Virus record (IMG/VR): IMGVR_UViG_3300010400_000006
Location: 1 to 64,000 of that record
Source of the DNA: a virus
Length of the DNA stretch: 64,000 bases
Strand: one strand, 5' to 3'
The notes beneath the pieces are model-generated. The model had not been told where the DNA came from and ran no database searches. It was given only the letters and a program-made list of their open reading frames with translations. Of this stretch, positions 1 to 64,000 are shown in pieces (the first letter of the stretch is position 1; every line of letters starts with the position of its first letter). Made by a program: the position numbers and the translations under genes.

Positions 1-3000
1 GAGATTCCAGTGCGTCCTTGAACTTGGGGAAGGTCCAGCGGTTGAACCGCAGGTACACGTCCTCGTCGCCGTCGTCGTATCCATGCAGCACACAGGACGT
101 CACCAGATGCGGATCCTTCATCCGCGCGATGATCTCGGAGACCTCGTCACCGGTTCGGGTGCGTTGGTTTTCGATGTAGTCCTGGTAGTTCTTCTTCCGC
201 ACCATCCCGATCCAGACAACCCTGTGGAACTTCGAGTGCTGCGGGAAATCATTGCTGGTGTGCGTCGGGATCGGGAATCCACCCCAGCCGTACCGTTGCG
301 ACTCGAGCCCCTTACGGTACTCGTTGAGAAGCTTCCCGAGGTAGTCCAGTTTGAACGGGTCCTCGTCCTCACAGAACGCCTTGATCCGTTCGATGGTCTT
401 CTTGCCGATCCCCTTGACCTTGATCAGGTCGTCCCATTCGACGAACCCGATCGGGTCAGCCGCCCGCGCCTCGGTGATGGCCGCGTACGTCCGCGCTCCG
501 ATGCCCTCGATCTGCGTCAGCCCGGCTCGAACCGCGTTGCCGGCAAAGTCTGGCGTCCAGCTCTCGGCGGAAAGCGCCATGTCCGGGCCAAGCACCGACA
601 GACCGTGCTTCCGAGCGTCCTTCAGGATCTTCGGCCACTTCTCCTTCTCAGTCTTGGTCAGTTGGGCAGCATAGAACGCCACGGGGTGGTGGACCTTGAT
701 CCACATGCACCAGAAGGCAAGCATCGAGTAAGAGACACAGTGCGCGACGTTGAAGGAATACGTAGCACTTGTGACCATGAACTTCCAGATGCGGATGGCG
801 AGTTCACGATCAACAGCATGTAGTCGCTTGGCTCCATCAATGAACTCCTCCAGCATCGTGTTGAAGCTCATCTCGCCGAGCTTCTGGCTGATGATCTTGC
901 GGATGTCCGCGACCTTGGTGACCGGGAAGCCGCCCATGATGCGGATGATGTTTAGCACTTGCTCCTGGTACACGATCTGGCCGTTGGTCCAGGACGTCTG
1001 TTCGTCCACAATCGGATGGATCTTGTCGGCGACTTTCCGACCGTGCTTGACCTCGACGTACTCCGCCGTCATGCCCGAGAACAGCGGCCCCGGACGAGAC
1101 AGAGCGTTGATGTCTGCGAGGTGCATGAAGTTGTCCGGCGACACGTCTCCACAGACAAGCCGGGTGGCTCGGCCCTCAAACTGGAAGATTCCGACGACGT
1201 CGTTGCGCTTGAAGGCGGCAAGGGTCTCGGGTTCGTCGAGCGGGATTGCATACAGCTCCTTCAAGTCCATTCCGATGAATTCCAGAGCCTTGGCGATCAT
1301 TCCCATCGTGGACAACCCGAGGAAGTCCATCTTCATCATGCCGACATAGTCGGCGTCCTTCTTGTCGTACGCGAGCACCTGGGTCCGCCCGCCCGTGGCG
1401 TTGTCACGGGTGTATACCGCACAGGTGTCCGAGATCGGGTTGTTGCTGATGACCACGCCCGCCGCGTGCACCGACATGCCCCGCATGTTGCCCTCGAGCC
1501 GGATGGCGAACCCGAGTTCCGGGTACTCGTCCAGCACCGCCTGGGTCTGCGGAAACGTCTCAAACGTGTCACCGAGCGAATCGCTCGCCCGCGAGTCACC
1601 GCCTGAACGCTCGATGATGCGGTCCTTGACGATCGAGGTCTTCCACTTCGGGATGAGGTGCACCCGAGCCACATCGTCAATGGAGTTCTTGCCCTTGTAC
1701 CGAATGAAGTTCCCGATGTTACCGACCCGGTCCGCGCCCCAGCGTCGCCGCAGGTGTTCAACTACCTCGTGTCGCCGGTCGTCCTGGAAGTCGAGGTCGA
1801 TGTCTGGCAGGTCCGCGCGAGAAACGTCGATGAACCGCTCGAACACCATCGTCGGGAACATCATCGGGTTGACCTCTGTGATGCGAAGCAGGTAAAGCAC
1901 AAGGCTTGCGGCTGCGCTACCGCGCGCGGGGCCCACGGCAATACCGGCATCCTTGGCGAAGGTGACTGCGTCGGCGACCATGAGGAAGTAGTCCATGAAT
2001 CCGTCCTTGGATCCAGTGACCTGCATCTCATAGTTCACCTTCTCAAGACACTTCTTCTTCATGGCCGGATCAGAAATCATCCGTCGGAAGTCCGGGTTGT
2101 TGGCGTGCCGGTACCGCCAGCCATTCCGGATCCATTCCCACACCATCTCGCGCGAGTCCGCGTACCCCGGCTCTAGCGGGTAGCGCAGCAGCTCGTTCTT
2201 CGGTAGCTCGACCGTACAGCGCTGTCCGATCTCTTCCGAGGCCAGGATGGCTGCCCACGACTGCTTGGAAGTAAGACCAGTACCCATAAGTGCCTGGTGC
2301 AGAGACTGGTCTGATTCCGGCAAGGTCAGCAGAATGTCGTACTCCCAGCTCGCCTCCGCCTGGGCCACCGTGCCGCCGCCACGTCGCGCGGCGTGCAAGA
2401 TCTTCTGCATGTCGTTGTCCGCCGGGTACGGGTAGTGGCAGTCAGCTGTTGCCACCAGCGGCGCGCCAGTGCGCGCACTCAACTCGGCAAAGGCTGGATT
2501 CAGGATCCGTGTCCGCTCCAAGGCGGGGAACTGCTGGACCTCGATGAAGTAGTTGTCCTTGCCAAGCATCGTTTGATACTTGCGGATAATGACTTCTGCT
2601 GCGTCCATGTCGGACGAAGAAATCGTAGTCCTTTTCTCGCCATTCGACTTTCCCCCGAGCAACGTGCATGACAACAGGGAATCGGCGCAGCCGCTCGTCA
2701 AGATAATGCCCTCGGAGTGATCCACCAGCATCTGGCCCGAGGTCGTAGGGTACTGGTAGAAGTTCTCGTCCCAGCTCCGGCTCACGATGCGATTCAAATT
2801 CTGGTAGCCGATGGCGTTCTCCGCCAGGGCCGTCTGGTGCCACTTTGACCTCACTTGGTCGGGTGCCGTGTACAGCTCGCAGCCGTACAGCGGCTTCACG
2901 CCGGAAACCTTGGCAGCCTTCTCGTGCTTCACGTGCGAGGAGACGTTGCCGTGTTCGGTGTGTGCGAGGGCCGTCATTCCCAACTCCGCAGCCCGCGCAT

Positions 3001-3073
3001 GGTGCTCGTCCGGAAGCCCGTACCCGTCCCCGTAGCTGAACGTGGTGTGGTGGTGGAGTGAAACGAAACGCAT
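1..3073 (-). CDS. dnaE: DNA polymerase III alpha subunit (DnaE-type), 3' end cut by window
   Basis: Replicative family C DNA polymerase; about 1024 residues are visible and the C-terminus lies beyond the left edge. The N-terminus starts MRFVSLHHHTTFSYGDGY, the metal-binding His cluster of a PHP domain (His7-His9). The palm shows GPARGSAAAS and PDIDLDFQDDRR, matching the family's nucleotide-binding and catalytic Asp motifs, followed by a fingers region with GRKVADKIHP and a later KGIGKKTIERIK helix-hairpin-helix-like stretch. The ATG overlaps the previous gene's stop by one base (TGATG). Polymerase identity is firm. Whether it works alone or recruits host clamp and loader cannot be seen here. 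No separate proofreading exonuclease gene is visible in the window. Confidence 0.95.
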   Translation of the reverse strand, partial: MRFVSLHHHTTFSYGDGYGLPDEHHARAAELGMTALAHTEHGNVSSHVKHEKAAKVSGVKPLYGCELYTAPDQVRSKWHQTALAENAIGYQNLNRIVSRSWDENFYQYPTTSGQMLVDHSEGIILTSGCADSLLSCTLLGGKSNGEKRTTISSSDMDAAEVIIRKYQTMLGKDNYFIEVQQFPALERTRILNPAFAELSARTGAPLVATADCHYPYPADNDMQKILHAARRGGGTVAQAEASWEYDILLTLPESDQSLHQALMGTGLTSKQSWAAILASEEIGQRCTVELPKNELLRYPLEPGYADSREMVWEWIRNGWRYRHANNPDFRRMISDPAMKKKCLEKVNYEMQVTGSKDGFMDYFLMVADAVTFAKDAGIAVGPARGSAAASLVLYLLRITEVNPMMFPTMVFERFIDVSRADLPDIDLDFQDDRRHEVVEHLRRRWGADRVGNIGNFIRYKGKNSIDDVARVHLIPKWKTSIVKDRIIERSGGDSRASDSLGDTFETFPQTQAVLDEYPELGFAIRLEGNMRGMSVHAAGVVISNNPISDTCAVYTRDNATGGRTQVLAYDKKDADYVGMMKMDFLGLSTMGMIAKALEFIGMDLKELYAIPLDEPETLAAFKRNDVVGIFQFEGRATRLVCGDVSPDNFMHLADINALSRPGPLFSGMTAEYVEVKHGRKVADKIHPIVDEQTSWTNGQIVYQEQVLNIIRIMGGFPVTKVADIRKIISQKLGEMSFNTMLEEFIDGAKRLHAVDRELAIRIWKFMVTSATYSFNVAHCVSYSMLAFWCMWIKVHHPVAFYAAQLTKTEKEKWPKILKDARKHGLSVLGPDMALSAESWTPDFAGNAVRAGLTQIEGIGARTYAAITEARAADPIGFVEWDDLIKVKGIGKKTIERIKAFCEDEDPFKLDYLGKLLNEYRKGLESQRYGWGGFPIPTHTSNDFPQHSKFHRVVWIGMVRKKNYQDYIENQRTRTGDEVSEIIARMKDPHLVTSCVLHGYDDGDEDVYLRFNRWTFPKFKDALES

Positions 3074-3417
3074 CAGACCCTGCCCTCCTGGAAACCCTCG
3101 GAGCCCTCGACGCCGGTCAGCTCGCCGTGAGCCCGCACGGACTGCCGGTAGGCGAAGTCGTCGGCCGTCGTTCCCGGCTCCCAAGCCTGCGGGACGGCCG
3201 AGCCGATCGGCGCGTCATGGAAGTCGGCGGTGTTGGCCGCTGAGAGCTGCTGCGGACCGAGCACCGACGACCGGACGATCTCGAGCGGGTACCGCTGGTT
3301 CCCCATTCCGAACTGCTTCTCGCCACTTGCCGGCACCTGCCACCGCCGCATGTCCGCGTTGGCCTGCGCCAGGTTGTCGTAGTAGTACTCCAGGATCCTG
3401 ACGACTCTGACGGTCAT
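3073..3417 (-). CDS. Hypothetical protein, 114 residues
   Basis: Small soluble protein starting MTVRVVRILEYYYDNLAQANADMRRW. No family recognised. It has a mixed alpha/beta pattern with an aromatic, helical N-terminus and an acidic C-terminus. A purine-rich ribosome binding site (GAAAGGAAG) precedes the ATG. Its TGA overlaps the polymerase start codon, so it is translationally coupled to the polymerase gene and could be a small polymerase accessory factor; that link is inference only. Confidence 0.75.
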   Translation of the reverse strand: MTVRVVRILEYYYDNLAQANADMRRWQVPASGEKQFGMGNQRYPLEIVRSSVLGPQQLSAANTADFHDAPIGSAVPQAWEPGTTADDFAYRQSVRAHGELTGVEGSEGFQEGRV

Positions 3418-3437
3418 GTCTTCCTTTCAGATTGAAA

Positions 3438-3698
3438 CTACTCTGGCCAGGAACCGTCGCACCTTGCGCACCTGTACCAGAAGGACTTCAGGAAAAAGTC
3501 CTGGATGCGCCGCCGGTACGTCTTCAGGAGGACATGATCCGTGTTCGTCCCGAGTGACGCTTGGCACGGCGCGAGAAAGCCGAGGGGCCGCCCGACACTC
3601 GAACAGCCGTCGCCCATGAACTCCCGAGGCGTACCACCGGTCACAGTGAAGGTGTACTCGGTGCCGATTACCGTCTTCGTATGGATGTCGGGCAGCAT
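3438..3698 (-). CDS. Hypothetical protein with C-terminal CxxC
   Basis: 86 residues from MLPDIHTKTVIGTEYTF; this ATG lies just after the TAG of the upstream VOC gene, so a longer open frame reaching 3764 was not used. The middle has GDGCSSVGRPLGFLAPC and the end RCARCDGSWPE, giving four cysteines that could bind zinc. No family recognised. It is the last member of the enzyme cassette that begins near 7.9 kb and may be a small partner of one of those enzymes. Confidence 0.65.
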   Translation of the reverse strand: MLPDIHTKTVIGTEYTFTVTGGTPREFMGDGCSSVGRPLGFLAPCQASLGTNTDHVLLKTYRRRIQDFFLKSFWYRCARCDGSWPE

Positions 3699-3699
3699 G

Positions 3700-4314
3700 C
3701 TAGGCCTCGCTCCAGTCCGGCCGCTGGGATTCCAGCGACTTCCAGTCGTCGAACATCTCGGCACGCAGGTAGATGTCGTCGTCGTAGTCCCACGGCACCT
3801 TCTGGATCATCTTGACGTCGTAGCCGAGGAACCCCTTCGTGTCGTAGATGGCCTCGATGAACCGCTTCTTGTTCCGGACGCCGAGGTTGGTGTGATCCGT
3901 GGTCACGAATCGGTGATACGGCAGGTAGCCGAACGCGAGTTCGTGTTCGCGGATCTCCCCCATGACGTCGTCGACGTACACCGACATGTGCGAGATGAAC
4001 GGAGCCGACGGCCGATCGTTCCCCGCCAGGGAGTGCCGCGAGGTACCCATGTGGTACGTCAGGAACTCGAGCTCCATCGGCTGGACCGTGTAGTTGAACC
4101 ACATCTCGGCCTGGACCGAGCTCTGGTACACGATGCCGGTCAGCGGGTTGGTGATGTAGCCGCGCAGCGTGGCTTGGTCCCCGATCCAATCGAGGTGACC
4201 TCGGCTGCGCCAGTATCCCATGGCCTTCTGTGGGTCCTTGGTGTACATGGCGACCTGGTGGAACTGGTAGTCGAAGAACGATTCCCTCTCGTTCGTCGGA
4301 ATCGGAGCGGGCAC
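3700..4314 (-). CDS. VOC (glyoxalase/dioxygenase-fold) metalloenzyme
   Basis: 204 residues with a GTG start overlapping the TAG of the upstream dehydrogenase. The sequence shows the paired beta-alpha-beta-beta-beta modules of the vicinal oxygen chelate fold: FHQVAMYTKDPQKAMGYW at the start and SHMSVYVDDVMGEI in the second module. His19, Glu83, His109 and Glu154 sit where glyoxalase-type members carry the four metal ligands, so a divalent metal site is likely intact. Families with this fold include glyoxalase I, extradiol dioxygenases, epimerases and antibiotic-resistance proteins; the substrate cannot be told. It sits inside a coupled run of metabolic enzymes, pointing to a pathway role. Confidence 0.7.
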   Translation of the reverse strand: MPAPIPTNERESFFDYQFHQVAMYTKDPQKAMGYWRSRGHLDWIGDQATLRGYITNPLTGIVYQSSVQAEMWFNYTVQPMELEFLTYHMGTSRHSLAGNDRPSAPFISHMSVYVDDVMGEIREHELAFGYLPYHRFVTTDHTNLGVRNKKRFIEAIYDTKGFLGYDVKMIQKVPWDYDDDIYLRAEMFDDWKSLESQRPDWSEA

Positions 4315-5033
4315 TACTTGCCTCCTGAGATGTTGACGATGGATCCGGTCTGGTATGCCGGACCGGTGAGGACGTCGCGAACCACCTGCGACACCTCGGC
4401 CTTGGTCACCCGCCTACCGAGCGGGAGCTGGGTGCGCTCGTACGCGGCGGCTTCCTCTCGCGTCCAACCGCGCACCGCGCCGATCTGGGCGTCGATCGAG
4501 TTCGACATGTTCGTGTGCGCGACCACGGCCGGGGCGACCCCGTTGATCCGCCAGCCGGTCCACTCCCGAGCCATAACCCGAATGGCCATCTCCTGGGCCG
4601 CCTTGCTGGAGCAGTACGCCACCGAGGTGCGCATGGGGTTGCGAGCCGCGTCGGACGTCAGCGCCACGGCGGAGAACACCTTCTCCGGCCAGAGCGTCTT
4701 GATTCGGCTGAGCAGCATAACCATGCCGCTGACGTTGACCTCGAAGTGCTCGCGCATGTGGTCGAAGGTCATGTCGTTCAGCCAACGGAGCTTGTTGACG
4801 CCCGCCGCGTACACGACGTAGTCGAACCCCTCGAAGTCGGCACGCGGGTTGTCCATGAGTCCGGCCTTAAGCAGCCAGCCTTCCAGCCCAGTCGGGTTGA
4901 GGACGTTCAGATCTTCGATCGGCGGCCGGTACCACATGACTTCCTGCAGCCGCCGGTCGACGTTGGCATCGCTCCAGACCTGCGCGCCGATCGATCCGAC
5001 GCTGGCTCCGATGATCAGCCCCGCGCCCTTCAC
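4314..5033 (-). CDS. Short-chain dehydrogenase/reductase (SDR)
   Basis: NAD(P)-dependent oxidoreductase of 239 residues. The GTG start (VKGAGLIIGAS) overlaps the TGA of the upstream gene by four bases and is preferred to an in-frame upstream start. It has the cofactor-binding turn GASVGSIG (residues 9-16), YAAG in place of NNAG (75-78), Asn100, a serine near 127 and the catalytic pair Tyr140-x3-Lys144, so the whole SDR tetrad is present. The C-terminus has the usual substrate-loop region and ends SGGK. It probably oxidises or reduces a hydroxyl/keto group of the cassette's substrate. Not a truncated copy. Confidence 0.88.
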   Translation of the reverse strand: MKGAGLIIGASVGSIGAQVWSDANVDRRLQEVMWYRPPIEDLNVLNPTGLEGWLLKAGLMDNPRADFEGFDYVVYAAGVNKLRWLNDMTFDHMREHFEVNVSGMVMLLSRIKTLWPEKVFSAVALTSDAARNPMRTSVAYCSSKAAQEMAIRVMAREWTGWRINGVAPAVVAHTNMSNSIDAQIGAVRGWTREEAAAYERTQLPLGRRVTKAEVSQVVRDVLTGPAYQTGSIVNISGGK

Positions 5034-5329
5034 GGCTGCATGTCCGCGTGGCGCTTGGCGTCGTAGCCAGGGTCCTTGGAGTCGTCCTTGGCTCGCTCCT
5101 GCTCGGCTTCCCACTTGGCGCGGTCCCGCTGCATCTTGCGGGCCTTCTCCATGAGAAACTTCGAGGCGGCCCAGTAGGGCTTGATCACGTCGAGGTAGGA
5201 CTTCGAGACGACCGGCCAGAGCAGCTCGGTGACGCTCTTGATCTTGTCAACGAACTCGTTGCCGAGGTCCTTCGCGTCCTTGATGATCGCTTCCTGGTCG
5301 ATCTTCCACTGCGGATTTTCTTCGGTCAC
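5030..5329 (-). CDS. Hypothetical helical protein, 99 residues
   Basis: Highly charged, mostly helical protein: MTEENPQWKIDQEAIIKDAKDL at the start, and a C-terminal half rich in Lys, Arg, Glu and Asp (KARKMQRDRAKWEAEQERAKDD) that could form a coiled coil. No family recognised. It overlaps both neighbours by four bases (methyltransferase upstream, dehydrogenase downstream), so it is part of one translational unit and may be a scaffold or partner subunit for them. Confidence 0.75.
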   Translation of the reverse strand: MTEENPQWKIDQEAIIKDAKDLGNEFVDKIKSVTELLWPVVSKSYLDVIKPYWAASKFLMEKARKMQRDRAKWEAEQERAKDDSKDPGYDAKRHADMQP

Positions 5330-6018
5330 TTGTCATCTCCCTTGATGACCTGGAAGAGCAACGTCTCGTTGCCCTCCTTGATGGCGAACTTGGAGGCCCA
5401 TCCGAGCTTGATGTTGTTGGAAGGATGGTCCTTGGCGTAGTACGGGTTCTGCAGCAGGGACCGGAAGCTGTCCAGGACGAACGGCTTCTTGTGGTCGAGG
5501 TCCTGCGCGTACAGCGGCGAACGACCGTCCGGCACGAACACCGTGAACGGCGCACCCGGCGCGAGCACACGGCACACCTCCCAGATCAGCGGGCGCGGGT
5601 CCCACAGATGCTCCAGCAGGTTGATCGCGAACACCCCACCGACCGTGCCATCCTGGTACGGCAGGTGACCCCAGGTTCCGAGAATCGGCGTGCGCCGGTA
5701 GATCCGCTGTCCGAGCCGGTTCTCGCCCTGGTGCACGTGCTCGGACACCGGCTCGAAGTCGTACTTCGGCCAGTCGATGCGGACCGCTCCGGGGATCAGC
5801 TTGCGGCCTGGACCGAGGTCGAGCACCGGCTTCGAAAAGTCGGCCTGCACCCAATCGGGTAGCTCCCGGTCAAGCCCGAAGGCCATCAGACCGAGCGGGC
5901 TGTCCTCCTCGGGCAGCCACAGCGAGCGGAAGTACTCGACTTCGTCGCCGTTGTTCTCCACGAAGATCGCCGGCCGACTGCCCCGGTAGGAGCTGTCCTC
6001 GAAGTTGCCCTCACACAC
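5326..6018 (-). CDS. SAM-dependent methyltransferase, class I
   Basis: 230 residues. After a lead of about 65 residues the class I motifs appear in order: VLDLGPG (motif I, SAM binding), an acidic stretch IDWPKYDF, then a WGHLPYQDGTVGGVFAINLLEHLWDP segment typical of methyltransferases of the ubiE/type-11 group, followed by EVCRVLAPGAPFTVFVPD. No DNA-methylase DPPY or target-recognition motif is visible, so a small-molecule or nucleotide substrate is more likely than DNA. Start ATG overlaps the upstream Nmad1-like gene by eight bases. Confidence 0.85.
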   Translation of the reverse strand: MCEGNFEDSSYRGSRPAIFVENNGDEVEYFRSLWLPEEDSPLGLMAFGLDRELPDWVQADFSKPVLDLGPGRKLIPGAVRIDWPKYDFEPVSEHVHQGENRLGQRIYRRTPILGTWGHLPYQDGTVGGVFAINLLEHLWDPRPLIWEVCRVLAPGAPFTVFVPDGRSPLYAQDLDHKKPFVLDSFRSLLQNPYYAKDHPSNNIKLGWASKFAIKEGNETLLFQVIKGDDK

Positions 6019-6499
6019 CGGGCATCCCTGCCTTTCCGCCGAAGTTCTGCTGCTCCATGAGCTTGAGCGTCAGGAACAGATGTCCGATCAGGTCCAGAAC
6101 CACCTCGCGGGGTGGCTCGCCAACGAGCGGATGGCCCTCCCACATGGCTCGCCGCAGCTTGATCATCTTCCGGCTGAGCTCGGCGTACTGGCCGGGCACA
6201 CCCAGGTCGTCGGCGCGGTCGCCGTAATCCCGTTGTTTGTCCATGAACAACCAGGTCCACTCCTGGAGTAGGCCGGGGTCGTTCGTGCCGCCGATGAAGA
6301 TGCGTTCAGCGGTCTTGGTCAACTCCTCGACCTGTGTGCCGAGGTTGATCGTGATCCGGACGTTGTTCGCGGCGTCGCGGTCGAAGTACGTCGGCCTCTG
6401 TGCCTGCTTCTCTGCCGCTGCGACGATTTCCTGCTCGAAATTGGTCGCGTCGTCGTCGAGGAAGCGCGGCTTACGGGAACTTCTTCCCTCGTTCGGCAT
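6011..6499 (-). CDS. Nmad1/DUF1599-like nucleotide-modification-associated protein
   Basis: 162 residues from MPNEGRSSRKPRFLDDD. The core DYGDRADDLGVPGQYAELSRKMIKLRRAMWEG followed by EVVLDLIGHLFLTLKLM resembles the DUF1599/Nmad1 domain (a KDYGD motif, a helix with R..K..R, and a C-terminal DLxxY/HxxL helix). Nmad domains were defined by their association with phage pathways that modify bases. The exact chemistry of the family is not settled. The start overlaps the upstream HAD gene by 29 bases; a longer start at 6592 would overlap it far more and is rejected. The family match is from recall, so moderate confidence. Confidence 0.55.
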   Translation of the reverse strand: MPNEGRSSRKPRFLDDDATNFEQEIVAAAEKQAQRPTYFDRDAANNVRITINLGTQVEELTKTAERIFIGGTNDPGLLQEWTWLFMDKQRDYGDRADDLGVPGQYAELSRKMIKLRRAMWEGHPLVGEPPREVVLDLIGHLFLTLKLMEQQNFGGKAGMPGV

Positions 6500-7118
6500 G
6501 CCATTTCTCCAACAGTCCATAGAAGATGGTCTCTGCTTGCTGCAGAGTCTGTACCCGGTGAATGTGATCGAACGGTCGGTGCAGACCCACATTGTATGGC
6601 TGATTCATCATGAGTGCCGACAACCCGAGCCCCTCAGCCTGCTCGATCATTCTCGGCAGGTCATCGAGCACGCCAACGATGCGTTCTCCGCCGTAGAGCC
6701 GGACCAGATCAATGTACTTGCGCTCGCCCCAAATCAGGTTGTCGTGCTGTACCCGGTTGCGCAACAGCCAGTGCCGGGTGTCCGGGTCGACCGGACCCAG
6801 TTGCAAGTACGGCCGAGAGGTGCAAATCACCACCTCGGCTCCCCATGATCGGAGAGTCCTGGATAGGTCGTCTGCCCCAGAATAGGCGGGAAGCGACCGC
6901 TTCAGGCCACCTTGCCGATACGCCAGCTTGATCTTGCGGTAGGTGGTCTTGCTGACACCCATGAACTTGTGCAGCGGGACGCCGGGGTTGATCTTGGTTG
7001 GCGGCGGCATTTCTCTTCCCAGCCAGCCCGCCGCGAACCTGAGGAAGTGCCCGTGATAGTCGGCCAGACTGCCGTCAATGTCCAGGCCGATGACCGGGCC
7101 TTCCCCATTCATCCTCAT
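6471..7118 (-). CDS. HAD-superfamily phosphatase (5'-nucleotidase-like)
   Basis: 215 residues. ATG at 7118 overlaps the TGA of the upstream oxidoreductase (ATGA). HAD motif I is GLDIDGSLAD with nucleophile Asp13 and acid/base Asp15; motif II is VICTSRPYL; motif IV is VGVLDDLPR, giving the two acidic Mg ligands. The helical insert between motif I and II (residues about 20-85) fits a C1 cap. Together these indicate a working phosphatase; phage relatives often act on nucleotides, which suits the neighbouring Nmad1-like and methyltransferase genes, but the substrate is inferred. Confidence 0.82.
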   Translation of the reverse strand: MRMNGEGPVIGLDIDGSLADYHGHFLRFAAGWLGREMPPPTKINPGVPLHKFMGVSKTTYRKIKLAYRQGGLKRSLPAYSGADDLSRTLRSWGAEVVICTSRPYLQLGPVDPDTRHWLLRNRVQHDNLIWGERKYIDLVRLYGGERIVGVLDDLPRMIEQAEGLGLSALMMNQPYNVGLHRPFDHIHRVQTLQQAETIFYGLLEKWHAERGKKFP

Positions 7119-7903
7119 GCCATGAGCTCCTTCAGGACCTCGTTGAAGGCCTCGTGGCTCAGCACGCCCTTCTGCCACTTGCCGTAGCGGCCGACGTGGA
7201 ACACCTGCGGCCAGCAGTTGCAGTTGGTGCCGATGGGCTTCACGATCTTCGAGATGCCCTCGATCGGCGGCTTCTTGCCGCGCAGGTTCGGGTACTCCAG
7301 GGAGTTGTACCCGTAGATCCTGGAAGCCCGGTACCAGGCCGTGTCCGGATCGCCGTTGTAGACGACCGTGTTGTTGTTCGGCAGCGAGTACGGCGTGAAG
7401 ATGCCGCGTTCCGGCGCGTCGCCGATGCCCCAGACCTCACGCGAATCGAACTTGTGCTCCGGCATACCGCACAGCAGGTAGCGCGGCATGGTGTTGATCA
7501 CCAGGTCCGAGCTGGCCACCAACATGGCGATCCCGCTCTGGTCAGAGCGTTGGAACTCGGTGCTCTTGACTTGGTAGCCGTAGACGTCCCAGAGCCAGCT
7601 GTACGCCGCACGGATGTCCCAGGCCGGATGCGCTTCGACGTACCTCTCTGCCGACACCGGTCCAGCGTATTCCGGGCCGTACACCTTGCGGCGGTAGGCC
7701 CCCGTGTCGCCGACGTGGGCGTAGTGCACCGTTACCGGATCCGCCAGCGGGATGCCCGGAATGCTCTCGTGCAGATACATCGCACCGAACATCTCGGACT
7801 TGCGCTTCTTGGAGAAGATGGCAACATCCGCTCCAGCAAACCGGTCTGCCGCGTACGCGGCCAGTAACCCGGTTGGTCCGCAACCAAGCACCGCTACCCT
7901 CAC
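7115..7903 (-). CDS. FAD/NAD(P)-binding Rossmann oxidoreductase
   Basis: 262 residues with a GTG start overlapping the upstream stop (GTGA). It begins MRVAVLGCGPTGLLAAYAAD, a dinucleotide-binding GxGxxG beta-alpha-beta turn with the hydrophobic pattern of flavoprotein oxidoreductases. A later segment SSDLVINTMPRYLLC resembles the second nucleotide-contact strand. The C-terminal part (NTVVYNGDPDTAWYRASRIYGYNSLEYP) is not recognised and may make the substrate pocket. It is the first enzyme of the coupled cassette 7903-3438. Whether FAD or NAD(P) is bound, and the substrate, are unknown. Confidence 0.7.
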   Translation of the reverse strand: MRVAVLGCGPTGLLAAYAADRFAGADVAIFSKKRKSEMFGAMYLHESIPGIPLADPVTVHYAHVGDTGAYRRKVYGPEYAGPVSAERYVEAHPAWDIRAAYSWLWDVYGYQVKSTEFQRSDQSGIAMLVASSDLVINTMPRYLLCGMPEHKFDSREVWGIGDAPERGIFTPYSLPNNNTVVYNGDPDTAWYRASRIYGYNSLEYPNLRGKKPPIEGISKIVKPIGTNCNCWPQVFHVGRYGKWQKGVLSHEAFNEVLKELMA

Positions 7904-8082
7904 TTGACCCCACCCTCTCGCAACATCAGTTCGGGCTCGATGACGAGCCCCTGCCCCTGCATCCCGAGCTCAACTATCTTGGCCGCGCAGGCCTTCCCTG
8001 CCTCGAGCCGTGAAGCGCCAGTGAACAGCTCGGTAATCCAGTTCTCGCCGTCCCACCGGATCCAGAGGAATGCCGGAGTCAC
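7900..8082 (-). CDS. Hypothetical protein, 60 residues
   Basis: GTG start (VTPAFLWIRWDGENWITELFTG) overlaps the TGA of the upstream gene. Short mixed alpha/beta protein: one W-rich beta hairpin, then a helix with AGKACAAKIVELG. No family recognised. Four-base overlaps on both sides place it in the same transcript as the oxidoreductase. Confidence 0.65.
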   Translation of the reverse strand: MTPAFLWIRWDGENWITELFTGASRLEAGKACAAKIVELGMQGQGLVIEPELMLREGGVK

Positions 8083-8345
8083 TTGGGCTTGTCCTCCGAC
8101 TCCCTGAACTCGACCCGGAAGCTCTCGACCTTCGAGGGCCGGACGTAGAGCAGCTCGTCCTCGTAGTCCCTGCACGGGAATCCGACGAACTTCAATCCTT
8201 CCAGGTCCGGTGCGAACGGTCCAGTGTCAATCTGGAACGGGTCGAACGGCGCTTCGTCCGATATGGTGTGCGCGGTCTCCTGCCAGTCCGTGGTGACAAC
8301 GTCACCGCTGTCCATGGAGAATGTGATCTGCAGCCATTTCTTCAT
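8079..8345 (-). CDS. Hypothetical acidic protein, 88 residues
   Basis: Starts MKKWLQITFSMDSGDVVTTDW, looks beta-rich in the first half and ends in a charged tail ESEDKPK. No family recognised. Good GGAGG ribosome binding site; ATG overlaps the upstream glycosylase-like gene's stop (ATGA). Confidence 0.7.
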   Translation of the reverse strand: MKKWLQITFSMDSGDVVTTDWQETAHTISDEAPFDPFQIDTGPFAPDLEGLKFVGFPCRDYEDELLYVRPSKVESFRVEFRESEDKPK

Positions 8346-8881
8346 GACTCGTGAACCTCCAGATAGTTATCATACCACAATTCCTGTGGCATTCGGTAGA
8401 CACCCTTTTCGACCAGGTGCTTGTGCTTCGGCGTGATGAACAGCCGGTAGCCCCGGCTGTCGGCGTCATCGATCCTGGGCCAGATCAACGGCTGCGCGAT
8501 CGCCTGTTCCGGCCACAGTTCACTGTAGTGGTCGTAATTCAACTGGACGAGCCGGTTCCTGTGCGAACGATGCATCCACGGGTCGCCGAGCCACGGCGGG
8601 TTCCCCGCCCTGGGGGCGAGGCCGTTGAACGCCCCGATCTCTTTCCAGGGAGCCCACTTGCCGGCGATTGACTTGCCCCGTTCGGTGTGGGCGATCAGAC
8701 AGTGGACGAGCCCGTAGCTAACCAGCTCGTACAGATGTCCGCGCCACATCCCAGGGATCGGGGTGTCGTTGTACTTCCCGTGCAGAATGCTTTCGACGAC
8801 CTCGCACTGCTTCAGCAGGTGCATGTCCGTCAGGCAGCTCGCCGATTGAACTGCGCTCTTGTAGGGGAAGAGGGTGACCAT
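8342..8881 (-). CDS. Pyrimidine-dimer DNA glycosylase-like protein (Pyr_excise family)
   Basis: 179 residues. The N-terminus MVTLFPYKSAVQSASCLTDMHLLKQCEVVESIL fits the start of the Pyr_excise family, where a LF-P turn is followed by a helix that lies near the catalytic N-terminus, and WMHRSHRNRLVQLNYDHYSELWP matches the HRSNLIRK-type motif of that family. Members nick DNA at UV dimers by base excision, which would protect phage DNA. The family assignment is by recalled motif pattern; residues 100-179 match less clearly. It follows a hairpin-containing leader (8882-8984) after the SSB-like gene. Confidence 0.6.
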   Translation of the reverse strand: MVTLFPYKSAVQSASCLTDMHLLKQCEVVESILHGKYNDTPIPGMWRGHLYELVSYGLVHCLIAHTERGKSIAGKWAPWKEIGAFNGLAPRAGNPPWLGDPWMHRSHRNRLVQLNYDHYSELWPEQAIAQPLIWPRIDDADSRGYRLFITPKHKHLVEKGVYRMPQELWYDNYLEVHES

Positions 8882-8951
8882 CTTGACCTCCGAGAAAGGG
8901 GCCCGCCGGTGAATGCTTCCGCTCCTGTGCTTCCGCGCCCGGCGACTTGCG

Positions 8952-8967
8952 ACCTGCTCATGCAGGT
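8952..8967 (-). terminator. Hairpin between SSB-like gene and glycosylase-like gene
   Basis: Perfect 6 bp stem ACCTGC/GCAGGT with a four-base loop lies in the 103-base gap. It is nested in a wider GCCGGTGA/TCACCGGC inverted repeat spanning the gap. No U-tract follows, so it may be an attenuator or mRNA end rather than a classic terminator. Confidence 0.4.
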
Positions 8968-8984
8968 ACCCCGTCGGTCACCGG

Positions 8985-9764
8985 CTAGAACGGCGGCTCG
9001 TCGTCCGCGACGTCCTGGACGTCGGCGGCCGTCTCCTCGGGCACTTCCGGCACCTGCTCGACGTACTCCTCCTCGTCCTCGTAGTCGTCGACATCGGAGG
9101 TGTCGCCGATGATGCCGTCGCCAGTCTCGCCCTCGTCCGGGATCTGCATCCCGTCCTCGGTCTCGGCGTCGCGAACGTACTCGCCCTCGTCGATGGCGTC
9201 GGCGTCCACCACGATGATCTCGTCGCCGTCGTCCTCGTTGTCGAGGTCCGATTCCTCCGGAGCACCGTTCCGCATCAGGAACCGGTCGACGTCCAGCCGC
9301 TTCGTGCCGGTCTGGTCGGTGCCGTTGCGCAGCAGCGCGTGCGCGTACATGCCTTCAGGGTTGATCTTCAGCGGGCCGATGGCCAGGACGACGGGCTTGA
9401 GCCTGTCCTCGGAGACCTTGACGCCCGACCCGCCCCAGAACTTGTCCTTGACCACCTGGCTGCCGCCGCTGAGCGCGTCGAGGAAGGCGTTGATGCCTCG
9501 CGCACCCTTCTCGTTGACGTTCAGGTTGAACCAGCAGCCGTAGGCGTTGTACTTCGCCTTCGGCGACGTCGACGGCTCCGCGATCTCGCCGACCGCGTTG
9601 AGCATCCAGTCCTGCTTGGAGTTCTTCCGGATGGTCAGCCGCTTGACGCGCAGCCGGTAGATGCCCTTCGGCGGGAGACCCAGCAGAGCCTCGTCGTACG
9701 CCTCGACGTCGTCGAGCTTGGACTTGGCCAGATGTGCCTGGCCTCCGAACGTGATCTTCGGCAC
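8985..9764 (-). CDS. Single-stranded-DNA-binding-like protein with acidic DDEPPF tail
   Basis: 259 residues. The N-terminal two thirds look like a beta-rich DNA-binding core (GIYRLRVKRLTIRKNSKQDWMLNAVGEIAEP, then KYNAYGCWFNLNVNEKGARGINAFLDAL). The last 80 residues are almost all Asp/Glu and end exactly in DDEPPF, the same layout as the acidic C-terminal tip of bacterial SSB (DDDIPF) that recruits repair and replication proteins. The fold is not provable here. It lies one base from the Sak4-like ATPase gene and near a RecB-like nuclease, the usual setting of phage SSBs. Alternative: a recombination mediator that mimics the SSB tip. Confidence 0.62.
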   Translation of the reverse strand: MPKITFGGQAHLAKSKLDDVEAYDEALLGLPPKGIYRLRVKRLTIRKNSKQDWMLNAVGEIAEPSTSPKAKYNAYGCWFNLNVNEKGARGINAFLDALSGGSQVVKDKFWGGSGVKVSEDRLKPVVLAIGPLKINPEGMYAHALLRNGTDQTGTKRLDVDRFLMRNGAPEESDLDNEDDGDEIIVVDADAIDEGEYVRDAETEDGMQIPDEGETGDGIIGDTSDVDDYEDEEEYVEQVPEVPEETAADVQDVADDEPPF

Positions 9765-10798
9765 TAGCTGTTCTCCTCATCGTCATCGTCAACGAGTGTC
9801 TCGGACTCGTCGACTCCAGGGGAACTGGGCCCCTTGACCTCGGCAGCCGGGGTGGCTGCCGTTTCCTGCTCCGGACCGCCGAGCTGCCTGTTCTCGATCG
9901 TGTCCGGGACCAAACCCGCCGGGGCCGCCGCTACCGGGGTAGCCGTTGCCGGCCCCGAGACCGACGCTACGGGCTTGCCGGCCTTGCCGGCGGGCCTTTT
10001 ACCGGGCGCGGCTACCGGGCCGTAGGCGTTGGCCGGGGGTGGTGGCGCCATGATCTTCTGGTGGATCTTCCGCAGCGTGGGGTCGAGGAACTGCTTCCCG
10101 AGCACGTTGTAGCGGTCCTTGGCGAAGATCGTGCCGTCGTTCACCCAGCTGATCACCCGCGTTTCCCGGATGGTGCCCTTGTCGTCGGGGTCACCCGAGG
10201 TGCCCTTGACACGGACCTTGATCACCTTCATGTAGCCCACCGCACTCATCTGTGCGCAGACCCACTGGGCAATCTGGAAGCCCTTGCCCTGGAACTCGGG
10301 CAGGACGATCGGGTCGCCCTCCTCGTTCTCCGTGTGCAACGGCAGCGCCGTGTAGAGCATGTTCACATCAAGATCATTGAACATCTTGATGAAGCGCTTG
10401 AACATGTTCTGCCACTTCTGGTGATCCTGAATTTCCGGGATGTCGAGATCCCGTTCCTTCTTGATCTTCTTGGCCTCCTCCAGGATCCAGCGCAGCGCCA
10501 TCTGCTGCATCTCGGTCCCGGAGTCCATCGCCACCCACTTGTACGGGCAGCTGCCTTCGTCGGTGGAGGCCTTGAGGTACGCGTACGCGTTCCGCAGGTC
10601 CTGCCACTCCCGAATGGGCCAGAGCTTCGCCTTCGAGCCCATGCGCTTGGCGGATATCAGGCCCTTCTCGACTCCGAGGATGAGGTCACAGCCGCCCGCG
10701 AGCACAGTCTTGCCGACACCTGAGTCGGCGTAGACCATGATGTTGATCGACTCCTCGAAGTCCGACATGTCGATAATGTCGGCCGGTGGAGCTACCAC
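9764..10798 (-). CDS. Sak4-like/AAA_24 recombination ATPase
   Basis: 344 residues. Walker A is YADSGVGKTV (residues about 23-32) and Walker B is KWVAMDSGTEM; between them is GVEKGLISAKRMGS. This fits the short RecA-like Sak4/AAA_24 group used by phages for single-strand annealing or strand exchange. After residue 255 the protein turns into an Ala/Pro/Gly-rich linker and a strongly acidic tail (DDDDEENS), possibly for partner binding. A TAGGAT box and a strong AGGAGG site precede the start codon at 10798, so it likely has its own promoter. Sits with the SSB-like and RecB-like genes. Confidence 0.78.
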   Translation of the reverse strand: MVAPPADIIDMSDFEESINIMVYADSGVGKTVLAGGCDLILGVEKGLISAKRMGSKAKLWPIREWQDLRNAYAYLKASTDEGSCPYKWVAMDSGTEMQQMALRWILEEAKKIKKERDLDIPEIQDHQKWQNMFKRFIKMFNDLDVNMLYTALPLHTENEEGDPIVLPEFQGKGFQIAQWVCAQMSAVGYMKVIKVRVKGTSGDPDDKGTIRETRVISWVNDGTIFAKDRYNVLGKQFLDPTLRKIHQKIMAPPPPANAYGPVAAPGKRPAGKAGKPVASVSGPATATPVAAAPAGLVPDTIENRQLGGPEQETAATPAAEVKGPSSPGVDESETLVDDDDEENS

Positions 10799-10812
10799 GC
10801 AACCTCCTGTTG

Positions 10813-11970
10813 CTATCCTACCGCGTTCACGCGGTGGTCTTCGTACCGGTCCACGACGTGAAAGAACTGCTTCGCGAGCTCCTCCCAGTCCCCTCCAGCC
10901 TCGTGGACCTCACACATCTCGAAGAAGTCACAGAACCGCTTGCAGTCGTACCGCGGACTCTTGTAGATCAAGTCCGGGTTCTCCCGCATGAAGTCGATGT
11001 GAATCGCTTCCGCGCCGATCCGGTAAATCTGCCCCTTGCGCTCCAACTTGGTGCGCGGAACATCCTCTCGGTGGAAATACGGCGCAGGCTGCACCTTCGA
11101 GACATCTCCCAACACCGTCAGCCCGTACTTATCGGCGGAAGCCTGGAGCTGTGCGGTGTTCAGCTTGGCGAGCTTGGCGTGCGTCATGTCGTGCTCTTCG
11201 AACGCCCGGTGCAGCCCAACGTTTACCGCCGAGGCCGTCCAGAGCGCGTCGATGTAGTGCGTCTTGGTCGGCTTGTTGGTGGCCTCACCGTTCGCGTTCA
11301 TCGGGCGACTGTCGAGCTCGGCCTTCCGCAGGAAGTTGTAGGTGATGCCGTCGAGCACTTCCTTCGGACCGATCAACCCCATCTGGCGGAGAACGTGTGT
11401 GGCTACCGCCCAGTAGGTACCCGCCTGATCATCGATCGTCAGGTGACCAGTCTGGATAGAAGCCGCCGTCTTGGTCTCTAGCAGACGCAGTGATGGCCGG
11501 CTCTCCGCCAGGTCGCGGTAGACTCCGTCGAACGTTCCGACGAGTTTCACCACGGGCTTCTTGGTACGCGGGTGTGGGATCAGCACCGAAAAGGCCTGCT
11601 CCGGCGCGATGAACTCCCAGGACTCGTCGAGTCCGTAGGTGTTCATGTAGTTGTCGAGCACCGCCGCGCCGAGGTCGATGGCCTTGTGCCACAGCTCAAG
11701 TTCCTCGACGTGCATCTTGGGCTTGTCGGCCTTGGCCTGGATCAGCTCGGCCATAGTCCACGACGCCCAGGTCTCGCGCGGATCAATGCCGCGCTTCAGA
11801 CCGGGGATGTAGTGGTAGGCCAGCGCCAGGTGCACGCCGGTACCGAACCACAGCGATTCCGGTCCGATCTCGTTCTTCTTGAGGCCCATGTGCCAGCCCC
11901 AGTACCAGGCCAACGGGCACTTCTTGAACGTGCCCCGCTCGCTCTGGCGGAGCATGTGGACTTCGGTCAC
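10813..11970 (-). CDS. PD-(D/E)XK exonuclease, Cas4/RecB-like with Fe-S cluster motif
   Basis: 385 residues from a GTG at 11970 that overlaps the upstream stop; an upstream extension to 12117 would run through two other genes and is rejected. Motifs in order: SERGTFKKCPLAWYW with the first Cys, GTGVHLALAYHY, VGTFDGVYRD (catalytic Asp), LLETKTAAS (E-x-K), DDQAGTYWAVA (QxxxY) and the C-terminal CKRFCDFFEMC. The four cysteines fit the [4Fe-4S] staple of AddB/Cas4-type nucleases. Likely a 5' or 3' exonuclease making single strands for the Sak4-like annealing ATPase. Confidence 0.85.
   Translation of the reverse strand: MTEVHMLRQSERGTFKKCPLAWYWGWHMGLKKNEIGPESLWFGTGVHLALAYHYIPGLKRGIDPRETWASWTMAELIQAKADKPKMHVEELELWHKAIDLGAAVLDNYMNTYGLDESWEFIAPEQAFSVLIPHPRTKKPVVKLVGTFDGVYRDLAESRPSLRLLETKTAASIQTGHLTIDDQAGTYWAVATHVLRQMGLIGPKEVLDGITYNFLRKAELDSRPMNANGEATNKPTKTHYIDALWTASAVNVGLHRAFEEHDMTHAKLAKLNTAQLQASADKYGLTVLGDVSKVQPAPYFHREDVPRTKLERKGQIYRIGAEAIHIDFMRENPDLIYKSPRYDCKRFCDFFEMCEVHEAGGDWEELAKQFFHVVDRYEDHRVNAVG
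10815..10820 (-). promoter_or_regulatory. TAGGAT -10 box upstream of the Sak4-like gene
   Basis: GCGGTAGGATAGC lies about 16 bases upstream of the start codon in an otherwise empty gap, followed by AGGAGG. TAGGAT is the standard actinobacterial -10 form and recurs before other genes here (50290, 53412). No clear -35 hexamer. Confidence 0.45.
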
Positions 11971-12128
11971 GGGATGGGCAACCTTCCGAATGCGGCCATG
12001 ATGATAAGTTCGATCCCGAGGAACAGGAGCACCGGGACGGCGTTCCAGCAGAAGTCCCGGATCAGCCACCAAGTAGCTTCGAGATCGTCGGCGGCTTCCT
12101 TCTTCAGCTCTTTCCACCGGGCGCTCAC
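11967..12128 (-). CDS. Small single-pass membrane protein, 53 residues
   Basis: GTG start overlapping the stop of the upstream zinc-ribbon peptide. Charged N-terminus VSARWKELKKEAADDLEA, then one long hydrophobic span NAVPVLLFLGIELIIMAAF. No signal-peptidase or lipobox motif. Unknown function; coupled to the nuclease gene by a four-base overlap. Confidence 0.6.
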   Translation of the reverse strand: MSARWKELKKEAADDLEATWWLIRDFCWNAVPVLLFLGIELIIMAAFGRLPIP

Positions 12129-12298
12129 AGGATCTGCCGCCAACTCTTCAGGCCACTGGTCGGGTATTTGAAGACGACATAATTGCTGCCGCACTCACAC
12201 TGCCAGATCGATCCGACCTTGATCCACAACCAGATGAACGGCTGGTGGCAGATGTGGCCGTGCCGCCGGATACTGACGATGCGTTTCTTCCAGGGCAT
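12125..12298 (-). CDS. Small zinc-ribbon-like peptide, 57 residues
   Basis: Begins MPWKKRIVSIRRHGHICHQP and carries a second metal-ligand pair in QCECGSNYVV, so Cys/His pairs are spaced as in a minimal zinc ribbon. Basic and aromatic. Overlaps the stop of the gene before it by one base (TGATG) and the start of the gene after it by four. Confidence 0.6.
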   Translation of the reverse strand: MPWKKRIVSIRRHGHICHQPFIWLWIKVGSIWQCECGSNYVVFKYPTSGLKSWRQIL

Positions 12299-12561
12299 CA
12301 GGGTCTCCAGTCGCCATGGACCAGGTGCGGTCTTCCCTGCGACTCGCGGACGGCCTGCGTCACGCTCTGTCCGAGAGCCTGGTGCACGTGGGTGCGAACC
12401 GCCTCCCGGATCACGCTGGCGTTTCCCGCCGGTACCGAGATCGGTTCGGGGTTGGGATCGATCTGCTTGCAGACCTGACAGACCAGCAGGATACCGCCGG
12501 CACCGGCCACCTCGGGGATATCCTGCACCGCATCGAACTTGAAGTCGTAAAAAGAAGCCAT
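12298..12561 (-). CDS. Hypothetical protein, 87 residues
   Basis: Start MASFYDFKFD chosen because GGAGGA lies six bases ahead; an ATG two codons upstream is too close to the site. Contains GILLVCQVCKQIDP (CxxC) and a helical C-terminal half. No family recognised. A TATAAC box at 12599 may drive it. Confidence 0.65.
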   Translation of the reverse strand: MASFYDFKFDAVQDIPEVAGAGGILLVCQVCKQIDPNPEPISVPAGNASVIREAVRTHVHQALGQSVTQAVRESQGRPHLVHGDWRP

Positions 12562-12586
12562 TGCCATTCCTCCGATTGGCTCAGAC

Positions 12587-12814
12587 CTACTTGGACTTGT
12601 TATACTTCACTTCCATGCCGTGCAACGCATTTGCATCCTTACACGGCTGGCAGCGGCAGTACCAGTTGTTGTACACGTTCCATTCACCGTGTTGATCGGG
12701 CGGAATGTGAGTCGCATACCAAAACCAACCCAGTGGGTACATTTTACTGCGCTGGACGGACACCTTGACGCGCATAGCTTTGCGCTCCGCCATGCGCTTC
12801 GAATTGTTCGGCAT
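12587..12814 (-). CDS. Hypothetical basic protein with C-rich motif, 75 residues
   Basis: From MPNNSKRMAERKAMRVKVSVQ; the first half is strongly basic and the second has an aromatic segment and NNWYCRCQPCKDANAL, a possible zinc site. GGGAGG precedes the ATG. Unknown function, possibly nucleic-acid binding. Confidence 0.6.
   Translation of the reverse strand: MPNNSKRMAERKAMRVKVSVQRSKMYPLGWFWYATHIPPDQHGEWNVYNNWYCRCQPCKDANALHGMEVKYNKSK
12599..12604 (-). promoter_or_regulatory. TATAAC -10-like box inside the end of the upstream gene
   Basis: The 11-mer GTGAAGTATAA here recurs exactly at 25989-25999, where it extends to TATAAT. It lies about 40 bases upstream of the gene at 12298-12561. No clear -35. 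Confidence 0.35.
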
Positions 12815-12895
12815 CCATCCTCCCGTCACTCCGGGAGCAGCCAGTGTTCGTGAGCCGAGCTTCCAGGCGAACCCGTTCCGTATTCACGAAAACTG

Positions 12896-12935
12896 ACTGC
12901 TTCCGCAGTGGCCGGCCCCTTTACGCGAGGCCGGC
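12896..12935 (-). terminator. Paired hairpins downstream of the Ala/Lys-rich gene
   Basis: Two hairpins follow the stop at 12951: GCCGGCC/GGCCGGC (12911-12935) and ACTGC-GGAA-GCAGT (12896-12909), the second followed by CAGTTTTC on the transcribed strand, so a terminator is plausible. A third dyad TTCGTGA/TCACGAA flanks the rest of the gap. Confidence 0.5.
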
Positions 12936-12950
12936 AACCGGGGCCGGGGT

Positions 12951-13436
12951 CTAGAAGGGGGCTTCGACGCCGACCTTGACCTTGGCGGCGGTCTTCGCGG
13001 CGGGCTTGGCCTTCGCGGTCTTCGGGGCGTCGTCCGCACCCTCAGCCGCGTCCGCCTTGGCCTTCGCCGCTTCGGCCTTCTCGGCCTTGGCCTTGGCCGC
13101 CTCCTGGAGCTTCGCCTCGCGCTCGGCCTCCTTCTCGGCCTTGGCCTTGGACCTGGCCTCCTTGGCCTCCGCCTCGCGCGCCTCCTTGGCGTCGGCTTCA
13201 GCCGCCTTCTGGTCGCGCCGCTCCGGCGACCGCTGGAACGAGGCGTAGCAGACCACCGCGAGCTGGATGGACTTGATGAACGCGGTCCACTTCTCGCTGG
13301 GCTCTTCGCCCTCGGCGGGCGCGTCGGCGTCGACCGGGTAGCCGGTCTTCTCCTTCAGCCAGACGCCGTAGTTCTCGTGCAGGCTGGTGGGGTCCTTCTC
13401 GACCAGGGAAGCGTTGACCTTCTCGTCGACCGACAT
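12951..13436 (-). CDS. Hypothetical Ala/Lys/Glu-rich protein, paralogue of 24506-25225
   Basis: 161 residues. The N-terminal 70 (PTSLHENYGVWLKEKTG, then IQLAVVCYASFQRSPER) share a clear pattern with the gene at 24506: PTxLHExYxxWxxEKTGxxxD then xQxAVxxYxxFQ+SPE. The rest is a long single helix of A, K and E repeats (probable coiled coil) ending in a basic Ala/Lys/Val tail, GVEAPF. No family recognised. Strong AAAGGAG site. Two diverged copies in one early region suggest duplication and a role important early in infection. Confidence 0.75.
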   Translation of the reverse strand: MSVDEKVNASLVEKDPTSLHENYGVWLKEKTGYPVDADAPAEGEEPSEKWTAFIKSIQLAVVCYASFQRSPERRDQKAAEADAKEAREAEAKEARSKAKAEKEAEREAKLQEAAKAKAEKAEAAKAKADAAEGADDAPKTAKAKPAAKTAAKVKVGVEAPF

Positions 13437-13471
13437 GACTCTCCTTTTGCTGTGTTCCGAACTACCTCAAA

Positions 13472-13490
13472 CCCTACCCTACGGGTAGGG
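13472..13490 (-). terminator. Hairpin with 8 bp stem and 3-base loop
   Basis: CCCTACCC-TAC-GGGTAGGG lies in the gap between 13526 and 13436. It is a perfect dyad; the strand transcribed reads on into GTTTGAGG, not a U-tract. Could be a terminator or an operator. Confidence 0.45.
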
Positions 13491-13525
13491 GGTTAGCTAG
13501 CGTTTCGCCGAGGCAATTTTGGAAA

Positions 13526-13834
13526 TTACCGCTGCGGTTTCGGCGAACGCGAAACCCTCATCTTGTGGACTTTGATAGGCGGGCCCGCACCTTCCCTGGC
13601 GGGAAGCTTGCGCCCGGCGTCGTGCAGTTCCCGTTGTTTCCGCGTCAATCGGAGCGTGTCGGCAGTGGCCTTCCTGGCGTCCGCGGCCCTCCTTGCCGCA
13701 ATTCGGTTCAGTTCCATCTTTCGGCGAGACTTGCGATCGCGCCTTCCCCGCAGGATCCATCCGATCGGAAATCCGATCATGACCCCTGCTACCAGGCACC
13801 AAGCCAACATGAAAGCCCAGGTTTCGTCCATCAC
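13526..13834 (-). CDS. Single-pass membrane protein with basic cytoplasmic tail, 102 residues
   Basis: MDETWAFMLAWCLVAGVMIGFPIGWILRGRRDRKSRRK: one N-terminal membrane span followed at once by a cluster of positive charges, so the C-terminal 70 residues should stay in the cytoplasm. GTG (13834) or ATG (13831) start, both overlapping the helicase stop. An overlapping frame ending at 13497 lacks any such pattern and is taken as a shadow. Confidence 0.6.
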   Translation of the reverse strand: MMDETWAFMLAWCLVAGVMIGFPIGWILRGRRDRKSRRKMELNRIAARRAADARKATADTLRLTRKQRELHDAGRKLPAREGAGPPIKVHKMRVSRSPKPQR

Positions 13835-15714
13835 TCCCCGTTCAACAACTGCTTGGCGAAGCTGACGCCCCGCGTACCGTCCATCAACATCTTCTGTATT
13901 TCCTCGCGGTCACCGTTGACCCTGCAGATGTGCTCCTCGATGGTGCCCTTCGACCGCAAGTAGTAGATCGTGACGTTGTGCATACGGCTCACGCGGTGCG
14001 CGCGATCCTCGACCTGCTCCTGGTCGTCGGGGATCCACTTCTCATCGAGCATCACAACGTAGTCGGCCGCATCGAGTGTCAAAGACACGCCGCCTGCATC
14101 CGTGTTCAGGAAGAAGACGCGAGTGTGGTTCTGGTCCGACTGGAACTCGTGAACCTGCCGCTGGCGTTCCCTCGGCGTGACCTGGCCAGTGATCCGAAAG
14201 CTCGGAATACCGAGATGCATCAGCTCGTGGGCGAAGAGGTTCACCAGCTTCGTCGACTGGCTCGCCACGATTACTTTTCCAGTTCCCGACGAACTCCGCT
14301 CGATCCCAAGATCGCTCAGGAATTCCACCAGCCAGTCGAACTTGTTGCTCGGCAGGCACGGCTCCCACTCATCGTTAGTGTAGTTCCCCGCCGAGGACGC
14401 GATCTGCTTCGCACGCATCATCTCGGCCAGAGCACCATTGGCCATCATCGTGCCGCCATCGGTGGTGACCGCACCGTGCGTCTTGAGCTGCTTGTACATT
14501 CGTTTCTGTACCGCCGTCAGATCCAACCAGATGCCCGGCTGGTACTGCTTGTTCTGTCCGTCCAGCGCTTTGCCCGCGTACAGCTTCGGCGGCAAATCCG
14601 GAACCACCTCATCCTTCGTGCGTCGCAGCATCAACGTGGCCATTTCGTCGGCGAACTCGTCGAGTTTGGACTCGTCAATGCCGTCGATGATCCGACCTTC
14701 CTCGTGGCTGTCGTACACCACGAACCAGCGCTCGATCCACTTCCAGTACGACTTGTACAGATCAGGGCGGAGCCAGTTCAGAGTGCCCCACAGATTCTCG
14801 ATCTTGCCTCGGTACGGCGTACCGCTCAGTGCGATTCGCAGACCGTGCGGCGGCAACTTGATGCTCGCCAGCCCCGCGCGCACTTGTGTGTGGTCCTTCA
14901 GAAAGGCCGAGTGCGTCACGAGCGCCTGATGGCTCTCGTCGCAAACAATGGCCTGCCACGGGATATCAAACAGATGCGGGTACGCCATCTGCTTGATGGT
15001 CTTGCCCTTGGCATCCTTCATGGCCTTGGTGTGGTCACGCGGATCACGTGGGATCTTGATCCGGGCCATGTCCATGTTGCAGATAAACCAATGCCGCGCG
15101 CCGGTTACCAAGCCGTCCGCGAGATCGGCCATAAACCGACCGAGTTCATCCCTACGCTTGTTGCCGGGTAGATGGCTCACAACGGTGTAACCGTCGTTCG
15201 GCAACCAGCGGTCGAGCTCGTCGGGCCAGGTGGTGAGCGCTGCTGTCTTCGGAGCGAAGACCAGGATCGGTCCGCGGAGGCCGGCCTCTACCACCGCACC
15301 CATCGTTTGAAGAGTCTTGCCCAGGCCCGGCTGGTCGCCAAGAATCGCATACCGGGTAGCCGCCATCCAAGCCGCGCCAACGGTCTGGTACGTCCTACTG
15401 GCCATGGCATCAGCCAGTACCGGGCTGGCCTTGGCCACCATCCCAATAGCCGCAGAGTTGCTTTTGGCAAGCTCCCGGATCCCCGCGAGCCGCGCCTTCT
15501 CTGTCCGTGCCCACGCCGTGAGTTTCGGTCCGACATCGAGCTCCTCTCCGAACGCTGCGCGGAGCTGTAGGCAAATCGAGAAGTCCAGCGGGAACTTCCG
15601 CAGCTTCTTGGCGGGAAGCCACCGGCCCCCGATCTCCCGCAACTTCCGGGCTGCATCCTCGTCGTACGGCGCTCGCGCCCAGATGTAGTTGGCGGACTTC
15701 TCGATCTCTATCAC
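13831..15714 (-). CDS. SNF2/superfamily 2 DNA helicase
   Basis: 627 residues. Motif I GDQPGLGKTLQT, Ia ILVFAPKTA, II CDESHQAL (DESH in place of DEAH), III ALSGTPYRG, then in the second RecA lobe GKVIVASQSTKLVN (IV), DAGGVSLTLDAADYVVMLD (V) and EDRAHRVSR (VI), so a complete SNF2-type ATPase engine is present. The N-terminal 110 residues resemble the HARP-like or substrate-binding lead of phage SNF2 helicases. Likely roles: replication-fork remodelling or recombination. Starts with ATG overlapping the upstream stop by four bases. Confidence 0.92.
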   Translation of the reverse strand: MIEIEKSANYIWARAPYDEDAARKLREIGGRWLPAKKLRKFPLDFSICLQLRAAFGEELDVGPKLTAWARTEKARLAGIRELAKSNSAAIGMVAKASPVLADAMASRTYQTVGAAWMAATRYAILGDQPGLGKTLQTMGAVVEAGLRGPILVFAPKTAALTTWPDELDRWLPNDGYTVVSHLPGNKRRDELGRFMADLADGLVTGARHWFICNMDMARIKIPRDPRDHTKAMKDAKGKTIKQMAYPHLFDIPWQAIVCDESHQALVTHSAFLKDHTQVRAGLASIKLPPHGLRIALSGTPYRGKIENLWGTLNWLRPDLYKSYWKWIERWFVVYDSHEEGRIIDGIDESKLDEFADEMATLMLRRTKDEVVPDLPPKLYAGKALDGQNKQYQPGIWLDLTAVQKRMYKQLKTHGAVTTDGGTMMANGALAEMMRAKQIASSAGNYTNDEWEPCLPSNKFDWLVEFLSDLGIERSSSGTGKVIVASQSTKLVNLFAHELMHLGIPSFRITGQVTPRERQRQVHEFQSDQNHTRVFFLNTDAGGVSLTLDAADYVVMLDEKWIPDDQEQVEDRAHRVSRMHNVTIYYLRSKGTIEEHICRVNGDREEIQKMLMDGTRGVSFAKQLLNGE

Positions 15715-16220
15715 TCTCCCTCAGCCTCTTCCTCCGGGCTCAGCCCGAGTCGACGTGGCACCGCTGTCACCGGGCCGAGAGCGCTGAGCCCCTCGACACT
15801 CTCGGTCGTGCGAAGCCGACGCCGCTGTGCGGCCGTGTGCGTGTGCTCCGGAATGTTGCAGTCCTCGGAGTCGCCCTCCAGCTGATCCGGCTCGAACGAG
15901 TCGAGCCCCGGAGCCTTGTCACGCTTGCCGGCGTAGTTGTGGCACGACATCTCGGCGCACCACGAGGTGTCCTCGTACCGCTTGTGCCTGCACGGGTTCT
16001 CGTCGAAGTACGGCTGAAGCAGCCTGGACGTCTCGTCCATGTACACGTTGCCCATCTTGGCGACCGCACCGATCAGATCGACCACCGGCACGAACGTGGC
16101 GTAGGGCCAGCCGCTCGAAGAAACGGATTTGATCACGACATCGCCCTCGATCCGGTTCGGATCGAACTCCAGCGTCACCGAACCGACGGCGACCGTCTCG
16201 ATTCTCTTCTCTCGTGCCAT
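15711..16220 (-). CDS. Hypothetical protein with Cys/His cluster, 169 residues
   Basis: Beta-rich N-terminus (MAREKRIETVAVGSVTLEFD), a helix, then NPCRHKRYEDTSWCAEMSCHNYAG, a possible zinc site of three Cys and His residues, and an acidic disordered tail. The N-terminal TVAVGSVTLEFDP pattern could be a small beta barrel. No family recognised. Coupled to the helicase by a four-base overlap. Confidence 0.7.
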   Translation of the reverse strand: MAREKRIETVAVGSVTLEFDPNRIEGDVVIKSVSSSGWPYATFVPVVDLIGAVAKMGNVYMDETSRLLQPYFDENPCRHKRYEDTSWCAEMSCHNYAGKRDKAPGLDSFEPDQLEGDSEDCNIPEHTHTAAQRRRLRTTESVEGLSALGPVTAVPRRLGLSPEEEAEGE

Positions 16221-16825
16221 CAGATCACCCTCAACAGTTGTTCTATCGCGAATGCGCGGTAGCCGGTGTTGCCGAGAAAGCTCACCACCCGACGCCCCTT
16301 CGACGTCAGCTTGACGTGGTACTTCATCTTGTCCCAGTTCACACCGGGACGGATCGTGTCCTCCTCGAGTCCGTCGGTGATCCCATTGGTCCAGATCACC
16401 GTGCGGCCGTACAGCGCCTTGAGGAGGATCGGATCCTCCATGTCATCCGGGTTCCACGGCAAATCTCGAGCCAGCTTCGTCAAGTCGGAGTTCTCCGCCA
16501 GGAGCCCGCGCCGGACAGCCTTCTTCCTGGTTCGCAGCACTCGCTTCGCAGCGGGCTTCTCGGACATCTGTTGCAGCGCCGCTGAGGCGTTGCGCAACTT
16601 CGTCTCAACCCCCAGGAACGTGTAAACGGGCGCAACCGTGAGCTTTCCGTCCAGCCACCAGATGTAGATGCTCTCGTCGCCCCGCGCGACCCGGACAGAG
16701 ATCCGAGTCAGCCCCTCTTCCTCGCCCTTGAGGTGCGCTATCTCCCAGCCCCACTCGGCTGCCTGGGCGGCGAACCGCCCGTATGCCCTGCGCATGTGGT
16801 TCAGCGCGTGCTCGCCGCTGGGCAA
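16220..16825 (-). CDS. Hypothetical protein, 201 residues
   Basis: TTG start with a GGAGAGG site nine bases ahead; the next ATG (16795) is possible. Segments: an N-terminal helix and beta strands with SIYIWWLDGKLTV, a basic middle (RVLRTRKKAVRRG), and a C-terminal half ending GYRAFAIEQLLRVI. No family recognised. It overlaps the next gene's ATG by one base. Confidence 0.7.
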   Translation of the reverse strand: MPSGEHALNHMRRAYGRFAAQAAEWGWEIAHLKGEEEGLTRISVRVARGDESIYIWWLDGKLTVAPVYTFLGVETKLRNASAALQQMSEKPAAKRVLRTRKKAVRRGLLAENSDLTKLARDLPWNPDDMEDPILLKALYGRTVIWTNGITDGLEEDTIRPGVNWDKMKYHVKLTSKGRRVVSFLGNTGYRAFAIEQLLRVI

Positions 16826-16826
16826 C

Positions 16827-17249
16827 TCAGATGCCCTCTCCGTGCTGGTGTGGGTCGGCGCGCGGACCGATGTATCGGGTCTCGCCGTGCTGCGGTTCGT
16901 CGTAGACGCGAAAGTCCATCATCTCCGGGTCGATGTTGACCGGCCTGTGGGTCTCGAACCTGGGCTCGTCAGCCCAGAGGCCCGGCAGAACATCGAGATC
17001 ACCGAGCTTCTCGGATTCCTTGCGGAATGCCTCGTCCTTTCCGTCCTCCTGCATGTCCCCGGCGTCTCGGTAGGACTGGATCGAGATCCAGAGAAGCGCC
17101 AGCGCCACTGACACCGATATTCCGATCGCCCAGACCGGATTGTTGGTGACGAGCGACATGATTCCGCCGCCGAGGATGAATGTCGAGGCCACCGGGCCGG
17201 TGACCCAGATCATCTCCCGAGTCACGCGCGGCCTACTCTTGTTCTGCAA
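16827..17249 (-). CDS. Two-span membrane protein, 140 residues
   Basis: After a short basic N-terminus there are two hydrophobic spans (WVTGPVASTFILGGGIMSLV and WAIGISVSVALALLWISI) separated by a short turn, then an 80-residue charged cytoplasmic or external domain. Topology by the positive-inside rule puts both ends inside. Early-region membrane protein of unknown function; superinfection exclusion or host membrane takeover are possibilities. Confidence 0.7.
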   Translation of the reverse strand: MQNKSRPRVTREMIWVTGPVASTFILGGGIMSLVTNNPVWAIGISVSVALALLWISIQSYRDAGDMQEDGKDEAFRKESEKLGDLDVLPGLWADEPRFETHRPVNIDPEMMDFRVYDEPQHGETRYIGPRADPHQHGEGI

Positions 17250-17523
17250 CGTAGTTCTCCCATCTTTCCATGGCTTTCCGCCGAACAGCTTGGATGTCCG
17301 GTTCGGAAAGGTTGTCGATTTTCGCTATCGCTAGTGCGAGTCCGAGTGCCCGACCCTGCTCGTAACCGTAAAGGCGCCATCCCTCGTTGTGTTCCGTGAA
17401 TTTCTTCTCGTCGGTGACATAGTCACCATCCGGAAATATGGACGGAACTCCATCAGTCATGAGGCGATAGACGCAGTCATCGAGGTCCGACCACAACTCC
17501 CGGAGTATCACCTCTCTGTACAT
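17233..17523 (-). CDS. Hypothetical protein, 96 residues
   Basis: MYREVILRELWSDLDDCVYRLMTDG at the start and a helical end ALGLALAIAKIDNLSEPDIQAVRRKAMERW. No family recognised. Overlaps the membrane protein gene by 17 bases; its ATG is just after the TAG of the tiny membrane peptide upstream. Confidence 0.7.
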   Translation of the reverse strand: MYREVILRELWSDLDDCVYRLMTDGVPSIFPDGDYVTDEKKFTEHNEGWRLYGYEQGRALGLALAIAKIDNLSEPDIQAVRRKAMERWENYVAEQE

Positions 17524-17610
17524 CTACCCTCCTATCCCCGTGTACCAGGCAAACCCCGTCGAAACGAAGACTGCGAGCGAGAGCAAGGCGACGAATGCCC
17601 GGTAAATCAC
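17524..17610 (-). CDS. Tiny membrane peptide, 28 residues
   Basis: GTG start overlapping the stop of another tiny peptide. VIYRAFVALLSLAVFVSTGFAWYTGIGG is essentially one membrane span. The GTGA overlap and its twin upstream argue it is real. Confidence 0.5.
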   Translation of the reverse strand: MIYRAFVALLSLAVFVSTGFAWYTGIGG

Positions 17611-17711
17611 GGGTGCATAACTCCTGTGTGAATAAGTGAAACTACAACAACGAGTTCGAACACGATCACGGTGAGCAGGGCGGCCACGGTTCGCAAGAAC
17701 CACATGGCCAC
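17607..17711 (-). CDS. Tiny membrane peptide, 34 residues
   Basis: GTG start eight bases after AGGAGG. The peptide has a charged start and one long hydrophobic stretch (LLTVIVFELVVVVSLI). Overlaps the next tiny peptide by four bases. Unknown function. Confidence 0.5.
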   Translation of the reverse strand: MAMWFLRTVAALLTVIVFELVVVVSLIHTGVMHP

Positions 17712-17723
17712 CGCTGCCACCTC

Positions 17724-17804
17724 CTACTGGATTGGTCCGTCCATGCCTTCGTCGCACAGACGGTCGTACTCTTCCTGGCCTTCGTCTTCAGAAGGGAAAG
17801 TCAT
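17724..17804 (-). CDS. Possible acidic peptide, 26 residues
   Basis: MTFPSEDEGQEEYDRLCDEG... lies between two coupled genes and its ATG overlaps the end of the upstream frame by 17 bases. Very short, so only tentative. Confidence 0.35.
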   Translation of the reverse strand: MTFPSEDEGQEEYDRLCDEGMDGPIQ

Positions 17805-18039
17805 CAATCCCCCAGTGGCTCGGGGCTACCGTCGGCCCCGGCTCGTCACAACCGTTGCCGCACTCGCACGGATCACCGTTGCAAACGCTCGGCTCCGGCG
17901 CGTCGTCCCGATCTTCGTTCCAGTCGTCTTCGAGATTCATGTCTTCGCCGGCCAACTCCGGGTGGTACCGGTCGTCGTACGACAAGTCGACTTCGTGCCG
18001 CTCCTCGTGCGCAGCTTCCAGGTGGCTATCGACGTCCAT
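17788..18039 (-). CDS. Hypothetical acidic protein with Cys cluster, 83 residues
   Basis: MDVDSHLEAAHEERHEVDLSY, very acidic, with SVCNGDPCECGNGCDEP (four Cys, likely a metal-binding knuckle) and an end SHWGIDDFPF that resembles an SSB-type acidic tip. No family recognised. Confidence 0.55.
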   Translation of the reverse strand: MDVDSHLEAAHEERHEVDLSYDDRYHPELAGEDMNLEDDWNEDRDDAPEPSVCNGDPCECGNGCDEPGPTVAPSHWGIDDFPF

Positions 18040-18226
18040 CTTCCGTCGCCTCCTTCAGAAGGCCGACGACCTCGGCGCAGATCTGATTCATGACGAAGTC
18101 CTGGCGGCCGTCGTTGGACGACGTCACGGGCTTCGGCCAGAGCAGATCCACGGGCACGTCGATCTCCGCCTCGTAGGTGTCGTCGTTGGCGTGCAGCGTC
18201 AGTGTGAGTTGCCAGGTGTCAGTCAT
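18026..18226 (-). CDS. Hypothetical protein, 66 residues
   Basis: MTDTWQLTLTLHANDDTYEAEIDVP reads as a pair of beta strands, followed by a helix with ICAEVVGLLKEATED. No family recognised. GGAGGTGAGGG precedes the ATG, giving a strong site. Confidence 0.65.
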   Translation of the reverse strand: MTDTWQLTLTLHANDDTYEAEIDVPVDLLWPKPVTSSNDGRQDFVMNQICAEVVGLLKEATEDGRR

Positions 18227-18386
18227 CCCTCACCTCCTGGTATTTCAGGCGACACGGCACGCACCAGCCGAGGTGTGCTGCACGGTCCACCCGCAGAGCG
18301 TTCCACCAGTGCTGTCTGCGGTGTCGCTGCTGTGCCACCAGCGTCTTCGACTTCCTCCGGCGTTCCGGAACGATGCGGACGCTCAT
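18219..18386 (-). CDS. Hypothetical basic protein with CxxC, 55 residues
   Basis: MSVRIVPERRRKSKTLVAQQRHRRQHWWN then LGWCVPCRLKYQEVRDD. Arg/Lys/His-rich with one Cys pair; may bind nucleic acid. The ATG overlaps the upstream stop (TGATG). Confidence 0.6.
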   Translation of the reverse strand: MSVRIVPERRRKSKTLVAQQRHRRQHWWNALRVDRAAHLGWCVPCRLKYQEVRDD

Positions 18387-18793
18387 CAGTCGCTGCCGAT
18401 CTGTTCCCACTGGGTGGCGATGAAGCACTCCTCGTCGCCGATGAACTCGACGAGCTGGTCCCAGGTCCAGACGCGACTGGAATGCCGTACGCCGGACATG
18501 TACCAGCCCGCCTCGGTCCGCAGCGCGACGTACGAGTACGGCTTGGAGAACCCGGTCGGCTTGCTGTAGAAGGTGTGCTCGAACTGGAGCACCGATCCGA
18601 CCTCGGGCTCGAGGCCCAGCAGGCTGTGGAGCTCCGCCAGCTCCGAGTACTCCTTGGCAGCCTCCGCGGCCTTCTTCGCCAGGGCGGCGAGCTTCGGGGA
18701 CTTGGGAAACTTAGTCGGCATGTCGCTCGGCTTGGCCCCACTATGTGGCTGATCGGCCGGATCGACCGCGCCGTGCTCGTTCATGTCGCCCAT
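18386..18793 (-). CDS. Hypothetical protein, 135 residues
   Basis: An Ala/Lys-rich N-terminal helix (KLAALAKKAAEAAKEYSELAEL) is followed by a beta-rich domain with GSVLQFEHTFYSKPTGFSKPYSYVALRTEAGWYMSG. No family recognised. One-base overlap with the DUF2786 gene, so co-translated. Confidence 0.7.
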   Translation of the reverse strand: MGDMNEHGAVDPADQPHSGAKPSDMPTKFPKSPKLAALAKKAAEAAKEYSELAELHSLLGLEPEVGSVLQFEHTFYSKPTGFSKPYSYVALRTEAGWYMSGVRHSSRVWTWDQLVEFIGDEECFIATQWEQIGSD

Positions 18794-19875
18794 CAGACGA
18801 TCTCCTTCTTTCCCTTGAGGTGGTTGGCCCCGCCGCTGAGGTCAACCTGGCTGGCGGCCCGCTGGCCGAGAGTGTAACCGTTCTCGTCGAATCTTGACTT
18901 CGTCTCGCGGTCCCACTTGGCGTTCTCGCGGTCCATCCGACGCTCTTCCTTCGCCAGGAAGGCCGCGCGCTGCGCTTCGGTGAGGCTGTCCAGAAACTCC
19001 TCGCGCTCTTTGCGCTCCTGCGCGGCCTGCGCCTCGTGTTCGGCCCTGCGCTCGGCGAGCTCCTCTGGAGTGGCCGGCCGTAGGTGCGGAAAGAGTCGGT
19101 AGAACTCCTCGTTGACCCGTTCGCGCGAGTCCCGAACCGCAGGCAGGTTGCCGGCGATCACGCCAGAGACCTGCTCGGCGGCGTTGCGCATCGTCCACAG
19201 TCGACGATAGATCATCGACACGTAGCCGGTCGCGAACGTTGCGCGAAATGCCTCGTGCCGTTGGGTCTGGCGGGTCGGCGCAACGCCTAGACGGACACAC
19301 TCGCGCCGGTACGCGGCCTTGAGCCAGGCCCCGTCCGTCGTCGATCCGTCCATTCCGGTGCGCGGGTTACCGCCATGCTTGTTGGCCATCCTGGCGATCT
19401 CGACCCACTTGTACCCGGCCTCTTTGAAGGCACGGACGTTGTGGTCAAACACCGCCGGGCTTCCCGCCGAGCGCGGGTCCCAGGAGGGCGTGATCTTCGA
19501 AGCGAAGTCGAGCATCGTCGTCGTGTACAGCATCTCGACGAAGTCGATGTCATCCGGGAACCCGACCATCGAGGTCACGAGCTTGCCGAATCCGAACCGC
19601 TTCGTCGCGATCCTGACGCCCCGGTGCTCAGCGAAGTACGACAGCATCGAGCGCATCTCGGTGGCGAACTCGCCAGTAGAACGCTCGATTTCGCGTGTGA
19701 TGATCTCACGGCGCTCGCTCGGACGGCTCGCGTCCAACAGCGCACCGTCGATCTCGTGCTGCTGCATGAGCTGCTCGGCCTTGGCCAGAAAGGCGTCGCG
19801 CTCGGCGGGAAACTCGGTCGCATTGGCCTTGTCAATCAGACCGCGGATCTTGGAAAGCAGCTTTTCGTCAGCCAT
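18793..19875 (-). CDS. DUF2786 domain protein
   Basis: 360 residues. The first 40 (KIRGLIDKANATEFPAERD, then FLAKAEQLMQQHEI) are a clean DUF2786 domain, a short helical module common in actinobacterial and phage proteins of unknown role. The middle domain (residues 60-240) is unassigned; the end is a long charged helix (ELAERRAEHEAQAAQERKEREEF) that should form a coiled coil. Start at ATG with GGAGG. A TACAAT sequence near 19905 could be its promoter. Confidence 0.8.
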   Translation of the reverse strand: MADEKLLSKIRGLIDKANATEFPAERDAFLAKAEQLMQQHEIDGALLDASRPSERREIITREIERSTGEFATEMRSMLSYFAEHRGVRIATKRFGFGKLVTSMVGFPDDIDFVEMLYTTTMLDFASKITPSWDPRSAGSPAVFDHNVRAFKEAGYKWVEIARMANKHGGNPRTGMDGSTTDGAWLKAAYRRECVRLGVAPTRQTQRHEAFRATFATGYVSMIYRRLWTMRNAAEQVSGVIAGNLPAVRDSRERVNEEFYRLFPHLRPATPEELAERRAEHEAQAAQERKEREEFLDSLTEAQRAAFLAKEERRMDRENAKWDRETKSRFDENGYTLGQRAASQVDLSGGANHLKGKKEIV

Positions 19876-19910
19876 GGGTCCTCCACCCTTCGGCGCGACA
19901 CAATTGTAGC

Positions 19911-20234
19911 CTACAGCGGCGTGAGCCGGTAGACCGTTCCTTCCATGGACTTGGCGATGGGGAAGCCGTCGTCCGTCCTGCCGATGTAGACGTACAGCTT
20001 CTCCTGTACCCCCTCGGACCCCTCAATGCCTCCAGAGAGAATGTAGAACCTGCGGCGATTTGCCGACTTCTCGGAGAGCACGTGCTCCGGGAACTTCCGC
20101 ATGTAGTTCTTGAGCGAGCCGGTGACCTGGGTCGCGTCGAGTCCGATCGACTCGGCTATCTGGCTGCTACTCAGCCGTTGTGGTGCGAACCGCTCCAGAT
20201 GAGCGATGATCGGGCCAATCACATCGGATGGCAT
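19911..20234 (-). CDS. Winged-helix-like DNA-binding protein, 107 residues
   Basis: From MPSDVIGPIIAHLERFAPQRLSSSQIAESIGLDATQVTGSLKNYMRKFPE: a helix-turn-helix followed by a short wing (SANRRRFYIL), fitting an MarR-like or minimal winged-helix fold. Likely a transcription regulator of early genes. AAAGGAG precedes the ATG. An in-frame extension upstream runs through the tRNA-like element and is rejected. Confidence 0.6.
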   Translation of the reverse strand: MPSDVIGPIIAHLERFAPQRLSSSQIAESIGLDATQVTGSLKNYMRKFPEHVLSEKSANRRRFYILSGGIEGSEGVQEKLYVYIGRTDDGFPIAKSMEGTVYRLTPL

Positions 20235-20333
20235 TTCTTCTCCTTTCCTGGGAGCTAGGCGCGCTCGACCCGCCTGGTTCGACCCTGACGTGCAAGGATT
20301 AGTTGCGTTCAGTCCCGACGAGCCGAGCGCTTG

Positions 20334-20450
20334 TGCCCTGGAGCGGAATCGAACCGCCGTCCCCGAGTGCTCAGAGGGTTGCCCACCGCAGTACGATCCT
20401 GCCGTCGCCAGTTCCCTTAACACGGTACTCTGCCGTTGAGCTACCAAGGC
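20334..20450 (-). tRNA. tRNA-like sequence, possibly tRNA-Asn(GTT), with oversized middle
   Basis: Acceptor halves GCCTTGG (20450-20444) and CCAGGGC (20341-20335) pair over all 7 bp with one G-U; a D-arm GCTC/GAGT and a T-arm GGCGG-TTCGATT-CCGCT are in the right order. CCA is not encoded. The span is 117 bases instead of 75-90. A GTGTTAA loop with U33 before GTT would read Asn codons, but the anticodon stem has two mismatches and about 45 extra bases lie before the T-arm. It may be a pseudo-tRNA, a tRNA with an insertion, or a tRNA mimic. Confidence 0.45.
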
Positions 20451-20475
20451 TCACCGCGCCGAGGCGCGGCTTCGA

Positions 20476-20598
20476 TCAGAAGGCGTTCTGGAACGCCATG
20501 ATGATGTTGTTTGCGAACTCGATGGCACTCGAGAGTGCGCCAGAGACGATCAGGAAGCCGAGGCCGATCAGTGCCAGGCCAGGAATGATGAATCTCAC
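20476..20598 (-). CDS. Small membrane protein, 40 residues
   Basis: GTG start overlapping the lipoprotein stop (GTGA). VRFIIPGLALIGLGFLIVSGALSSAIEF is one membrane span followed by an amphipathic end. Its coupling to a lipoprotein gene suggests they act together at the membrane. Confidence 0.55.
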   Translation of the reverse strand: MRFIIPGLALIGLGFLIVSGALSSAIEFANNIIMAFQNAF

Positions 20599-20852
20599 GG
20601 GTACTGGTCACCCACCTTGTACTTCGCAGCCGTCTCGGCAGAGACGCAGTTGTTGGCGATCTTGCCGTCCTTCTTCTGGACGCTGATCGACCAGTCGCCG
20701 GTGTCGCACTTCGTGGTGCCGCGCGTGGCCTCGGTGCCGTAGATGTTCAGCACCGTACCTGGTGTCTTGCCGTCGCACCCCGCCAGCATAGCCGTCAGGA
20801 TGACAACCGGAAGCACCCACCTGGTGAGCTTGGCGTCCTTGAAACTGGTCAT
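20595..20852 (-). CDS. Lipoprotein, 85 residues
   Basis: MTSFKDAKLTRWVLPVVILTAMLAGCDGK is a signal peptide with a basic n-region, hydrophobic core and lipobox LAGC (Cys26). The mature domain of about 60 residues carries two further Cys (TTKCDTGDW, IANNCVSAE) that may form a disulfide outside the membrane. Phage-encoded surface lipoproteins often block superinfection. Function here is inferred. Confidence 0.75.
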   Translation of the reverse strand: MTSFKDAKLTRWVLPVVILTAMLAGCDGKTPGTVLNIYGTEATRGTTKCDTGDWSISVQKKDGKIANNCVSAETAAKYKVGDQYP

Positions 20853-20859
20853 GCTCAAC

Positions 20860-21024
20860 TCAGTTGCCCCGTTCGTTTTCGCGGTCGTCGATGACGATGA
20901 AGTTGTCCGCTCCACGCGGGGGCGGGGGCTGCTCGTTCTGGGTGTTGATCCTGCCAGCAGCTTCGCCCTTGGCGAGGGCTTCCCGGTTGGCACCCTGGAT
21001 TCCACGCTCCCATGGCATGGGCAT
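20860..21024 (-). CDS. Hypothetical peptide, 54 residues
   Basis: MPMPWERGIQGANREALAKGEAAGR, then a poly-Pro stretch and an acidic end (VIDDRENERGN). AAGGAGG lies ahead of the ATG and the gene abuts the next stop. Probably disordered; unknown function. Confidence 0.6.
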   Translation of the reverse strand: MPMPWERGIQGANREALAKGEAAGRINTQNEQPPPPRGADNFIVIDDRENERGN

Positions 21025-21025
21025 G

Positions 21026-21658
21026 TCAGGCCTCCTTCTTGTCGTCGATCACAGCCTCGATGGACGTGGTCTGCTCGACCGGCAGTTCCGGCGGAGCGAG
21101 CTTGATCTTACCGTGCGGGTCGTTCGGAACTGCCCCGACCACCCTGGCGCGCTGCGGCTTGGGCTTGCCGGGCTTGCGGACCGGCTCGACGAGCATGTCG
21201 CCCTCGGGGTCGATGTGGTTCTCGTTGTCGAACTTCTCGCCCTCCGAGACCGGCACCGACTTGCGCAGATCCTCGGCCGTCACGACGACCGGCCGGTCCG
21301 CGTCGCTGTAGGCCTGGTCGCGTCCCGCCTGCTCCTCGAGCCAGCGCTCGTGCGCCGTCTTGGGGCCGGGAACCGGCTGCGGCTTGCGCTGCGGCAGCTT
21401 GGCGAAGTACTCCGGAGCCGGCACCCTCGGCTGGCTGAAGGTCCGATCGATGGCCTCCTCACGAGCCTTCCGCTGGAAGCGAGCGATCAGCGACGATTCA
21501 CTCACTCCGAACTCGTTGCAGAGGAGCTGGAATCGGTCCAGCTCCACGTCGGTGAGCGGCGTGGTGGAACGCGCCCACTCCTCGGCGAGCTGGGCCAACT
21601 CGTGCACCCGCTCGACGAACTCGACCTTCTGGTCGCGGTTCAACAGATCGATGTCCAT
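21026..21658 (-). CDS. Hypothetical protein, 210 residues
   Basis: Starts MDIDLLNRDQKVEFVERVHELAQ, with a helical N-terminal 90 residues including RFQLLCNEFGVSESSLIARFQRKAREE, which looks like a helix-turn-helix, then a long proline- and lysine-rich tail (KLPQRKPQPVPGPK, KPGKPKPQR) that is probably disordered. May be a DNA-binding regulator or nucleoid protein. Start ATG overlaps the upstream stop (TGATG). Confidence 0.65.
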   Translation of the reverse strand: MDIDLLNRDQKVEFVERVHELAQLAEEWARSTTPLTDVELDRFQLLCNEFGVSESSLIARFQRKAREEAIDRTFSQPRVPAPEYFAKLPQRKPQPVPGPKTAHERWLEEQAGRDQAYSDADRPVVVTAEDLRKSVPVSEGEKFDNENHIDPEGDMLVEPVRKPGKPKPQRARVVGAVPNDPHGKIKLAPPELPVEQTTSIEAVIDDKKEA

Positions 21659-21993
21659 CAGTTCTCCTCCTGGCCCCAGGGCCAGCCGTTGTTGGCTGCG
21701 CAGATCGGACCGTAGCCAGCCTGCGTCGATCTCGGGTCGTTCAGGCTCTGTCCGCAGTTGCAGCACTTACCGTGCTCCCCGCCGAAGGCCGAGGCCTGCT
21801 CGGCGGTCATCTTGTTGACCGCGCTGATCTCGTTGATCAGGCCGGGCGCGTACATGAACGACCACTTCTCGGTGAGCGGGTCCTGGCGGAGAACCTTGGC
21901 GTAGACGCGGGTCTTGCTGCGGTTCTCCACCACCTTCGCGACAGCCTTGGCTTCCGGCAACCAGTACAGACCGGGCTTGGCGATCTCCGACAT
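21658..21993 (-). CDS. DUF6011-type zinc-ribbon protein
   Basis: 111 residues. The C-terminal CCNCGQSLNDPRSTQAGYGPIC matches the DUF6011 pattern (CxxCGxxLxDPxSxxxGxGPxC), a four-Cys zinc motif common in actinophage proteins. Residues 1-75 carry a beta-rich lead with WLPEAKAVAKVVENRSKTRVYAKVL. Likely DNA or RNA binding. The ATG follows a stop of a tiny Cys-rich peptide. Confidence 0.75.
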   Translation of the reverse strand: MSEIAKPGLYWLPEAKAVAKVVENRSKTRVYAKVLRQDPLTEKWSFMYAPGLINEISAVNKMTAEQASAFGGEHGKCCNCGQSLNDPRSTQAGYGPICAANNGWPWGQEEN

Positions 21994-21998
21994 GCTGG

Positions 21999-22085
21999 TC
22001 ACTGGTGCCCACAGCCAAGCGTGCCCTTGAAGCAGCCACAGATGTAGCACCAGCCGGGCGAGGGAATCCTCCAGAACTTCATCAT
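21999..22085 (-). CDS. Tiny Cys-rich peptide, 28 residues
   Basis: MMKFWRIPSPGWCYICGCFKG... with CxxC-x-C and a CGH near the end, enough ligands for one zinc. ATGA overlap with the upstream stop. Tentative because of size. Confidence 0.45.
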   Translation of the reverse strand: MMKFWRIPSPGWCYICGCFKGTLGCGHQ

Positions 22086-22357
22086 GCCGCCACCTTCTTC
22101 GATCCGACCTTCATGGGCAGGGCCCGCTTGATGTTGCCCTTCGGGACGTACCCGAAGCCCCGCACCGCCTGCGCCACGAGCTGCTCGAGCGCCTGCTTGC
22201 GCTGGCGCGTCTTCGGGTCGACCCAGCCGAGGGCCTTGGCGTGCTGGAAGAAGTTGATCTTGGTGCGCAGGCCGGTATTGATCTCCAGCGCCAGCGCGTG
22301 GATCAGCTGCAGCATCTGCATGCGGTGTCGCATGTCACGCGGATTGAACTCGGTCAT
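22082..22357 (-). CDS. Hypothetical basic protein, 91 residues
   Basis: MTEFNPRDMRHRMQMLQLIHALALEINTGLRTK, helical, with a basic end NIKRALPMKVGSKKVAA. No family recognised. May be a small nucleic-acid binding protein. Coupled by four-base overlaps on both sides. Confidence 0.65.
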   Translation of the reverse strand: MTEFNPRDMRHRMQMLQLIHALALEINTGLRTKINFFQHAKALGWVDPKTRQRKQALEQLVAQAVRGFGYVPKGNIKRALPMKVGSKKVAA

Positions 22358-22449
22358 TTGGATTCCCCTTCGCTCGTGAGCTCGGAAACAATCAGGATCA
22401 CAGACCAGATCACGAAGATCGCGATAGTCCGGAAGTCACTTTTGTGCAC
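22354..22449 (-). CDS. Tiny single-span membrane peptide, 31 residues
   Basis: GTG start seven bases after AGGACG. VHKSDFRTIAIFVIWSVILIVSELTS has one membrane span. ATGA overlap with the following gene supports translation. Confidence 0.5.
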   Translation of the reverse strand: MHKSDFRTIAIFVIWSVILIVSELTSEGESK

Positions 22450-22515
22450 TGGGCGTCCTTTCGGCCATCCTCAGGCAGCGCATCACGCTGCGACGCCTCC
22501 CGGCGTTTCGGCCTG

Positions 22516-22803
22516 TCAGCTGAGGTCCTCGTACTCCCCGAGGATCAGCGACCGCGCGGCCGTGATGCTGATCAACCGGTGCGACTTGCCGTGTAGCAGC
22601 GCCTGGATGTCTCCTGCGACCGCCTCGAGCGTGAGGCCGTCCATCTCGAGGTAGTCGTCGGCCAGGTGCGGACCGGTGGCGAGCTCGACGGTCACCGAGA
22701 AGGTGACGACGTCACCCTTCTGCAGGTTGTCGGGGTTGGCGAGCGCGTCGCCCTCCTCGTTGAGGCGGTTGTCGACGTTGTGGACGAGCGCGTACTGTGC
22801 CAT
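22516..22803 (-). CDS. Hypothetical protein, 95 residues
   Basis: MAQYALVHNVDNRLNEEGDALANPDN then GDVVTFSVTVELATG and a C-terminal helix. Beta-rich in the middle. The stop is followed by a 60-base gap. No family recognised. Confidence 0.65.
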   Translation of the reverse strand: MAQYALVHNVDNRLNEEGDALANPDNLQKGDVVTFSVTVELATGPHLADDYLEMDGLTLEAVAGDIQALLHGKSHRLISITAARSLILGEYEDLS

Positions 22804-22811
22804 GCTGACTC

Positions 22812-22886
22812 CTACTTGGTTCCGGCCCCGGTGTTACCGGGGTCCTTCTGGGGGTCGTACTCGTTGCCCTGCTGGTCCTTCTCCAT
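22812..22886 (-). CDS. Tiny hydrophilic peptide, 24 residues
   Basis: MEKDQQGNEYDPQKDPGNTG..., with a strong GAGGAGG site ahead. No family recognised; disordered by composition. Confidence 0.45.
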   Translation of the reverse strand: MEKDQQGNEYDPQKDPGNTGAGTK

Positions 22887-22888
22887 GC

Positions 22889-23101
22889 TCACCTCCTCAG
22901 AGTTGATTCGGGCTGGCCGTCGACCCGGTGAACTCGGACGGTGTCGAGCACCAGCATGAAGTCGAGGTTCACTCCGCAGATCGACAGCGCGCCGTTGCAC
23001 ATTGTGCCGTCCGACCGGTGCCGAGCGATCGGAGCATCTCCGATGATGCCAGGATTGAGGACGACGACCCTCCGACCGCCGTCACACTTCAGATGTGCCA
23101 T
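22889..23101 (-). CDS. Hypothetical protein with Cys pairs, 70 residues
   Basis: MAHLKCDGGRRVVVLNPGIIGDAPIA then MCNGALSICGVNLDF: three Cys and His residues, possibly a zinc site. Overlaps the upstream gene by 20 bases. Confidence 0.55.
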   Translation of the reverse strand: MAHLKCDGGRRVVVLNPGIIGDAPIARHRSDGTMCNGALSICGVNLDFMLVLDTVRVHRVDGQPESTLRR

Positions 23102-23339
23102 GGAGCCTCCTGTTGATCTTCCGGGATGTTTCCGACACAGCCAGGGCGTAGCGCGCGGCCTGCTCCTCTGTGGCGAAGTAACTGTGTCCGGACGTAGCTA
23201 CGCCCTGGACGTCGAACGTCGGAGCCATCTCGCCCCGCGTGTGGATAGGAGCCAGCTTGCCGTCGTCGAACCGCACCTCGTAGGCTTCAGTTCCGGGGCG
23301 ACCCCGGCTAGCCGCCAGTGTGACCTTAACGACCTGCAT
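23082..23339 (-). CDS. Hypothetical protein, 85 residues
   Basis: MQVVKVTLAASRGRPGTEAYEVRFDDGK, then SYFATEEQAARYALAVSETSRKINRR. Beta strands then a helix. Start ATG overlaps the upstream stop (TGATG). No family recognised. Confidence 0.65.
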   Translation of the reverse strand: MQVVKVTLAASRGRPGTEAYEVRFDDGKLAPIHTRGEMAPTFDVQGVATSGHSYFATEEQAARYALAVSETSRKINRRLHGTSEV

Positions 23340-23671
23340 CAGTCCTCGACCTTCCCATCCGGGAAGTAGAAGACCGTGTACGACTCCTCGCCTCGGCCGT
23401 ACTTCGGGAAGGCGTCGAGGTGCCACTTGGACCATCCCTCGGATTCCACCTCGTCGTCGGACGATGAACATATCTCGGCGTACCCCTGGGCCACGGCACC
23501 GAGCGAGACGTAGAACTCGGCCAGCTTGGATGCGGCCTCCTCGAAGGGCTTGTCGACCCTGAGGGCGAAGCACCGGGAAGCGTGGCCCCAAGGAGCGTAG
23601 TCCCAGATCACGTTCTCCTGGACGTCCAAATCGGCGAAGTCCAGGATTTCCAGCAGGTGTTTCTTCAGCAT
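23339..23671 (-). CDS. Hypothetical protein, 110 residues
   Basis: MLKKHLLEILDFADLDVQENVIWDYAPWG..., with a soluble alpha/beta pattern and an aromatic end SYTVFYFPDGKVED. No family recognised. Coupled to the next gene by a one-base overlap. Confidence 0.65.
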   Translation of the reverse strand: MLKKHLLEILDFADLDVQENVIWDYAPWGHASRCFALRVDKPFEEAASKLAEFYVSLGAVAQGYAEICSSSDDEVESEGWSKWHLDAFPKYGRGEESYTVFYFPDGKVED

Positions 23672-23683
23672 CCTATGTCCTCT

Positions 23684-24001
23684 CTAAGCGAGCTCGAGGC
23701 CCGCGTCCTCGCCGCACTGGCCGTGCGCCGAGACCGTTTCGACGTCGTCGGGAGTTCGGGCCGAGATGAACTGTCCCAACGGGTCCTTCATGATGTCCTC
23801 GGGCTCGCCGCAGATCTCGCAGTCCTCGGGCTCGTCCTCGACGACGAACGGACGCTCCGGGTTCGAGTCGACGAACATCTCCTGTCTGGCCTCGGCCAGC
23901 TCCTCGGCGATCTCGTCGATTTCGTGCAGCGGGTACGGGCGCTGCGGGAACACGTCGCTCGGCACTGCCCCGCCGGTGCTGAGGTGGTGGAGGTAGCTCA
24001 T
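23684..24001 (-). CDS. Hypothetical acidic protein with CxxC, 105 residues
   Basis: MSYLHHLSTGGAVPSDVFPQRPYPLHEIDEIAEELAEA, then DCEICGEPEDI and HGQCGEDAG. Very acidic; the Cys pairs could hold one metal. No family recognised. Confidence 0.6.
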   Translation of the reverse strand: MSYLHHLSTGGAVPSDVFPQRPYPLHEIDEIAEELAEARQEMFVDSNPERPFVVEDEPEDCEICGEPEDIMKDPLGQFISARTPDDVETVSAHGQCGEDAGLELA

Positions 24002-24002
24002 G

Positions 24003-24335
24003 TCAGTCCTCCTCGTGGAAGGCGGGGCCGCCTTCAGAGATGAAGAGTGCGATCTCGGGGCCGATGCGCTCGCGCAGGAAGCTCGCGAGGTGCTCGTGGC
24101 CGTTTCTGCAGTGCACCAGAGGTGCAGAGATGATCTCCAGCGTTCCGGACTCGTGGTTCATTCGAGCCGCGAAGGTCGTTTCCTGGGAGTCGACGAACAT
24201 CCAGTAGATGATGTTTTCGTTGTCGATGACGATGGTGCCGTCCCATCCGATGTCGTGGATGGTATCTGCTTCCTCGTCAGCCTCGCGCAGAGTGTCAAGC
24301 AGCTCCTGCGAAGGCTGCAGAATTCCGAACTGCAT
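24003..24335 (-). CDS. Hypothetical protein, 110 residues
   Basis: From MQFGILQPSQELLDTLREADEEAD; a beta-rich middle (GTIVIDNENIIYWMFVD) and a helical end. The upstream extension was rejected because it enters a hairpin at 24368-24401. No family recognised. Confidence 0.65.
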   Translation of the reverse strand: MQFGILQPSQELLDTLREADEEADTIHDIGWDGTIVIDNENIIYWMFVDSQETTFAARMNHESGTLEIISAPLVHCRNGHEHLASFLRERIGPEIALFISEGGPAFHEED

Positions 24336-24367
24336 GGCCCTCCGATCTGGAAGTTGCGGGTTGAAGT

Positions 24368-24401
24368 GCCCCGGTGCCGATCCGCGAGCGCACACCGGGG
24401 C
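24368..24401 (-). terminator. Hairpin, 9 bp stem
   Basis: GCCCCGGTG/CACCGGGGC, perfect, lies between a tiny Cys-rich gene and the next gene. No U-tract. Either a terminator of the actinobacterial kind or a leader hairpin. Confidence 0.45.
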
Positions 24402-24405
24402 TGGC

Positions 24406-24504
24406 CTAGCTCTGATACTTACACGGGCAGTCGGACTCTTCGCAGGTGACGATCAGCAGGGGCTCCAAGAGCTCCCCGCTGAACGTCGGGTCGAGGTGGT
24501 GCAT
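24406..24504 (-). CDS. Tiny Cys-rich peptide, 32 residues
   Basis: MHHLDPTFSGELLEPLLIVTCEESDCPCKYQS: three Cys and two N-terminal His. The ATG at 24504 sits one base beyond the upstream stop codon. Tentative. Confidence 0.45.
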   Translation of the reverse strand: MHHLDPTFSGELLEPLLIVTCEESDCPCKYQS

Positions 24505-24505
24505 G

Positions 24506-25225
24506 TCAGGCGTCGACCTTCTTGGCGGGCACCTTGGCGGTCTTCGGGGCGCGGCGGGCCGGAACCCTGCTCGGCTTCGACTGCGCGGCCTTCTCCGAGG
24601 CGAAGTCGGTGTTCATCGCGTCCAGCTCCGGGCTGGACTCCTGGACCTTGGGGTTCGGGGCCGGGTTGGCCTCCAGCTCTGCGACGAGAGCCTCGTCGTC
24701 CTCGACGGTGTCGTTGGTGCCGATGACCGGCTCCGGGTCGTCACCGAGTTCGACGAGAGCGCGCTCGTTGACGAACGACTCCGGGTCGGCCGGAGTCTCG
24801 ACGACCGCGCCAGCCTCGACGACCGGGTTGCCGGGCAGCTCGACCGCCGAGGCGACGTGCTTCCGGAGCGCAACGAGCGCGGGGTTCTGCCCCTCCAGAC
24901 CGGAGGTGTCGATGCCGGCGGCCTTCAGAGCCTCCAGGGCGTCCGCGATCTTCTTCGCCTCACGCTCGGCCTTAGTGGTGCCAGGCTTCTTGCCGACCTT
25001 GGCGGCCAACTTGGCGGCGTCGGCCTCGGCCCGGAGGCGGTCGCGCTCGGCGATCCACTCGGGGGACTTCTGGAAGTCGCCGTACAGGTTGACGGCGATC
25101 TGCACAGCCTTCAGGTCCGGCTCGAAGCCGGTCTTCTCGGCGATCCAGCCCGCGTAGAACTCGTGCAGGGGCGTGGGCGCCTTGGTGACGTAGGCGGTGT
25201 AGTTCTTGGCGGTGGACTCGGCCAT
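24506..25225 (-). CDS. Hypothetical protein, paralogue of 12951-13436
   Basis: 239 residues from MAESTAKNYTAYVTKAPTPLHEFYAGW. The first 70 residues match the pattern of the gene at 12951 (PTxLHExYxxWxxEKTGxxxD, xQIAVxxYxxFQKSPEW). The middle is a charged helix, and the C-terminal half is Pro/Glu/Val-rich and ends in a basic PKTAKVPAKK tail. It looks like a folded head with a long disordered arm. No family recognised. The only other relatives visible are its own paralogue. Confidence 0.72.
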   Translation of the reverse strand: MAESTAKNYTAYVTKAPTPLHEFYAGWIAEKTGFEPDLKAVQIAVNLYGDFQKSPEWIAERDRLRAEADAAKLAAKVGKKPGTTKAEREAKKIADALEALKAAGIDTSGLEGQNPALVALRKHVASAVELPGNPVVEAGAVVETPADPESFVNERALVELGDDPEPVIGTNDTVEDDEALVAELEANPAPNPKVQESSPELDAMNTDFASEKAAQSKPSRVPARRAPKTAKVPAKKVDA

Positions 25226-25282
25226 TTCGACTCCTCGGTTGACACGACTGGCATTGATGGTACTCCAGTCGAGGTGGTTGCA

Positions 25283-25348
25283 CGAGCGGGCGCTCGGAAA
25301 GCGCGCAGTAGGTCGGCTACTGCACGCCATCCCAGCGTCCGGCGCTGG
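25283..25348 (-). repeat. Three successive hairpins in the 25.2-25.4 kb gap
   Basis: CGAGCG/CGCTCG (25283-25296), GCAGTAG/CTACTGC (25305-25323) and CCAGCG/CGCTGG (25332-25348), all perfect, lie between the stop at 25359 and the start at 25225. Tandem terminators or a structured leader are possible. Confidence 0.5.
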
Positions 25349-25358
25349 TCCTAGCAGA

Positions 25359-25544
25359 TCAGAGCTGGCCCCCGTTGAACGCCCATTCCAGCTTGTCCAG
25401 CTCGGTGTCGTACTCGCCGTAGTCGACGTCAGAGTCGTCGACCGGCAGCGAGGGGTCGAACACGGTCACGAGCGGGTCAACGGACGCGCCGAGGGACTCG
25501 GACACGATTGCGCCGAAGATTTCACCGAGCTTCAGAAAGTCCAC
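25359..25544 (-). CDS. Hypothetical acidic protein, 61 residues
   Basis: GTG start six bases after GGGAG; VDFLKLGEIFGAIVSESLGASVD then an acidic tail with DDSDVDYGEYDTELDKLEW. No family recognised. Confidence 0.55.
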   Translation of the reverse strand: MDFLKLGEIFGAIVSESLGASVDPLVTVFDPSLPVDDSDVDYGEYDTELDKLEWAFNGGQL

Positions 25545-25569
25545 AGAATGCTCCCTAGTACGCGGGCGT

Positions 25570-25699
25570 ATCTGCCGCAGGCAGATGGCCCTTACCGAAG
25601 GTAAGTCCAAGTTCGAGAGTGCGCCCCTAGTCGCGGGAGTGCGCGCGTTAGTACGCGAAGGCGAGCGCGTAGGCTCCGAGGGTACCCCGAAGGGTACCC
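25570..25699. repeat. Hairpin cluster with 3-4 base loops
   Basis: ATCTGCC-GCA-GGCAGAT (25570-25586), CTTACC-GAA-GGTAAG (25591-25605) and GGGTACCC-CGAA-GGGTACCC (25680-25699) lie in the 168-base gap between two genes. Perfect dyads; operator, terminator or origin function is open. Confidence 0.5.
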
Positions 25700-25712
25700 T
25701 ACGCAGGTCAGA

Positions 25713-25988
25713 CTAGTCCCAGCACTGGTTACAGCGACCCGCCAGGGGCAGAGCAATGCCGCAACCGGGGCAGGGCTTACCGTGCCGCGCAGGGCGGACT
25801 GCGGCCTTCTTACGGAATACCGGCGGGTCACCCGGCAGAGCAGAGTTCACCCCGTAGTAACCGGAATTACGGGCCCGGAAGTCAGTTGCGATAGGGGTAG
25901 CCGAGGTACCGACTACGTAGCGGTTACCCTTAGTCAGACTGCCGCCCCGAGGGACAGTAACCCGCACCTTACGCTGCGCCTCAAACAT
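25713..25988 (-). CDS. Hypothetical basic zinc-ribbon protein, 91 residues or less
   Basis: MFEAQRKVRVTVPRGGSLTKGNRYVVG..., basic, ending HGKPCPGCGIALPLAGRCNQCWD, a clear CxxC-x10-CxxC zinc ribbon. The annotated ATG lies inside a TATAAT box, so the real start may be a later GTG (25967). Codons are rich in TAC, GTA and CGG like the adjoining non-coding block, unlike other genes here. Likely the first early gene after the 26-27 kb control region. Confidence 0.55.
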   Translation of the reverse strand: MFEAQRKVRVTVPRGGSLTKGNRYVVGTSATPIATDFRARNSGYYGVNSALPGDPPVFRKKAAVRPARHGKPCPGCGIALPLAGRCNQCWD

Positions 25989-25992
25989 TATA
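25987..25992 (-). promoter_or_regulatory. TATAAT -10 box at the head of the early region
   Basis: GGGTGAAGTATAATG on the minus strand: a consensus -10, preceded by the same GTGAAG as at 12600. No good -35. It faces leftward out of the 26-27 kb block into the early genes. Confidence 0.5.
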
Positions 25993-26374
25993 CTTCACCC
26001 TTAGCAAGTAGAGCTACCCCCTAGCCGACCTAGCGGGCCCTAACCCCCGGAGTACCGGGGCCTTACCGTTACTACCCTACCCTAGCGGGCCGGTAAAGTA
26101 AAGCCGGCCAGTTTTACGGTACAGCTAGTAGGCTTACCGGGCCGGGTACGCGCCTTACGCCTTTACCCTACCCCGGTAATACCGACCGCGCCCCGTTAGG
26201 GGCCGCCGGACTAACCCGGTAAAACAGTACCCTACCCTACTTAGCGGCGGGGCGCTACCCCCTACCTAGCGGGGCCGGGGGCCGCGCCCCCTTTTTGGTA
26301 TAGCACTAACCTACCCGCCGGGCGGGCCCCCGTATACCGCCGAATGGGTTAACTCGTATCCACGCGCGTAGTAC

Positions 26375-26823
26375 GGAACCGCGTCAGCGGGCGCGCGGTT
26401 CCTCTCCCCCGCGTCGCTCGTAGGCGCTACGCGCGGTTCCTAACCGCGACCCGCGACGTACGCGGTTCCTAACCGCGACCCGCGCGGGCCTACGCCTACG
26501 CCCCGATTGGAAAGTACGGAACCGCGCCCGGTTAGAAGAACGCGCAACGCGCGCAGCGCTGGCGCCCGAGAGAGTGGATCGCGCGCTGTGCCTATTCTTC
26601 GCGCGCGGGACCCGGCGCGGTACCTTCCTTGTCGGGCGCGCGAGGCGCTAAGCTCCCCCGCCGTGGGCGCGTACGCGAGCGGATCCGCGCGAAAGACGCG
26701 CCCGCGCGCCGATTCGTGCGGGCGCGCGGTAGGCGCTCGGTCGCACATTCGCGCGATTCAGCCAAGACGCGCGCACACCCGAGCTCGATCCTTAGACAAC
26801 GAGCGCGTAGAGAAGGAACCGCG
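26375..26823. repeat. Six copies of GGAACCGCG, two inside tandem dyads
   Basis: Copies at 26375, 26518 and 26815 on the plus strand; 26394, 26432 and 26461 on the minus strand. The middle two belong to an exact 24-base direct repeat (26432-26455, 26461-26484) that begins with the dyad CGCGGTT-CCT-AACCGCG. Plus-strand copies at 26375 and 26518 also share AGTAC just upstream. Iteron or operator cluster. Confidence 0.65.
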
Positions 26824-27033
26824 ACGCGCGGGTTTTCGTTCGCGTATGCGGCTAAATAGCGCGCACGACGCGTTACCCCCACCCCACCCCTAAAGCCCCT
26901 CCCCTCCCCCTTTTACGGGCGCGGAGTAGGTACCTGGCGCGCGGTTAAGCCGCGTGCGCGTACGCGGAAACATAGGAACGCGCGCAATAGTTAACCCGCG
27001 CGACTCGCGATACGCGCGCCCGGAACGCGTACA

Positions 27034-27050
27034 GATCAGCGAAGCTGATC
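27034..27050. other. Mini-hairpin GATCAGC-GAA-GCTGATC
   Basis: A 7 bp stem closed by the GCGAAGC sequence known to form an unusually stable DNA mini-hairpin. Lies just beyond the terminator hairpin at 27065-27115. Confidence 0.5.
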
Positions 27051-27064
27051 CATCCCGAACGCGA

Positions 27065-27115
27065 ATCAGCCCTGCTGGAGGGGCGGAGGATCCCCTTGAT
27101 TCCAGCAGGGCTGAT
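27065..27115 (-). terminator. Strong hairpin at the end of the late operon
   Basis: 15 bp perfect stem (27065-27079 with 27101-27115), loop of 21 bases that can itself fold through GGGG/CCCC. It follows the last late gene's stop by 64 bases. No U-tract, as usual for actinobacterial terminators. Confidence 0.7.
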
Positions 27116-27178
27116 CAGTTCGATGCGACGCGTGGCCTAGCTTCCCAAGCTCATCGTACCCTAAGCGCGGCCTGCGCG

Positions 27179-27520
27179 CTAGTACGAACCTGGCGGAGAC
27201 AGATTCGGATTCGTTCCGCCTTCACCGACGATCGGGAGCACCGCGTTTCCCGCCACCTGCGGGCGCTGGACGTGCGTGGCCTTCCAGCCGGCCCACCAGG
27301 TCAACGCGCCGACGATGCCGGCCAGCAGGATATCGGTCAGGATCTGTCCCAGCCAGTCCTGCAAGAACGGCATGATGCCGGCCATCACGGGCACGGTCTT
27401 GAGCAGGAAGGCCGCCACCAGCGAGACCAGGAAGGCCGCGATTCGCGCAGCCGCCACCTTCGGCTCGATCGGGTACTCGCCGTCCACATTGGGCTCTTGT
27501 ACCTGCGCCTGATCGTTCAT
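27179..27520 (-). CDS. Putative holin, 113 residues
   Basis: From MNDQAQVQEPNVDGEYPIEP; the hydrophobic core has two to three spans (RIAAFLVSLVAAFLLKTV, FLQDWLGQILTDILLAGIVGALTWWAG). Small, with a soluble tail, placed last in the late operon near the lysin, which is the usual pattern for a holin. An upstream ATG at 27556 is possible but its site is weaker. Confidence 0.6.
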   Translation of the reverse strand: MNDQAQVQEPNVDGEYPIEPKVAAARIAAFLVSLVAAFLLKTVPVMAGIMPFLQDWLGQILTDILLAGIVGALTWWAGWKATHVQRPQVAGNAVLPIVGEGGTNPNLSPPGSY

Positions 27521-27576
27521 GATTCTAACCTGCCTTCTCGAGATCCAATCGGACACAGGGGTAGTTTAGCGTATGC

Positions 27577-29022
27577 CTAGTACAGCCCGATGAAGTTCGT
27601 CTGGCCAGAATCAGAGCCAGTGCTCACAGGATTGATCGAGGCCCAGGAAGTGATGCCGGTCGCATAGAAGCAGCGCCGATTGGCTACTCCCACGCCTCCA
27701 TTCATTGGGCCCGCGGAAGTGGACATTCCGGAGAACGTCGGAGCCCCACCCAAGTTCGACACGAATGCTACCCAGACAAAACGCGGGTCTGTTTGCGACG
27801 CGACCGGCGCGGAAAGTGCCTTCGGACGCCATCCTGTGGAAGTGAACAAGGCGTTGTCGGTCGGAGTTGAACCAACCAGCGTTCCGTCGTCCTCGAACAC
27901 CGAGTAGCCCTGGATGCCACCGCCAGGGGTGTTGCCTGCAATGGTGGCGTACATGACTGCGCCAACAATGGGTTTCCCGCCAGGGACCCGGACACGCTGC
28001 CACACCGCCACGCCTGCACCAGGGGCACCTGCACCCGTGGCGCTTTCTGGGTCCATGCTCGCTGCGATCAGGCCGTACCCGGAGAGCGGATAGTTCGCCT
28101 CTGATGCAGCCCCTCCGCCACCAGCGGGCGTGGACCACACCAGGCTACCACCGGAAACGCCCAGGAACGTGCCATCAGCACCCTTGGTGAGCTTCGTTGC
28201 AGCGTCATTTGCGGTGCCAGCAATCAGATCACCGGCTGCGTCGAAGATGGTGAACGGGATCTTGGCCGATGCGTTTTCCAGCGCAGTAACGCGACCATCG
28301 ATCGCAGTGACCGAAGCGGCGCTGGCTTTTCCGCCGAGGGCCGTCATGATCGTCGTCGAGAAGTTCACATCATCATCGATAGCCTGGGCTAGTTCGTCCA
28401 AAGTGTCCAGAGCCGCCGGGGCAGCTCCAACCCAGGCTGCGATGCCGGCCGTAACGCGCGCGTCTGCTGCAGCAGCGAAGTCGGTGATCTGAGAAGCCGT
28501 GTGCGTGTGGACTGTCGCAGCCTTGCCTGCCAAGCCCGGAACTGTCGGGGCACTGGCAGTGCCGCCGAGGTCTCCTGCAAGTTGGAGCTTGCCCTTGAGG
28601 ACCGCTGTGGCGTCTGGCGTGGATCCGCCCGAGCCCGCTACCTCGACGTCGCCGGTCACCGGGTCCGGTGCGATGCCATTCACGGTTCGAACCGTGGTGA
28701 ACACCTCAGGCACTGGTTCGACCGCTGCGATGTCCTCGTAGTTGATGTTGCTTGGCGCTCCGAGCGGCAGCGCGAAGTTCCAAGGGTTCTCGGGCTGGTT
28801 GTCGATCAGCTCGGTGACGTGATAAGTGCCAACCGGCAGCCTGACCAAGGTGATCTCGCCGACGCCCTCCACGATGCTGACGGAAACTTGGCGCGGCGAG
28901 AGCACCGTGGTGCCGATTGTTTGCCGGGGCGGCTGGAAAAGAATCCGGCCCGAGGAGTTCGTGCCCTGGGCTCTGGTGAAGTCGATGGAAATGACGGTGG
29001 TTGCAGCAGAGCCCAGAGGCAC
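27577..29022 (-). CDS. Minor tail protein / tail fibre
   Basis: 481 residues, GTG start after AGGAGA. N-terminal beta domain (residues 1-110), then the repeat-like fibre segment TASQITDFAAAADARVTAGIAAWVGAAPAALDTLDELAQAIDDD, a module common in phage tail fibres that trimerises, and a glycine/serine-rich C-terminal beta domain that may bind the host surface. Lies between the tail genes and the lysin, as usual. Confidence 0.7.
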   Translation of the reverse strand: MPLGSAATTVISIDFTRAQGTNSSGRILFQPPRQTIGTTVLSPRQVSVSIVEGVGEITLVRLPVGTYHVTELIDNQPENPWNFALPLGAPSNINYEDIAAVEPVPEVFTTVRTVNGIAPDPVTGDVEVAGSGGSTPDATAVLKGKLQLAGDLGGTASAPTVPGLAGKAATVHTHTASQITDFAAAADARVTAGIAAWVGAAPAALDTLDELAQAIDDDVNFSTTIMTALGGKASAASVTAIDGRVTALENASAKIPFTIFDAAGDLIAGTANDAATKLTKGADGTFLGVSGGSLVWSTPAGGGGAASEANYPLSGYGLIAASMDPESATGAGAPGAGVAVWQRVRVPGGKPIVGAVMYATIAGNTPGGGIQGYSVFEDDGTLVGSTPTDNALFTSTGWRPKALSAPVASQTDPRFVWVAFVSNLGGAPTFSGMSTSAGPMNGGVGVANRRCFYATGITSWASINPVSTGSDSGQTNFIGLY

Positions 29023-29061
29023 GATGTCTCCTAGGTGTTCGGCGGAGAACTCAGGAGTAGA

Positions 29062-29943
29062 TCAGCCGCCGGTCGGACGCGACTGGTAGGTCATGGTGCC
29101 CTGGAGCCCCTTCATGGCGTTGATCACCTTCTGGGTGTCGACACCCTCCGGCAGTTCGGCCGCCAGCTCCTTGGCGAAGGCCTTGCGGTCCGCGTCGGAC
29201 ATGCCGCCGGAAGCGTCGCGCGCGTCGATGCGATTCACGACCGTCTCGATGTTGGCGATGGCAACGCGATCGATGCGCTGGGCTTCGATCTGCTTGTCCT
29301 GCCACCCGGCCACGCGCTGTACGGTGTCCTGCACGGTCTCCTTGTTGCCGGGGCCACCGCCGACGATCGGCGCGTTGTCGGTATCCCACAGAGCCGACCA
29401 GACCGCGCGCGTCTTGGTCAGCAGCTCGGTCTGCTCTTCGGGGGTGAGTCCAGCCATGAAGTTTTCCTCTTCCTTGGGCTCGTCGACGCCGGGCCAGTAG
29501 TCGGCCACGGCGCTCAGGTCGTAGTGCTTGCCGATCTGCGGCGGGTGCATGTACTGCTTCGCCACGGCTCCGGCCGGGATGTTCCCCAGTTGGTCGTACT
29601 TGGCCACCCACCAGTGCGGCTCCGGCTCACCGGCGTGAGCAAACTCAGCCGCAACCCACTGCCAGTCGTTCTGCTGGTTGCAGTAGATGGTCGGGTCATA
29701 CCCGTCCGCACGGGCCCGGCGAACCCATCCGACCGCGTTCTCGGGCGGCCAGATGCATCCCTTCTCCACGTCCCCGACCGGAGCGGTGTTGACGCCGATA
29801 GCAGAGATGGGAACCTTGACCGCGTTCGGGAACAGGTTGATCCAGGCCTGTGACCACTTGTAGATGCCGTCGACGTAGTACGCCACCATCTCTGCGTCGC
29901 GCGGAATGTCGTCCGGGCTGGTCGAGTCGTACATCTTGCGCAT
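29062..29943 (-). CDS. Lysin with DUF1906/GH25-like glycoside hydrolase domain
   Basis: 293 residues from MRKMYDSTSPDDIPRD, preceded by AAAGGAGG. The first 150 residues have the pattern of the Rv2525c/DUF1906 glycosidase-like family: MVAYYVDGIYKW, GDVEKGCIWPPENAVGWV, DPTIYCNQQNDW, HWWVAKYD and a late VAKQYMHPPQIGKHYDLSAVADYWPG, with acidic residues placed as in GH25 muramidases. The C-terminal 130 residues are helical and may bind cell wall or act as a linker. Likely degrades host peptidoglycan; an upstream start to 30219 is rejected. Confidence 0.72.
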   Translation of the reverse strand: MRKMYDSTSPDDIPRDAEMVAYYVDGIYKWSQAWINLFPNAVKVPISAIGVNTAPVGDVEKGCIWPPENAVGWVRRARADGYDPTIYCNQQNDWQWVAAEFAHAGEPEPHWWVAKYDQLGNIPAGAVAKQYMHPPQIGKHYDLSAVADYWPGVDEPKEEENFMAGLTPEEQTELLTKTRAVWSALWDTDNAPIVGGGPGNKETVQDTVQRVAGWQDKQIEAQRIDRVAIANIETVVNRIDARDASGGMSDADRKAFAKELAAELPEGVDTQKVINAMKGLQGTMTYQSRPTGG

Positions 29944-29954
29944 GGATCCTCCTT

Positions 29955-30299
29955 TCAGTGATCTTCTTTTGCCTTGTCGAACTCGGCCTTTTCCCAGGCC
30001 AAGATGGATCTTGACCTTCGAAGTCCGTCTCGACGGAACGCCAGGTATCCCAGAAAGGTGATCCAGGAGACCAGAGAGGCAATCGAGACGAACACAAGTC
30101 TTACGATGTCCTTGCCAACTCCGTCTGGGACCAACAAATACACAGCCGTAGCCGCGTACAACATGAAGGTCGGCAGAGCCATCGCGAAGAAGACTCGACC
30201 TTCGCTGTGCTTCCACCACCTTGCAGTGATAGTATAAACTACCGGAAAGGCCAGGGCCGCTGGAGCACCGATCAGGTAGATGATCTGAATTGCATTCAC
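29955..30299 (-). CDS. Multi-span membrane protein, 114 residues
   Basis: Three to four hydrophobic spans (IIYLIGAPAALAFPVVYTI, VFFAMALPTFMLYAATAVYLL, IVRLVFVSIASLVSWITFLGYLAF) and a basic cytoplasmic tail. Directly before the lysin, so a holin or anti-holin is a fair guess. ATGA overlap with the upstream gene. Confidence 0.65.
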   Translation of the reverse strand: MNAIQIIYLIGAPAALAFPVVYTITARWWKHSEGRVFFAMALPTFMLYAATAVYLLVPDGVGKDIVRLVFVSIASLVSWITFLGYLAFRRDGLRRSRSILAWEKAEFDKAKEDH

Positions 30300-30520
30300 T
30301 CTCGCAACCCCTTATGGATGCCCTGCGTCAATCGCGCCGCGAAGTGGTTTCTTCGCTGTAGCTCCCTTAGTCTACCCGCTAGGTCGAAAGCCTCCTTTTC
30401 TTGCTGGTTGGCCTTGTCCACCTCAATCCTGGATTCCAAAAGGATCTTTTCGGCCTTTTGAATCTGGACCTTAGCGTCTTCGATCTGGATCTTAGTCCTG
30501 CTCCAAGGCCATTTCCTCAT
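30296..30520 (-). CDS. Small helical protein, 74 residues (DUF7620-like)
   Basis: MRKWPWSRTKIQIEDAKVQIQKAEKILLESRIEVDK then LAGRLRELQRRNHFAARL. One long amphipathic helix, a pattern shared with small proteins found near the lysis genes of many actinophages. Family name from recall. Could bridge membrane and lysin functions. Confidence 0.6.
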   Translation of the reverse strand: MRKWPWSRTKIQIEDAKVQIQKAEKILLESRIEVDKANQQEKEAFDLAGRLRELQRRNHFAARLTQGIHKGLRE

Positions 30521-30804
30521 GTCTCACCTTCCGAGGTGTCGACAGTCGGCAAGGCGCGCACCATTTGCTCTACGGTTTTCGCCGATTCTATTTGTGCTGC
30601 AGTAGCGGATTTTCCTGTCTTCAGTGCCGATGCCAAGTTGGTGATCGTCTCCTCCTGCATGGAGATGATCTTGTCTCTGTCGGCCAGCCTGTCATTCATC
30701 GTTCTTCGGGGAATCAGTCTTCCCATGACGATCAACAACACGATGAATGTCAGTACACTCGCAGGACCCCAGTCCTTGACGAAGGGGAGTAGAGTGGGAT
30801 CCAT
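30517..30804 (-). CDS. Single-span membrane protein with coiled coil, 95 residues
   Basis: DWGPASVLTFIVLLIVMGRLIP is one membrane span, followed by a heptad-rich region (DRDKIISMQEETITNLASAL). N-out, C-in topology expected. Typical of lysis-cassette accessory proteins; holin-like or spanin-like role is open. Confidence 0.6.
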   Translation of the reverse strand: MDPTLLPFVKDWGPASVLTFIVLLIVMGRLIPRRTMNDRLADRDKIISMQEETITNLASALKTGKSATAAQIESAKTVEQMVRALPTVDTSEGET

Positions 30805-30822
30805 GTTTCCTCTTCCGAGTTA

Positions 30823-31074
30823 CTAAGCCAACTCGACCGTGCAGTTGTGCTCCGAGAAGTACGCGAGATTGTTGATGGCCCAGGAACCTGGCGAGTCCTT
30901 CGCCTCTGGACCAGCACAACTCATCAGCCAATCGCCAGTCACCCAGCCGCCGTACTCCTCGTCGGAGTCGGCCTGGTGCAACTGGTGTAGCATGGTAGGG
31001 CTACCACTGTTGAGCCTGACCATCTGCCCCACCCAAGGTGCAACCTTGACGCGAAGTTCCTCCATTGTCGCCAT
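30823..31074 (-). CDS. Hypothetical protein, 83 residues
   Basis: MATMEELRVKVAPWVGQMVRLNSG, then HQADSDEEYGGWVTGDWLMSCAGP. ATG after AGGAGCGAG. No family recognised. Lies between a tail gene and the lysis genes. Confidence 0.6.
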   Translation of the reverse strand: MATMEELRVKVAPWVGQMVRLNSGSPTMLHQLHQADSDEEYGGWVTGDWLMSCAGPEAKDSPGSWAINNLAYFSEHNCTVELA

Positions 31075-31081
31075 CTCGCTC

Positions 31082-31969
31082 CTAACCAAACAGGGGCTTG
31101 ACGCTCAGGGATCGGAAGTCGAAGTTTCCAGTTCCCGAACCGATGCTGTGCTGCATGGTCACGGTCACCGAGGTTCCGACATTCAAGCCTGTCGCGATCC
31201 AGCTCAGTCCACGACGGTCCGTCGTGGTGTCAGAGACAGACAATGCCCGTTCATATGCCGATGCCACCGTGTTCCCGCCAGAAATCCGAGCGCTTGTCTG
31301 GGCCACCTGTCCTGCAGTGGTCGGGTACATGCGGCAAGCGATCGTGATCTCTAGCTTACCCGAAGGCGGAACTGTGCATGTAATTGCCAACGCGCTACCG
31401 GTAGCCAGAGTGTCCGTGAAAGTAGTTGACGTCGTGGTCCGGTTAGCAGCGTCAACAGCCTGCTGCGCGATCATGGTTGCGCTCTTGGAGTAGAACGCGT
31501 GATCCGTGGCCAGAGTCCCGATAAGATCACGGTACAAGTTGGTGTCCGGGGCGCTCGCTCCTCCCGGACCCCATTGCATCTTGCCGTCGAAGTCGATCTG
31601 GAAACCAGGATTTGCAGCTCCAGCCAGACGCGCATCGAGCAGGCGGTTTCCCGCCAGGGTCGCCGAGTTCACCAGCTCGGAACGCAGCAGGGCAGTGCTG
31701 CCGTTCGCAGTTTCAACGAGCATCGGACGCAGGCCCACCAACTGAGGCCGCCAACCGGTGCCCGTGATGTACGCGAAGAACGTGTCGGTGTCGGTCTGGT
31801 AGATGAGCTGGCCGTCCCACGGCGTGCCGGGGCGCGTAGCGAGCGTGCACGCGGTAACCTGGATATGCGTGTCGACGGTGTCAGCATTGAAGTTGGCATC
31901 GGCGATGTCGTAGAAGTCTGCGACGTTCGGCTTCCGCAGCCCGAGCTTCGTGGTGTATGTGGGTGCCAT
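31082..31969 (-). CDS. Minor tail protein, 295 residues
   Basis: MAPTYTTKLGLRKPNVADFYDIADANFNADTVDTHI is a common start of actinophage tail-fibre proteins. A GLRKP lead, then LIYQTDTDTFFAYITGTGW, and a C-terminal beta domain. Probably part of the tail tip or fibre. ATG overlaps the upstream stop. Confidence 0.7.
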   Translation of the reverse strand: MAPTYTTKLGLRKPNVADFYDIADANFNADTVDTHIQVTACTLATRPGTPWDGQLIYQTDTDTFFAYITGTGWRPQLVGLRPMLVETANGSTALLRSELVNSATLAGNRLLDARLAGAANPGFQIDFDGKMQWGPGGASAPDTNLYRDLIGTLATDHAFYSKSATMIAQQAVDAANRTTTSTTFTDTLATGSALAITCTVPPSGKLEITIACRMYPTTAGQVAQTSARISGGNTVASAYERALSVSDTTTDRRGLSWIATGLNVGTSVTVTMQHSIGSGTGNFDFRSLSVKPLFG

Positions 31970-32586
31970 TACCTCGAGTACCCTTCGGTGCTGACGGAGT
32001 TGTCCGTGTTGGGGTCTGCAGCCAGGGCGCGTTCCATGTTGACCAACGCCTGGGCCACGTGCGGATCTTGAGACTGCACGCCCTCGCGGTGCCGGTGCAG
32101 AATTACCTGCATGGACTTGAGCGCCAGATCTGCAGGATGCAGGTCAGTAAGTACTCGCATGGGATCAGCCGGATGCGGCTTTTTCCCGGAAGGCCGCGTA
32201 CTCAATCGAAGCGCCAACTTGATACGAACGATCTCGGCCAGGTACCGCTTGCGCGCGATCTCCACGGTGTCTGCGTTCCAGAGATTCGGACCGTCGTGCC
32301 ACCATTGCCGAGAGATGTATCCCTCGCACACCACGATGTCGATCAGCGTGTTGAGGTCGTCCCGAGGAATTCCGTACTCAGCCGCACGCCAGGCGAAACT
32401 GTCGATGGGCCTGATGATGATCACGTCACGCTCGTGGCCAACAGTCTCCATGAATGCCTCACGAACGCCATTCACCATCCGATAGGCCTCGCGTAGTTCA
32501 TCCCCTTCCTCCAGGATCTCCCGGATGGCAATACGCCAGACTCCGTCCTTTTCTTCCCTGGTCGCGCTGTCGATGATTACCTTCAC
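31969..32586 (-). CDS. Hypothetical tail-module protein, 205 residues
   Basis: GTG start seven bases after AAGGAG. Helical protein with a WRAAEYGIPRDDLNTLIDIVVCEGYIS segment, then a C-terminal end LALKSMQVILHRHREGVQSQDP. No family recognised; sits between two minor tail genes. Confidence 0.65.
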   Translation of the reverse strand: MKVIIDSATREEKDGVWRIAIREILEEGDELREAYRMVNGVREAFMETVGHERDVIIIRPIDSFAWRAAEYGIPRDDLNTLIDIVVCEGYISRQWWHDGPNLWNADTVEIARKRYLAEIVRIKLALRLSTRPSGKKPHPADPMRVLTDLHPADLALKSMQVILHRHREGVQSQDPHVAQALVNMERALAADPNTDNSVSTEGYSR

Positions 32587-32631
32587 GAGAGGCTCCTTTC
32601 TTGTCCTGAATTGCATCGGATAGTTCCGGCC

Positions 32632-35469
32632 TCACAGATGACGGAACACCCAGTACCCATAGTGACCGTTTCGTGCGGCTGTGCCGTTTCCGATAGTGAA
32701 TCCGGTGAACGTGTCGTTATAGACGTTCACGACCGTGCCCGCCAACCAGCCCGTGTAGTCCGTCCACTGGGCGATCACCGTCATGTTAGACTGCATTGTT
32801 GCACCATATCCGATAACCGCAGCGCCACCGCCAGCTACGGCCCGGCCGACGTACAGCGCGCTGGCTCCGCCCTCATTGGCGTCCTTCTGGAAGTAGCCCT
32901 TCAGTGTGATCTCAGTGTTGGTGGTGATGCGAATGTACGCGTCGCTCCCAGACGGGAGGGAAATCCCGCACCACCAGTCAGTGTTCCTGTTCCATGTGAA
33001 TCCACCGCTGCGGTCTCCGTTGGTGTCCAAACGCTCGGAGTTGGCGTTGTTGACGTCGGCGTTGAACCAGCCGCCCTTCATGTTACCCGTGCCGACTTCC
33101 GAGTACCCCAGGCGAGCTTGAGTATCGAACAGCCACAACGTAGTCTGTCGCGTTCCGCCTGTGGTCGTTCCGCTGTTGATGCCGATGGTCGGAGTTGCGG
33201 CGTTCGGAGCGTTGATGTAGGAGTACGCTGTGCCTGAGGTGGGGAAGAAGCGAATCTCCGGGATGTAACTGCCACCGGAAGCCTGGTTGATGATCACACG
33301 GTTGCTTGACAGACCAGATTGCACCTGGCCCACAAACAGGGCGTCGGCTCCGTGGATGAAAGACTGCAGCACATTGCTGGCATCGTACTGTTCGATGCCC
33401 GTGTTGTTGATCTCAACGCGCTGGCCGGTCAGTGCCGTGGTGATTCTGGCCGCCATCAGAATCGCAGCACTGATCGTGCCAGCCGTGATCTTGCTAGCCG
33501 TCAGATCCGAGATGTGTGCACTATCCACCAACAGCGCAGTTGAGGAGACCGCCGTGCTCGGGCCGCTGGCATTGCCGGCATTGTCGACAGCGATAACCTT
33601 GAAGTACACAGGACTGGCGTTGTCCAGATTGAATGTTCCAACAGCAGGAATCGAACCGAGGATCATGCCGGCGTTGGCGGGCAACCTGCCGATCAGCGTG
33701 GTGTTATCGGGCGCGAAGATGCTAGTTGCGCCACCGTGCACCTCTAGGTGATGCAGGTCTAGGTCCAGATTGAATGTGCCGCCGCCAGAAACACCCAGAT
33801 CATGTCGAACCTGCACAGCCAGTGTGCTAGCTGCTACGGACGGCGGAGCCGGAACGCTCGGCGGCAACGTGTCACCAGAGGTCTGGAAAACCTCGGTGGC
33901 ACTCCAAGCACTGACGTTCGGCGGAACAGCCGCGTCAATCGCTCGAATCTGTGCCTCGTATGGCATGTTCGGAGGCAGATCCTGTAGCAGGTATTCCAGC
34001 TGGTCCCAGCCGACCTGCATGTACTGCCAGTTGCCTGGGATGTAAGTGATAGGGGCACCATACGTGCCCGCAGCCAGTTGGGTGTGCGTGTATCCCGCCA
34101 TCGCGGCGTGCGTGACCGGAAACAACGGAGTGGCCGACGACCGGTACCTGAGCTCGAAGTGGTCGCCATCCAGGATCGTAGATCCATCAGTGTTGTCTGG
34201 ACGGTCCCACGCCAACTGCACTTGTGCACGACTTTCGCCGTGGTCTGACTGGTACACCGCATAGCTGAACGGCGGGTTCCAAGTCGGCGCGGCTGGCACA
34301 GATGTGTCCGCAACCGGCCTGCTTCCGGCCGGACCGCCGTCTGCTGGGCCCACAAGCGCCCGGTTGTAGCCGCCAACCGTGAGCGTCGTGCTGCCGCCTT
34401 CGGGCAGCACATAGTCTGTCAGGTCGTACCAGACACCATCATTGTCCCGGAACGCCGCACTCATGCCGCCGCTAACCGGCCAGTTCAGCTCGGTCAGCTT
34501 GAGCTGCATGGGATACAGAACTTCGCCGTTGAAGTACACTTCATTCAGCGAGTTGATGACGCCGATCTCAGGGTCATACACATTGACATAGTCCCCGACC
34601 TCGACATCTCCGCTCACGTCGTATTCGGAAGTAGACAGCGTGATAGCATCGCGCGAACCGCTGAACCGGTTCAACTGGAGCTGTGCGCGTGCATCTGCGT
34701 TCGTTGCGTCCGTAGTGGACTCAGAGATGATTCGAGTCCGCTTGACCGCATTGCCCCGGATGTCCTTGAACGGGTTGACCAGGATGTCCTTGGTGGCCGT
34801 AACCGTTGCAGCCTGCTCGCCCTCCGCCAAGAGCATGACACGCGATGTGAAGTCGTCTACGTCTGACTGCGTCCCCATGTCTCCCGCCAGGGCGCGGGCG
34901 AACATCTCCTGGCCAGAGCGGTTACGCAGCACATAGACCTTGGGGATCACGGTGAACAGGTCCGATTCGAGACCGGCGTCCAACGTGGCGTCACCATTCA
35001 CGCGCCATACGGCATCCAGTGTCTGGCAGACGTAGTCGATGGCCTTGCGACGAGTGACGTACTGGAAGCTTCCAGTGAATGTCTTGGCCAGGTTGAAGAT
35101 GGTGCCCTCGGCCACAGCTCCGCCGACACCTGCGTTCGGAAGCAGAGTGCGAATCGTGTTCTGGAAGCTGGTGCCAGCGAAGGTCACCGGGGTCTCGAGA
35201 ATGTCGCCCTTGTCCTCGGAATCTCCCAGCCAGACCGCCATTCCCTGGCCAGAGATGGCGTACGAGTCGGCCCCGTTGTCCCTGCCGAGATAAACGCCGG
35301 TATAACGGCCGGACCGAAGTAGCGCATCCCCGTGCGCAATGTTGAGACGACCCGTGTGGATAACAACGTGACCGAAGAACTTGAGTGCATCAAGGATGGA
35401 CTTGGGTGTCGCAGGCGAAAGTGACAGACCCCAGGAGCCGAGCCCGCGGAGTGTCTCAACTACTGCCAT
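32632..35469 (-). CDS. Large minor tail protein with fibronectin-type domain
   Basis: 945 residues. N-terminal tail-hub-like domain (MAVVETLRGLGSWGLSLSPATPKSILDAL), then a beta-rich region with an early ITRP-like segment, a fibronectin type III-like part at about residues 395-510 (PTWNPPFSYAVYQSDHGE, later PYEAQIRAID), and a glycine/asparagine-rich C-terminus typical of receptor-binding tails. It follows the Dit-like gene and probably forms the baseplate hub plus fibre base. Confidence 0.7.
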   Translation of the reverse strand: MAVVETLRGLGSWGLSLSPATPKSILDALKFFGHVVIHTGRLNIAHGDALLRSGRYTGVYLGRDNGADSYAISGQGMAVWLGDSEDKGDILETPVTFAGTSFQNTIRTLLPNAGVGGAVAEGTIFNLAKTFTGSFQYVTRRKAIDYVCQTLDAVWRVNGDATLDAGLESDLFTVIPKVYVLRNRSGQEMFARALAGDMGTQSDVDDFTSRVMLLAEGEQAATVTATKDILVNPFKDIRGNAVKRTRIISESTTDATNADARAQLQLNRFSGSRDAITLSTSEYDVSGDVEVGDYVNVYDPEIGVINSLNEVYFNGEVLYPMQLKLTELNWPVSGGMSAAFRDNDGVWYDLTDYVLPEGGSTTLTVGGYNRALVGPADGGPAGSRPVADTSVPAAPTWNPPFSYAVYQSDHGESRAQVQLAWDRPDNTDGSTILDGDHFELRYRSSATPLFPVTHAAMAGYTHTQLAAGTYGAPITYIPGNWQYMQVGWDQLEYLLQDLPPNMPYEAQIRAIDAAVPPNVSAWSATEVFQTSGDTLPPSVPAPPSVAASTLAVQVRHDLGVSGGGTFNLDLDLHHLEVHGGATSIFAPDNTTLIGRLPANAGMILGSIPAVGTFNLDNASPVYFKVIAVDNAGNASGPSTAVSSTALLVDSAHISDLTASKITAGTISAAILMAARITTALTGQRVEINNTGIEQYDASNVLQSFIHGADALFVGQVQSGLSSNRVIINQASGGSYIPEIRFFPTSGTAYSYINAPNAATPTIGINSGTTTGGTRQTTLWLFDTQARLGYSEVGTGNMKGGWFNADVNNANSERLDTNGDRSGGFTWNRNTDWWCGISLPSGSDAYIRITTNTEITLKGYFQKDANEGGASALYVGRAVAGGGAAVIGYGATMQSNMTVIAQWTDYTGWLAGTVVNVYNDTFTGFTIGNGTAARNGHYGYWVFRHL

Positions 35470-36674
35470 CAGCGTCGCACCCCCTGCACCATTTCAGACG
35501 GAGTTCCTAGGTACTGCTTGAACAGCTCCAGACCGGTGTCACCAGTTGGAGCGCCAGTAATCTGGACGCCAATGAACGCATCCAAAACCGCTGTCGCTGC
35601 CTTGCTGATACCACCTCCGACGTTGTCGGCGGTAAACGACTTGGCCGAGCCGATCACGAACTTGTTGCCGGCACCGTCCGCTGCGGTCGCTGTCAGATAT
35701 CCTGTGCTAGCCATGCTGGCCTCAGCGGCACTACGGACCAGCTTCAGCGTGGTTCCGAACAGGTGCTGCACGTAGATTTCCAGAAACCTGGATCCACGGC
35801 GAAGAGAGAAGTCCACGGTGACGCGGCCGGGCGTCAACGTCCTGGTGATTCGGACCGTGATCATCTCGAAGTCATTTCGAACTACTCGTGCGTAGTCCGG
35901 CACTCCTAGGCTGACTGCCGGTCCGGTGCTGTGGAACAATTCCCACAGCTTGGACTGCCAGGCTCCGCCGGTCCAGGCCGAGATGTTGAACAGTCCGGTG
36001 GTGCTGTCGATGGACATCTTGACCAGTCCGTTATCGATGGACCAGCCATTGGGCGTGAGATTGAAGCTGGCGGCCGAGCGCTCGAAGCCGTTGGTGTCAA
36101 CGATCCTGCACCGTCCTGCCAGATACCCAGCCACACTAGACCCCCAGCGAGGATTGGTGGTGAGTCCGATTCCCCGATAGACGGTTTGTGCTCCGTAGCT
36201 GCCGGTGCGAGTGACGATGGTTGGAGCCGAGTTTCCCGCCCAGTAGGCATTGTGGCCGACAGCTGGTGCATGCCAGCGCTCTCCTGTCTGGGAGTGGTCA
36301 TTCACGCGGGTCAGCGGGCCGGAAAGTCGCGACTCGACGTCGATCTCGGAAGCGTACCCGGCGCGCGTCAGCATCATGTGCCACGGCATCACACCGAGGT
36401 TCTCTGGCATCCAGACGTCGTATGAGCAGTCGGCGCTGTCCACGAAGTAGAACCCGTCCAGCTCTGGCTTGTGGCTGAACTGGCACGGGAGCATCTGGCC
36501 GATCAGGCCAATCGTGTCATCGCGCCGAATCGACAATGCCTCACGGGTCACGCGCGGCATTGACTCCTGTCCAGACAAGTCCAGGGATGTCCCGAAACTG
36601 CTCGGCGAGATCCCCACCGAGGAATCCTCTCGGAAGGCTAGGCGGCCAATCTGGATTTGGCCGAACGCTGCCAT
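35469..36674 (-). CDS. Distal tail / minor tail protein, 401 residues
   Basis: Directly after the tape measure gene, where siphophages place the distal tail protein. MAAFGQIQIGRLAFREDSSVGISPSSFG, beta-rich throughout, with LIGQMLPCQFSHKPELDGFYFVDSADCSYD. No family motif proves it. Start overlaps the tape measure stop by one base. Confidence 0.65.
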   Translation of the reverse strand: MAAFGQIQIGRLAFREDSSVGISPSSFGTSLDLSGQESMPRVTREALSIRRDDTIGLIGQMLPCQFSHKPELDGFYFVDSADCSYDVWMPENLGVMPWHMMLTRAGYASEIDVESRLSGPLTRVNDHSQTGERWHAPAVGHNAYWAGNSAPTIVTRTGSYGAQTVYRGIGLTTNPRWGSSVAGYLAGRCRIVDTNGFERSAASFNLTPNGWSIDNGLVKMSIDSTTGLFNISAWTGGAWQSKLWELFHSTGPAVSLGVPDYARVVRNDFEMITVRITRTLTPGRVTVDFSLRRGSRFLEIYVQHLFGTTLKLVRSAAEASMASTGYLTATAADGAGNKFVIGSAKSFTADNVGGGISKAATAVLDAFIGVQITGAPTGDTGLELFKQYLGTPSEMVQGVRR

Positions 36675-39600
36675 CAGGCACTCTCCTTGTCCACCGAAGC
36701 GATACCGTCCTTGACAGCAACCATAGTCTTCCGCCAGGCCACCGGGTCGGTCGGGTCAAGGTTCGAGTTGATGGGCACTTCAACCTTCTCAATATTAACC
36801 ACGGTACCGCCCGCGCTACCCCCGCTAGCGACGGCCGTTGCCGGGGCTGTAGGGGCTGCTAGGCCCGTTGCCGGGTCAGTTACGGCGGAAGCCGCGTTCG
36901 TAATAACGCCAACGTTCGTCGAGGTGCTCAGGGCACTGGAGGCGCTCGCGATCTCCTTGCCGGCCACGTCAATTCCGTTGGCGATCTGGGTGGTCAGACC
37001 CTGCATGAATCCGATGATCACCGAGCGCTTGGACTCGAGACCAACAAGCAGACCACCGATGATGGCCTCGCCAGCCGGGATCAGCAGTCGCCTGTCATAG
37101 GGGATCGGACCCTTGTTGGCCTTGATCCAGTCGGTGACGCCACCAACAAAGTTCTCTACTGCCTTCCACTTCTCCTGTAGTCCGTTGAGGAAGCCTTGGA
37201 TGATCGCCCGGCCTGCATCGGCCAGCAAGTTCCAGACGTCACCGAGCGCACCCAGGATCTTTCCGGGCAGAGATCCGAACCAGTCCTTGATCGCATTGAC
37301 GCCATCGCTGATGGTGCTGTTGATGGAATTCCACAGGTCATTCCACCACCCGATGATGGGGTCGAACAGTTCGTGGAATGCCTGCACCGCAAGGTTGACG
37401 CCCCACATCACCTTTTCGGTGATTGCATTCCATGCATCAGAAGCCACACCAGAGATGCTATCCCAAATACCGGACCACCAGTCGGAAGCAACGGTGATGA
37501 CGGAGTTCCAGTATTCCACGAATGCGTCCAGCTTCTGCTGGAACCAATCGGTGAATAGCGTCCAGGCCGTGGTGGCGGCGTCAGATATCCCACCCCAGAA
37601 TCCATTCCACCATTCGATGATGGGATCGAAGATCATGTGGATTCCGATGACGAATCGGTTCCAGATGTCTGTGATCCAGGCCAAGAAGCCTTCCCAGATC
37701 AGCTTCCCCAGGGCCACCAGGCTTTCGAACATGTCCTTGAAGAACTTGTAGATCACGAAAATCCACGTCGTGAACACGTCGTAGACGATGTTCCAGATGC
37801 TCTTGAAGATCTCGACAATGGGCTCCCAGATGAACCGGGTAGCCTCAACAATCGAGTTCCAGATTCCCGACAGGAAGTCGACAATCTTGTTCCAGGCGCC
37901 CTTGGTGAACGCCACAATCTCATCCCAGTACTGAATGATCAGACCAGGCACAGAGAAGTTCATGAACACCCAGACGATGGCGTCCCACACGCCCTTGAGG
38001 AAGTCCAGGATCCAGTCCCAGGCAGTCTTGAATGCATCCACCACAGCATCCCAGATGCCCGTGAAGAACTCCGTAATCGAGTTCCAGACCTTCTCGGCCG
38101 TCTCCTTGATCCAGGCCCACACCTTTCCTAGGAACTCGCTGATCTTATCCCAGTTGGCGATGATCAGGATAACCAGAAGAATGACCGCTGCAATGATGAT
38201 GGTCCACGGGCTGACCGCGAACACAAACTGCAGGATCTTCCAGGCTGTGGTCACGATCGTGATCGCGGTCCGGAACAGCGTGAAAACTCCGACCAGAAGC
38301 TTGACGCCACCGATGATCGGTCCAATGATGAACATCAGAGCCTTGCCGGCAATGCCAAGACCGAGGAAGAACCCGACGATCGGGCCAAGCACCGGCCCCA
38401 GATCGTGCAGTACTTCCGCGACGCCCCGGATGATCGGAGCCAGAATCTTAATGGCTCCCACCAGTGTGTCGCCGATGGCATTCGCGATCTCTACCAGAAC
38501 CGGCTGCAGTTCCTTCAGGATCGGCAGCAGCTCAACGATAGCGGTGCCCAGGACGTTCTTGAACATGTCCGACAGGACAGTCAAGGTGTCGACCAGAGTG
38601 TGCAGAATATCCTGGCCCTCGGCGGACTTCAGGAAGTCACGAACCGCGTCTGCCGCCAGGTTGAGCGTCAGCAGGACATTGCCGCCCTCTTCACCGCTGA
38701 AGGCATCGAAGATGATTCCGAGGCTCTGTCCGACCGAAACCAGCAAGCCGATGAACAACTTGAAGCCTGCGATGCCGTTTTCGATCCAGGCCAACATGGA
38801 GCCGTCTTCGCGCATGCGCGTAGTGATGTCAGCGAAGCTCTGCGCGAACATGGCAGAGCCGTCTGTGAGGTTCGTGAATGCCTGTGTGGCCACAACAGCG
38901 ATGTTCAACAGGCCCGTCAAGAATGGCTGCACCGAAGCTTTGAGGTTCGATAGCCACTGCGCGGTCAACTGGAACAGTGTGTTGATGTCTGCGATAGTCT
39001 TTTCGGTGCCGAGGAACCCGGCGAACTCACGGACGATCCCATTCAGCTCACCGGCAACCAGAACCAGACCGTTACGCAGGACCGGAATGTACTTAGCTCC
39101 GAGGTCCTTGACGTCTCCCGCCAGATCCTGGAAGAGCCGCTCCTGGACCGCCTTCTGCATCTCCTTGAGAGCAGGGATAAGCGTGCGAACCTCTCGCAGC
39201 GTCTGCTGTGCAGCAGGAGCGAGGTTCGCGATCGCCTTCTCGAACTTTTCAGTGTCCTCACCGAGCGCCTTGATGCCTTCCTTGATGCCCTTCAGTCCGA
39301 CCTGCAGCGTGATGGCTGCGATGCCGAAAGCCACCAGAGCACCTGGCAGCACGCCGACGACCCCGAGCATTTCCTTCAGCGCCGCAAGTAGAATGCCGAC
39401 GACCTTGACCACGCCGAGGATCGCGAACGAGCCCGCGCCGATCTTCAGGATGCCGGCTGCAAGAGCGAATGCCACCTTGACGCCGCTGCGAACGGTGGAA
39501 ATCAGCACACCGATTCCAAGCGCGATCCTGGCGATACGATGGATCGGATCTCCGAGCCGGTCTACAGACTCCCCAACCTGCCGAATGCTCGGAATGAAGC

Positions 39601-40144
39601 CGGCCAGCCGCTGCAGTTGTCCTGCCAGGCTGGGGAAGGTGGCCGCCAGACGCTGCACAATTGCGGTGCTACCTACGAACCGTCCGATCGCCACGAACAC
39701 CGAGTTCAGCAACTTGCTGCTGCCCGCGAAGATGGTGATGGCGGAAGACAGCAGGATAATCTGCTTGATGATGTTCGGGAATCCCTGTACGCTCTTCGGT
39801 AGTCCGCCGAGGGTCAGCGACAACGCTCCCAGGATTCCTGACGAACCTCGCAGGGCAAAGATGCCTCCCGCCAAGGTTCCGGTGGCGCGCGAGAGCCCCA
39901 GCAGAATCGCGCTGCCACCAGCCATGATGGCGAAGGTCTTCGAGTACTGGCCGGCACTCTCACCGAACGAACGACTGTTGCTAGAGATGGCCGTGGTCAG
40001 TCGACCCAGCATGCCGATCAGGGCCTTGGCGTGCCCCTCCAGACTCTCCATGTCCTTCTGGGAAGCCTTGGCGCCCTTGTCGTCGTACTCCAGTACGATC
40101 TTGCCGTGCGCCCTGCCCAGGTCATAGTCGGCTATCGGACCCAC
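36674..40144 (-). CDS. Tape measure protein
   Basis: 1156 residues, the longest gene in the window. Helical N-terminus with DIDLGRAHGKIVLEYDDKGAKAS, a hydrophobic middle with several spans (GAILGLSRATGTLAGGIFAL, VVGILLAALKEML), then a Trp-rich repeat region at about residues 620-980 (IWNSIVEATRFIWEPIVEIFKSIWNIV). It lies downstream of the G/T chaperones, as expected. At about 1.5 angstrom per residue it predicts a tail near 170 nm. Confidence 0.93.
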   Translation of the reverse strand: MGPIADYDLGRAHGKIVLEYDDKGAKASQKDMESLEGHAKALIGMLGRLTTAISSNSRSFGESAGQYSKTFAIMAGGSAILLGLSRATGTLAGGIFALRGSSGILGALSLTLGGLPKSVQGFPNIIKQIILLSSAITIFAGSSKLLNSVFVAIGRFVGSTAIVQRLAATFPSLAGQLQRLAGFIPSIRQVGESVDRLGDPIHRIARIALGIGVLISTVRSGVKVAFALAAGILKIGAGSFAILGVVKVVGILLAALKEMLGVVGVLPGALVAFGIAAITLQVGLKGIKEGIKALGEDTEKFEKAIANLAPAAQQTLREVRTLIPALKEMQKAVQERLFQDLAGDVKDLGAKYIPVLRNGLVLVAGELNGIVREFAGFLGTEKTIADINTLFQLTAQWLSNLKASVQPFLTGLLNIAVVATQAFTNLTDGSAMFAQSFADITTRMREDGSMLAWIENGIAGFKLFIGLLVSVGQSLGIIFDAFSGEEGGNVLLTLNLAADAVRDFLKSAEGQDILHTLVDTLTVLSDMFKNVLGTAIVELLPILKELQPVLVEIANAIGDTLVGAIKILAPIIRGVAEVLHDLGPVLGPIVGFFLGLGIAGKALMFIIGPIIGGVKLLVGVFTLFRTAITIVTTAWKILQFVFAVSPWTIIIAAVILLVILIIANWDKISEFLGKVWAWIKETAEKVWNSITEFFTGIWDAVVDAFKTAWDWILDFLKGVWDAIVWVFMNFSVPGLIIQYWDEIVAFTKGAWNKIVDFLSGIWNSIVEATRFIWEPIVEIFKSIWNIVYDVFTTWIFVIYKFFKDMFESLVALGKLIWEGFLAWITDIWNRFVIGIHMIFDPIIEWWNGFWGGISDAATTAWTLFTDWFQQKLDAFVEYWNSVITVASDWWSGIWDSISGVASDAWNAITEKVMWGVNLAVQAFHELFDPIIGWWNDLWNSINSTISDGVNAIKDWFGSLPGKILGALGDVWNLLADAGRAIIQGFLNGLQEKWKAVENFVGGVTDWIKANKGPIPYDRRLLIPAGEAIIGGLLVGLESKRSVIIGFMQGLTTQIANGIDVAGKEIASASSALSTSTNVGVITNAASAVTDPATGLAAPTAPATAVASGGSAGGTVVNIEKVEVPINSNLDPTDPVAWRKTMVAVKDGIASVDKESA

Positions 40145-40150
40145 CCCCTT

Positions 40151-40393
40151 CTATCTGGCTCCAGCGGGGTCCCGGTAGAAGCCCTTGGCGCTGGGTGTTG
40201 CAAGCCATCTTGCGAGAACCATCTGACGTTTGTTGGCTGCGACCTTGGGATTCTTGACGCCTTCGCCAGCTCGCTCGATCTCGCCCTGGAGGGTTGATCC
40301 GAAAGTCCAAACTGCCTTGTCGAAATAGTACCGGCGGATGGTGCCGGTCACTTCCATCAGGTCACTCGGCCTCGTCCTCAGATCCTGGCTCAT
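40151..40393 (-). CDS. Tail assembly chaperone, T-type (frameshift partner)
   Basis: 80 residues if started at MSQDLRTRPSD; the same frame is open back to 40429. It overlaps the G-type gene in the +1 frame. In lambda-type tails the second product is made as a G-T fusion by ribosomal frameshifting. The -1 frame is closed here, so a fusion would need a +1 (or -2) slip; reinitiation at this ATG is the alternative. Confidence 0.7.
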   Translation of the reverse strand: MSQDLRTRPSDLMEVTGTIRRYYFDKAVWTFGSTLQGEIERAGEGVKNPKVAANKRQMVLARWLATPSAKGFYRDPAGAR

Positions 40394-40985
40394 CTGCCAC
40401 AGCTGCCAGACCCTCGGAGCGCTCCTCACGAAACGATTCGAGACCCTCCACCCCCTTGAAGACCTCTTCGAAGACGGACATCTTGTCGGCGAAGGGCACC
40501 TTGTCGGAATACCGCGCGTCCGGAAGGCGCTCGTGACGCGCGAGCTTGCGCTCGCCCTTGTTGAGGTCCTCGGGGTCGATAGGCACCCAGGGGCTCTCGA
40601 TCACCGGCTCCAACACGGTGACGGAGATGACCTTGTCCAGCATTCTGCTGAGCGATGCGAACTGGACCTTGTCCTTCATCAGCGCCTTGGTCGCAGCATC
40701 GATCTCGGCCTGCTTCTCAGCATTGATCTTGGCCTGCTGCGCCTTGGTGGGCTTCCGGGCCGCACGGTCGGCGGGCTTCTTGCCCTGCACCCGATCGATG
40801 TGCTCCGTCTGAACGATGGATCCGAGCGAATCCATCTCGTCCAGAAGACCGAGCTCGACGATGTCGTCGAACTCCAGATCCCTGATTCGGCACACAGCGC
40901 CCGAGGGGCAGATGTGATCACGATCAGTCTCAATGCCCCAGACCTCAGCGGCGGGGCGGGGTGCGCGGGAGTTGGTGGACGGCAT
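40362..40985 (-). CDS. Tail assembly chaperone, G-type
   Basis: 207 residues between the major tail protein and the tape measure gene, the standard place. N-terminal DICPSGAVCRIRDLEFDDIVELG, then a long charged helix (KQAEIDAATKALMKDKV) and an acidic end. Overlaps the T-type frame by 32 bases after its last start, consistent with a G/GT pair. Confidence 0.75.
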   Translation of the reverse strand: MPSTNSRAPRPAAEVWGIETDRDHICPSGAVCRIRDLEFDDIVELGLLDEMDSLGSIVQTEHIDRVQGKKPADRAARKPTKAQQAKINAEKQAEIDAATKALMKDKVQFASLSRMLDKVISVTVLEPVIESPWVPIDPEDLNKGERKLARHERLPDARYSDKVPFADKMSVFEEVFKGVEGLESFREERSEGLAAVADEPGSEDEAE

Positions 40986-41012
40986 CTGGTGCTCCTTGTC
41001 CGACTAACCGGA

Positions 41013-41867
41013 TCAGCTGGTGGTGATGTCGATGGTGTTGGAGTAGCCCGAGGTCGAGTTCGGAGTCTTCTTCGCGACAGCCTTGTAGTGGTACGCCGTC
41101 GCCGTGGTCAGGCCGGTGATCGTGGTCGTCGCGACCGCCGCAGGCTGCCCGCCACGGGCCGCCGAGACCGCGTTCCAGGTCGTGCCAGCGCCGACCTTCT
41201 CGTAGATCTGGTAGCTGGTAGCCGTTGGTACGGCCGTCCAGTTGATGATCTGCGTGGTGGCCGCCGTGGTGCCGGCGGTGATCACCGGCGCAGGCAGCAG
41301 CGACGGGTTGGCGACCGGCGTGGTCGGGATGGCCGTCGCCGTCTCGTTCTGGATGAAGTCGTAGAGCAGGTCGAAGTCCGCATCGAGCAGCGGCAGACCG
41401 AGGAACGACGCCGACGTGATGAAGAACTCACCGTCCGCGAACGAGCCCTCGATGGAGTCGTTGCAGCGGCACCGGTACAGAATGGTGTGGATGTCACCGC
41501 CGGAGTCCGAGATGGCCTGGCCCTCGACCCGGAAGTAGCCGCGCGCTGCCGTCGAGAACTTGCGCATGATCACGCGCCGGTTCGGGGTGAGCCCCTCCTC
41601 GATGACGAGGCCGCCGGTGAACACCGACCACACCTCGAGCGAGATGCCGCCCGCTTCGATGGAGCCGTCGATCTGCGCGCCCTTGCCGCGCGTGGTGATG
41701 ACGCGGTCGTCACCGCGAAGCTCCTGGAACTCCTCCGCCTCGGAGAAGGAGTAGGTCTGCATGTTGGGGACGTCCAGCGAGTAGTCCGCCAGGACCGACC
41801 CGCCCGCGTCCGCGTACGGCGTGACCTTGCAGTCACGAATGCCGTATGGGAGGGCTGTCTGGAGCAT
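41013..41867 (-). CDS. Major tail (tube) protein with C-terminal Ig/FN3-like domain
   Basis: 284 residues. The first 190 look like a tail-tube core, beta-rich with DVPNMQTYSFSEAEEFQELRGDDRVI and YRCRCNDSIEGSFADGEFF. Residues about 195-284 (TTTITGLTTATAYHYKAVAKKTP) match a fibronectin type III-like domain, which phages often add to tail tubes. Located upstream of G/T. GGAGGATC precedes the ATG. Confidence 0.8.
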   Translation of the reverse strand: MLQTALPYGIRDCKVTPYADAGGSVLADYSLDVPNMQTYSFSEAEEFQELRGDDRVITTRGKGAQIDGSIEAGGISLEVWSVFTGGLVIEEGLTPNRRVIMRKFSTAARGYFRVEGQAISDSGGDIHTILYRCRCNDSIEGSFADGEFFITSASFLGLPLLDADFDLLYDFIQNETATAIPTTPVANPSLLPAPVITAGTTAATTQIINWTAVPTATSYQIYEKVGAGTTWNAVSAARGGQPAAVATTTITGLTTATAYHYKAVAKKTPNSTSGYSNTIDITTS

Positions 41868-42042
41868 GAGCGATCCTCCTTGGATCCTTGAACTTTTTGG
41901 TCTTCACGAGTTCACCCTGGTGGGTGAAGTAGTGGAGGACCACTACCCCCGGACCGGCCCCGCATCTGCTAGAGCTGCACTTGATCTCGATCAAGCCATC
42001 GCGGAGGACCGCGAACAACTTGTGCGGGCAGCGCAGATCCAC
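41833..42042 (-). CDS. Small zinc-finger protein, 69 residues
   Basis: MDLRCPHKLFAVLRDGLIEIKCSSSRCGAGPG: C-x2-H ... C-x5-C, the pattern of small Com-like zinc proteins often found in head-tail modules of actinophages. Overlaps the major tail gene by 35 bases. Probably a regulator or assembly factor. Confidence 0.65.
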   Translation of the reverse strand: MDLRCPHKLFAVLRDGLIEIKCSSSRCGAGPGVVVLHYFTHQGELVKTKKFKDPRRIAHAPDSPPIRHS

Positions 42043-42345
42043 TTACTCGACGGCCGGAATCGCGAAGCTGCCGTCGGTGCGCAATGCGTCCAGGGCTTCC
42101 GGAGTGAAGTGGGAAGCACGAACACGATGGCTGTTGTTGGCGTCCCAGGTGACCTCGGACATGCCGTCGATGCCGGCCAGCTCCCAGTCCGCAGCGGTGA
42201 TGGTTCGCCGCCCCGCGCGGCCGTGGTACTCGACGAACTTCGCGTCGGCTTCCAGCTCCTGCACCTCCTCGAGCGGCTTGAGCGCCTCGAACACGCCCGG
42301 CTCGTTGGTGATGTTGTTGTCGCCGTCCTCGATCTTCTTGGCCAT
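42043..42345 (-). CDS. Hypothetical tail-module protein, 100 residues
   Basis: MAKKIEDGDNNITNEPGVFEALKPLEEVQEL..., acidic, with a helical middle and a short C-terminal strand. A TAAGAT box at 42380 precedes it. No family recognised. Confidence 0.6.
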   Translation of the reverse strand: MAKKIEDGDNNITNEPGVFEALKPLEEVQELEADAKFVEYHGRAGRRTITAADWELAGIDGMSEVTWDANNSHRVRASHFTPEALDALRTDGSFAIPAVE

Positions 42346-42379
42346 CGAACGTCTCCTCATTATGTGCCGGGCTCGGGCT

Positions 42380-42385
42380 ATCTTA
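42380..42385 (-). promoter_or_regulatory. TAAGAT -10-like box
   Basis: AGGGTAAGATAGCC in the gap ahead of 42043-42345; same form as 46925. Overlaps the stop of the gene before it. Confidence 0.35.
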
Positions 42386-42814
42386 CCCTGTAAGCCGCTC
42401 TCCAGACAAAACCTTGAATGCTGCATACTTGGTTATGGTCTGGTACCCTTGGTCGTTGAAGTCCCCGCCCATGCCCTCGTATTTGCACTGGGTCATCTTG
42501 TCACCGTTCGATCCGACAATGTGCACGGCCGCCGTCATGATTGTGATGACTCTGACCAGTGCTGCACGCAACGGCAGGAAGTCCGTAGACTTCGACATGC
42601 TCCTGTGGATCCACACCGACAGGGTCGTCACGGTGCCGGGGCCTGGCGCCTCTTCCTCCCACCGCAGGATTCCGAAGTACCCGTCAGCGTTGGAGGACGG
42701 CTGCCTAGTGCCGTCCAACTGGTATGTTGGATGCCAGTGGTTCGCCAGATTGTACGGCGCAGCACTGAGAATCGGGTCGGCCTGCAATAGCTCAAGGACT
42801 GCTGCACGGCTCAC
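42383..42814 (-). CDS. Tail terminator-like protein, 143 residues
   Basis: MSRAAVLELLQADPILSAAPYNLANHWHP..., alpha/beta pattern of siphophage tail terminators, in the expected place between the connector genes and the tail tube. Start overlaps the upstream stop (ATGA). Confidence 0.6.
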   Translation of the reverse strand: MSRAAVLELLQADPILSAAPYNLANHWHPTYQLDGTRQPSSNADGYFGILRWEEEAPGPGTVTTLSVWIHRSMSKSTDFLPLRAALVRVITIMTAAVHIVGSNGDKMTQCKYEGMGGDFNDQGYQTITKYAAFKVLSGERLTG

Positions 42815-43164
42815 TTCATCCTCCCGAACAGTCCGTCGAGCTGCTGCATGGTATCCCGCCCGATGACGCGAATGGTTGGCAGGATCACGGCATCCCTGCC
42901 CGAGAACTTGACTTCCAGCCAGATGCCGTATGGCACCGAGTGCGAGAAGATGATTTCGTGTCGAACCCGGTAGATGTGGAGGGCCGTCGTGAACAGGCCA
43001 TTTCGAGCTGCGCTGGTACGGTCGGTCCAGGGAGCGGTGGTCTTCATGTGGGCTTCGCCGCGAGCCGCCTGGTATTCCGTGATGGCGGCAACATTCATGT
43101 CGACCTTGATCGGGAGCTCCTTGAGCCCCAGAGCCAACGGCTTACCGTCCCACTTGAAGCTCAT
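42811..43164 (-). CDS. HK97 gp10-like neck protein, 117 residues
   Basis: MSFKWDGKPLALGLKELPIKVDMNVAAITEYQAARGEAHMK then IIFSHSVPYGIWLEVKFSGRDAVILPTI: the pattern of minor neck/tail-completion proteins with the YGIWLE motif. Joins head and tail. Confidence 0.7.
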   Translation of the reverse strand: MSFKWDGKPLALGLKELPIKVDMNVAAITEYQAARGEAHMKTTAPWTDRTSAARNGLFTTALHIYRVRHEIIFSHSVPYGIWLEVKFSGRDAVILPTIRVIGRDTMQQLDGLFGRMK

Positions 43165-43571
43165 CAGCCGCCCTCGACCTGCTTGCCGAATGCCGAAGCG
43201 GTAGCCCGCCGCTCGTATTCGTTGTTGGGGATGAATCCAGTGATCTCCCAGCGGTTTCCCGCCGAGTCAGTCCAGTAGTCGCCGACCTCGCAGACCATGT
43301 CCCACATGCCCACAACAACATAGTCGTATCGACGCTCCCGGCCATCTGTGGTGACCTGGACGCCCTCCTGGCCGGCCACGCCCCGTGCAGAACCCGTGTA
43401 CACCAGCTTCACCGTTTGCGGCGCACGCGGCGTACCCGCCACCATTTCGACGCCGCCGCCAGGACGGGTCTCCGCCACGCGCGGCACCAGCGTGATGATG
43501 AACGGGTCGTCGTCAATGAACCACTTCGTCTGCTTGCGCAGCGACCTGAGTGCTGTCGGGTTCTGTGGCAT
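43164..43571 (-). CDS. Head-tail stopper/adaptor-like protein, 135 residues
   Basis: Beta-rich: FIITLVPRVAETRPGGGVEM, later YDYVVVGMWDMVCEVGDYWTDSAGNRWEITGFIP, the layout of head-closure proteins. Gene order supports it. TGATG overlap with the next gene. Confidence 0.65.
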   Translation of the reverse strand: MPQNPTALRSLRKQTKWFIDDDPFIITLVPRVAETRPGGGVEMVAGTPRAPQTVKLVYTGSARGVAGQEGVQVTTDGRERRYDYVVVGMWDMVCEVGDYWTDSAGNRWEITGFIPNNEYERRATASAFGKQVEGG

Positions 43572-43897
43572 CAGACCCTCGTCATCCGGTGCGACTTGAT
43601 GCCGGCTCGGGTCGCTACCGGCGGGGTCACCTCGAGATCTGCACGACCCCGATACATCGCAGCCAGGTCCTTGGCGTTCTTGGTCACAGCGGAGAGCCCA
43701 CGACTTGACCCCGACTCGCTGATGTCGATCAGCTCAGCGGTCAGCGCGTAGCGCTTCTCCCAGTAGGTGGCGGCGATCGAGTTGTCGCTGATCCCGGCGT
43801 CCAGCAGCTCGTTGATCCGCGCTTCGTCGTACCCATTCGAACTCGGGTCATCACCGAGCATGTCCAGAACAGCCTGGATTTCTTCGACGGTGGCCAT
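43571..43897 (-). CDS. Head-tail connector protein, 108 residues
   Basis: Helical: MATVEEIQAVLDMLGDDPSSNGYDEARINELLDAG, then SIAATYWEKRYALTAELIDISESGSSRGLS, typical of short phage connector proteins. First gene after the capsid module. TTAGAAGGGAAAAGC precedes it. Confidence 0.7.
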   Translation of the reverse strand: MATVEEIQAVLDMLGDDPSSNGYDEARINELLDAGISDNSIAATYWEKRYALTAELIDISESGSSRGLSAVTKNAKDLAAMYRGRADLEVTPPVATRAGIKSHRMTRV

Positions 43898-43918
43898 GCT
43901 TTTCCCTTCTAAGCGAAT

Positions 43919-43957
43919 GGGGCGGATCTGAAGGTCGGTAGCCCCCAGATCCGCCCC
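43919..43957 (-). terminator. Terminator-like hairpin between capsid and connector genes
   Basis: GGGGCGGATCTG/CAGATCCGCCCC, 12 bp perfect stem with a 15-base loop, in the only gap of the capsid-connector run. Likely lowers transcription past the major capsid gene, matching the need for many capsid subunits. Confidence 0.6.
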
Positions 43958-43969
43958 GCCCGGTCACCG

Positions 43970-44368
43970 TCAGTCGTCGGCGAGCTGCTCGTCTTCCTCG
44001 GCCGCGCGGATCTCGCGCAGCTTGTCGAGCACGCGCCGCTGAAGCTCCGGCTTCTTGCCGCTGGCATCGAGCGGCGGGACCTGCTCCTTCAGCCACTTCT
44101 GGAGCTGGTCGTACTTCAGCTCCTGGACCGCCAGAACGTCGTCCGGGTCGTCCTCCGGGTCGGCGTCCTCCGGCACGAACTCCTGGCCCTTGGCCTCGGC
44201 CTCCTTGCGCGCGGCCTCGAGCTCGTCGGTCTTGCGCTTGTCCTCGGCAGCCTTCGTGCCGTAGTGGAGGTCGTTGGCCTCGATCTCGGCGGTCCTGTTT
44301 CGAGCCTCCAGGTACGCCCGGTCGTCGTCGGTCAACGGACCGTCGAAGATGTCGATTTCGCGACCCAT
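43970..44368 (-). CDS. SAP-domain-like protein downstream of the capsid gene, 132 residues
   Basis: MGREIDIFDGPLTDDDRAYLEARNRTAE..., long charged helix, then YDQLQKWLKEQVPPLDASGKKPELQRRVLDKLREI, which fits a SAP-type DNA-binding helix pair (LxxWL...GxKxEL...L). Same gene position is often taken by small head proteins. The SAP match is inference. Confidence 0.55.
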   Translation of the reverse strand: MGREIDIFDGPLTDDDRAYLEARNRTAEIEANDLHYGTKAAEDKRKTDELEAARKEAEAKGQEFVPEDADPEDDPDDVLAVQELKYDQLQKWLKEQVPPLDASGKKPELQRRVLDKLREIRAAEEDEQLADD

Positions 44369-45639
44369 CAGAGAAGCCCTCCGCCCCTGGTGTAGGCGGT
44401 CGGGATGTCGTACGAACCCGACGCCTTGATCTGGACCACGGATGCACCCGCGCGCTGGCGAATGCCGGTGCCGAACGCCCGCGAGTAGTACGAGTCGACC
44501 AGCGGGTAGCGCTGCTGGTTGCCCGGCAGCAGCCGCAGGCCCCGGTACGCCGTGTTGGCGTGCTCCCGCAGGCCCACAGGGTTCTGCAGGTTGCCGGTGC
44601 CGCCCGACCCCAGGACCAGCAGGTAGCCCGGCGGGATGTAGTCCTCCTCGACGAGGAGAGCGTTCTTGTAGGAGCCGACGACCGGCAGGCCGTTCCAGCT
44701 GTTCGGCGGCCGGACACCGATCAGGCCCTCGGCGTTCGGGACGAACAACGCGGGCTGGTTCGGCGCGGGGATGAAGTCGTAGTTGCAGACCGCACCGTTG
44801 ATGGTGGCACCCGCGCGGAACGTGCGAGCGACCGCCATCTGGGCCGAGTTCATAAGCACGACGAAGGTCGTGCCCTGCTCCTGGCCGTAGCCGTGCTCGG
44901 CGATCAGGTTGATGCCGTCTTCGATGTCGATCGACTGGAATGCCGCCGCGCCGGAGACCAGGTAGTGGTCGTGGGTGCTCAAGAACGTGGTGTTCTTGTA
45001 CGTCGGCGGGATCGTGCCGTCGTTGTTGTACAGCGCGTACACGTTGTACGGCTGGTTCCGGATGTCCGCCGTGCGGTTCCGGTTGTCGAAGATGGCTTCC
45101 ATGACCTTGCGGAAGACCAGCCGGTTGTCCGCCGTCAAGATGGCGTTGTGGACGGCCTGGACCGCGCGGGCGTCGGCATCCCTGAGGTACTTCCAGGTAT
45201 ACCGAGTCGCCAGGTCGTAGTCCTTGAAGTCGTACGCCATCTGGAAGTAGTCCTGGCGGATGCCGACGGCCTTGGGGATGCCGTACTCGGACGCTTCCTC
45301 GAACTCGACGTCGCCGACCTGCGGAACCGTCTCGATCAGCTGGGTGACCGGGTAGGTCATCAGCGACACGATGGTCTGGCGGCGAGCGTTGAAGATCTCC
45401 AGCGTCTGCTGGAACTCAGCCCAGAGCGCGTTCGGATCGACACCGTCCGCCAGGGCGTACAGAATGTCGCCCTGGTTCTGGTAGCCGCCCTCGGCCCCGA
45501 GGATTTCGGCGAACAGGCCCAACTCGTCCAGATTGACGAGTTCGCGGCCGCCGGTCGCTTCGCTGGCGAACGGAGCCTGGATCAGCATCGGGTCGAACAG
45601 CGGGTTGCTGCGACCGCGCGAGATCGTGGATGTGGTCAC
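44368..45639 (-). CDS. Major capsid protein
   Basis: 423 residues. GTG start (VTTSTISRGRSNP) six bases after AGGAGG; the longer frame to 45765 runs into the next gene. Contains the extended arm and hairpin pattern of HK97-fold capsids, e.g. PQVGDVEFEEASEYGIPKA, FDNRNRTADIRNQPYN, and the late conserved-looking segment PLVDSYYSRAFGTGIRQRAG. Placed after scaffold and decoration genes. Confidence 0.8.
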   Translation of the reverse strand: MTTSTISRGRSNPLFDPMLIQAPFASEATGGRELVNLDELGLFAEILGAEGGYQNQGDILYALADGVDPNALWAEFQQTLEIFNARRQTIVSLMTYPVTQLIETVPQVGDVEFEEASEYGIPKAVGIRQDYFQMAYDFKDYDLATRYTWKYLRDADARAVQAVHNAILTADNRLVFRKVMEAIFDNRNRTADIRNQPYNVYALYNNDGTIPPTYKNTTFLSTHDHYLVSGAAAFQSIDIEDGINLIAEHGYGQEQGTTFVVLMNSAQMAVARTFRAGATINGAVCNYDFIPAPNQPALFVPNAEGLIGVRPPNSWNGLPVVGSYKNALLVEEDYIPPGYLLVLGSGGTGNLQNPVGLREHANTAYRGLRLLPGNQQRYPLVDSYYSRAFGTGIRQRAGASVVQIKASGSYDIPTAYTRGGGLL

Positions 45640-45652
45640 TGGTTGCCTCCTC

Positions 45653-46111
45653 TCAGGCCGAAGCGGGGATCTTGGCGTAGCGGCAGATGAACCGCGCGCC
45701 GGTCTTCGTGCTGACCTGCGCGGTGTAGCCCAGCGGCACCGAACCCGAAGGCTGCGTGGCGCCACCAGTGCCCGTACCGGCGATGATCAGGCCGGTGGCT
45801 GCGGTGACGTAGTACTGGAACGCCGCAACCCCCAGCACGCCTGCCGAGGTGATCCAGTCGATGACGTCGCCCTTGGACATGACGTCCACGATGTCGCCGG
45901 CCTTCCACTTCGCGGTGGAAAGCTGCGCCGACTGGTTCAGGATCAGCAGACCGATGATGCCAGTCTGGCCGGCACCCTTCACGATCTGCCCGGAGGCGTT
46001 CAGGCCCACGCCGTACGGCACACCAGCAACGGCGTCAGCCCGAGGCCAGTCCGCCGCGAGCGGGTGCCGCTCACCATTCGCGTAGGGCTCGTACTTGTCG
46101 TACTTCGCCAC
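45653..46111 (-). CDS. Capsid decoration-like protein, 152 residues
   Basis: Small and beta-rich: MAKYDKYEPYANGERHPLAADWPRADAVAGV, then GIIGLLILNQSAQLST and VYVTAATG-like strands. Its position between scaffold and capsid fits head decoration proteins. Inference from order and size. Confidence 0.55.
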   Translation of the reverse strand: MAKYDKYEPYANGERHPLAADWPRADAVAGVPYGVGLNASGQIVKGAGQTGIIGLLILNQSAQLSTAKWKAGDIVDVMSKGDVIDWITSAGVLGVAAFQYYVTAATGLIIAGTGTGGATQPSGSVPLGYTAQVSTKTGARFICRYAKIPASA

Positions 46112-46132
46112 TGTGGCTACCTTCCTTCCATG

Positions 46133-46900
46133 CTATTGAACTGGGACTCCCTGGTTCAAGACCGGGTAGTCGACCAGCAACTTGTTGCGCGTCGCCGTCT
46201 CTTTTCCTTCCGACTTCCTGGCTCCGGATGCACCACCAGAAGCTCCCTTGCGAACGGGCGGCTTCTTGTCGGCACCATCACCATCGTCGTCGTTGGCGTT
46301 CACCAGCAGGAACGGCTTGTCCTTGGCCAATTCCTTGATGGCTGCTGCCAGCCCCTCCACGGAACCGTCGTCGCCGATCTCGAGCTCGTACTTGGAATTC
46401 AGGATGTCAAGCACGAGATCCGGGTCCTGCCACTCGTACTTCTTCTTGCCATCCGTGAACTTCAGGAACGCGTTCTCGACCTTCGCGGCCAGCAAGTCCT
46501 CCGAGACCTTCTCGTACTTGGCCTTGAAGTCCTTGGCGTCGCGAGTTGCGACTTCCAGATCCGACTTGTCCTTGTCGGACCGCTCCCTGAGCTGGGCTTC
46601 CAGAGCCTCCGCTGCCTCGCGCCGTTCCTTGTTCTCGGCGTTCAACCGCTTGATCTTCTGGGTGTCCGTCTCGTTGGCCGGCGCACGACGCTTCAGCTTC
46701 GGAGGCTTCTCCTCCTTGGGCTTTTCGCCCTCGGGATCTTCCTCTTCTTCCTCGTCGTCCTCACCGCCACCGTTCTCGTCCTTTTCCGGATCGTCTTCAC
46801 GACCCTGGATGGAGTAGAACGGGGAGCCATCCTCGAAAAGACCGAGGGGCTTGATGGAGCTAATCAGGCTCTGCCTGACGACTCCGCGCTTCCTGCGCAT
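46133..46900 (-). CDS. Scaffolding protein
   Basis: 255 residues, highly charged. N-terminal LGLFEDGSPFYS, an acidic stretch, a helical coiled-coil core (AENKERREAAEALEAQLRERSDKDKSDLEVATRDAKDFKAKYEK) and a basic C-terminal end. This is the usual make-up of scaffolds. GGAGG precedes the start, with TAAGAT at 46925. Confidence 0.75.
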   Translation of the reverse strand: MRRKRGVVRQSLISSIKPLGLFEDGSPFYSIQGREDDPEKDENGGGEDDEEEEEDPEGEKPKEEKPPKLKRRAPANETDTQKIKRLNAENKERREAAEALEAQLRERSDKDKSDLEVATRDAKDFKAKYEKVSEDLLAAKVENAFLKFTDGKKKYEWQDPDLVLDILNSKYELEIGDDGSVEGLAAAIKELAKDKPFLLVNANDDDGDGADKKPPVRKGASGGASGARKSEGKETATRNKLLVDYPVLNQGVPVQ

Positions 46901-46924
46901 GGAACGAACCTCCGGTTCGGGACT

Positions 46925-46930
46925 ATCTTA
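46925..46930 (-). promoter_or_regulatory. TAAGAT -10-like box ahead of the scaffold gene
   Basis: GGGTTATAGGCTAAGATAG in the only gap between the MuF-like and scaffold genes. Part of a family of TARGAT boxes in this phage. No clear -35. Confidence 0.35.
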
Positions 46931-46984
46931 GCCTATAACCCGGAAGCATACCCTGAGAAGTTTACTGCGCCGTTCGATCCACAA

Positions 46985-47863
46985 TTACGCGTGGTATGTG
47001 GAATTCAGATAGTCCGAGAACTGGCCCTGTTCGAAGGCCTGCTGAAACTGATCTGCGTCCATGGTCTTCGGCGTCACATAGCACAGACACTGCGGATGTG
47101 GCTTCTTCGGCACCTGTTCCTTGGGGAATACCCCTGGGCCTAGGCCGAACTCGGCTCGCGCGTATAGATCGCATTGATCGGGTTTCCCGCCGGGGTGCGA
47201 CTTGCTGAGGTTCCAGTCCATGCCTAGATTCCAGGGCTTGTCCTCATTATGCACTATGGCCTGTGCATGGTACGTGTTGTTCAGTTCAGTGCGTGCGAGT
47301 CGACGAGCCGCGTACGCCACGCCACCACGGACGTCCGGCTGGATGTGCTGTCTGACTGCTTTGGCCAGCTCGGCGGGCGACGCTCCCCGCCCGAGGGCCG
47401 AGTTGATCGTCGTCTCCATCCATCCCTTGCTGAGCGCAGCCGAACGGTACACTTGCCTGCTCAATGGAATGGCCTCGCTGAATACCCGCCGGAGCATGGC
47501 GTCCACGTTCCGGTCAGCGCTAGACAGCATAGCGTCTCGCATTGCCGCGCGATCTTCCGGATCCGGATATGCTCGACGCAGCAATGTCTCGTCCCAGTCG
47601 AAGCTGTTGTTCAGCGCCAGCAACTGCGCCTCAATGCGACCGGCCCGCACGGTCTGTCCGGTGAGGTTCCAGAAGTTCTGCAGAACTCTTCCTAGCGCGG
47701 TGCGTGCCCCGATGATCTGCCCCAGCCGAACCTGTGCGCCGATCTTCCCAGTGTCCCCGGCGAACAGTGCTTCGATAGCAGCGTCCGCGTCCTTGGCGGC
47801 CTGCTCCAGGATCAAATTGATCTTCATGTCAAAGTGTTGCTGGAGCTCGATGTAACTGGTCAA
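46985..47863 (-). CDS. MuF-like head morphogenesis protein
   Basis: About 292 residues from a TTG at 47863; an ATG at 47827 (MKINLILEQAAK) is possible and the start is uncertain. The end shows the MuF C-terminal pattern: ARTELNNTYHAQAIVHNEDKPW, then CDLYARAEFG and HPQCLCYVTP with paired His/Cys. MuF proteins enter the head with the DNA or aid portal assembly. Next to a JAMM protease. Confidence 0.75.
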   Translation of the reverse strand: MTSYIELQQHFDMKINLILEQAAKDADAAIEALFAGDTGKIGAQVRLGQIIGARTALGRVLQNFWNLTGQTVRAGRIEAQLLALNNSFDWDETLLRRAYPDPEDRAAMRDAMLSSADRNVDAMLRRVFSEAIPLSRQVYRSAALSKGWMETTINSALGRGASPAELAKAVRQHIQPDVRGGVAYAARRLARTELNNTYHAQAIVHNEDKPWNLGMDWNLSKSHPGGKPDQCDLYARAEFGLGPGVFPKEQVPKKPHPQCLCYVTPKTMDADQFQQAFEQGQFSDYLNSTYHA

Positions 47864-47867
47864 CCAG

Positions 47868-48248
47868 TTACGTGGCGCAGGTCGTGCGGTGGACCTGGAC
47901 GGGCGAGCTGCCACTGGGGAACTCCCACTCAACTACTGCGTCACTGGTGATGATCCAGTAACGGAATCCAACAGGGGCAAACGTCTCGTCTTCGTCACTC
48001 GGATGCTCCAGGCCACCAGGATGGCTGTGGTACACGCCGATGATCTGGTCGAAATGGTGCCGGTACACCGCCAGCTGCTCACCTGGATCCATCTTGAACT
48101 GCCTGCTACCTGCAGCGACGTTCGGGACCTGCCAGATGTCCGGCCCATGCTGTAGCTGTACGACAAACCCGCAGATCTCCTTGTCTGGAGACCTGCGGGC
48201 TATCGTGACCAACCTTACCGCGACATCCCTGTCGAGTGGATCAGTCAT
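47868..48248 (-). CDS. JAMM/MPN metalloprotease
   Basis: 126 residues. Contains the full JAMM signature: Glu24 in KEICGF, then His74-x-His76-x7-Ser84-x2-Asp87 in VYHSHPGGLEHPSDED. Such proteases cleave isopeptide or peptide bonds with zinc. Phages carry them mostly fused to tail proteins; here it is a free gene in the head module between the MuF-like gene and small basic proteins, so it could be a prohead protease. ATGA overlap with a tiny upstream gene. Confidence 0.85.
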   Translation of the reverse strand: MTDPLDRDVAVRLVTIARRSPDKEICGFVVQLQHGPDIWQVPNVAAGSRQFKMDPGEQLAVYRHHFDQIIGVYHSHPGGLEHPSDEDETFAPVGFRYWIITSDAVVEWEFPSGSSPVQVHRTTCAT

Positions 48249-48319
48249 CTCTTCTTCTTCTTGCCCTTGTTGCGCTTGAGGCGCTTGTCCTTTCCGGTGC
48301 CTCTGCTGGTGCCTGCCAT
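48245..48319 (-). CDS. Tiny very basic peptide, 24 residues
   Basis: MAGTSRGTGKDKRLKRNKGK... ends in five basic residues; strong AGGAGG site and ATGA overlap with the protease gene. Might be a DNA-binding or capsid peptide. Confidence 0.55.
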   Translation of the reverse strand: MAGTSRGTGKDKRLKRNKGKKKKR

Positions 48320-48326
48320 GTTCCTC

Positions 48327-48776
48327 CTAACCTCCGACCGGTCGTCTACGCGCCTGCCGGGGCGCACGGGGCTGTCGAACCTTACGCCCATGCGTTGCAG
48401 CCCTGGCACTACTCACCCTTAGCTGCGGTGCACGCCGCCGCGCTCCCTGCCGGTTGACGCTCAACCCACCGACCGATGCTTGCTTGTCCCGCAGAAGTCC
48501 GGAGGCGAACTTGCCCACCTTGTTCTGAGGAATTCTATCGACGAGCTTGTCGATGCCCGCCGAGACCTTCTTCTCGAGGAAACTCTGGCGATCCCCCGCC
48601 TTCTCCACGCGAGCCAGTGCGCCGACGTAGATGTTCACCTTGCCCGGAATCAGCGGAAAGGTGCGCCCGTACTGCAGGGTTGCGCTGCGCAGGGAAACCC
48701 GGCCGGTCAGCTTGCCCTTGCTGGTCCAACGCCCCTTGCTGTCACGAGGATGTAGCGAGGGATTGTACTTGACCAT
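48327..48776 (-). CDS. Small basic head-module protein, GRW-tag family
   Basis: 149 residues. MVKYNPSLHPRDSKGRWTSKGKLTGR has the tag [FY]NPxxxRDxxGRWT shared with four neighbours. The rest is basic, ending in an Arg-rich tail (RKVRQPRAPRQARRRP). No known domain. Likely packaged in the head or bound to DNA. Confidence 0.7.
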   Translation of the reverse strand: MVKYNPSLHPRDSKGRWTSKGKLTGRVSLRSATLQYGRTFPLIPGKVNIYVGALARVEKAGDRQSFLEKKVSAGIDKLVDRIPQNKVGKFASGLLRDKQASVGGLSVNRQGARRRAPQLRVSSARAATHGRKVRQPRAPRQARRRPVGG

Positions 48777-48779
48777 CGC

Positions 48780-49034
48780 TCACCTCTTTTTCTTCTTGGG
48801 GTTCTTTCGGATCGCGATTCCTGCACCTGCCGCAGCACCGGCGATCGCCCCGACAGGACTTCCGAGCGTGGCGAAGAATCCAAGTCCTCCGCCGATGAGT
48901 GCGGCGCTTCGGACTCGCTTCCGATTGTTCTTGCTGGTCCTGGACCCGCTTTTCGAAGCGGCGCCACCACCCTTGGTCCACTTCCCGTTGCGGTCACGCT
49001 TCTGGTTCTTGTTGAACCTGCCGAACCGGGCCAT
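48780..49034 (-). CDS. Small basic glycine-zipper protein, GRW-tag family
   Basis: 84 residues: MARFGRFNKNQKRDRNGKWTKGGG, then a Gly/Ala-rich hydrophobic span SAALIGGGLGFFATLGSPVGAIAGAAAGAGIAI, then a poly-Lys end. The span is a glycine zipper, as in membrane-penetrating proteins. ATG overlaps the upstream gene's stop. Confidence 0.72.
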   Translation of the reverse strand: MARFGRFNKNQKRDRNGKWTKGGGAASKSGSRTSKNNRKRVRSAALIGGGLGFFATLGSPVGAIAGAAAGAGIAIRKNPKKKKR

Positions 49035-49378
49035 CAGCCTCTCCGTCCACGTCGAAGTGCGGCTTCCGCGGCGGCGATACGCCTCTTGGAAACCCTCTTG
49101 TCGATGCTGTTTCCAACGAGGCTGCCGGCAAGAACTCCGACTGCAGCACCGCCGAAGGGTTGCCCGATCGGGGCTCCCAGCACAGCTCCGAGCACCCCTC
49201 CGACCTTGGTGCCCCTCTTGCTGTACTTGTTGGGGTCCTTGGTCGTGAGAAGAATGGCGCCGTTGGAAAGCCTGCCCTTCTTGTTCAGCTTCTTGCGGGC
49301 CGAGGAGGCGCTGCCGCTCGTCCACCTTCCGTTCTTGTCGCGCTTCTGGCGCGGATTGAATCTGCCGAAGCGCCCCAT
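49034..49378 (-). CDS. Small basic glycine-zipper protein, GRW-tag family
   Basis: 114 residues: MGRFGRFNPRQKRDKNGRWTSGSA, a basic linker, then VGGVLGAVLGAPIGQPFGGAAVGVLAGSLVG (glycine zipper) and a basic end. Nearly the same tag as the two flanking genes. TGATG overlaps on both sides. Confidence 0.72.
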   Translation of the reverse strand: MGRFGRFNPRQKRDKNGRWTSGSASSARKKLNKKGRLSNGAILLTTKDPNKYSKRGTKVGGVLGAVLGAPIGQPFGGAAVGVLAGSLVGNSIDKRVSKRRIAAAEAALRRGRRG

Positions 49379-49812
49379 CAGACCTTCCTGCCGCTCATCG
49401 AGGAGATGTTGTACACGCCACCGCGCTTCTTCGCGAAATTGGCCGGCGCTCTCTTGGCCACACTGATTCCGAATGTGGCTGCTCGCCTGGCGCGCTCGTA
49501 GTTCTTCTGGTTGGAGGTGATCTTCTGCTGTGTCAGGAATTGCAGTCTGCTGTCCAGGCTGCTGAGTGCCCCGCCGAGGGCCGGGAGTGCCAGGGGCGCC
49601 AGTGCAACAGCGACGGTCAATGCCACCTGCTTGTTGCTCAGCGGCTTGCCGGTCCTGCTGTTAACCGGCCTCTTGGGCACGAACAGAGCCTTGCCGATCG
49701 CCTTGGCGCGAACTCCGGCACGACTGCCCCTGCTCCCTGCCGAGGAACCGCCGCTGGTCCATCGACCGTGGCTGTCCCGCTTCTGGTTGGGATTGAACCT
49801 GCGACGTGCCAT
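49378..49812 (-). CDS. Small basic membrane-like protein, GRW-tag family
   Basis: 144 residues: MARRRFNPNQKRDSHGRWTSGGSS, a basic region, a hydrophobic span QVALTVAVALAPLALPALGGAL, and a basic helical end. One-base overlaps on both sides link it to its neighbours. Confidence 0.72.
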   Translation of the reverse strand: MARRRFNPNQKRDSHGRWTSGGSSAGSRGSRAGVRAKAIGKALFVPKRPVNSRTGKPLSNKQVALTVAVALAPLALPALGGALSSLDSRLQFLTQQKITSNQKNYERARRAATFGISVAKRAPANFAKKRGGVYNISSMSGRKV

Positions 49813-49994
49813 CAGCGAACCCTCCTTCCCTTCACTCCCGAGTGCTTCGACTCAGGCAACCTGCGAAACCGCGTCACCTTGCCGCCTGCGGTCTTGTGAG
49901 CCTTCTCGTGGGCCCAGGGCTGCTTGGTTGCGAAGGCCCATCTCCACTGCTTCTTGGATTTGAACCCTCGGTAGCTGCCGCGCTTCTTCGCCAT
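49812..49994 (-). CDS. Small basic protein, 60 residues
   Basis: MAKKRGSYRGFKSKKQWRWAFATKQPWAHEKAHKTAGG..., with a KQWRWAF...AHKTxGG pattern that recurs in small actinophage proteins. Very basic, no tag. May bind DNA. Confidence 0.7.
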   Translation of the reverse strand: MAKKRGSYRGFKSKKQWRWAFATKQPWAHEKAHKTAGGKVTRFRRLPESKHSGVKGRRVR

Positions 49995-49998
49995 GGGC

Positions 49999-50262
49999 TC
50001 ACTTGCCCTTCTTGCCGAGTTTGCCCTTCTTGATCTTCAGGCCGGTGGTGACCTCGGCAGCACCCTCCTTGTAATTCTTGGAGGCTGCCTTGGTCGCATC
50101 CACCCCTGCGATGTTTCCACCAGAGGAAATCGCCGAGGTCTTCCTGCCAGACTGTCCACGAGCACCAAGACCTCGAGTGCCTTGCCTTGCCTTGACCCTT
50201 GCGCGCCCGCGCGAGCGGAAGCGCCCCAGAGAATCTCTCTCCTGGCTCTTGTTGAACGCCAT
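49999..50262 (-). CDS. Small basic protein with partial GRW tag, 87 residues
   Basis: MAFNKSQERDSLGRFRSRGRARVK: FNKSQxRDxxGRF is the tag with Phe for Trp. Then Gly/Ser-rich middle and a Lys-rich end. GAGGAG precedes the start and TAGGAT sits at 50290. Confidence 0.68.
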   Translation of the reverse strand: MAFNKSQERDSLGRFRSRGRARVKARQGTRGLGARGQSGRKTSAISSGGNIAGVDATKAASKNYKEGAAEVTTGLKIKKGKLGKKGK

Positions 50263-50289
50263 ATACGCTCCTCGCCCGGTCCTAGCCGA

Positions 50290-50295
50290 ATCCTA
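50290..50295 (-). promoter_or_regulatory. TAGGAT -10 box ahead of the basic-protein run
   Basis: AAGGTAGGATTCGGC overlaps the portal stop and lies ahead of six small genes. Same form as 10815 and 53412. No clear -35. Confidence 0.45.
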
Positions 50296-50297
50296 CC

Positions 50298-51863
50298 TTA
50301 TTCGGCCTGGTTGTCGGGATTGGATCCTGAGCCAGCGTTGTTCTCGGCGGCGGCACGCGTACCGTCCGGATCCAAGAGTACCTCTTGGGCCTTCGAGGCT
50401 GCCTCTAGCAGCTTGTCCTTGGCGCCGGGCGGATATTCGTAGCCTAGGTTGGCAACGGCGTCGAAGGCCATCTCGGGCGTGATCAGTGCAACTGATCCAG
50501 GGCCCGCCGGGGTCACCAGCAGGATGATCTCGTTGATCTTGGCTTCCCTGTTGACCGGCTTCGGGTCACCTACGCTCACCGTGGCGCGTGCGGCTGTGTT
50601 GTACTCCTCGAAGGCGGGGAACCAGTACACCACGATGTCGTATAGCATCTGGTTCAGCACGCCCAGCAGGATCCGCTCTTTCTCGCGGTTCTCCGCCAGG
50701 AGCGGGGCCATCTTCAGCTCGAGCGAAATGCCCGACTCGGCCAACGCCACATCCACGATGCCGGTCGCGATGTCCGGCGTTCCACTGCCTTGCTGCAGCT
50801 CGGTCATCATGGACTTGATGTGGTCCTGCATCGGCGCCACACTCGACACACCGTTCAGCCGGCCGATGGTGTTGCCGTCCGGGACCTCCAGGATGACTCC
50901 TGGCGAGATCTCGAGCGCGGTCTCGTTGCCGGCCGCGTCTGTGGGCGGACCTGCGTTGGTCCAGTACACCCCGAGCCCCTGCATGACCAGCGTGATGTCC
51001 TCATCGGACAGACTCTGGTTCATCGCAGCAACCAACGACTCGAAGCCCTTCAGCTCCGATACGCCGTACGCGAATCCACTCATCCGCAGGTTCGGAATCG
51101 GGTACACCGGCAGGGCGTGGATGCCCTCCAGCACCTTCTGCGGGATCTCCACCAGTTCCGCGTGCCGATAAGGCTTGAGCTCCTTGGCATCCAGCACTCG
51201 GTCGTCCCAGGCGTCCAGTTGCCAGTAGGTCAGTTCAGTGGTGATTTCCTGCAGACCATCCTCGCCGATGTCGCCCTTGCGGTACGTCTGGCGCTTGATG
51301 ACCTGCTTGCCCTTTTTGTCGGCCGGGTCCTTGATCAGCTCGGCAATGTGACAACCCAGGATCTTGTCTGGGTCATTCTCGTCAGTGATGGCGAAGTAGT
51401 TCGCCGGGTCCACCTCGATGATCGACAGCCGGTGCTCGGCAGGCTTGTCGTCATCCGCCAGGAGGTGCCAGACCTGGTCACCCTTCACCATCCCAAAGCG
51501 CTTCTGGTTGTCGAACTTGGTGTACACCAGCTCGCGCTTGAACAGGTCACCCAGTCGACGCTGGAGCTCTGCCTGTTCCCCGCCGGAGCCGAGCTTCGGG
51601 TCTACCAGGAAGTCGAAGTCCACTGCAAGAAATCGGGACTTGGCGTTCACGATCTTCCGCACAGAGGGGATCATGATCTCTGTGGGGTCCTCGCCGCGCT
51701 TCACCAGGGTGAAGGTGCCTGGCTCGTTCCAGTACATCCGCTCGTACAGATCGTACGCGCGCAGTCGAGCCTGGTCCTCCTTCTGCACCACATGCGCAGG
51801 TACCGACCCCTGCAGGTACTTGGTGGTGGACGACCATGGAGTGAGTGGTTCCGGGCTTGTCAC
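50298..51863 (-). CDS. Portal protein
   Basis: 521 residues. MTSPEPLTPWSSTTKYLQGSVP lead, then YDLYERMYWNEPG, and the stem/wing regions with ESLVAAMNQSLSDEDITLV and SPGVILEVPDGNTIGRLNGV, typical of SPP1-type portals in actinophages. An acidic C-terminal end (DNQAE). Lies directly after the large terminase gene. Confidence 0.82.
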   Translation of the reverse strand: MTSPEPLTPWSSTTKYLQGSVPAHVVQKEDQARLRAYDLYERMYWNEPGTFTLVKRGEDPTEIMIPSVRKIVNAKSRFLAVDFDFLVDPKLGSGGEQAELQRRLGDLFKRELVYTKFDNQKRFGMVKGDQVWHLLADDDKPAEHRLSIIEVDPANYFAITDENDPDKILGCHIAELIKDPADKKGKQVIKRQTYRKGDIGEDGLQEITTELTYWQLDAWDDRVLDAKELKPYRHAELVEIPQKVLEGIHALPVYPIPNLRMSGFAYGVSELKGFESLVAAMNQSLSDEDITLVMQGLGVYWTNAGPPTDAAGNETALEISPGVILEVPDGNTIGRLNGVSSVAPMQDHIKSMMTELQQGSGTPDIATGIVDVALAESGISLELKMAPLLAENREKERILLGVLNQMLYDIVVYWFPAFEEYNTAARATVSVGDPKPVNREAKINEIILLVTPAGPGSVALITPEMAFDAVANLGYEYPPGAKDKLLEAASKAQEVLLDPDGTRAAAENNAGSGSNPDNQAE

Positions 51864-51890
51864 TAGTCCCCTCCGGGGCGTCGAGTGGGC

Positions 51891-53405
51891 TTAGCGCCCG
51901 TACCTGACCGGTCGCTTGCGAAGTCGTTGGGCTTGCTGTGCCGGGGTCAAGAAGAAGCCCTTGTAGAACCGCCCCAGTGCCTCGGGGAAGTGGTCGTCCT
52001 TCTTGAGTGGCAGCTCGTGAGCTAGTGTAGCCGGTTTGTCACCTGCATCCGGGTACCGGTAGTTCTGCATGTCCCGAATTCCGTTCTTGCAACAGCGATT
52101 GATCAGCAGATTCGGGACTCGCTCCGGATGTCCGAACTCCAGATGCGGGTTCTTGTACTTCAGGTCCTTGCGAATGGCGTCCACGCGATGCTTGACTTCT
52201 CCACCAGTGGACGAGATCGCAGTCTTCTTCAGGATCTGCTCAAGCTGTCGCGTGGAACCGGGGTCAGCTGGGTCTGGATAGAAGTTCTTGAGGTTGGCGG
52301 GGCACAGACCGCGCGCTTTGATCTCTTCGGCGAACTCGCTGGCGGTCAGTCCGGGCTCATATACCTCGTCGAGCACATGCACGTCACCCCAGGGGCCCAC
52401 CTGGATCAGCAACCACACGTTCGGGTTGGTGTATCCATAGTCCACTGCTCCGAAAGTCTGCCAGGCCGGGTTGAATTGCAGGTCTGCGACGTGCACTTCC
52501 TCGTCGAAGTCCTTGAACACCCGACCCACGAACTCCGTGAAGTCCGCACCGATCTCCTGATTGAACGATTCCTCGCTCATATCGGACATCAGCGACAGGA
52601 TCTCCCTGTCGATGGTCAGCCCATAGCGCTTAGCGATGTCAGCATGACTACGCTTCCCGCGCTGGAGCCGAAACAGGCGTTGCAGCTGTGTGACGTGCTC
52701 GTCTACAGTGGGCGTCTTGTAGACGTACGGGTTACGCCAGGCCGGCATCCGCCAGGATCGCCAGTCGGGGTGTTTCGGATCTTGGCCACGCGCCCAGTTC
52801 TCGTAGAACCAGTTCCTGCCCTCGGGCGTGCTCGTATGCAGCGACCAACCGTCGAAGTCCGCCAAGGTGGGACGAATGTATTTCAGCCACACTCGTTCCT
52901 TGAGCTTGGCCGCCTCCGACAGCACCACTCCGCGGAGCCCCTCGCCCACCAGCGTGTCGGGGTACTTCGCGGACTTGCCGTGGACCTGGTACGCCCCGCC
53001 CCACAGCGAGATGTGCAAGTTGCCATTGATGGGGTCGTTGTAGGTGCCCGGTCGATCGAATGGCACCTCGAGCTTCGACAGGTTGTTGTATAGGACCCGG
53101 AACTCCTTCTCGGCGTCCGAGTACTCTGGCCCCACGATCCAGAACTCACGGCGCTTGCCCTCTTCCTTGAGCTGCGCGCGCTGTGAGTGGGCGATGAATG
53201 CTTCCGGGAGCAGATCGTGCCCGCCGAGATCCGACTTTCCGAAACGACGTCCAGCAGCAACCACCTTGTTGCGAACATCAGTTTCTGCGATGATCTCTTG
53301 GCCAGGGTGTGGGTCCCATCCGACGCTGTCCTGGATCTCCCAGTAGTCCAGGCTGCCCTCGAGGTCTTCCCATGTGTCCTGGGGCCTGTCGTCGGTCACC
53401 GTCAT
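51891..53405 (-). CDS. terL: Terminase large subunit
   Basis: 504 residues. ATPase: Walker A variant VVAAGRRFGKSD (about 46-58), with the Walker B/coupling region near GVVLSEAAKLKERV and SLHTSTPEGRNW. RNase H-like nuclease: AVDYGYTNPNVWLLIQ with DEVYEP and a late acidic site. Drives DNA packaging. A TAGGAT box six bases before the ATG suggests a leaderless mRNA. Confidence 0.93.
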   Translation of the reverse strand: MTVTDDRPQDTWEDLEGSLDYWEIQDSVGWDPHPGQEIIAETDVRNKVVAAGRRFGKSDLGGHDLLPEAFIAHSQRAQLKEEGKRREFWIVGPEYSDAEKEFRVLYNNLSKLEVPFDRPGTYNDPINGNLHISLWGGAYQVHGKSAKYPDTLVGEGLRGVVLSEAAKLKERVWLKYIRPTLADFDGWSLHTSTPEGRNWFYENWARGQDPKHPDWRSWRMPAWRNPYVYKTPTVDEHVTQLQRLFRLQRGKRSHADIAKRYGLTIDREILSLMSDMSEESFNQEIGADFTEFVGRVFKDFDEEVHVADLQFNPAWQTFGAVDYGYTNPNVWLLIQVGPWGDVHVLDEVYEPGLTASEFAEEIKARGLCPANLKNFYPDPADPGSTRQLEQILKKTAISSTGGEVKHRVDAIRKDLKYKNPHLEFGHPERVPNLLINRCCKNGIRDMQNYRYPDAGDKPATLAHELPLKKDDHFPEALGRFYKGFFLTPAQQAQRLRKRPVRYGR

Positions 53406-53411
53406 GTTCGT

Positions 53412-53417
53412 ATCCTA
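53412..53417 (-). promoter_or_regulatory. TAGGAT box placing +1 at the terminase ATG
   Basis: AAGGTAGGATACGAACATG: the -10 ends six bases before the ATG, so transcription would begin at about the A of the start codon; no ribosome binding site is present. This fits leaderless expression, common in Streptomyces. Confidence 0.5.
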
Positions 53418-53428
53418 CCTTGGATGCG

Positions 53429-53736
53429 CCACTGCCCCGCCTAGCTGACCGAAGTCCGTGCCGGCGGGGCAGTGGTTGCTCATCCTGAGTGACCATGGGC
53501 TCGTCGAGTCCAGAGTTGCAGGCGTCTGTGTCCGTGTGGACCTGGTCGACCTGCTGGCCTCTGGGAAACGAGGTCTGCACGAGGTGTCGAGGATGTTGAT
53601 CCAGTGGCCCGCACCGTCGGGGGTAGGGGCTCGGGCCACTGGGGCTATGTGGCCCTGGGAGCCACCACTCGCATCTTCGGGGAGGCGAGTGGGTCGGCTA
53701 GCTCCCAGGGCCGATCTGAGTGGGGCGAGCACTCAG
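53429..53736 (-). repeat. Array of four stem-loops
   Basis: Stems GGCGGGGCAGTGG, CGGGCCACTGG, GCTCCCAGGGCC (with nested GCGAGTGG) and CTGAGTG, each with its exact complement, in 308 bases. The GAGTGG word recurs in several arms. Confidence 0.65.
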
Positions 53737-54090
53737 GCTGGACGACGACGAGGTGACCATCACTCGCATCTCCGGTGGTGGCCGGCGCTCTTTTAAGTGG
53801 GAGCGAGCTTCCGCACTCGGGTGTTTGAGCTACGTCGTGTTGGTCCTGCAGCGGCGTCTTGCTTTGAACTACGACTCTGCATGCCACGGTCAAATGGCTG
53901 TCGAGGGGTCGCTAAGCCCCACTTCCGCTGCCAGGAGTTGGTATCCTCCCCTGCCCGTGAACAAGAAAGACGAGCAAGGGAGGAAGTGGTCCCGCCAGGA
54001 TCAGCCCTAGAACGCCATCGGCCTAGGAGAGCAGGGAACAATTCCCGTCTGCTGGGCTCTGCGATTCGGGTCACACCTGGCGGAAGTCGG

Positions 54091-54354
54091 TTACAGGAAC
54101 TTGAAGTTCCCCTTGGGCTCGAACGAGCCTCCGCGGATCGTCATCCCGCCGGACACCTGGTTTCCCGCCAGGGCCGGAGCGATGCCGCCTCCACCAGCAG
54201 CACCTGCCGCCGGCAGGGGGATTCTCCCGAGCGTCGAGTCGTTGTGGAGCGCCAGGATCCGGGCCGCCTCGAAGCTCGACGTGCTGGCCGGCTCGAACTG
54301 GATCGGACGCAGCGCCTTACCGTGTGGCGTGTTGATGGGGGTTGCGACTCCCAT
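54091..54354 (-). CDS. Hypothetical protein, 87 residues
   Basis: MGVATPINTPHGKALRPIQFEP, a helix EAARILALHN, then a Gly/Ala-rich part and an end GSFEPKGNFKFL. GGAGGAGG ahead of the ATG. No family recognised. Head-module position. Confidence 0.65.
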   Translation of the reverse strand: MGVATPINTPHGKALRPIQFEPASTSSFEAARILALHNDSTLGRIPLPAAGAAGGGGIAPALAGNQVSGGMTIRGGSFEPKGNFKFL

Positions 54355-54399
54355 GATTCCTCCTCCACTGGCCGGGCCGACGTCCGGCTCGCTAGCGCT

Positions 54400-54405
54400 A
54401 GCTTA
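54400..54405 (-). promoter_or_regulatory. TAAGCT -10-like box
   Basis: GTAGGGTAAGCTAGCGCTAGC lies in the gap ahead of 54091-54354 and overlaps the palindrome GCTAGCGCTAGC. Weak -10; listed because it follows the phage's TARGAT pattern. Confidence 0.25.
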
Positions 54406-54407
54406 CC

Positions 54408-55076
54408 CTACTCAACGTTTGCAGTTTCCACAATCTCTGCGTCCAGTGGCTCATTGCTATCTACGGTGCCGTCCGGACGCATCTTTCCTGTAGGCGGCAG
54501 CTCCCGCATCCGGCGCGATTCCGCTCGCTTGCCCCTGGAAATGTTAGTGAGCACTGTCTCGAAGGGCTTGTCCTGTGTGTGGACCACGATCTCGGGGGTC
54601 TTCCCCATCGTGCGTTCCACGATCCAGGTTGCGGCCTTCATCGCGTCCTTGTCCTCAGACGCAGGACTGGTCGCGATCTCCACTATCTTGTTGATCGCAT
54701 CGATCACGCTACCCTGGAGCAGATCGCTCGCTCGCGAGAGCAGCACCTTCTTCATCAGGTTCTGAGTGGATATGTTGATGCGAGTCCGGTCGTACGCTGC
54801 AGTGATGCTGAACTTCCCGTCGTCACACTTCGTGACGCCGTACTGCAGCTCCTCGTTGTCCATGGTCTGCACGAAGTTCTTGAGCTGCTCGCCCCGATAT
54901 GTGGTGAGGTACATGTAGCGCGTGTTGATGGGATCGAGATCGCCGAATCCCGCGTAGTGCTTGGACCTGTAGCGCTTGCGACCAGTGGGAACCCGGTACC
55001 CACCATACACACTGATGGCCCCACTAGGGTCCAGGATCGCTTCCCTCTTGGCGGGGTTCTGGTCCACCAGTGTCAT
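54408..55076 (-). CDS. Possible terminase small subunit-like protein, 222 residues
   Basis: From MTLVDQNPAKREAI (GGAGG five bases ahead). Middle: beta-rich GYRVPTGRKRYRSKHYAG. The helical C-terminal part SEDKDAMKAATWIVERTMGKTPE resembles the small terminase segment seen in many phages (KAAxxLLERxxGKP). No helix-turn-helix is obvious, so this is a weak assignment based on motif and position two genes before TerL. Confidence 0.4.
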   Translation of the reverse strand: MTLVDQNPAKREAILDPSGAISVYGGYRVPTGRKRYRSKHYAGFGDLDPINTRYMYLTTYRGEQLKNFVQTMDNEELQYGVTKCDDGKFSITAAYDRTRINISTQNLMKKVLLSRASDLLQGSVIDAINKIVEIATSPASEDKDAMKAATWIVERTMGKTPEIVVHTQDKPFETVLTNISRGKRAESRRMRELPPTGKMRPDGTVDSNEPLDAEIVETANVE

Positions 55077-55110
55077 TTCGCCTCCACTCACGAGTTTCCC
55101 GCCGGAGACA

Positions 55111-55611
55111 TCATACCTTGCCGATGGGCCAGTAGCGCGCTCCCGAGCGTCTGTCTTGTTCCACTGCTTGCCTGGGCTTGCCGATGTCATCTCGAAGCAC
55201 ACCCCAGCGTGAGTGGACGTACAGCTCATTTCCCACGCCATCAAACTGGACCACGATGTAATCCTGCGCCCACTCCATCATGTGCTCGTGGAACTGGCGA
55301 TCGGTCTCGCGCGTTCCTTCGCGAAGAGATGGCCATTTGAGTAGAGCACCCGCGACCTCCGCGGATCGGCGTTCCTTCAGCTCCTCGAGCAGTGGGTTGC
55401 TCCACATTCCGCGGGCAACTGCATACGCGCTACCCGGCGCCACGCGCTCGTCCTCTATCAACCCTGGGATCAGCCCATATGGGTTGCGATGGAACTCGTC
55501 GTTGATGGAGTTCACATGCCTCTTCAGATCCTCCCAGATCTGTGCGTCGCTCTTGCGCCGGGGCCGCCCTGTGCCGACCTCACGAGCGAACTTGGGATAA
55601 TCGCCTTCCAC
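55111..55611 (-). CDS. Hypothetical protein, 166 residues
   Basis: MEGDYPKFAREVGTGRPRRKSDAQIWEDLKRHVNSINDEFHRNPYG..., helical, with a basic GRPRRK near the start and KPRQAVEQDRRSGARYWP at the end. May bind DNA; could be a packaging factor. No family recognised. Confidence 0.6.
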   Translation of the reverse strand: MEGDYPKFAREVGTGRPRRKSDAQIWEDLKRHVNSINDEFHRNPYGLIPGLIEDERVAPGSAYAVARGMWSNPLLEELKERRSAEVAGALLKWPSLREGTRETDRQFHEHMMEWAQDYIVVQFDGVGNELYVHSRWGVLRDDIGKPRQAVEQDRRSGARYWPIGKV

Positions 55612-55616
55612 TCACA

Positions 55617-55877
55617 TCACCTCTTCTGGTAGAACCCACACTGCCGACACACACGATCCTGGAAGCGCCCGAGGTCCTGCATTGTCCAGCCATCAGGACG
55701 ACCCAGATCGCCAAGAACCCATGTGTCGACCTTTTGGATGCCAGCCATGGCCTGCTCGGCAGTCATGTTCTCGACGAACCTGGGTCGGTACTCCTTGTGG
55801 TCGCACCAGTAGCCCTTGGCGATTCGGAACTTCCACTCAGACAGCTGAGCCTTGAGCCACCTCATCTTGTGTTTCAC
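55617..55877 (-). CDS. Hypothetical protein, 86 residues
   Basis: MKHKMRWLKAQLSEWKFRIAKGYWCDHKEYRP then RFQDRVCRQCGFYQKR: a CxxC near the end plus His/Cys upstream gives a possible zinc site. Helical and basic. Confidence 0.6.
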   Translation of the reverse strand: MKHKMRWLKAQLSEWKFRIAKGYWCDHKEYRPRFVENMTAEQAMAGIQKVDTWVLGDLGRPDGWTMQDLGRFQDRVCRQCGFYQKR

Positions 55878-55998
55878 AGTCCACCCCCGGACACCACCAG
55901 ATGTACAGACCCGTCCAGCAGTGCTCTGGATGCACGTCCTTGCGCTCGCACCAACCTCTGTTCTCCTGCTTCCACTGCTCGCTGTGTTCGTGCTTCAC
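55837..55998 (-). CDS. Small Cys/His-rich protein, 53 residues
   Basis: GTG start overlapping the upstream stop (GTGA). VKHEHSEQWKQENRGWCERKDVHPEHCW then YIWWCPGVDCET: four Cys and several His, aromatic-rich. Overlaps the next gene by 41 bases. The longer in-frame extension to 56265 is a shadow. Confidence 0.55.
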   Translation of the reverse strand: MKHEHSEQWKQENRGWCERKDVHPEHCWTGLYIWWCPGVDCETQDEVAQGSAV

Positions 55999-56105
55999 AT
56001 TGGCCACCCTGCGAGCATCTGGGAGATCACGAACACCCACACCACTGCGATGAATGTGAAGATCTCCTTGGACCACTTGATCCACCACTGCACGAGGCCC
56101 CTCAT
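55995..56105 (-). CDS. Small membrane protein, 36 residues
   Basis: MRGLVQWWIKWSKEIFTFIAVVWVFVISQMLAG: one membrane span. Coupled by four-base overlaps on both sides. Unknown function. Confidence 0.5.
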   Translation of the reverse strand: MRGLVQWWIKWSKEIFTFIAVVWVFVISQMLAGWPM

Positions 56106-56344
56106 CGTGGGCTGCACAGGTGCGAGATGAGTTTGCTTCCTGCCAGGGCCCTGTGCGCAAACTCCTGGGGCAGTGGTCGCTCCTTGCTCCTGGGCTGGAT
56201 GTTCCAGTGGCAGCTGGCCACATCCCAGCTGTCGAATTCCGCGTGAGTGCCTCCGATCCACTCACCCTGCTCGTTCACATCACATATCAGCACATCTCCA
56301 GTGGGCCAGCGATATGCGATGTACCTCTTGGCCGGAATGCTCAC
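56102..56344 (-). CDS. Hypothetical protein, 80 residues
   Basis: GTG start after AGGAGGTAACT: VSIPAKRYIAYRWPTGDVLICDVNE. Beta-rich first half, then SWDVASCHWNIQPRSKERPLPQ. No family recognised. Confidence 0.65.
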   Translation of the reverse strand: MSIPAKRYIAYRWPTGDVLICDVNEQGEWIGGTHAEFDSWDVASCHWNIQPRSKERPLPQEFAHRALAGSKLISHLCSPR

Positions 56345-56401
56345 AGTTACCTCCTTCTGTCGTCTATCCACTTGCGCAACTGGAAGTACCACCAGATCAC
56401 G

Positions 56402-56743
56402 TTACCTCCAAATCGCCAATGCCACTCCCACGAGCGCCACCAGGATGCCAATTCCTGCTGACCATCGTGTGAGTGGAGACCAACCCTTGTTGTTTGCATC
56501 ATCTGCAACAGACTTGGCGTCCTTCAGTGCTGCCGCAGTGGTCACCACTGTCTTCTCACTGGCCTCGAACTTGTCTTCCAGTCGCTGGATGCCCCGCATG
56601 ACCTGTCGAACCTCGAGCACCAGTGCGTCAATGGATACATTGATCCTGGCGAAGTGGTCATCGTGCCCCTCGAGTCGCGCGTCCACCTTGCCTGCTATCT
56701 CACCACGAGCATATGCCTCCCTCGACTCTTCAGAGAGTGGCAC
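56402..56743 (-). CDS. Coiled-coil protein with C-terminal membrane anchor, 113 residues
   Basis: MPLSEESREAYARGEIAGKVDARLEGHDDHFARINVSIDALVLEV..., long helix, then WSAGIGILVALVGVALAIW as a C-terminal span. This layout is common in phage proteins near lysis or tail genes. A 17-codon frame just after it was not called. Confidence 0.6.
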   Translation of the reverse strand: MPLSEESREAYARGEIAGKVDARLEGHDDHFARINVSIDALVLEVRQVMRGIQRLEDKFEASEKTVVTTAAALKDAKSVADDANNKGWSPLTRWSAGIGILVALVGVALAIWR

Positions 56744-56745
56744 TG

Positions 56746-57006
56746 CTACTCACGCACCCAGTTGGTCTCAGTGGTGTTGTCGATGGTTCCTGGTGCAGCG
56801 TCGTACTTCGCAGTGGAACCCGCGTACGCCGAGTCCGTGCGCTGGATCGCCTTGGCCTGCTCGTACACACTGGGCTGCCATGGCCCATCAGCATCGATGG
56901 GATCCACGTACTGGCCTCGCTGTGGCCCACTCGCCATCAGCCCCTTGCCATGCGAGAACTCCGACTCGCCCGGCTCCTGGAAGGGGCTCATCACACCTGT
57001 TGCCAT
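56746..57006 (-). CDS. Hypothetical protein, 86 residues
   Basis: From MATGVMSPFQEPGESEF with GAGGAG ahead. Polar and probably disordered, ending NTTETNWVRE. No family recognised. Confidence 0.55.
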   Translation of the reverse strand: MATGVMSPFQEPGESEFSHGKGLMASGPQRGQYVDPIDADGPWQPSVYEQAKAIQRTDSAYAGSTAKYDAAPGTIDNTTETNWVRE

Positions 57007-57011
57007 TCCAC

Positions 57012-57341
57012 TCACTCCTCGATGTAGTAGTGGCTGTCTGCACGTGCGACGTCGATGCTCAGCAGTCTCTTGGGTTTCCCGCCGGGCACTGCGACATCGA
57101 CCAATAGTCCATTACGCTGCATGCTCAGCAACGTCTGTGACACACAAGCGTAGTGGCCCCACACAGCCCGAAAGCACTCAGTCACTGTGAATGGTTCACT
57201 CTGGGCCTCAGCGAACTCAAACACGCGCTCGATCACTTCCATTGTACGCTGCGTGTGGCTGCGTTGCACGTAGTCCTCGAAGTCCACAGTGATCGTCACT
57301 CTGAGTGGAAGCAGCATAGGACAGCTAGGGTCGTGGGCCAT
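57012..57341 (-). CDS. Winged-helix-like regulator, 109 residues
   Basis: From MAHDPSCPMLLPLRVTITVDFED; QRTMEVIERVFEFAEAQSEPFTVTECFRAVWGHYACVSQTLLSMQRNGLLVDVAV is a helix-turn-helix pattern with a wing. Probably regulates the late operon it opens. TAATG overlap with the upstream gene. A longer start at 57611 is rejected because it begins upstream of the promoter. Confidence 0.6.
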   Translation of the reverse strand: MAHDPSCPMLLPLRVTITVDFEDYVQRSHTQRTMEVIERVFEFAEAQSEPFTVTECFRAVWGHYACVSQTLLSMQRNGLLVDVAVPGGKPKRLLSIDVARADSHYYIEE

Positions 57342-57538
57342 TACCGGATGAGCTTCCACTTGGAAGTGGACGGTCCGGAAATCAGGTCGCACAGCTTGCC
57401 TTGCTTGTCCAGGTAGACCGGACTCAAGTTTGTACGAATCAGGAACCAGCCGACCAGTGGGTGCTGGAATGTGTTCCCCTCGAACACCACGTGCCACCTG
57501 TTGCCGCCGTCTGCAATGAAGGTGGTTTCGTTCGCCAT
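57341..57538 (-). CDS. Hypothetical protein, 65 residues, first gene of the late operon
   Basis: MANETTFIADGGNRWHVVFEGNTF, beta-rich. Start at 57538 after GGAAAGGG. An ATG at 57571 overlaps the TATAAT box and would sit at or before the transcription start. Confidence 0.6.
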   Translation of the reverse strand: MANETTFIADGGNRWHVVFEGNTFQHPLVGWFLIRTNLSPVYLDKQGKLCDLISGPSTSKWKLIR

Positions 57539-57569
57539 GATCGCCCTTTCCAGAATGCCAACGAGTTCC

Positions 57570-57602
57570 ATTATACGCCACGAAATAGTTAGCTTGGCTA
57601 AC
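57570..57602 (-). promoter_or_regulatory. TATAAT promoter with overlapping dyad operator
   Basis: On the minus strand GGCG-TATAAT-GG (57575-57570), transcription start about 57563, leads into the late operon. The dyad GTTAGC-TTG-GCTAAC (57588-57602) covers the -35/spacer region, so a repressor or activator could bind there. No consensus -35. Confidence 0.6.
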
Positions 57603-57743
57603 GGGGCTCAAGGGGTCGCTTTGTCGCAGATTTCGCTGGCGCGGCGGCGCGCGCTCGTACGAGGGGCGAATAGCGTATGCATATGCATAATGACCCTTCC
57701 TAAAACAACTAGATCGCTCGCCTATAGCGGAATATCTTCCAAA

Positions 57744-57991
57744 GAAGAGACCCTTCCGACCCCTTGAGGTCCGTTTCCCCTGGTCAAGTAGGGGTCCTCA
57801 CCCAAAAACAAAACGACCTCAAGGGGTTACTTCTAAGACCCCTAGGGTACTGCTCGACCTATTCTTAAAAAGAAGCGACCCTTCCGACCCCCAAAACTTT
57901 CCGGAAAGTTGCTGTTTCTATTCCCCGTGCGAAGCGACCCTAACGACCCCTGGTGAAACTATTCCTAAATAGAAGCGACCCTAGCGACCCC
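57744..57991. repeat. Four iteron-like direct repeats
   Basis: GAAGCGACCCTWVCGACCCC at 57744-57763, 57872-57891, 57931-57950 and 57972-57991. Each has two CGACCC half-sites nine bases apart (the first copy has one change). An AT-rich arm CTATTC-YTAAA lies just ahead of three of them. Consistent with binding by a dimeric initiator or regulator. Confidence 0.75.
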
Positions 57992-58076
57992 TTGCGGTAA
58001 CTCCAGGGGTCGTTTCTAGCCCTTCCGGGGGTCTTTACTTACCGTCAATGAGGCCCCCGTTTTCGGCTACCCTGAG

Positions 58077-60977
58077 TTACCTTAGCCGAATAATACGTGT
58101 TCCATCCCCGTCCACATCTCCGTCCCCATCACCATCGATCCTGTCGTCCAGACGGTCATCAGCCCCATCTCCAACCCCATAACCATGGCCCCCGGCATGG
58201 TATTCCTTGAGGGTCATGCCGCCCTTTCCACCCTCACGAGGAACCTGAACCAGACCAGAACCGGCGATCAGGCCGCCATACTCACCCGTGTCCATCTGGC
58301 GGAGAACGAAGCCCATGATGTAATAGACCTTGTTTTGCGTTCCAGGTCGCTTGAACTTTTGGATGTCGTATCCATTGGCCCTGCACTTCTCTGGCATCGA
58401 ATGCCCCTTGACCCGACTCCTCCGTTCGATACCGTTCATTTCGCACCAGGACTCGTACTGCCTGTACACATCAGAAGTTTCGACCCGAGCGCCTTCGATT
58501 GGCAGAAGCTGCTGATTCATGAACGTGTGCCACTCCGAAACCCCGCCTCGGAACTCCTGGATAGCATCGACCACGACAGCAGGCAGGTCATCAATGCCCT
58601 CACGGACATATCCGATGTACCCCTCGACCAACCAGCTGAGTACCGCCGTACGAGCTCCGACGTCCGTCTGCAGCACCACCGAGGCGTTCTTTTTCTGGTT
58701 GCCATCGAGCATCTGGACATTGAATGGCACCACAATAACGCGCTGCCAGAGCGCGCTGTCCGCTCCGGCGATCGTGGGCGAGGAGTTGGTTGCCACGAAT
58801 GGCACGAAGGCAGGTGCCCGCTCCAGGAACACGTTGCTGTGCAGGTTGCGGGCCTTGATCTGGTCGACGCCGCCGACCATCCGCTTGATGGTGTCCGCAT
58901 GCAGGTGCCATTCGGCGTCACCCTCAGTTGCAGTGATGATGCGCCGGGTGAGCGCCTCCACGATGTCCGGGCGGGGAGCCTCGGTCATGGACTCCCGGAA
59001 CATGCTCAAGTTGAAGCTCTTGGCGTATCGGCCGAGCGCCGCCGAGACAGCCTCGAGGATTGTGGACTTGCCGGTACTGGTCAGGCCCTGCAGGAACACG
59101 ATTTTTCGCTCGGGGTTCGCACCCATCAACGAGTAGCCGAACAAGCGTTGGATGAACCAGCGCAACTCGAGGTTCGGAATGAAGGTGTCGAGATAGTCTT
59201 CCCAGACAGCCCGACCATGCACATAGGCTGCGCCGAGACCGCCGGGAACGAGTGTGTCCCAGGGGAAGTACTCCAGGCCGGTGTAGTTCAGCGAGTAGTC
59301 CTCTAGTTCACTGCCGCGCTCACGAACTCCCAGATGCAAGCCATCAGGTCCGAAGTGCTCGGCCAGTTTAGTGCCACGTGGCAGGAGCTCCAGGGTGCTG
59401 CCGAGACAGGTCAACAGGTACGGATTGGCATCGAACTTGTCCATCGGAACGCTGACCTTAGCGAAAGAACGGGCCACCGAGAGCATGCCGTTGATGCGAG
59501 CGATGTTCCCGGTCTGCACCGCGAAGTCCCGCATGCGGTCAGCCTTGCGTGTGGCCTTGTCCTTCTCGTCGCCGTCCTCCATGCCCTTTGCACTCGCGAA
59601 CAGCTTGCCGGCCGCACGATCCAAGCGCGGTCCGATCAGCCGCGCCTTGCCGACAGCCATGCTGGTGTCGTCCAGCCGCCAGACGTTGGCGCCGTCCTCC
59701 ATGTCCCAGACCAGCCACTTTTCGTAGCCGCTGCCCCAGATCATCTGGCCGTTGACCATTTCGATCAGGTGCTCAGCATTGCCCGTGTCATTGAGCGCGT
59801 ACGTTGCCGGATCACGTTCGGACCCTTCCGCCCCGTCACCGTCGGCAGCGGCGTCCCAACACGCACAGGGGGCCGTAGCGGGGTCCGGACGGGCCGCCGC
59901 GCGCTCAACCGCGCCCCGGTATTCACGGAACCATTCATTCTGTGCAGCAGAGTGCGAGCGCCGACCTTGCACCTCATCGAAGAACGCGACCTGTAGCTCA
60001 TGGACGGCTGTGCGCAGCCCGATGTGGCCCTCGGCCGCAAGGTGGAACATCTCCATGAGCCGGTCACGCGAGGCGTCGTGCGCGCCGTTCGGCAGGTCCT
60101 CCAGGGCGCGGTCGATGACCTTGCGCATTATCTGGCAGGGCTCGCCGTTGACGTCCGGCCGGCCATCAATCCAGGACCCGGCCGCATCATCGTCCAGGTC
60201 AACGCGCGGTGTGTCCTTGTAGGCGGAGAACCCGCGCGTCAGATAGTCCACCCATGCGTCCGGCAGGTACGGCAGGTCCTCGACGCTGGGCACGAATGGT
60301 GCGTCGTGACGTATCCCGCCGAGGTCGATCCATTCCTGCTTATCAGCCCAGACTCGACCCTCGCCATCAACACCACCATGTCCGCTGAGTCCGCGCGGCG
60401 TCAACCAGCGGTAAACCTCTCCGAGCCGACCATTCATGCTGGGCCAGACCACCGAGTACCGGTGCCCCCAGCGCACGATTTCGATGTGCGGACCGGGCTT
60501 GTCGTCCCAGTCCAGGAGCTTCGGTGACTGCTCAGGCTTGATGCGGAAGAACCGCTGACCGCTCGGGTTGTCCCAGCCGCGCGCGGTTGACCGCCAGGTG
60601 TCCGGCAGCGGACCGAGCACCTCTTCAAGCGCTGCGAGGGATTCGCCACCCCGCTTGCGCTTGGTCTCACCAGTCTTCTTGTCGACGTAGTCGTAGTCAT
60701 CGACGTCAACAGCGAGCGTCAGTTCGTTGTGCACGATGGCGATATTGCCGGTGCCCTGCTTCTGGCGCGCAACCCGGTCCAACCATGCAATGTACTGGTC
60801 CTTCTTGGGCACGGTTGGATTCCGGCCGGAGAAGCCGGTCGGTGGCGGGTCCTGCTTGCCGTATGGTAGCGGGATAACAGACTTCCAACCCGCCCGCTTG
60901 TAATTGTTCACTCGCGGCACCGAAAACGGTGGCAAGTCCCGTTCACCATCGAACGGGTACGGCAGGTCAATGACTGT
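58077..60977 (-). CDS. Primase-polymerase / superfamily 3 helicase
   Basis: 966 residues from a GTG at 60977 (VTVIDLPYPFDGER) that has GGAG eight bases ahead; a TTG at 61013 is less likely. N-terminal primase-polymerase region with NIAIVHNELTLAVDVDDYDYV (the DxD metal site) to about residue 250. Helicase: Walker A FLQGLTSTGKSTILEAVSAAL with the D5-like N-terminal lead and a late sensor region TNSSPTIAGADSALWQRVIVVPF. The last 35 residues are Asp/Gly-rich, ending TRIIRLR. Initiates replication. Confidence 0.9.
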   Translation of the reverse strand, partial: TVIDLPYPFDGERDLPPFSVPRVNNYKRAGWKSVIPLPYGKQDPPPTGFSGRNPTVPKKDQYIAWLDRVARQKQGTGNIAIVHNELTLAVDVDDYDYVDKKTGETKRKRGGESLAALEEVLGPLPDTWRSTARGWDNPSGQRFFRIKPEQSPKLLDWDDKPGPHIEIVRWGHRYSVVWPSMNGRLGEVYRWLTPRGLSGHGGVDGEGRVWADKQEWIDLGGIRHDAPFVPSVEDLPYLPDAWVDYLTRGFSAYKDTPRVDLDDDAAGSWIDGRPDVNGEPCQIMRKVIDRALEDLPNGAHDASRDRLMEMFHLAAEGHIGLRTAVHELQVAFFDEVQGRRSHSAAQNEWFREYRGAVERAAARPDPATAPCACWDAAADGDGAEGSERDPATYALNDTGNAEHLIEMVNGQMIWGSGYEKWLVWDMEDGANVWRLDDTSMAVGKARLIGPRLDRAAGKLFASAKGMEDGDEKDKATRKADRMRDFAVQTGNIARINGMLSVARSFAKVSVPMDKFDANPYLLTCLGSTLELLPRGTKLAEHFGPDGLHLGVRERGSELEDYSLNYTGLEYFPWDTLVPGGLGAAYVHGRAVWEDYLDTFIPNLELRWFIQRLFGYSLMGANPERKIVFLQGLTSTGKSTILEAVSAALGRYAKSFNLSMFRESMTEAPRPDIVEALTRRIITATEGDAEWHLHADTIKRMVGGVDQIKARNLHSNVFLERAPAFVPFVATNSSPTIAGADSALWQRVIVVPFNVQMLDGNQKKNASVVLQTDVGARTAVLSWLVEGYIGYVREGIDDLPAVVVDAIQEFRGGVSEWHTFMNQQLLPIEGARVETSDVYRQYESWCEMNGIERRSRVKGHSMPEKCRANGYDIQKFKRPGTQNKVYYIMGFVLRQMDTGEYGGLIAGSGLVQVPREGGKGGMTLKEYHAGGHGYGVGDGADDRLDDRIDGDGDGDVDGDGTRIIRLR

Positions 60978-61082
60978 CACTTGCAGATCTCCGTTCCAAC
61001 TGGAAACCCGCAAGGGGCTCCAATGTGCTTGAGCCCTGAAACAATCGTCTTGCGTACCGCGCGCGACCGGCTACGTACCGGT

Positions 61083-61088
61083 ATACTA
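61083..61088 (-). promoter_or_regulatory. TAGTAT -10-like box ahead of the primase-helicase gene
   Basis: GTGCCTAGTATACCGG at about 100 bases upstream of the start, beyond the terminator-like repeat at 61154. Weak -35. Confidence 0.35.
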
Positions 61089-61153
61089 GGCACCGATCAG
61101 CCACCTCTCGTGATCGACGACGGCCCGGCCAGGAAAGTCGTCAGATAGATAGC

Positions 61154-61216
61154 GGTGCCCCGACTCCCTCGTATCCGCGTAGCGCTCACGGCGGAAAACT
61201 TGGGAGCCGGGGCACC
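61154..61216 (-). terminator. Hairpin downstream of the RuvC-like gene
   Basis: GGTGCCCCGACTCCC with its 15-base partner (one G-U) at 61202-61216. It follows the stop at 61234 and precedes the primase-helicase leader, so it likely ends the upstream transcript. Confidence 0.55.
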
Positions 61217-61233
61217 CCTAGTCTAGCCTCCAG

Positions 61234-61947
61234 CTAACTGGCCCTAGAAGGCCTTCGAGGCGGCTGGTAATACGGGCCCTGCACGACCTGGCCACCGACG
61301 ACGATCTCGCCGAAAAGATGCGGCCAGGCCTGTGCACGAAGCGCGCGGCCCTTCTCGCCGGACTTGCACTTCCGTAGGAACGTGAGGTTGTGTCGGTCCG
61401 CATCACGGGCGTGCACTTGGCTGCCCTCGGACCTGTAGAAGTTCCAGGCCTTCAACCGCGCGTCGGTGACGGTGGTCTTGGCCTCCGATGGCTGTTGCCT
61501 GAACGAAGACATGAATCTCAGATACAGCCCGTAGTCAATGCCCGCCGTGACGCGGACCGGTGACAGGAATGCTCGGGACTGGTCGTACCGCCGGACCACG
61601 AAGTCCTCAATCCCGACCATCGTGCCCGGCCAGACATCGACCAGTTCCAAGCATTCGTGCACACCAGCTGCCTCGCCAGAGATCGAGACGCCGTTGCCGA
61701 ATTCGTCCTCGGAAGCTTCCGCGGCCGAAACCCCGGCATTACCGCGCGTCGCCCCACAGTCAATCTGTCCGTGCGACCAACTCTCGATGTTCTCAAGGAT
61801 CTTGATGGTCGGGTCCGCCAAGGCTTCCGGATGCACCTGCATGATGCTCCATCCGGTCGTTTCGCCTGGGTCGAACCACATCGAGACCGCCGAGTCTGAC
61901 ATCTCCCGCAACTTGAGCGGTTGGAGCCGGTTAACTCTGTGGCCCAT
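61234..61947 (-). CDS. RuvC-like Holliday junction resolvase
   Basis: 237 residues. RNase H-fold motifs: MWFDPGETTGWSIM (first Asp with Gly-x2-TG), VGIEDFVVRRYD (Glu) and a late HARDADRHNLTFL (Asp pair), the order of RuvC-type nucleases used for junction resolution or DNA-branch trimming before packaging. ATG overlaps the upstream stop by 17 bases. Confidence 0.78.
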   Translation of the reverse strand: MGHRVNRLQPLKLREMSDSAVSMWFDPGETTGWSIMQVHPEALADPTIKILENIESWSHGQIDCGATRGNAGVSAAEASEDEFGNGVSISGEAAGVHECLELVDVWPGTMVGIEDFVVRRYDQSRAFLSPVRVTAGIDYGLYLRFMSSFRQQPSEAKTTVTDARLKAWNFYRSEGSQVHARDADRHNLTFLRKCKSGEKGRALRAQAWPHLFGEIVVGGQVVQGPYYQPPRRPSRAS

Positions 61948-62440
61948 CGATCACCTCCTTGGCAATCGCCGTGACGCCCGGCATGCGGTACTCGTTGTCG
62001 ATCTTGACCGTGAGATCGATGTGCTCCGCCACACTCTGGCGGAGAGCCGCCTTCTCCTCGGAGCTCCGATCCTCCCAGGCCTTGTTGGCGTCGGCGATCG
62101 GAGTATCAGACCGGTATGGCGGCTTGTCCTCGTCTCCAGCCCGGGAGCGCGGCTTGAGCTGGTTGTTGCCCTCCTCGACCTCGCAGGCCTCGCCCCAGCC
62201 TTCCTTGTGGCCGATGAGGTAGGCCTCGACCCGACCCTGCACCGAGTCCTCCATGGCCTCCTTCCGGATGCGCTCGATGGCCGCGAGGATCTGCTTGGCC
62301 GCCGTACCCCGGCGACCATTCTGTGCCATCGTGATGGCGTTGTAGATCACCGACCATTCACCAGGGTTGGTGAGGTACGCCGGCACCTCGACATCGACCA
62401 GATGCTCCTTGGACACGATGTCGGTCATGTTGAACTTCAT
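61931..62440 (-). CDS. Hypothetical protein, 169 residues
   Basis: MKFNMTDIVSKEHLVDVEVPAYLTNPGEWSVIYNAITM..., helical with KQILAAIERIRKEAMED and a charged middle. No family recognised. Coupled to the resolvase. Confidence 0.65.
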   Translation of the reverse strand: MKFNMTDIVSKEHLVDVEVPAYLTNPGEWSVIYNAITMAQNGRRGTAAKQILAAIERIRKEAMEDSVQGRVEAYLIGHKEGWGEACEVEEGNNQLKPRSRAGDEDKPPYRSDTPIADANKAWEDRSSEEKAALRQSVAEHIDLTVKIDNEYRMPGVTAIAKEVIDGPQS

Positions 62441-62610
62441 AGTGCTGTTCCTCCTTCGTCTTCCCAGACATCCGTGTCGACGTCGATCTCGACCTTCTCC
62501 ACTGCTGCCTGGCGGAGAGCCGACCCGATTCGACGCTCCTCGATCTCGCTCACGTGCCCCTCCAACGTCTCGATCTCGGCTGCTCGCTCGGAGTCGTACC
62601 TGTTACACAT
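62437..62610 (-). CDS. Hypothetical acidic coiled-coil protein, 57 residues
   Basis: MCNRYDSERAAEIETLEGHVSEIEERRIGSAL..., one long acidic helix. GGAGCGTC precedes the ATG, and ATGA overlaps the next gene. Unknown. Confidence 0.6.
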   Translation of the reverse strand: MCNRYDSERAAEIETLEGHVSEIEERRIGSALRQAAVEKVEIDVDTDVWEDEGGTAL

Positions 62611-62620
62611 GACGCTCCGA

Positions 62621-63124
62621 TCAGCCGAGATTGATGTCGTGCTCCAGATCAGCAATGATCCGTTCGATGTCCGTGGACATGTGTGAAAGCAGCAGGTCAC
62701 GGGTCATCTGCTTGTTGCCGACCTGCCCGACGAACTTCGGGGTTTCGCGAGCCTGCCTCTTGAAGACAGTTCGGAGCACGTACCGCATGGCGTAAACGTA
62801 CGCATCCCGCTCGACGCGAGCCGCGAGCTCTCGGGCCACCTGCAGCCGGTCCTCGTGCTCCTGGCCCGCGTCGCCGGTGTCGAGCTCTGCCAGCAGCCGT
62901 CGCAGCCGCTGTGTGTTCGACTCCTCGACGACCTCGGCCTGCACGACCTCGGGTGCCGGCACGATCAGCCCGGCGGGCGTCGTGGTCTCGGACTCGATCA
63001 ACTCTCGGTGATCGAACTTGGCCGATCCCATGTCCTGGATCATCGGGATCGCTCGGCGATCCACCTTCATCGGAACCAGATTGTCTGCGAAATGCGGAAG
63101 ATCCGGCAATTCCTTATTCGGCAT
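62621..63124 (-). CDS. Hypothetical protein, 167 residues
   Basis: MPNKELPDLPHFADNLVPMKVDRRA, disordered first 60, then a helical C-terminal half (RLQVARELAARVERDAYVYAMRYVLRTVF). No family recognised. Confidence 0.65.
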   Translation of the reverse strand: MPNKELPDLPHFADNLVPMKVDRRAIPMIQDMGSAKFDHRELIESETTTPAGLIVPAPEVVQAEVVEESNTQRLRRLLAELDTGDAGQEHEDRLQVARELAARVERDAYVYAMRYVLRTVFKRQARETPKFVGQVGNKQMTRDLLLSHMSTDIERIIADLEHDINLG

Positions 63125-63408
63125 TACACCACCCTGTTCAGTTCGGCCACAATCAGATTGATCTGGTCATGTGCATCGCGGCCATCTCGGCCACCGTACC
63201 CGACGCCATCCAGGAATCGGGAGCTCTCCGCCAGCAGCAGGACGCGCTCGAGGCCATCGTGGAGCCGAGTCAGGCGCTGCTCGTACTCGGCGAGCTGCGC
63301 ACCCTGCTCGGCCAGCAGGCGTTCCTGCAGAGCCGCAGCTGTAGCTCCGATCTGCTCTGGAACACAAGCCTGGCCGAACAGGCGCGGTGGCTCTACGCGT
63401 CCTCCCAT
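63124..63408 (-). CDS. Hypothetical coiled-coil protein, 94 residues
   Basis: From MGGRVEPPRLFGQACVPEQIG; ALQERLLAEQGAQLAEYEQRLTRLHDGLERVLLLAESSRF is a heptad-like helix. Overlaps the upstream gene by 16 bases and the next by one. Confidence 0.6.
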   Translation of the reverse strand: MGGRVEPPRLFGQACVPEQIGATAAALQERLLAEQGAQLAEYEQRLTRLHDGLERVLLLAESSRFLDGVGYGGRDGRDAHDQINLIVAELNRVV

Positions 63409-63830
63409 GCCCCTCCGTTCAGTTCGATCAGCCGACGGAGCAACCGCGCGTTGTAGAACGGCACCGACCTCCAGTCGTACAGGTCGTTCTCGATCTCGAT
63501 CTGTCGGTCGGACTTGGGACCGGTGACGTAGATCCAACGCACCGGACCGACGGCCTGTGCCGTCTGCGAGTTGTCCGGGTAGTCGCCGACGACCTGGCAT
63601 CCGTTCGACATCCAGAAGGAGCCGCAGTGCTTGCAGCCCCAACCGGAACCAGGCCCAGCGTCACGCGGGTAGACCTCCGGCGGAAAACACATGTGCGACA
63701 GCGGCACGATGCTGACCCAGCCGCCGACGTTCGAGACGGTCTTCTTGAACTCGACCGCCTGTTCTTCGCGCTCGGCGAGCGCACCGCCGACCCAGGCCGC
63801 CTGGGTCTGGCGTCTTCCGAATTTGCCCAT
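63393..63830 (-). CDS. Hypothetical protein with Cys cluster, 145 residues
   Basis: ATG at 63830 overlaps the upstream stop; a GTG one codon earlier is possible. SHMCFPPEVYPRD..., then GWGCKHCGSFWMSNGCQ (CxxC...C) is a possible zinc site, followed by a beta-rich half. No family recognised. Confidence 0.65.
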   Translation of the reverse strand: MGKFGRRQTQAAWVGGALAEREEQAVEFKKTVSNVGGWVSIVPLSHMCFPPEVYPRDAGPGSGWGCKHCGSFWMSNGCQVVGDYPDNSQTAQAVGPVRWIYVTGPKSDRQIEIENDLYDWRSVPFYNARLLRRLIELNGGAWEDA

Positions 63831-64000
63831 CACTTATTCTCCCTCTTGGTCTTGCCGGGCTTGCCGGACATAGCCGTCGGGTTTACGCCCACGGACCCCG
63901 GCAACGCGTAGGCGTCGGTGCCAGGGGCTTGCAAAAGGCCGTCAACGTCGGCGGGCTTGAGGTAGCCGACGGCCCCGGCGTCCTTGAAGATCTTGTAGTT
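63830..64000 (-). CDS. Hypothetical protein, C-terminal fragment cut by window edge
   Basis: 56 residues visible: NYKIFKDAGAVGYLKPADVDG..., ending in a basic GKPGKTKRENK tail. The start lies beyond the right edge, so length and family cannot be judged. Confidence 0.6.
   Translation of the reverse strand, partial: NYKIFKDAGAVGYLKPADVDGLLQAPGTDAYALPGSVGVNPTAMSGKPGKTKRENK

Follow-up and report, generated by a model that had tools for sequence, protein, structure and literature searches.

The locus considered here raises the question of why most of the small phage genes situated between a portal gene and a JAMM metallopeptidase gene begin with nearly the same short sequence, and of what such a sequence could do for the proteins that carry it. 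The window, by which we mean the whole stretch of DNA analysed, comprises 64 kb of a viral record of 67.5 kb and belongs to a siphophage-type virus. On the minus strand, the genes follow one another in the order portal, A, B, C, D, E, F, G, JAMM, MuF-like, scaffold, and MCP, and the features of the region, including the terminase, are the following:

51891..53405, minus strand: terminase large subunit.
50298..51863, minus strand: portal protein (phrog_64, E 1.6e-37).
49999..50262, minus strand: gene A, basic protein of 87 aa, tag FNKSQERDSLGRF, N-terminus MAFNKSQERDSLGRF.
49812..49994, minus strand: gene B, small basic conserved protein of 60 aa, untagged (phrog_1375, E 4.6e-29).
49378..49812, minus strand: gene C, basic protein of 144 aa with a hydrophobic span, tag FNPNQKRDSHGRW, N-terminus MARRRFNPNQKRDSHGRW.
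49034..49378, minus strand: gene D, protein of 114 aa with a Gly-zipper-like span, tag FNPRQKRDKNGRW, N-terminus MGRFGRFNPRQKRDKNGRW.
48780..49034, minus strand: gene E, protein of 84 aa with a Gly/Ala span, tag FNKNQKRDRNGKW, N-terminus MARFGRFNKNQKRDRNGKW.
48327..48776, minus strand: gene F, protein of 149 aa, judged by sequence to have the body of the Konstantine gp15/Patience gp18 family, tag YNPSLHPRDSKGRW, N-terminus MVKYNPSLHPRDSKGRW.
48245..48319, minus strand: gene G, Lys/Arg-rich protein of 24 aa, untagged, with AGGAGG upstream.
47868..48248, minus strand: JAMM (Prok-JAB) metallopeptidase (HSHP...PSDED motif, E 6.4e-15).
46985..47932, minus strand: MuF-like head morphogenesis protein, start uncertain (phrog_17987, E 8.7e-60).
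46133..46900, minus strand: scaffolding protein.
44368..45765, minus strand: major capsid protein, MCP (phrog_3990, E 1.6e-160).

Genes C, D, and E each start in a TGATG overlap with the preceding gene. Elsewhere in the window (32632-35469), a 945-aa protein encoded downstream of the tape measure gene showed only a weak match, to phrog_32308, a PHROG with no assigned function.

The shared sequence, referred to here as tag A, has the consensus [FY]N[KP]x..[QH]xRDxxG[RK][WF] in A, C, D, E, and F, with the core RDxxG[RK][WF] and the lead [FY]NPxQ. The original prediction had counted five tagged genes among the seven small ones between portal and JAMM, and this count was confirmed. A six-frame scan of the 64 kb with a looser motif gave 12 matches, of which the N-terminal ones were those of A, C, D, E, and F only, all within about 1.5 kb; consistently, searching all 67.5 kb of the record by pattern confined the tagged genes to the portal-JAMM/MuF interval. 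Per gene, a shuffled N-terminus contained the motif with a probability of 0.0001-0.005, and five tags in one 7-gene interval would arise by chance with p ~5e-7, assuming about 90 genes. When the five N-termini were aligned, the tags were significantly alike, all ten pairs scoring above shuffles (0-1 of 500 shuffles reached the score), while among the bodies the same kind of comparison showed similarity for D and E but for no other pair. The description of the genes as a paralogous run is thus correct for the tags and for the D and E bodies, but not for the remaining bodies. As for the proposed tandem duplication that retained the tag alone, no bodies other than those of D and E are alike, so tag swapping or recombination is equally likely.

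All the tagged proteins of the window are basic, with a net charge of +18 to +28. The membrane spans attributed to three of them were recovered in kind, as a Gly-zipper-like span in D, a Gly/Ala-rich one in E, and a hydrophobic one in C, but D matched the Gly-zipper profiles below the Pfam cut-off (E 7.5e-5, 22.9 bits against 27), and E gave no Gly-zipper Pfam match. A Pfam profile search found no head-structural or enzymatic effector domain in genes A-F, and a PDB search with the tag profile returned nothing at E up to 10.

Tagged genes also occupy the same locus in other phages (loci are cited by L number). The closest relative found, L033, matches the gene order of the window for A, B, C, F, JAMM, and MuF and lacks genes D and E at this locus. 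Its gene A ortholog begins MAYDPRKTARDALGRF, its gene B ortholog is 88% identical to ours, and its gene C ortholog shares 19 of the 22 N-terminal residues as against 30% identity in the body; what is conserved in gene C is the tag. Nocardia phage P3.1 carries three tagged genes at this locus (MARNYKRDGKGRF, MARNYKRDGRGRF, and MARRKFNPRQPRDLRGRW), as do L064 and L038, and L165 carries at least three. In L026 (165-1429), F is present as two near-identical tandem copies that flank a truncated C gene, through either a recent duplication or an assembly artefact. Gene B (phrog_1375), for which a structural model suggests with moderate confidence two short helices in residues 14-35, was found in the same interval of nearly all relatives, including Troll4 and L126-L137, where tagged genes were not seen. 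The portal relatives L125-L137 had no RDxxGRF-tagged gene, and neither JAMM nor MuF was seen by eye where the head region was covered. Directly after the portal, L126-L137 encode small proteins that begin MAKKSMKLGGGGRFAKVAKSAGGG, possibly a degenerate or third tag with GRF only in common.

A second N-terminal sequence, tag B (TPxRRAALRKAQxASARKRR), starts highly basic proteins (MTPx... or a variant) in the same interval of the mycobacteriophages Patience, DrLupo, Konstantine, and Predator. It forms arrays of 2-6 genes in Patience, DrLupo, L389, L391, L393, L398, L403, L405, and L407; in contigs other than the four named phages, as many as five tag-B genes follow one another. The 35 distinct tag-B proteins recovered have a net charge of +23 to +51, and 21 of them bear a hydrophobic Gly/Ala span, usually 6-25 residues past the tag, compared with 8% in shuffles. 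Such a Gly-zipper or membrane span was rejected as a general feature of tag A, being present in 8 of 109 tag-A proteins, the same as in shuffles. Separately, a mycobacteriophage-like contig of 64.5 kb encodes, upstream of its MuF gene, a basic protein of 546 aa whose N-terminus resembles tag B (L167:394-2034). Tag A and the tag-B arrays both have one feature of the T4-type capsid targeting sequence (CTS) as a functional class, a short N-terminal sequence common to proteins with different bodies.

The two tags appear in exchange on one body. In these phages, homologous genes occupy the last small-gene position before JAMM, and their F-type body carries tag A in Konstantine gp15, Predator gp14, DrLupo gp18, and the P3.1, L064, and L038 proteins, and tag B in Patience gp18. 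By tblastn, residues 50-239 of Konstantine gp15 align with Patience gp18 at 54.5% identity (E 1e-33), and the tag lies outside the alignment. Gene F of the window, whose body is 53% identical to that of its L033 ortholog, is, on sequence comparison, a divergent member of this phrog_12708 (Konstantine gp15) body family: a profile of the two bodies matched the seven-member family profile with an hhalign E of 1.7e-4 (probability 49.6%), and the family score was reached by 4 of 2000 shuffles. Synteny supports the membership, since gene F resembles the phrog_12708 proteins of cluster H mycobacteriophages and P3.1 in its position before M67/JAMM as well as in its tag and homologous body. A structure prediction for gene F from 8 sequences (pLDDT 42) was not interpretable. 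The family is labelled capsid maturation protease, a function that we rejected because no protease domain was detected in Konstantine gp15 or Patience gp18, neither of which had any Pfam match at E up to 1. The label head maturation protease on these two proteins (L139:3712-4485 and L138:5902-6507), which is also borne by the Patience MuF protein gp20, is for them a probable annotation error.

The tag was also searched for in other phages and proved common in viral contigs. All tag screens used regular expressions, which divergent tags escape. The short tag near a Met-Ala start was present in at least 119 loci, and N-terminally tagged ORFs (1-4) were found in 92 of the 119 listed. Most of the tagged ORFs listed encode strongly basic proteins in which MARxYKRDxxGRF is followed by a Gly linker and a basic body, and at most 8 of 54 such proteins had a PHROG match among the matches listed. 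On the same basis, an ORF of the phrog_145 portal family, a lineage other than that of the window portal, was present in 62 loci, with every same-strand tagged ORF at most 5.2 kb away, in loci whose size of at most about 14 kb limits the tag-portal distances visible. Among loci reaching 10 kb, 35 contained a tagged ORF and 26 of these also this portal, and among 82 neighbouring ORFs scanned 21 were phrog_145 portals and others encoded terminase, MuF/head morphogenesis, scaffold, or major head proteins, again among the matches listed. In a 257-Gb bacterial and archaeal collection, a slightly stricter pattern found 39 stretches, compared with the more than 119 found in viral contigs with a slightly looser one. 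The chromosomal copies have portal, S78, and terminase genes as neighbours, but also ordinary cellular genes (SHMT, SecA, AdoHcyase), and tag A is therefore not exclusively head-linked; some of these copies may be prophage remnants. Many of the chromosomal tagged proteins (L349-L387) come from Rhizobiales or other Alphaproteobacteria, often with the tag about 30-130 residues from the start, and several have no phage gene nearby; they are possible orphan effectors or prophage remnants.

In head-effector fusions, tag A sits between the two kinds of domain. The long form, [FY]NPxQPRDxxGRW, gave 77 distinct internal cases against 17 N-terminal ones, and some long ORFs contain several internal copies per protein. 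Head domains in the 77 internal cases comprised up to 15 of one portal PHROG, 15 of a head-maturation PHROG, and 14 of Pfam MuF, and effector domains comprised 8 ART (ADP-ribosyltransferase), 7 zeta toxin, single Acb1, SAM lyase, and NUDIX domains, and also GNAT and PBECR. In the fusions with known domain positions, a portal or MuF domain preceded a tag in 8 of 8 and the effector (ART, zeta toxin, or SAM lyase) followed one in 8 of 8, as the following examples illustrate:

L061: portal 18-336, tag 401-413, zeta toxin 505-694.
L054: MuF 182-310, tag 368-380, ART 493-642.
L093: portal 2-226, tag 230-242, ART 266-382.

Tag A also stands at the N-terminus of proteins from L115 (zeta toxin), L105 (ART), and L030 (S78 prohead protease); in L030 and L027, a portal gene is near the tagged gene. 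A prohead protease must enter the prohead, and for this reason the tagged S78 protease is the best single hint at the role of the tag.

Virion data bear on one tag-B protein. Patience gene 15 encodes a 295-aa tag-B protein of this interval with a Gly-rich span. According to PMC7150772, which cites earlier work, gp15 is one of three prominent bands in SDS-PAGE of virions, next to gp23 (capsid) and gp31 (major tail), and mass spectrometry found gp23, gp15, gp4, gp29, and gp31. In the list as quoted there, gp15 is the sole tag-B protein, and portal and MuF are also missing, hence the list is a short one. The same paper reports that gp15 was tried as the minor capsid protein of Patience and that its model was unlike the density. 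In the accessible text on the 2.4 A Patience shell (PMC10635136), the shell is built from MCP, a minor capsid protein, and gp4, and gp15 goes unmentioned. The simplest reading is that gp15 is abundant but outside the ordered shell, as an internal protein would be.

Taken together, the comparisons suggest, with a probability of roughly 0.6, that A and C-F are internal-head cargo proteins sharing an N-terminal head-loading signal. During prohead assembly, RDxxG[RK][WF] with its [FY]NPxQ lead would dock onto some part of the portal-vertex or scaffold complex, and the strongly basic, otherwise unrelated bodies would thereby be co-packaged with the DNA. Upon ejection, C, D, and E, with their Gly/Ala or hydrophobic spans, could act at the host membrane. 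In this scheme, we infer the targeting by the tag itself, its binding partner, and ejection with the DNA. That the basic bodies neutralise DNA charge and in addition serve membrane insertion or anti-defence on ejection is a plausible but unsupported guess. The original prediction of a docking or packaging tag for varied cargo thus gains comparative support from the restriction to one interval, the same-locus arrays elsewhere, the tag exchange on one body, the head-effector fusions, the tagged prohead protease, and the tag-B virion protein. Several points count against it. The mass-spectrometry list quoted for Patience, short as it is, names a single one of its tag-B proteins. In the fusions, the effector is already joined to a head protein and a loading signal would be superfluous. 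Some chromosomal copies lie outside prophages and without phage neighbours, so that occurrence in non-head proteins, named beforehand as an argument against the proposal, was observed in part. Finally, the tag went undetected in 35 of 40 relatives with the same MuF and at least 4 kb upstream. We could tentatively extend the proposal, at somewhat below even odds, to regard RDxxGR[FW] as a portable signal that many unrelated lineages of tailed phages use for head loading and perhaps for ejection; it would mark basic arrays, a prohead protease, and injected effectors, could be replaced by the independent tag B, and would amount to a general address code for head cargo.

The position of the tag at the junction of head and effector domains would also suit a processing site, at which a phage protease cuts the tag, frees effectors from portal and MuF fusions, and trims the small proteins, the N-terminal copies being remnants or removed at maturation. 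We consider this unlikely, given that few residues precede the tag in the MARxYKRDxxGRF proteins and that JAMM, the adjoining protease in the window, is missing from nearly all tag-rich loci. A JAMM-motif ORF was present in 1 of 75 such loci that were 7 kb or longer. The 40 MuF loci that had 4 kb or more of upstream sequence were gathered with a MuF alignment as query (the window MuF alone matched nothing); 25 had neither tag nor JAMM, 2 the tag only, 10 JAMM only, and 3 both. Tag and JAMM thus occur apart, and the suggestion that JAMM is the dedicated protease that removes the tag was rejected. A T4 targeting sequence is reported, in the title of reference 48 of PMC9024508, to permit proteolytic processing too, so both roles may hold.

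It is decidedly unlikely, in our estimate, that effectors use the tag as a generic adaptor or linker motif with no head specificity, its proximity to the portal reflecting the usual site of phage effector genes. Copies in chromosomally encoded proteins some 200-300 aa long, several of them beside cellular genes such as those named above, and the repeated internal copies in some long ORFs fit such a motif, but the scarcity of the tag in cellular relative to viral DNA, the fact that in many phages it is strictly N-terminal and clustered in position, and the swap of tags A and B on one body do not. Very improbable, finally, is a role as assembly factors, for example basic partners of the acidic scaffold, or as DNA condensers without specific loading, in which the tag would bind the scaffold and the proteins would then leave. 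The strong positive charge throughout, the adjoining acidic scaffold gene, and the location of the genes between portal and scaffold agree with it, but Patience gp15 is abundant in mature virions, and the zeta-toxin, ART, and SAM-lyase domains that some tagged proteins carry better fit delivered effectors.

The head-loading reading matters because the proteins that phages carry in the head and inject are mostly unidentified, being small, basic, and poorly conserved. A sequence code predicting head cargo would allow candidate injected proteins, whether anti-defence, membrane-active, or host-modifying, to be listed directly from genomes. Because one body can bear either tag, targeting could be tested by a simple swap or reporter experiment in laboratory mycobacteriophages, and, if targeting is true, density left unassigned in known cryo-EM maps would be a place to look for a docking site.

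As for the claim that no system of this make-up had been described, a literature search found no description of the tag itself, but the loading principle is already known from T4 internal proteins and P1 DarB; the tag appears unrelated to any described tag that we found. Gene F differs from the phrog_12708 label in being divergent and in lacking support for a protease function. The polyvalent proteins in the consulted passages of PMC5512222, in which portal and MuF are fused to ART, PBECR, and other effectors, are predicted to be packaged and injected, and those passages make no mention of a junction motif. Polyvalent, MuF-effector, and portal-effector fusions elsewhere carry tag A, whereas those of the window are small and basic and show no recognisable enzyme domain. 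The T4 internal proteins (IPI-IPIII, Alt) are diverse and have only a conserved N-terminal CTS in common, and IPI*, which has basic faces, counters host restriction (PMC3012670). The tagged proteins resemble them as small, diverse proteins sharing only an N-terminal sequence, a functional analogy for which we do not claim descent. They differ in belonging to siphophage-type genomes with portal, MuF, and scaffold, in the tag RDxxG[RK][WF], which is also found in head-effector fusions, and in being known here from sequence alone. In P1, the N-terminal 30 residues of DarB are enough to package a reporter, and DarB is believed to enter the cell (PMC9024508). This parallel, too, lies in the N-terminal signal and is one of function, not claimed as descent; no consensus is reported for the Dar proteins (PMC9024508), whereas that of tag A is clear across many proteins and phages.
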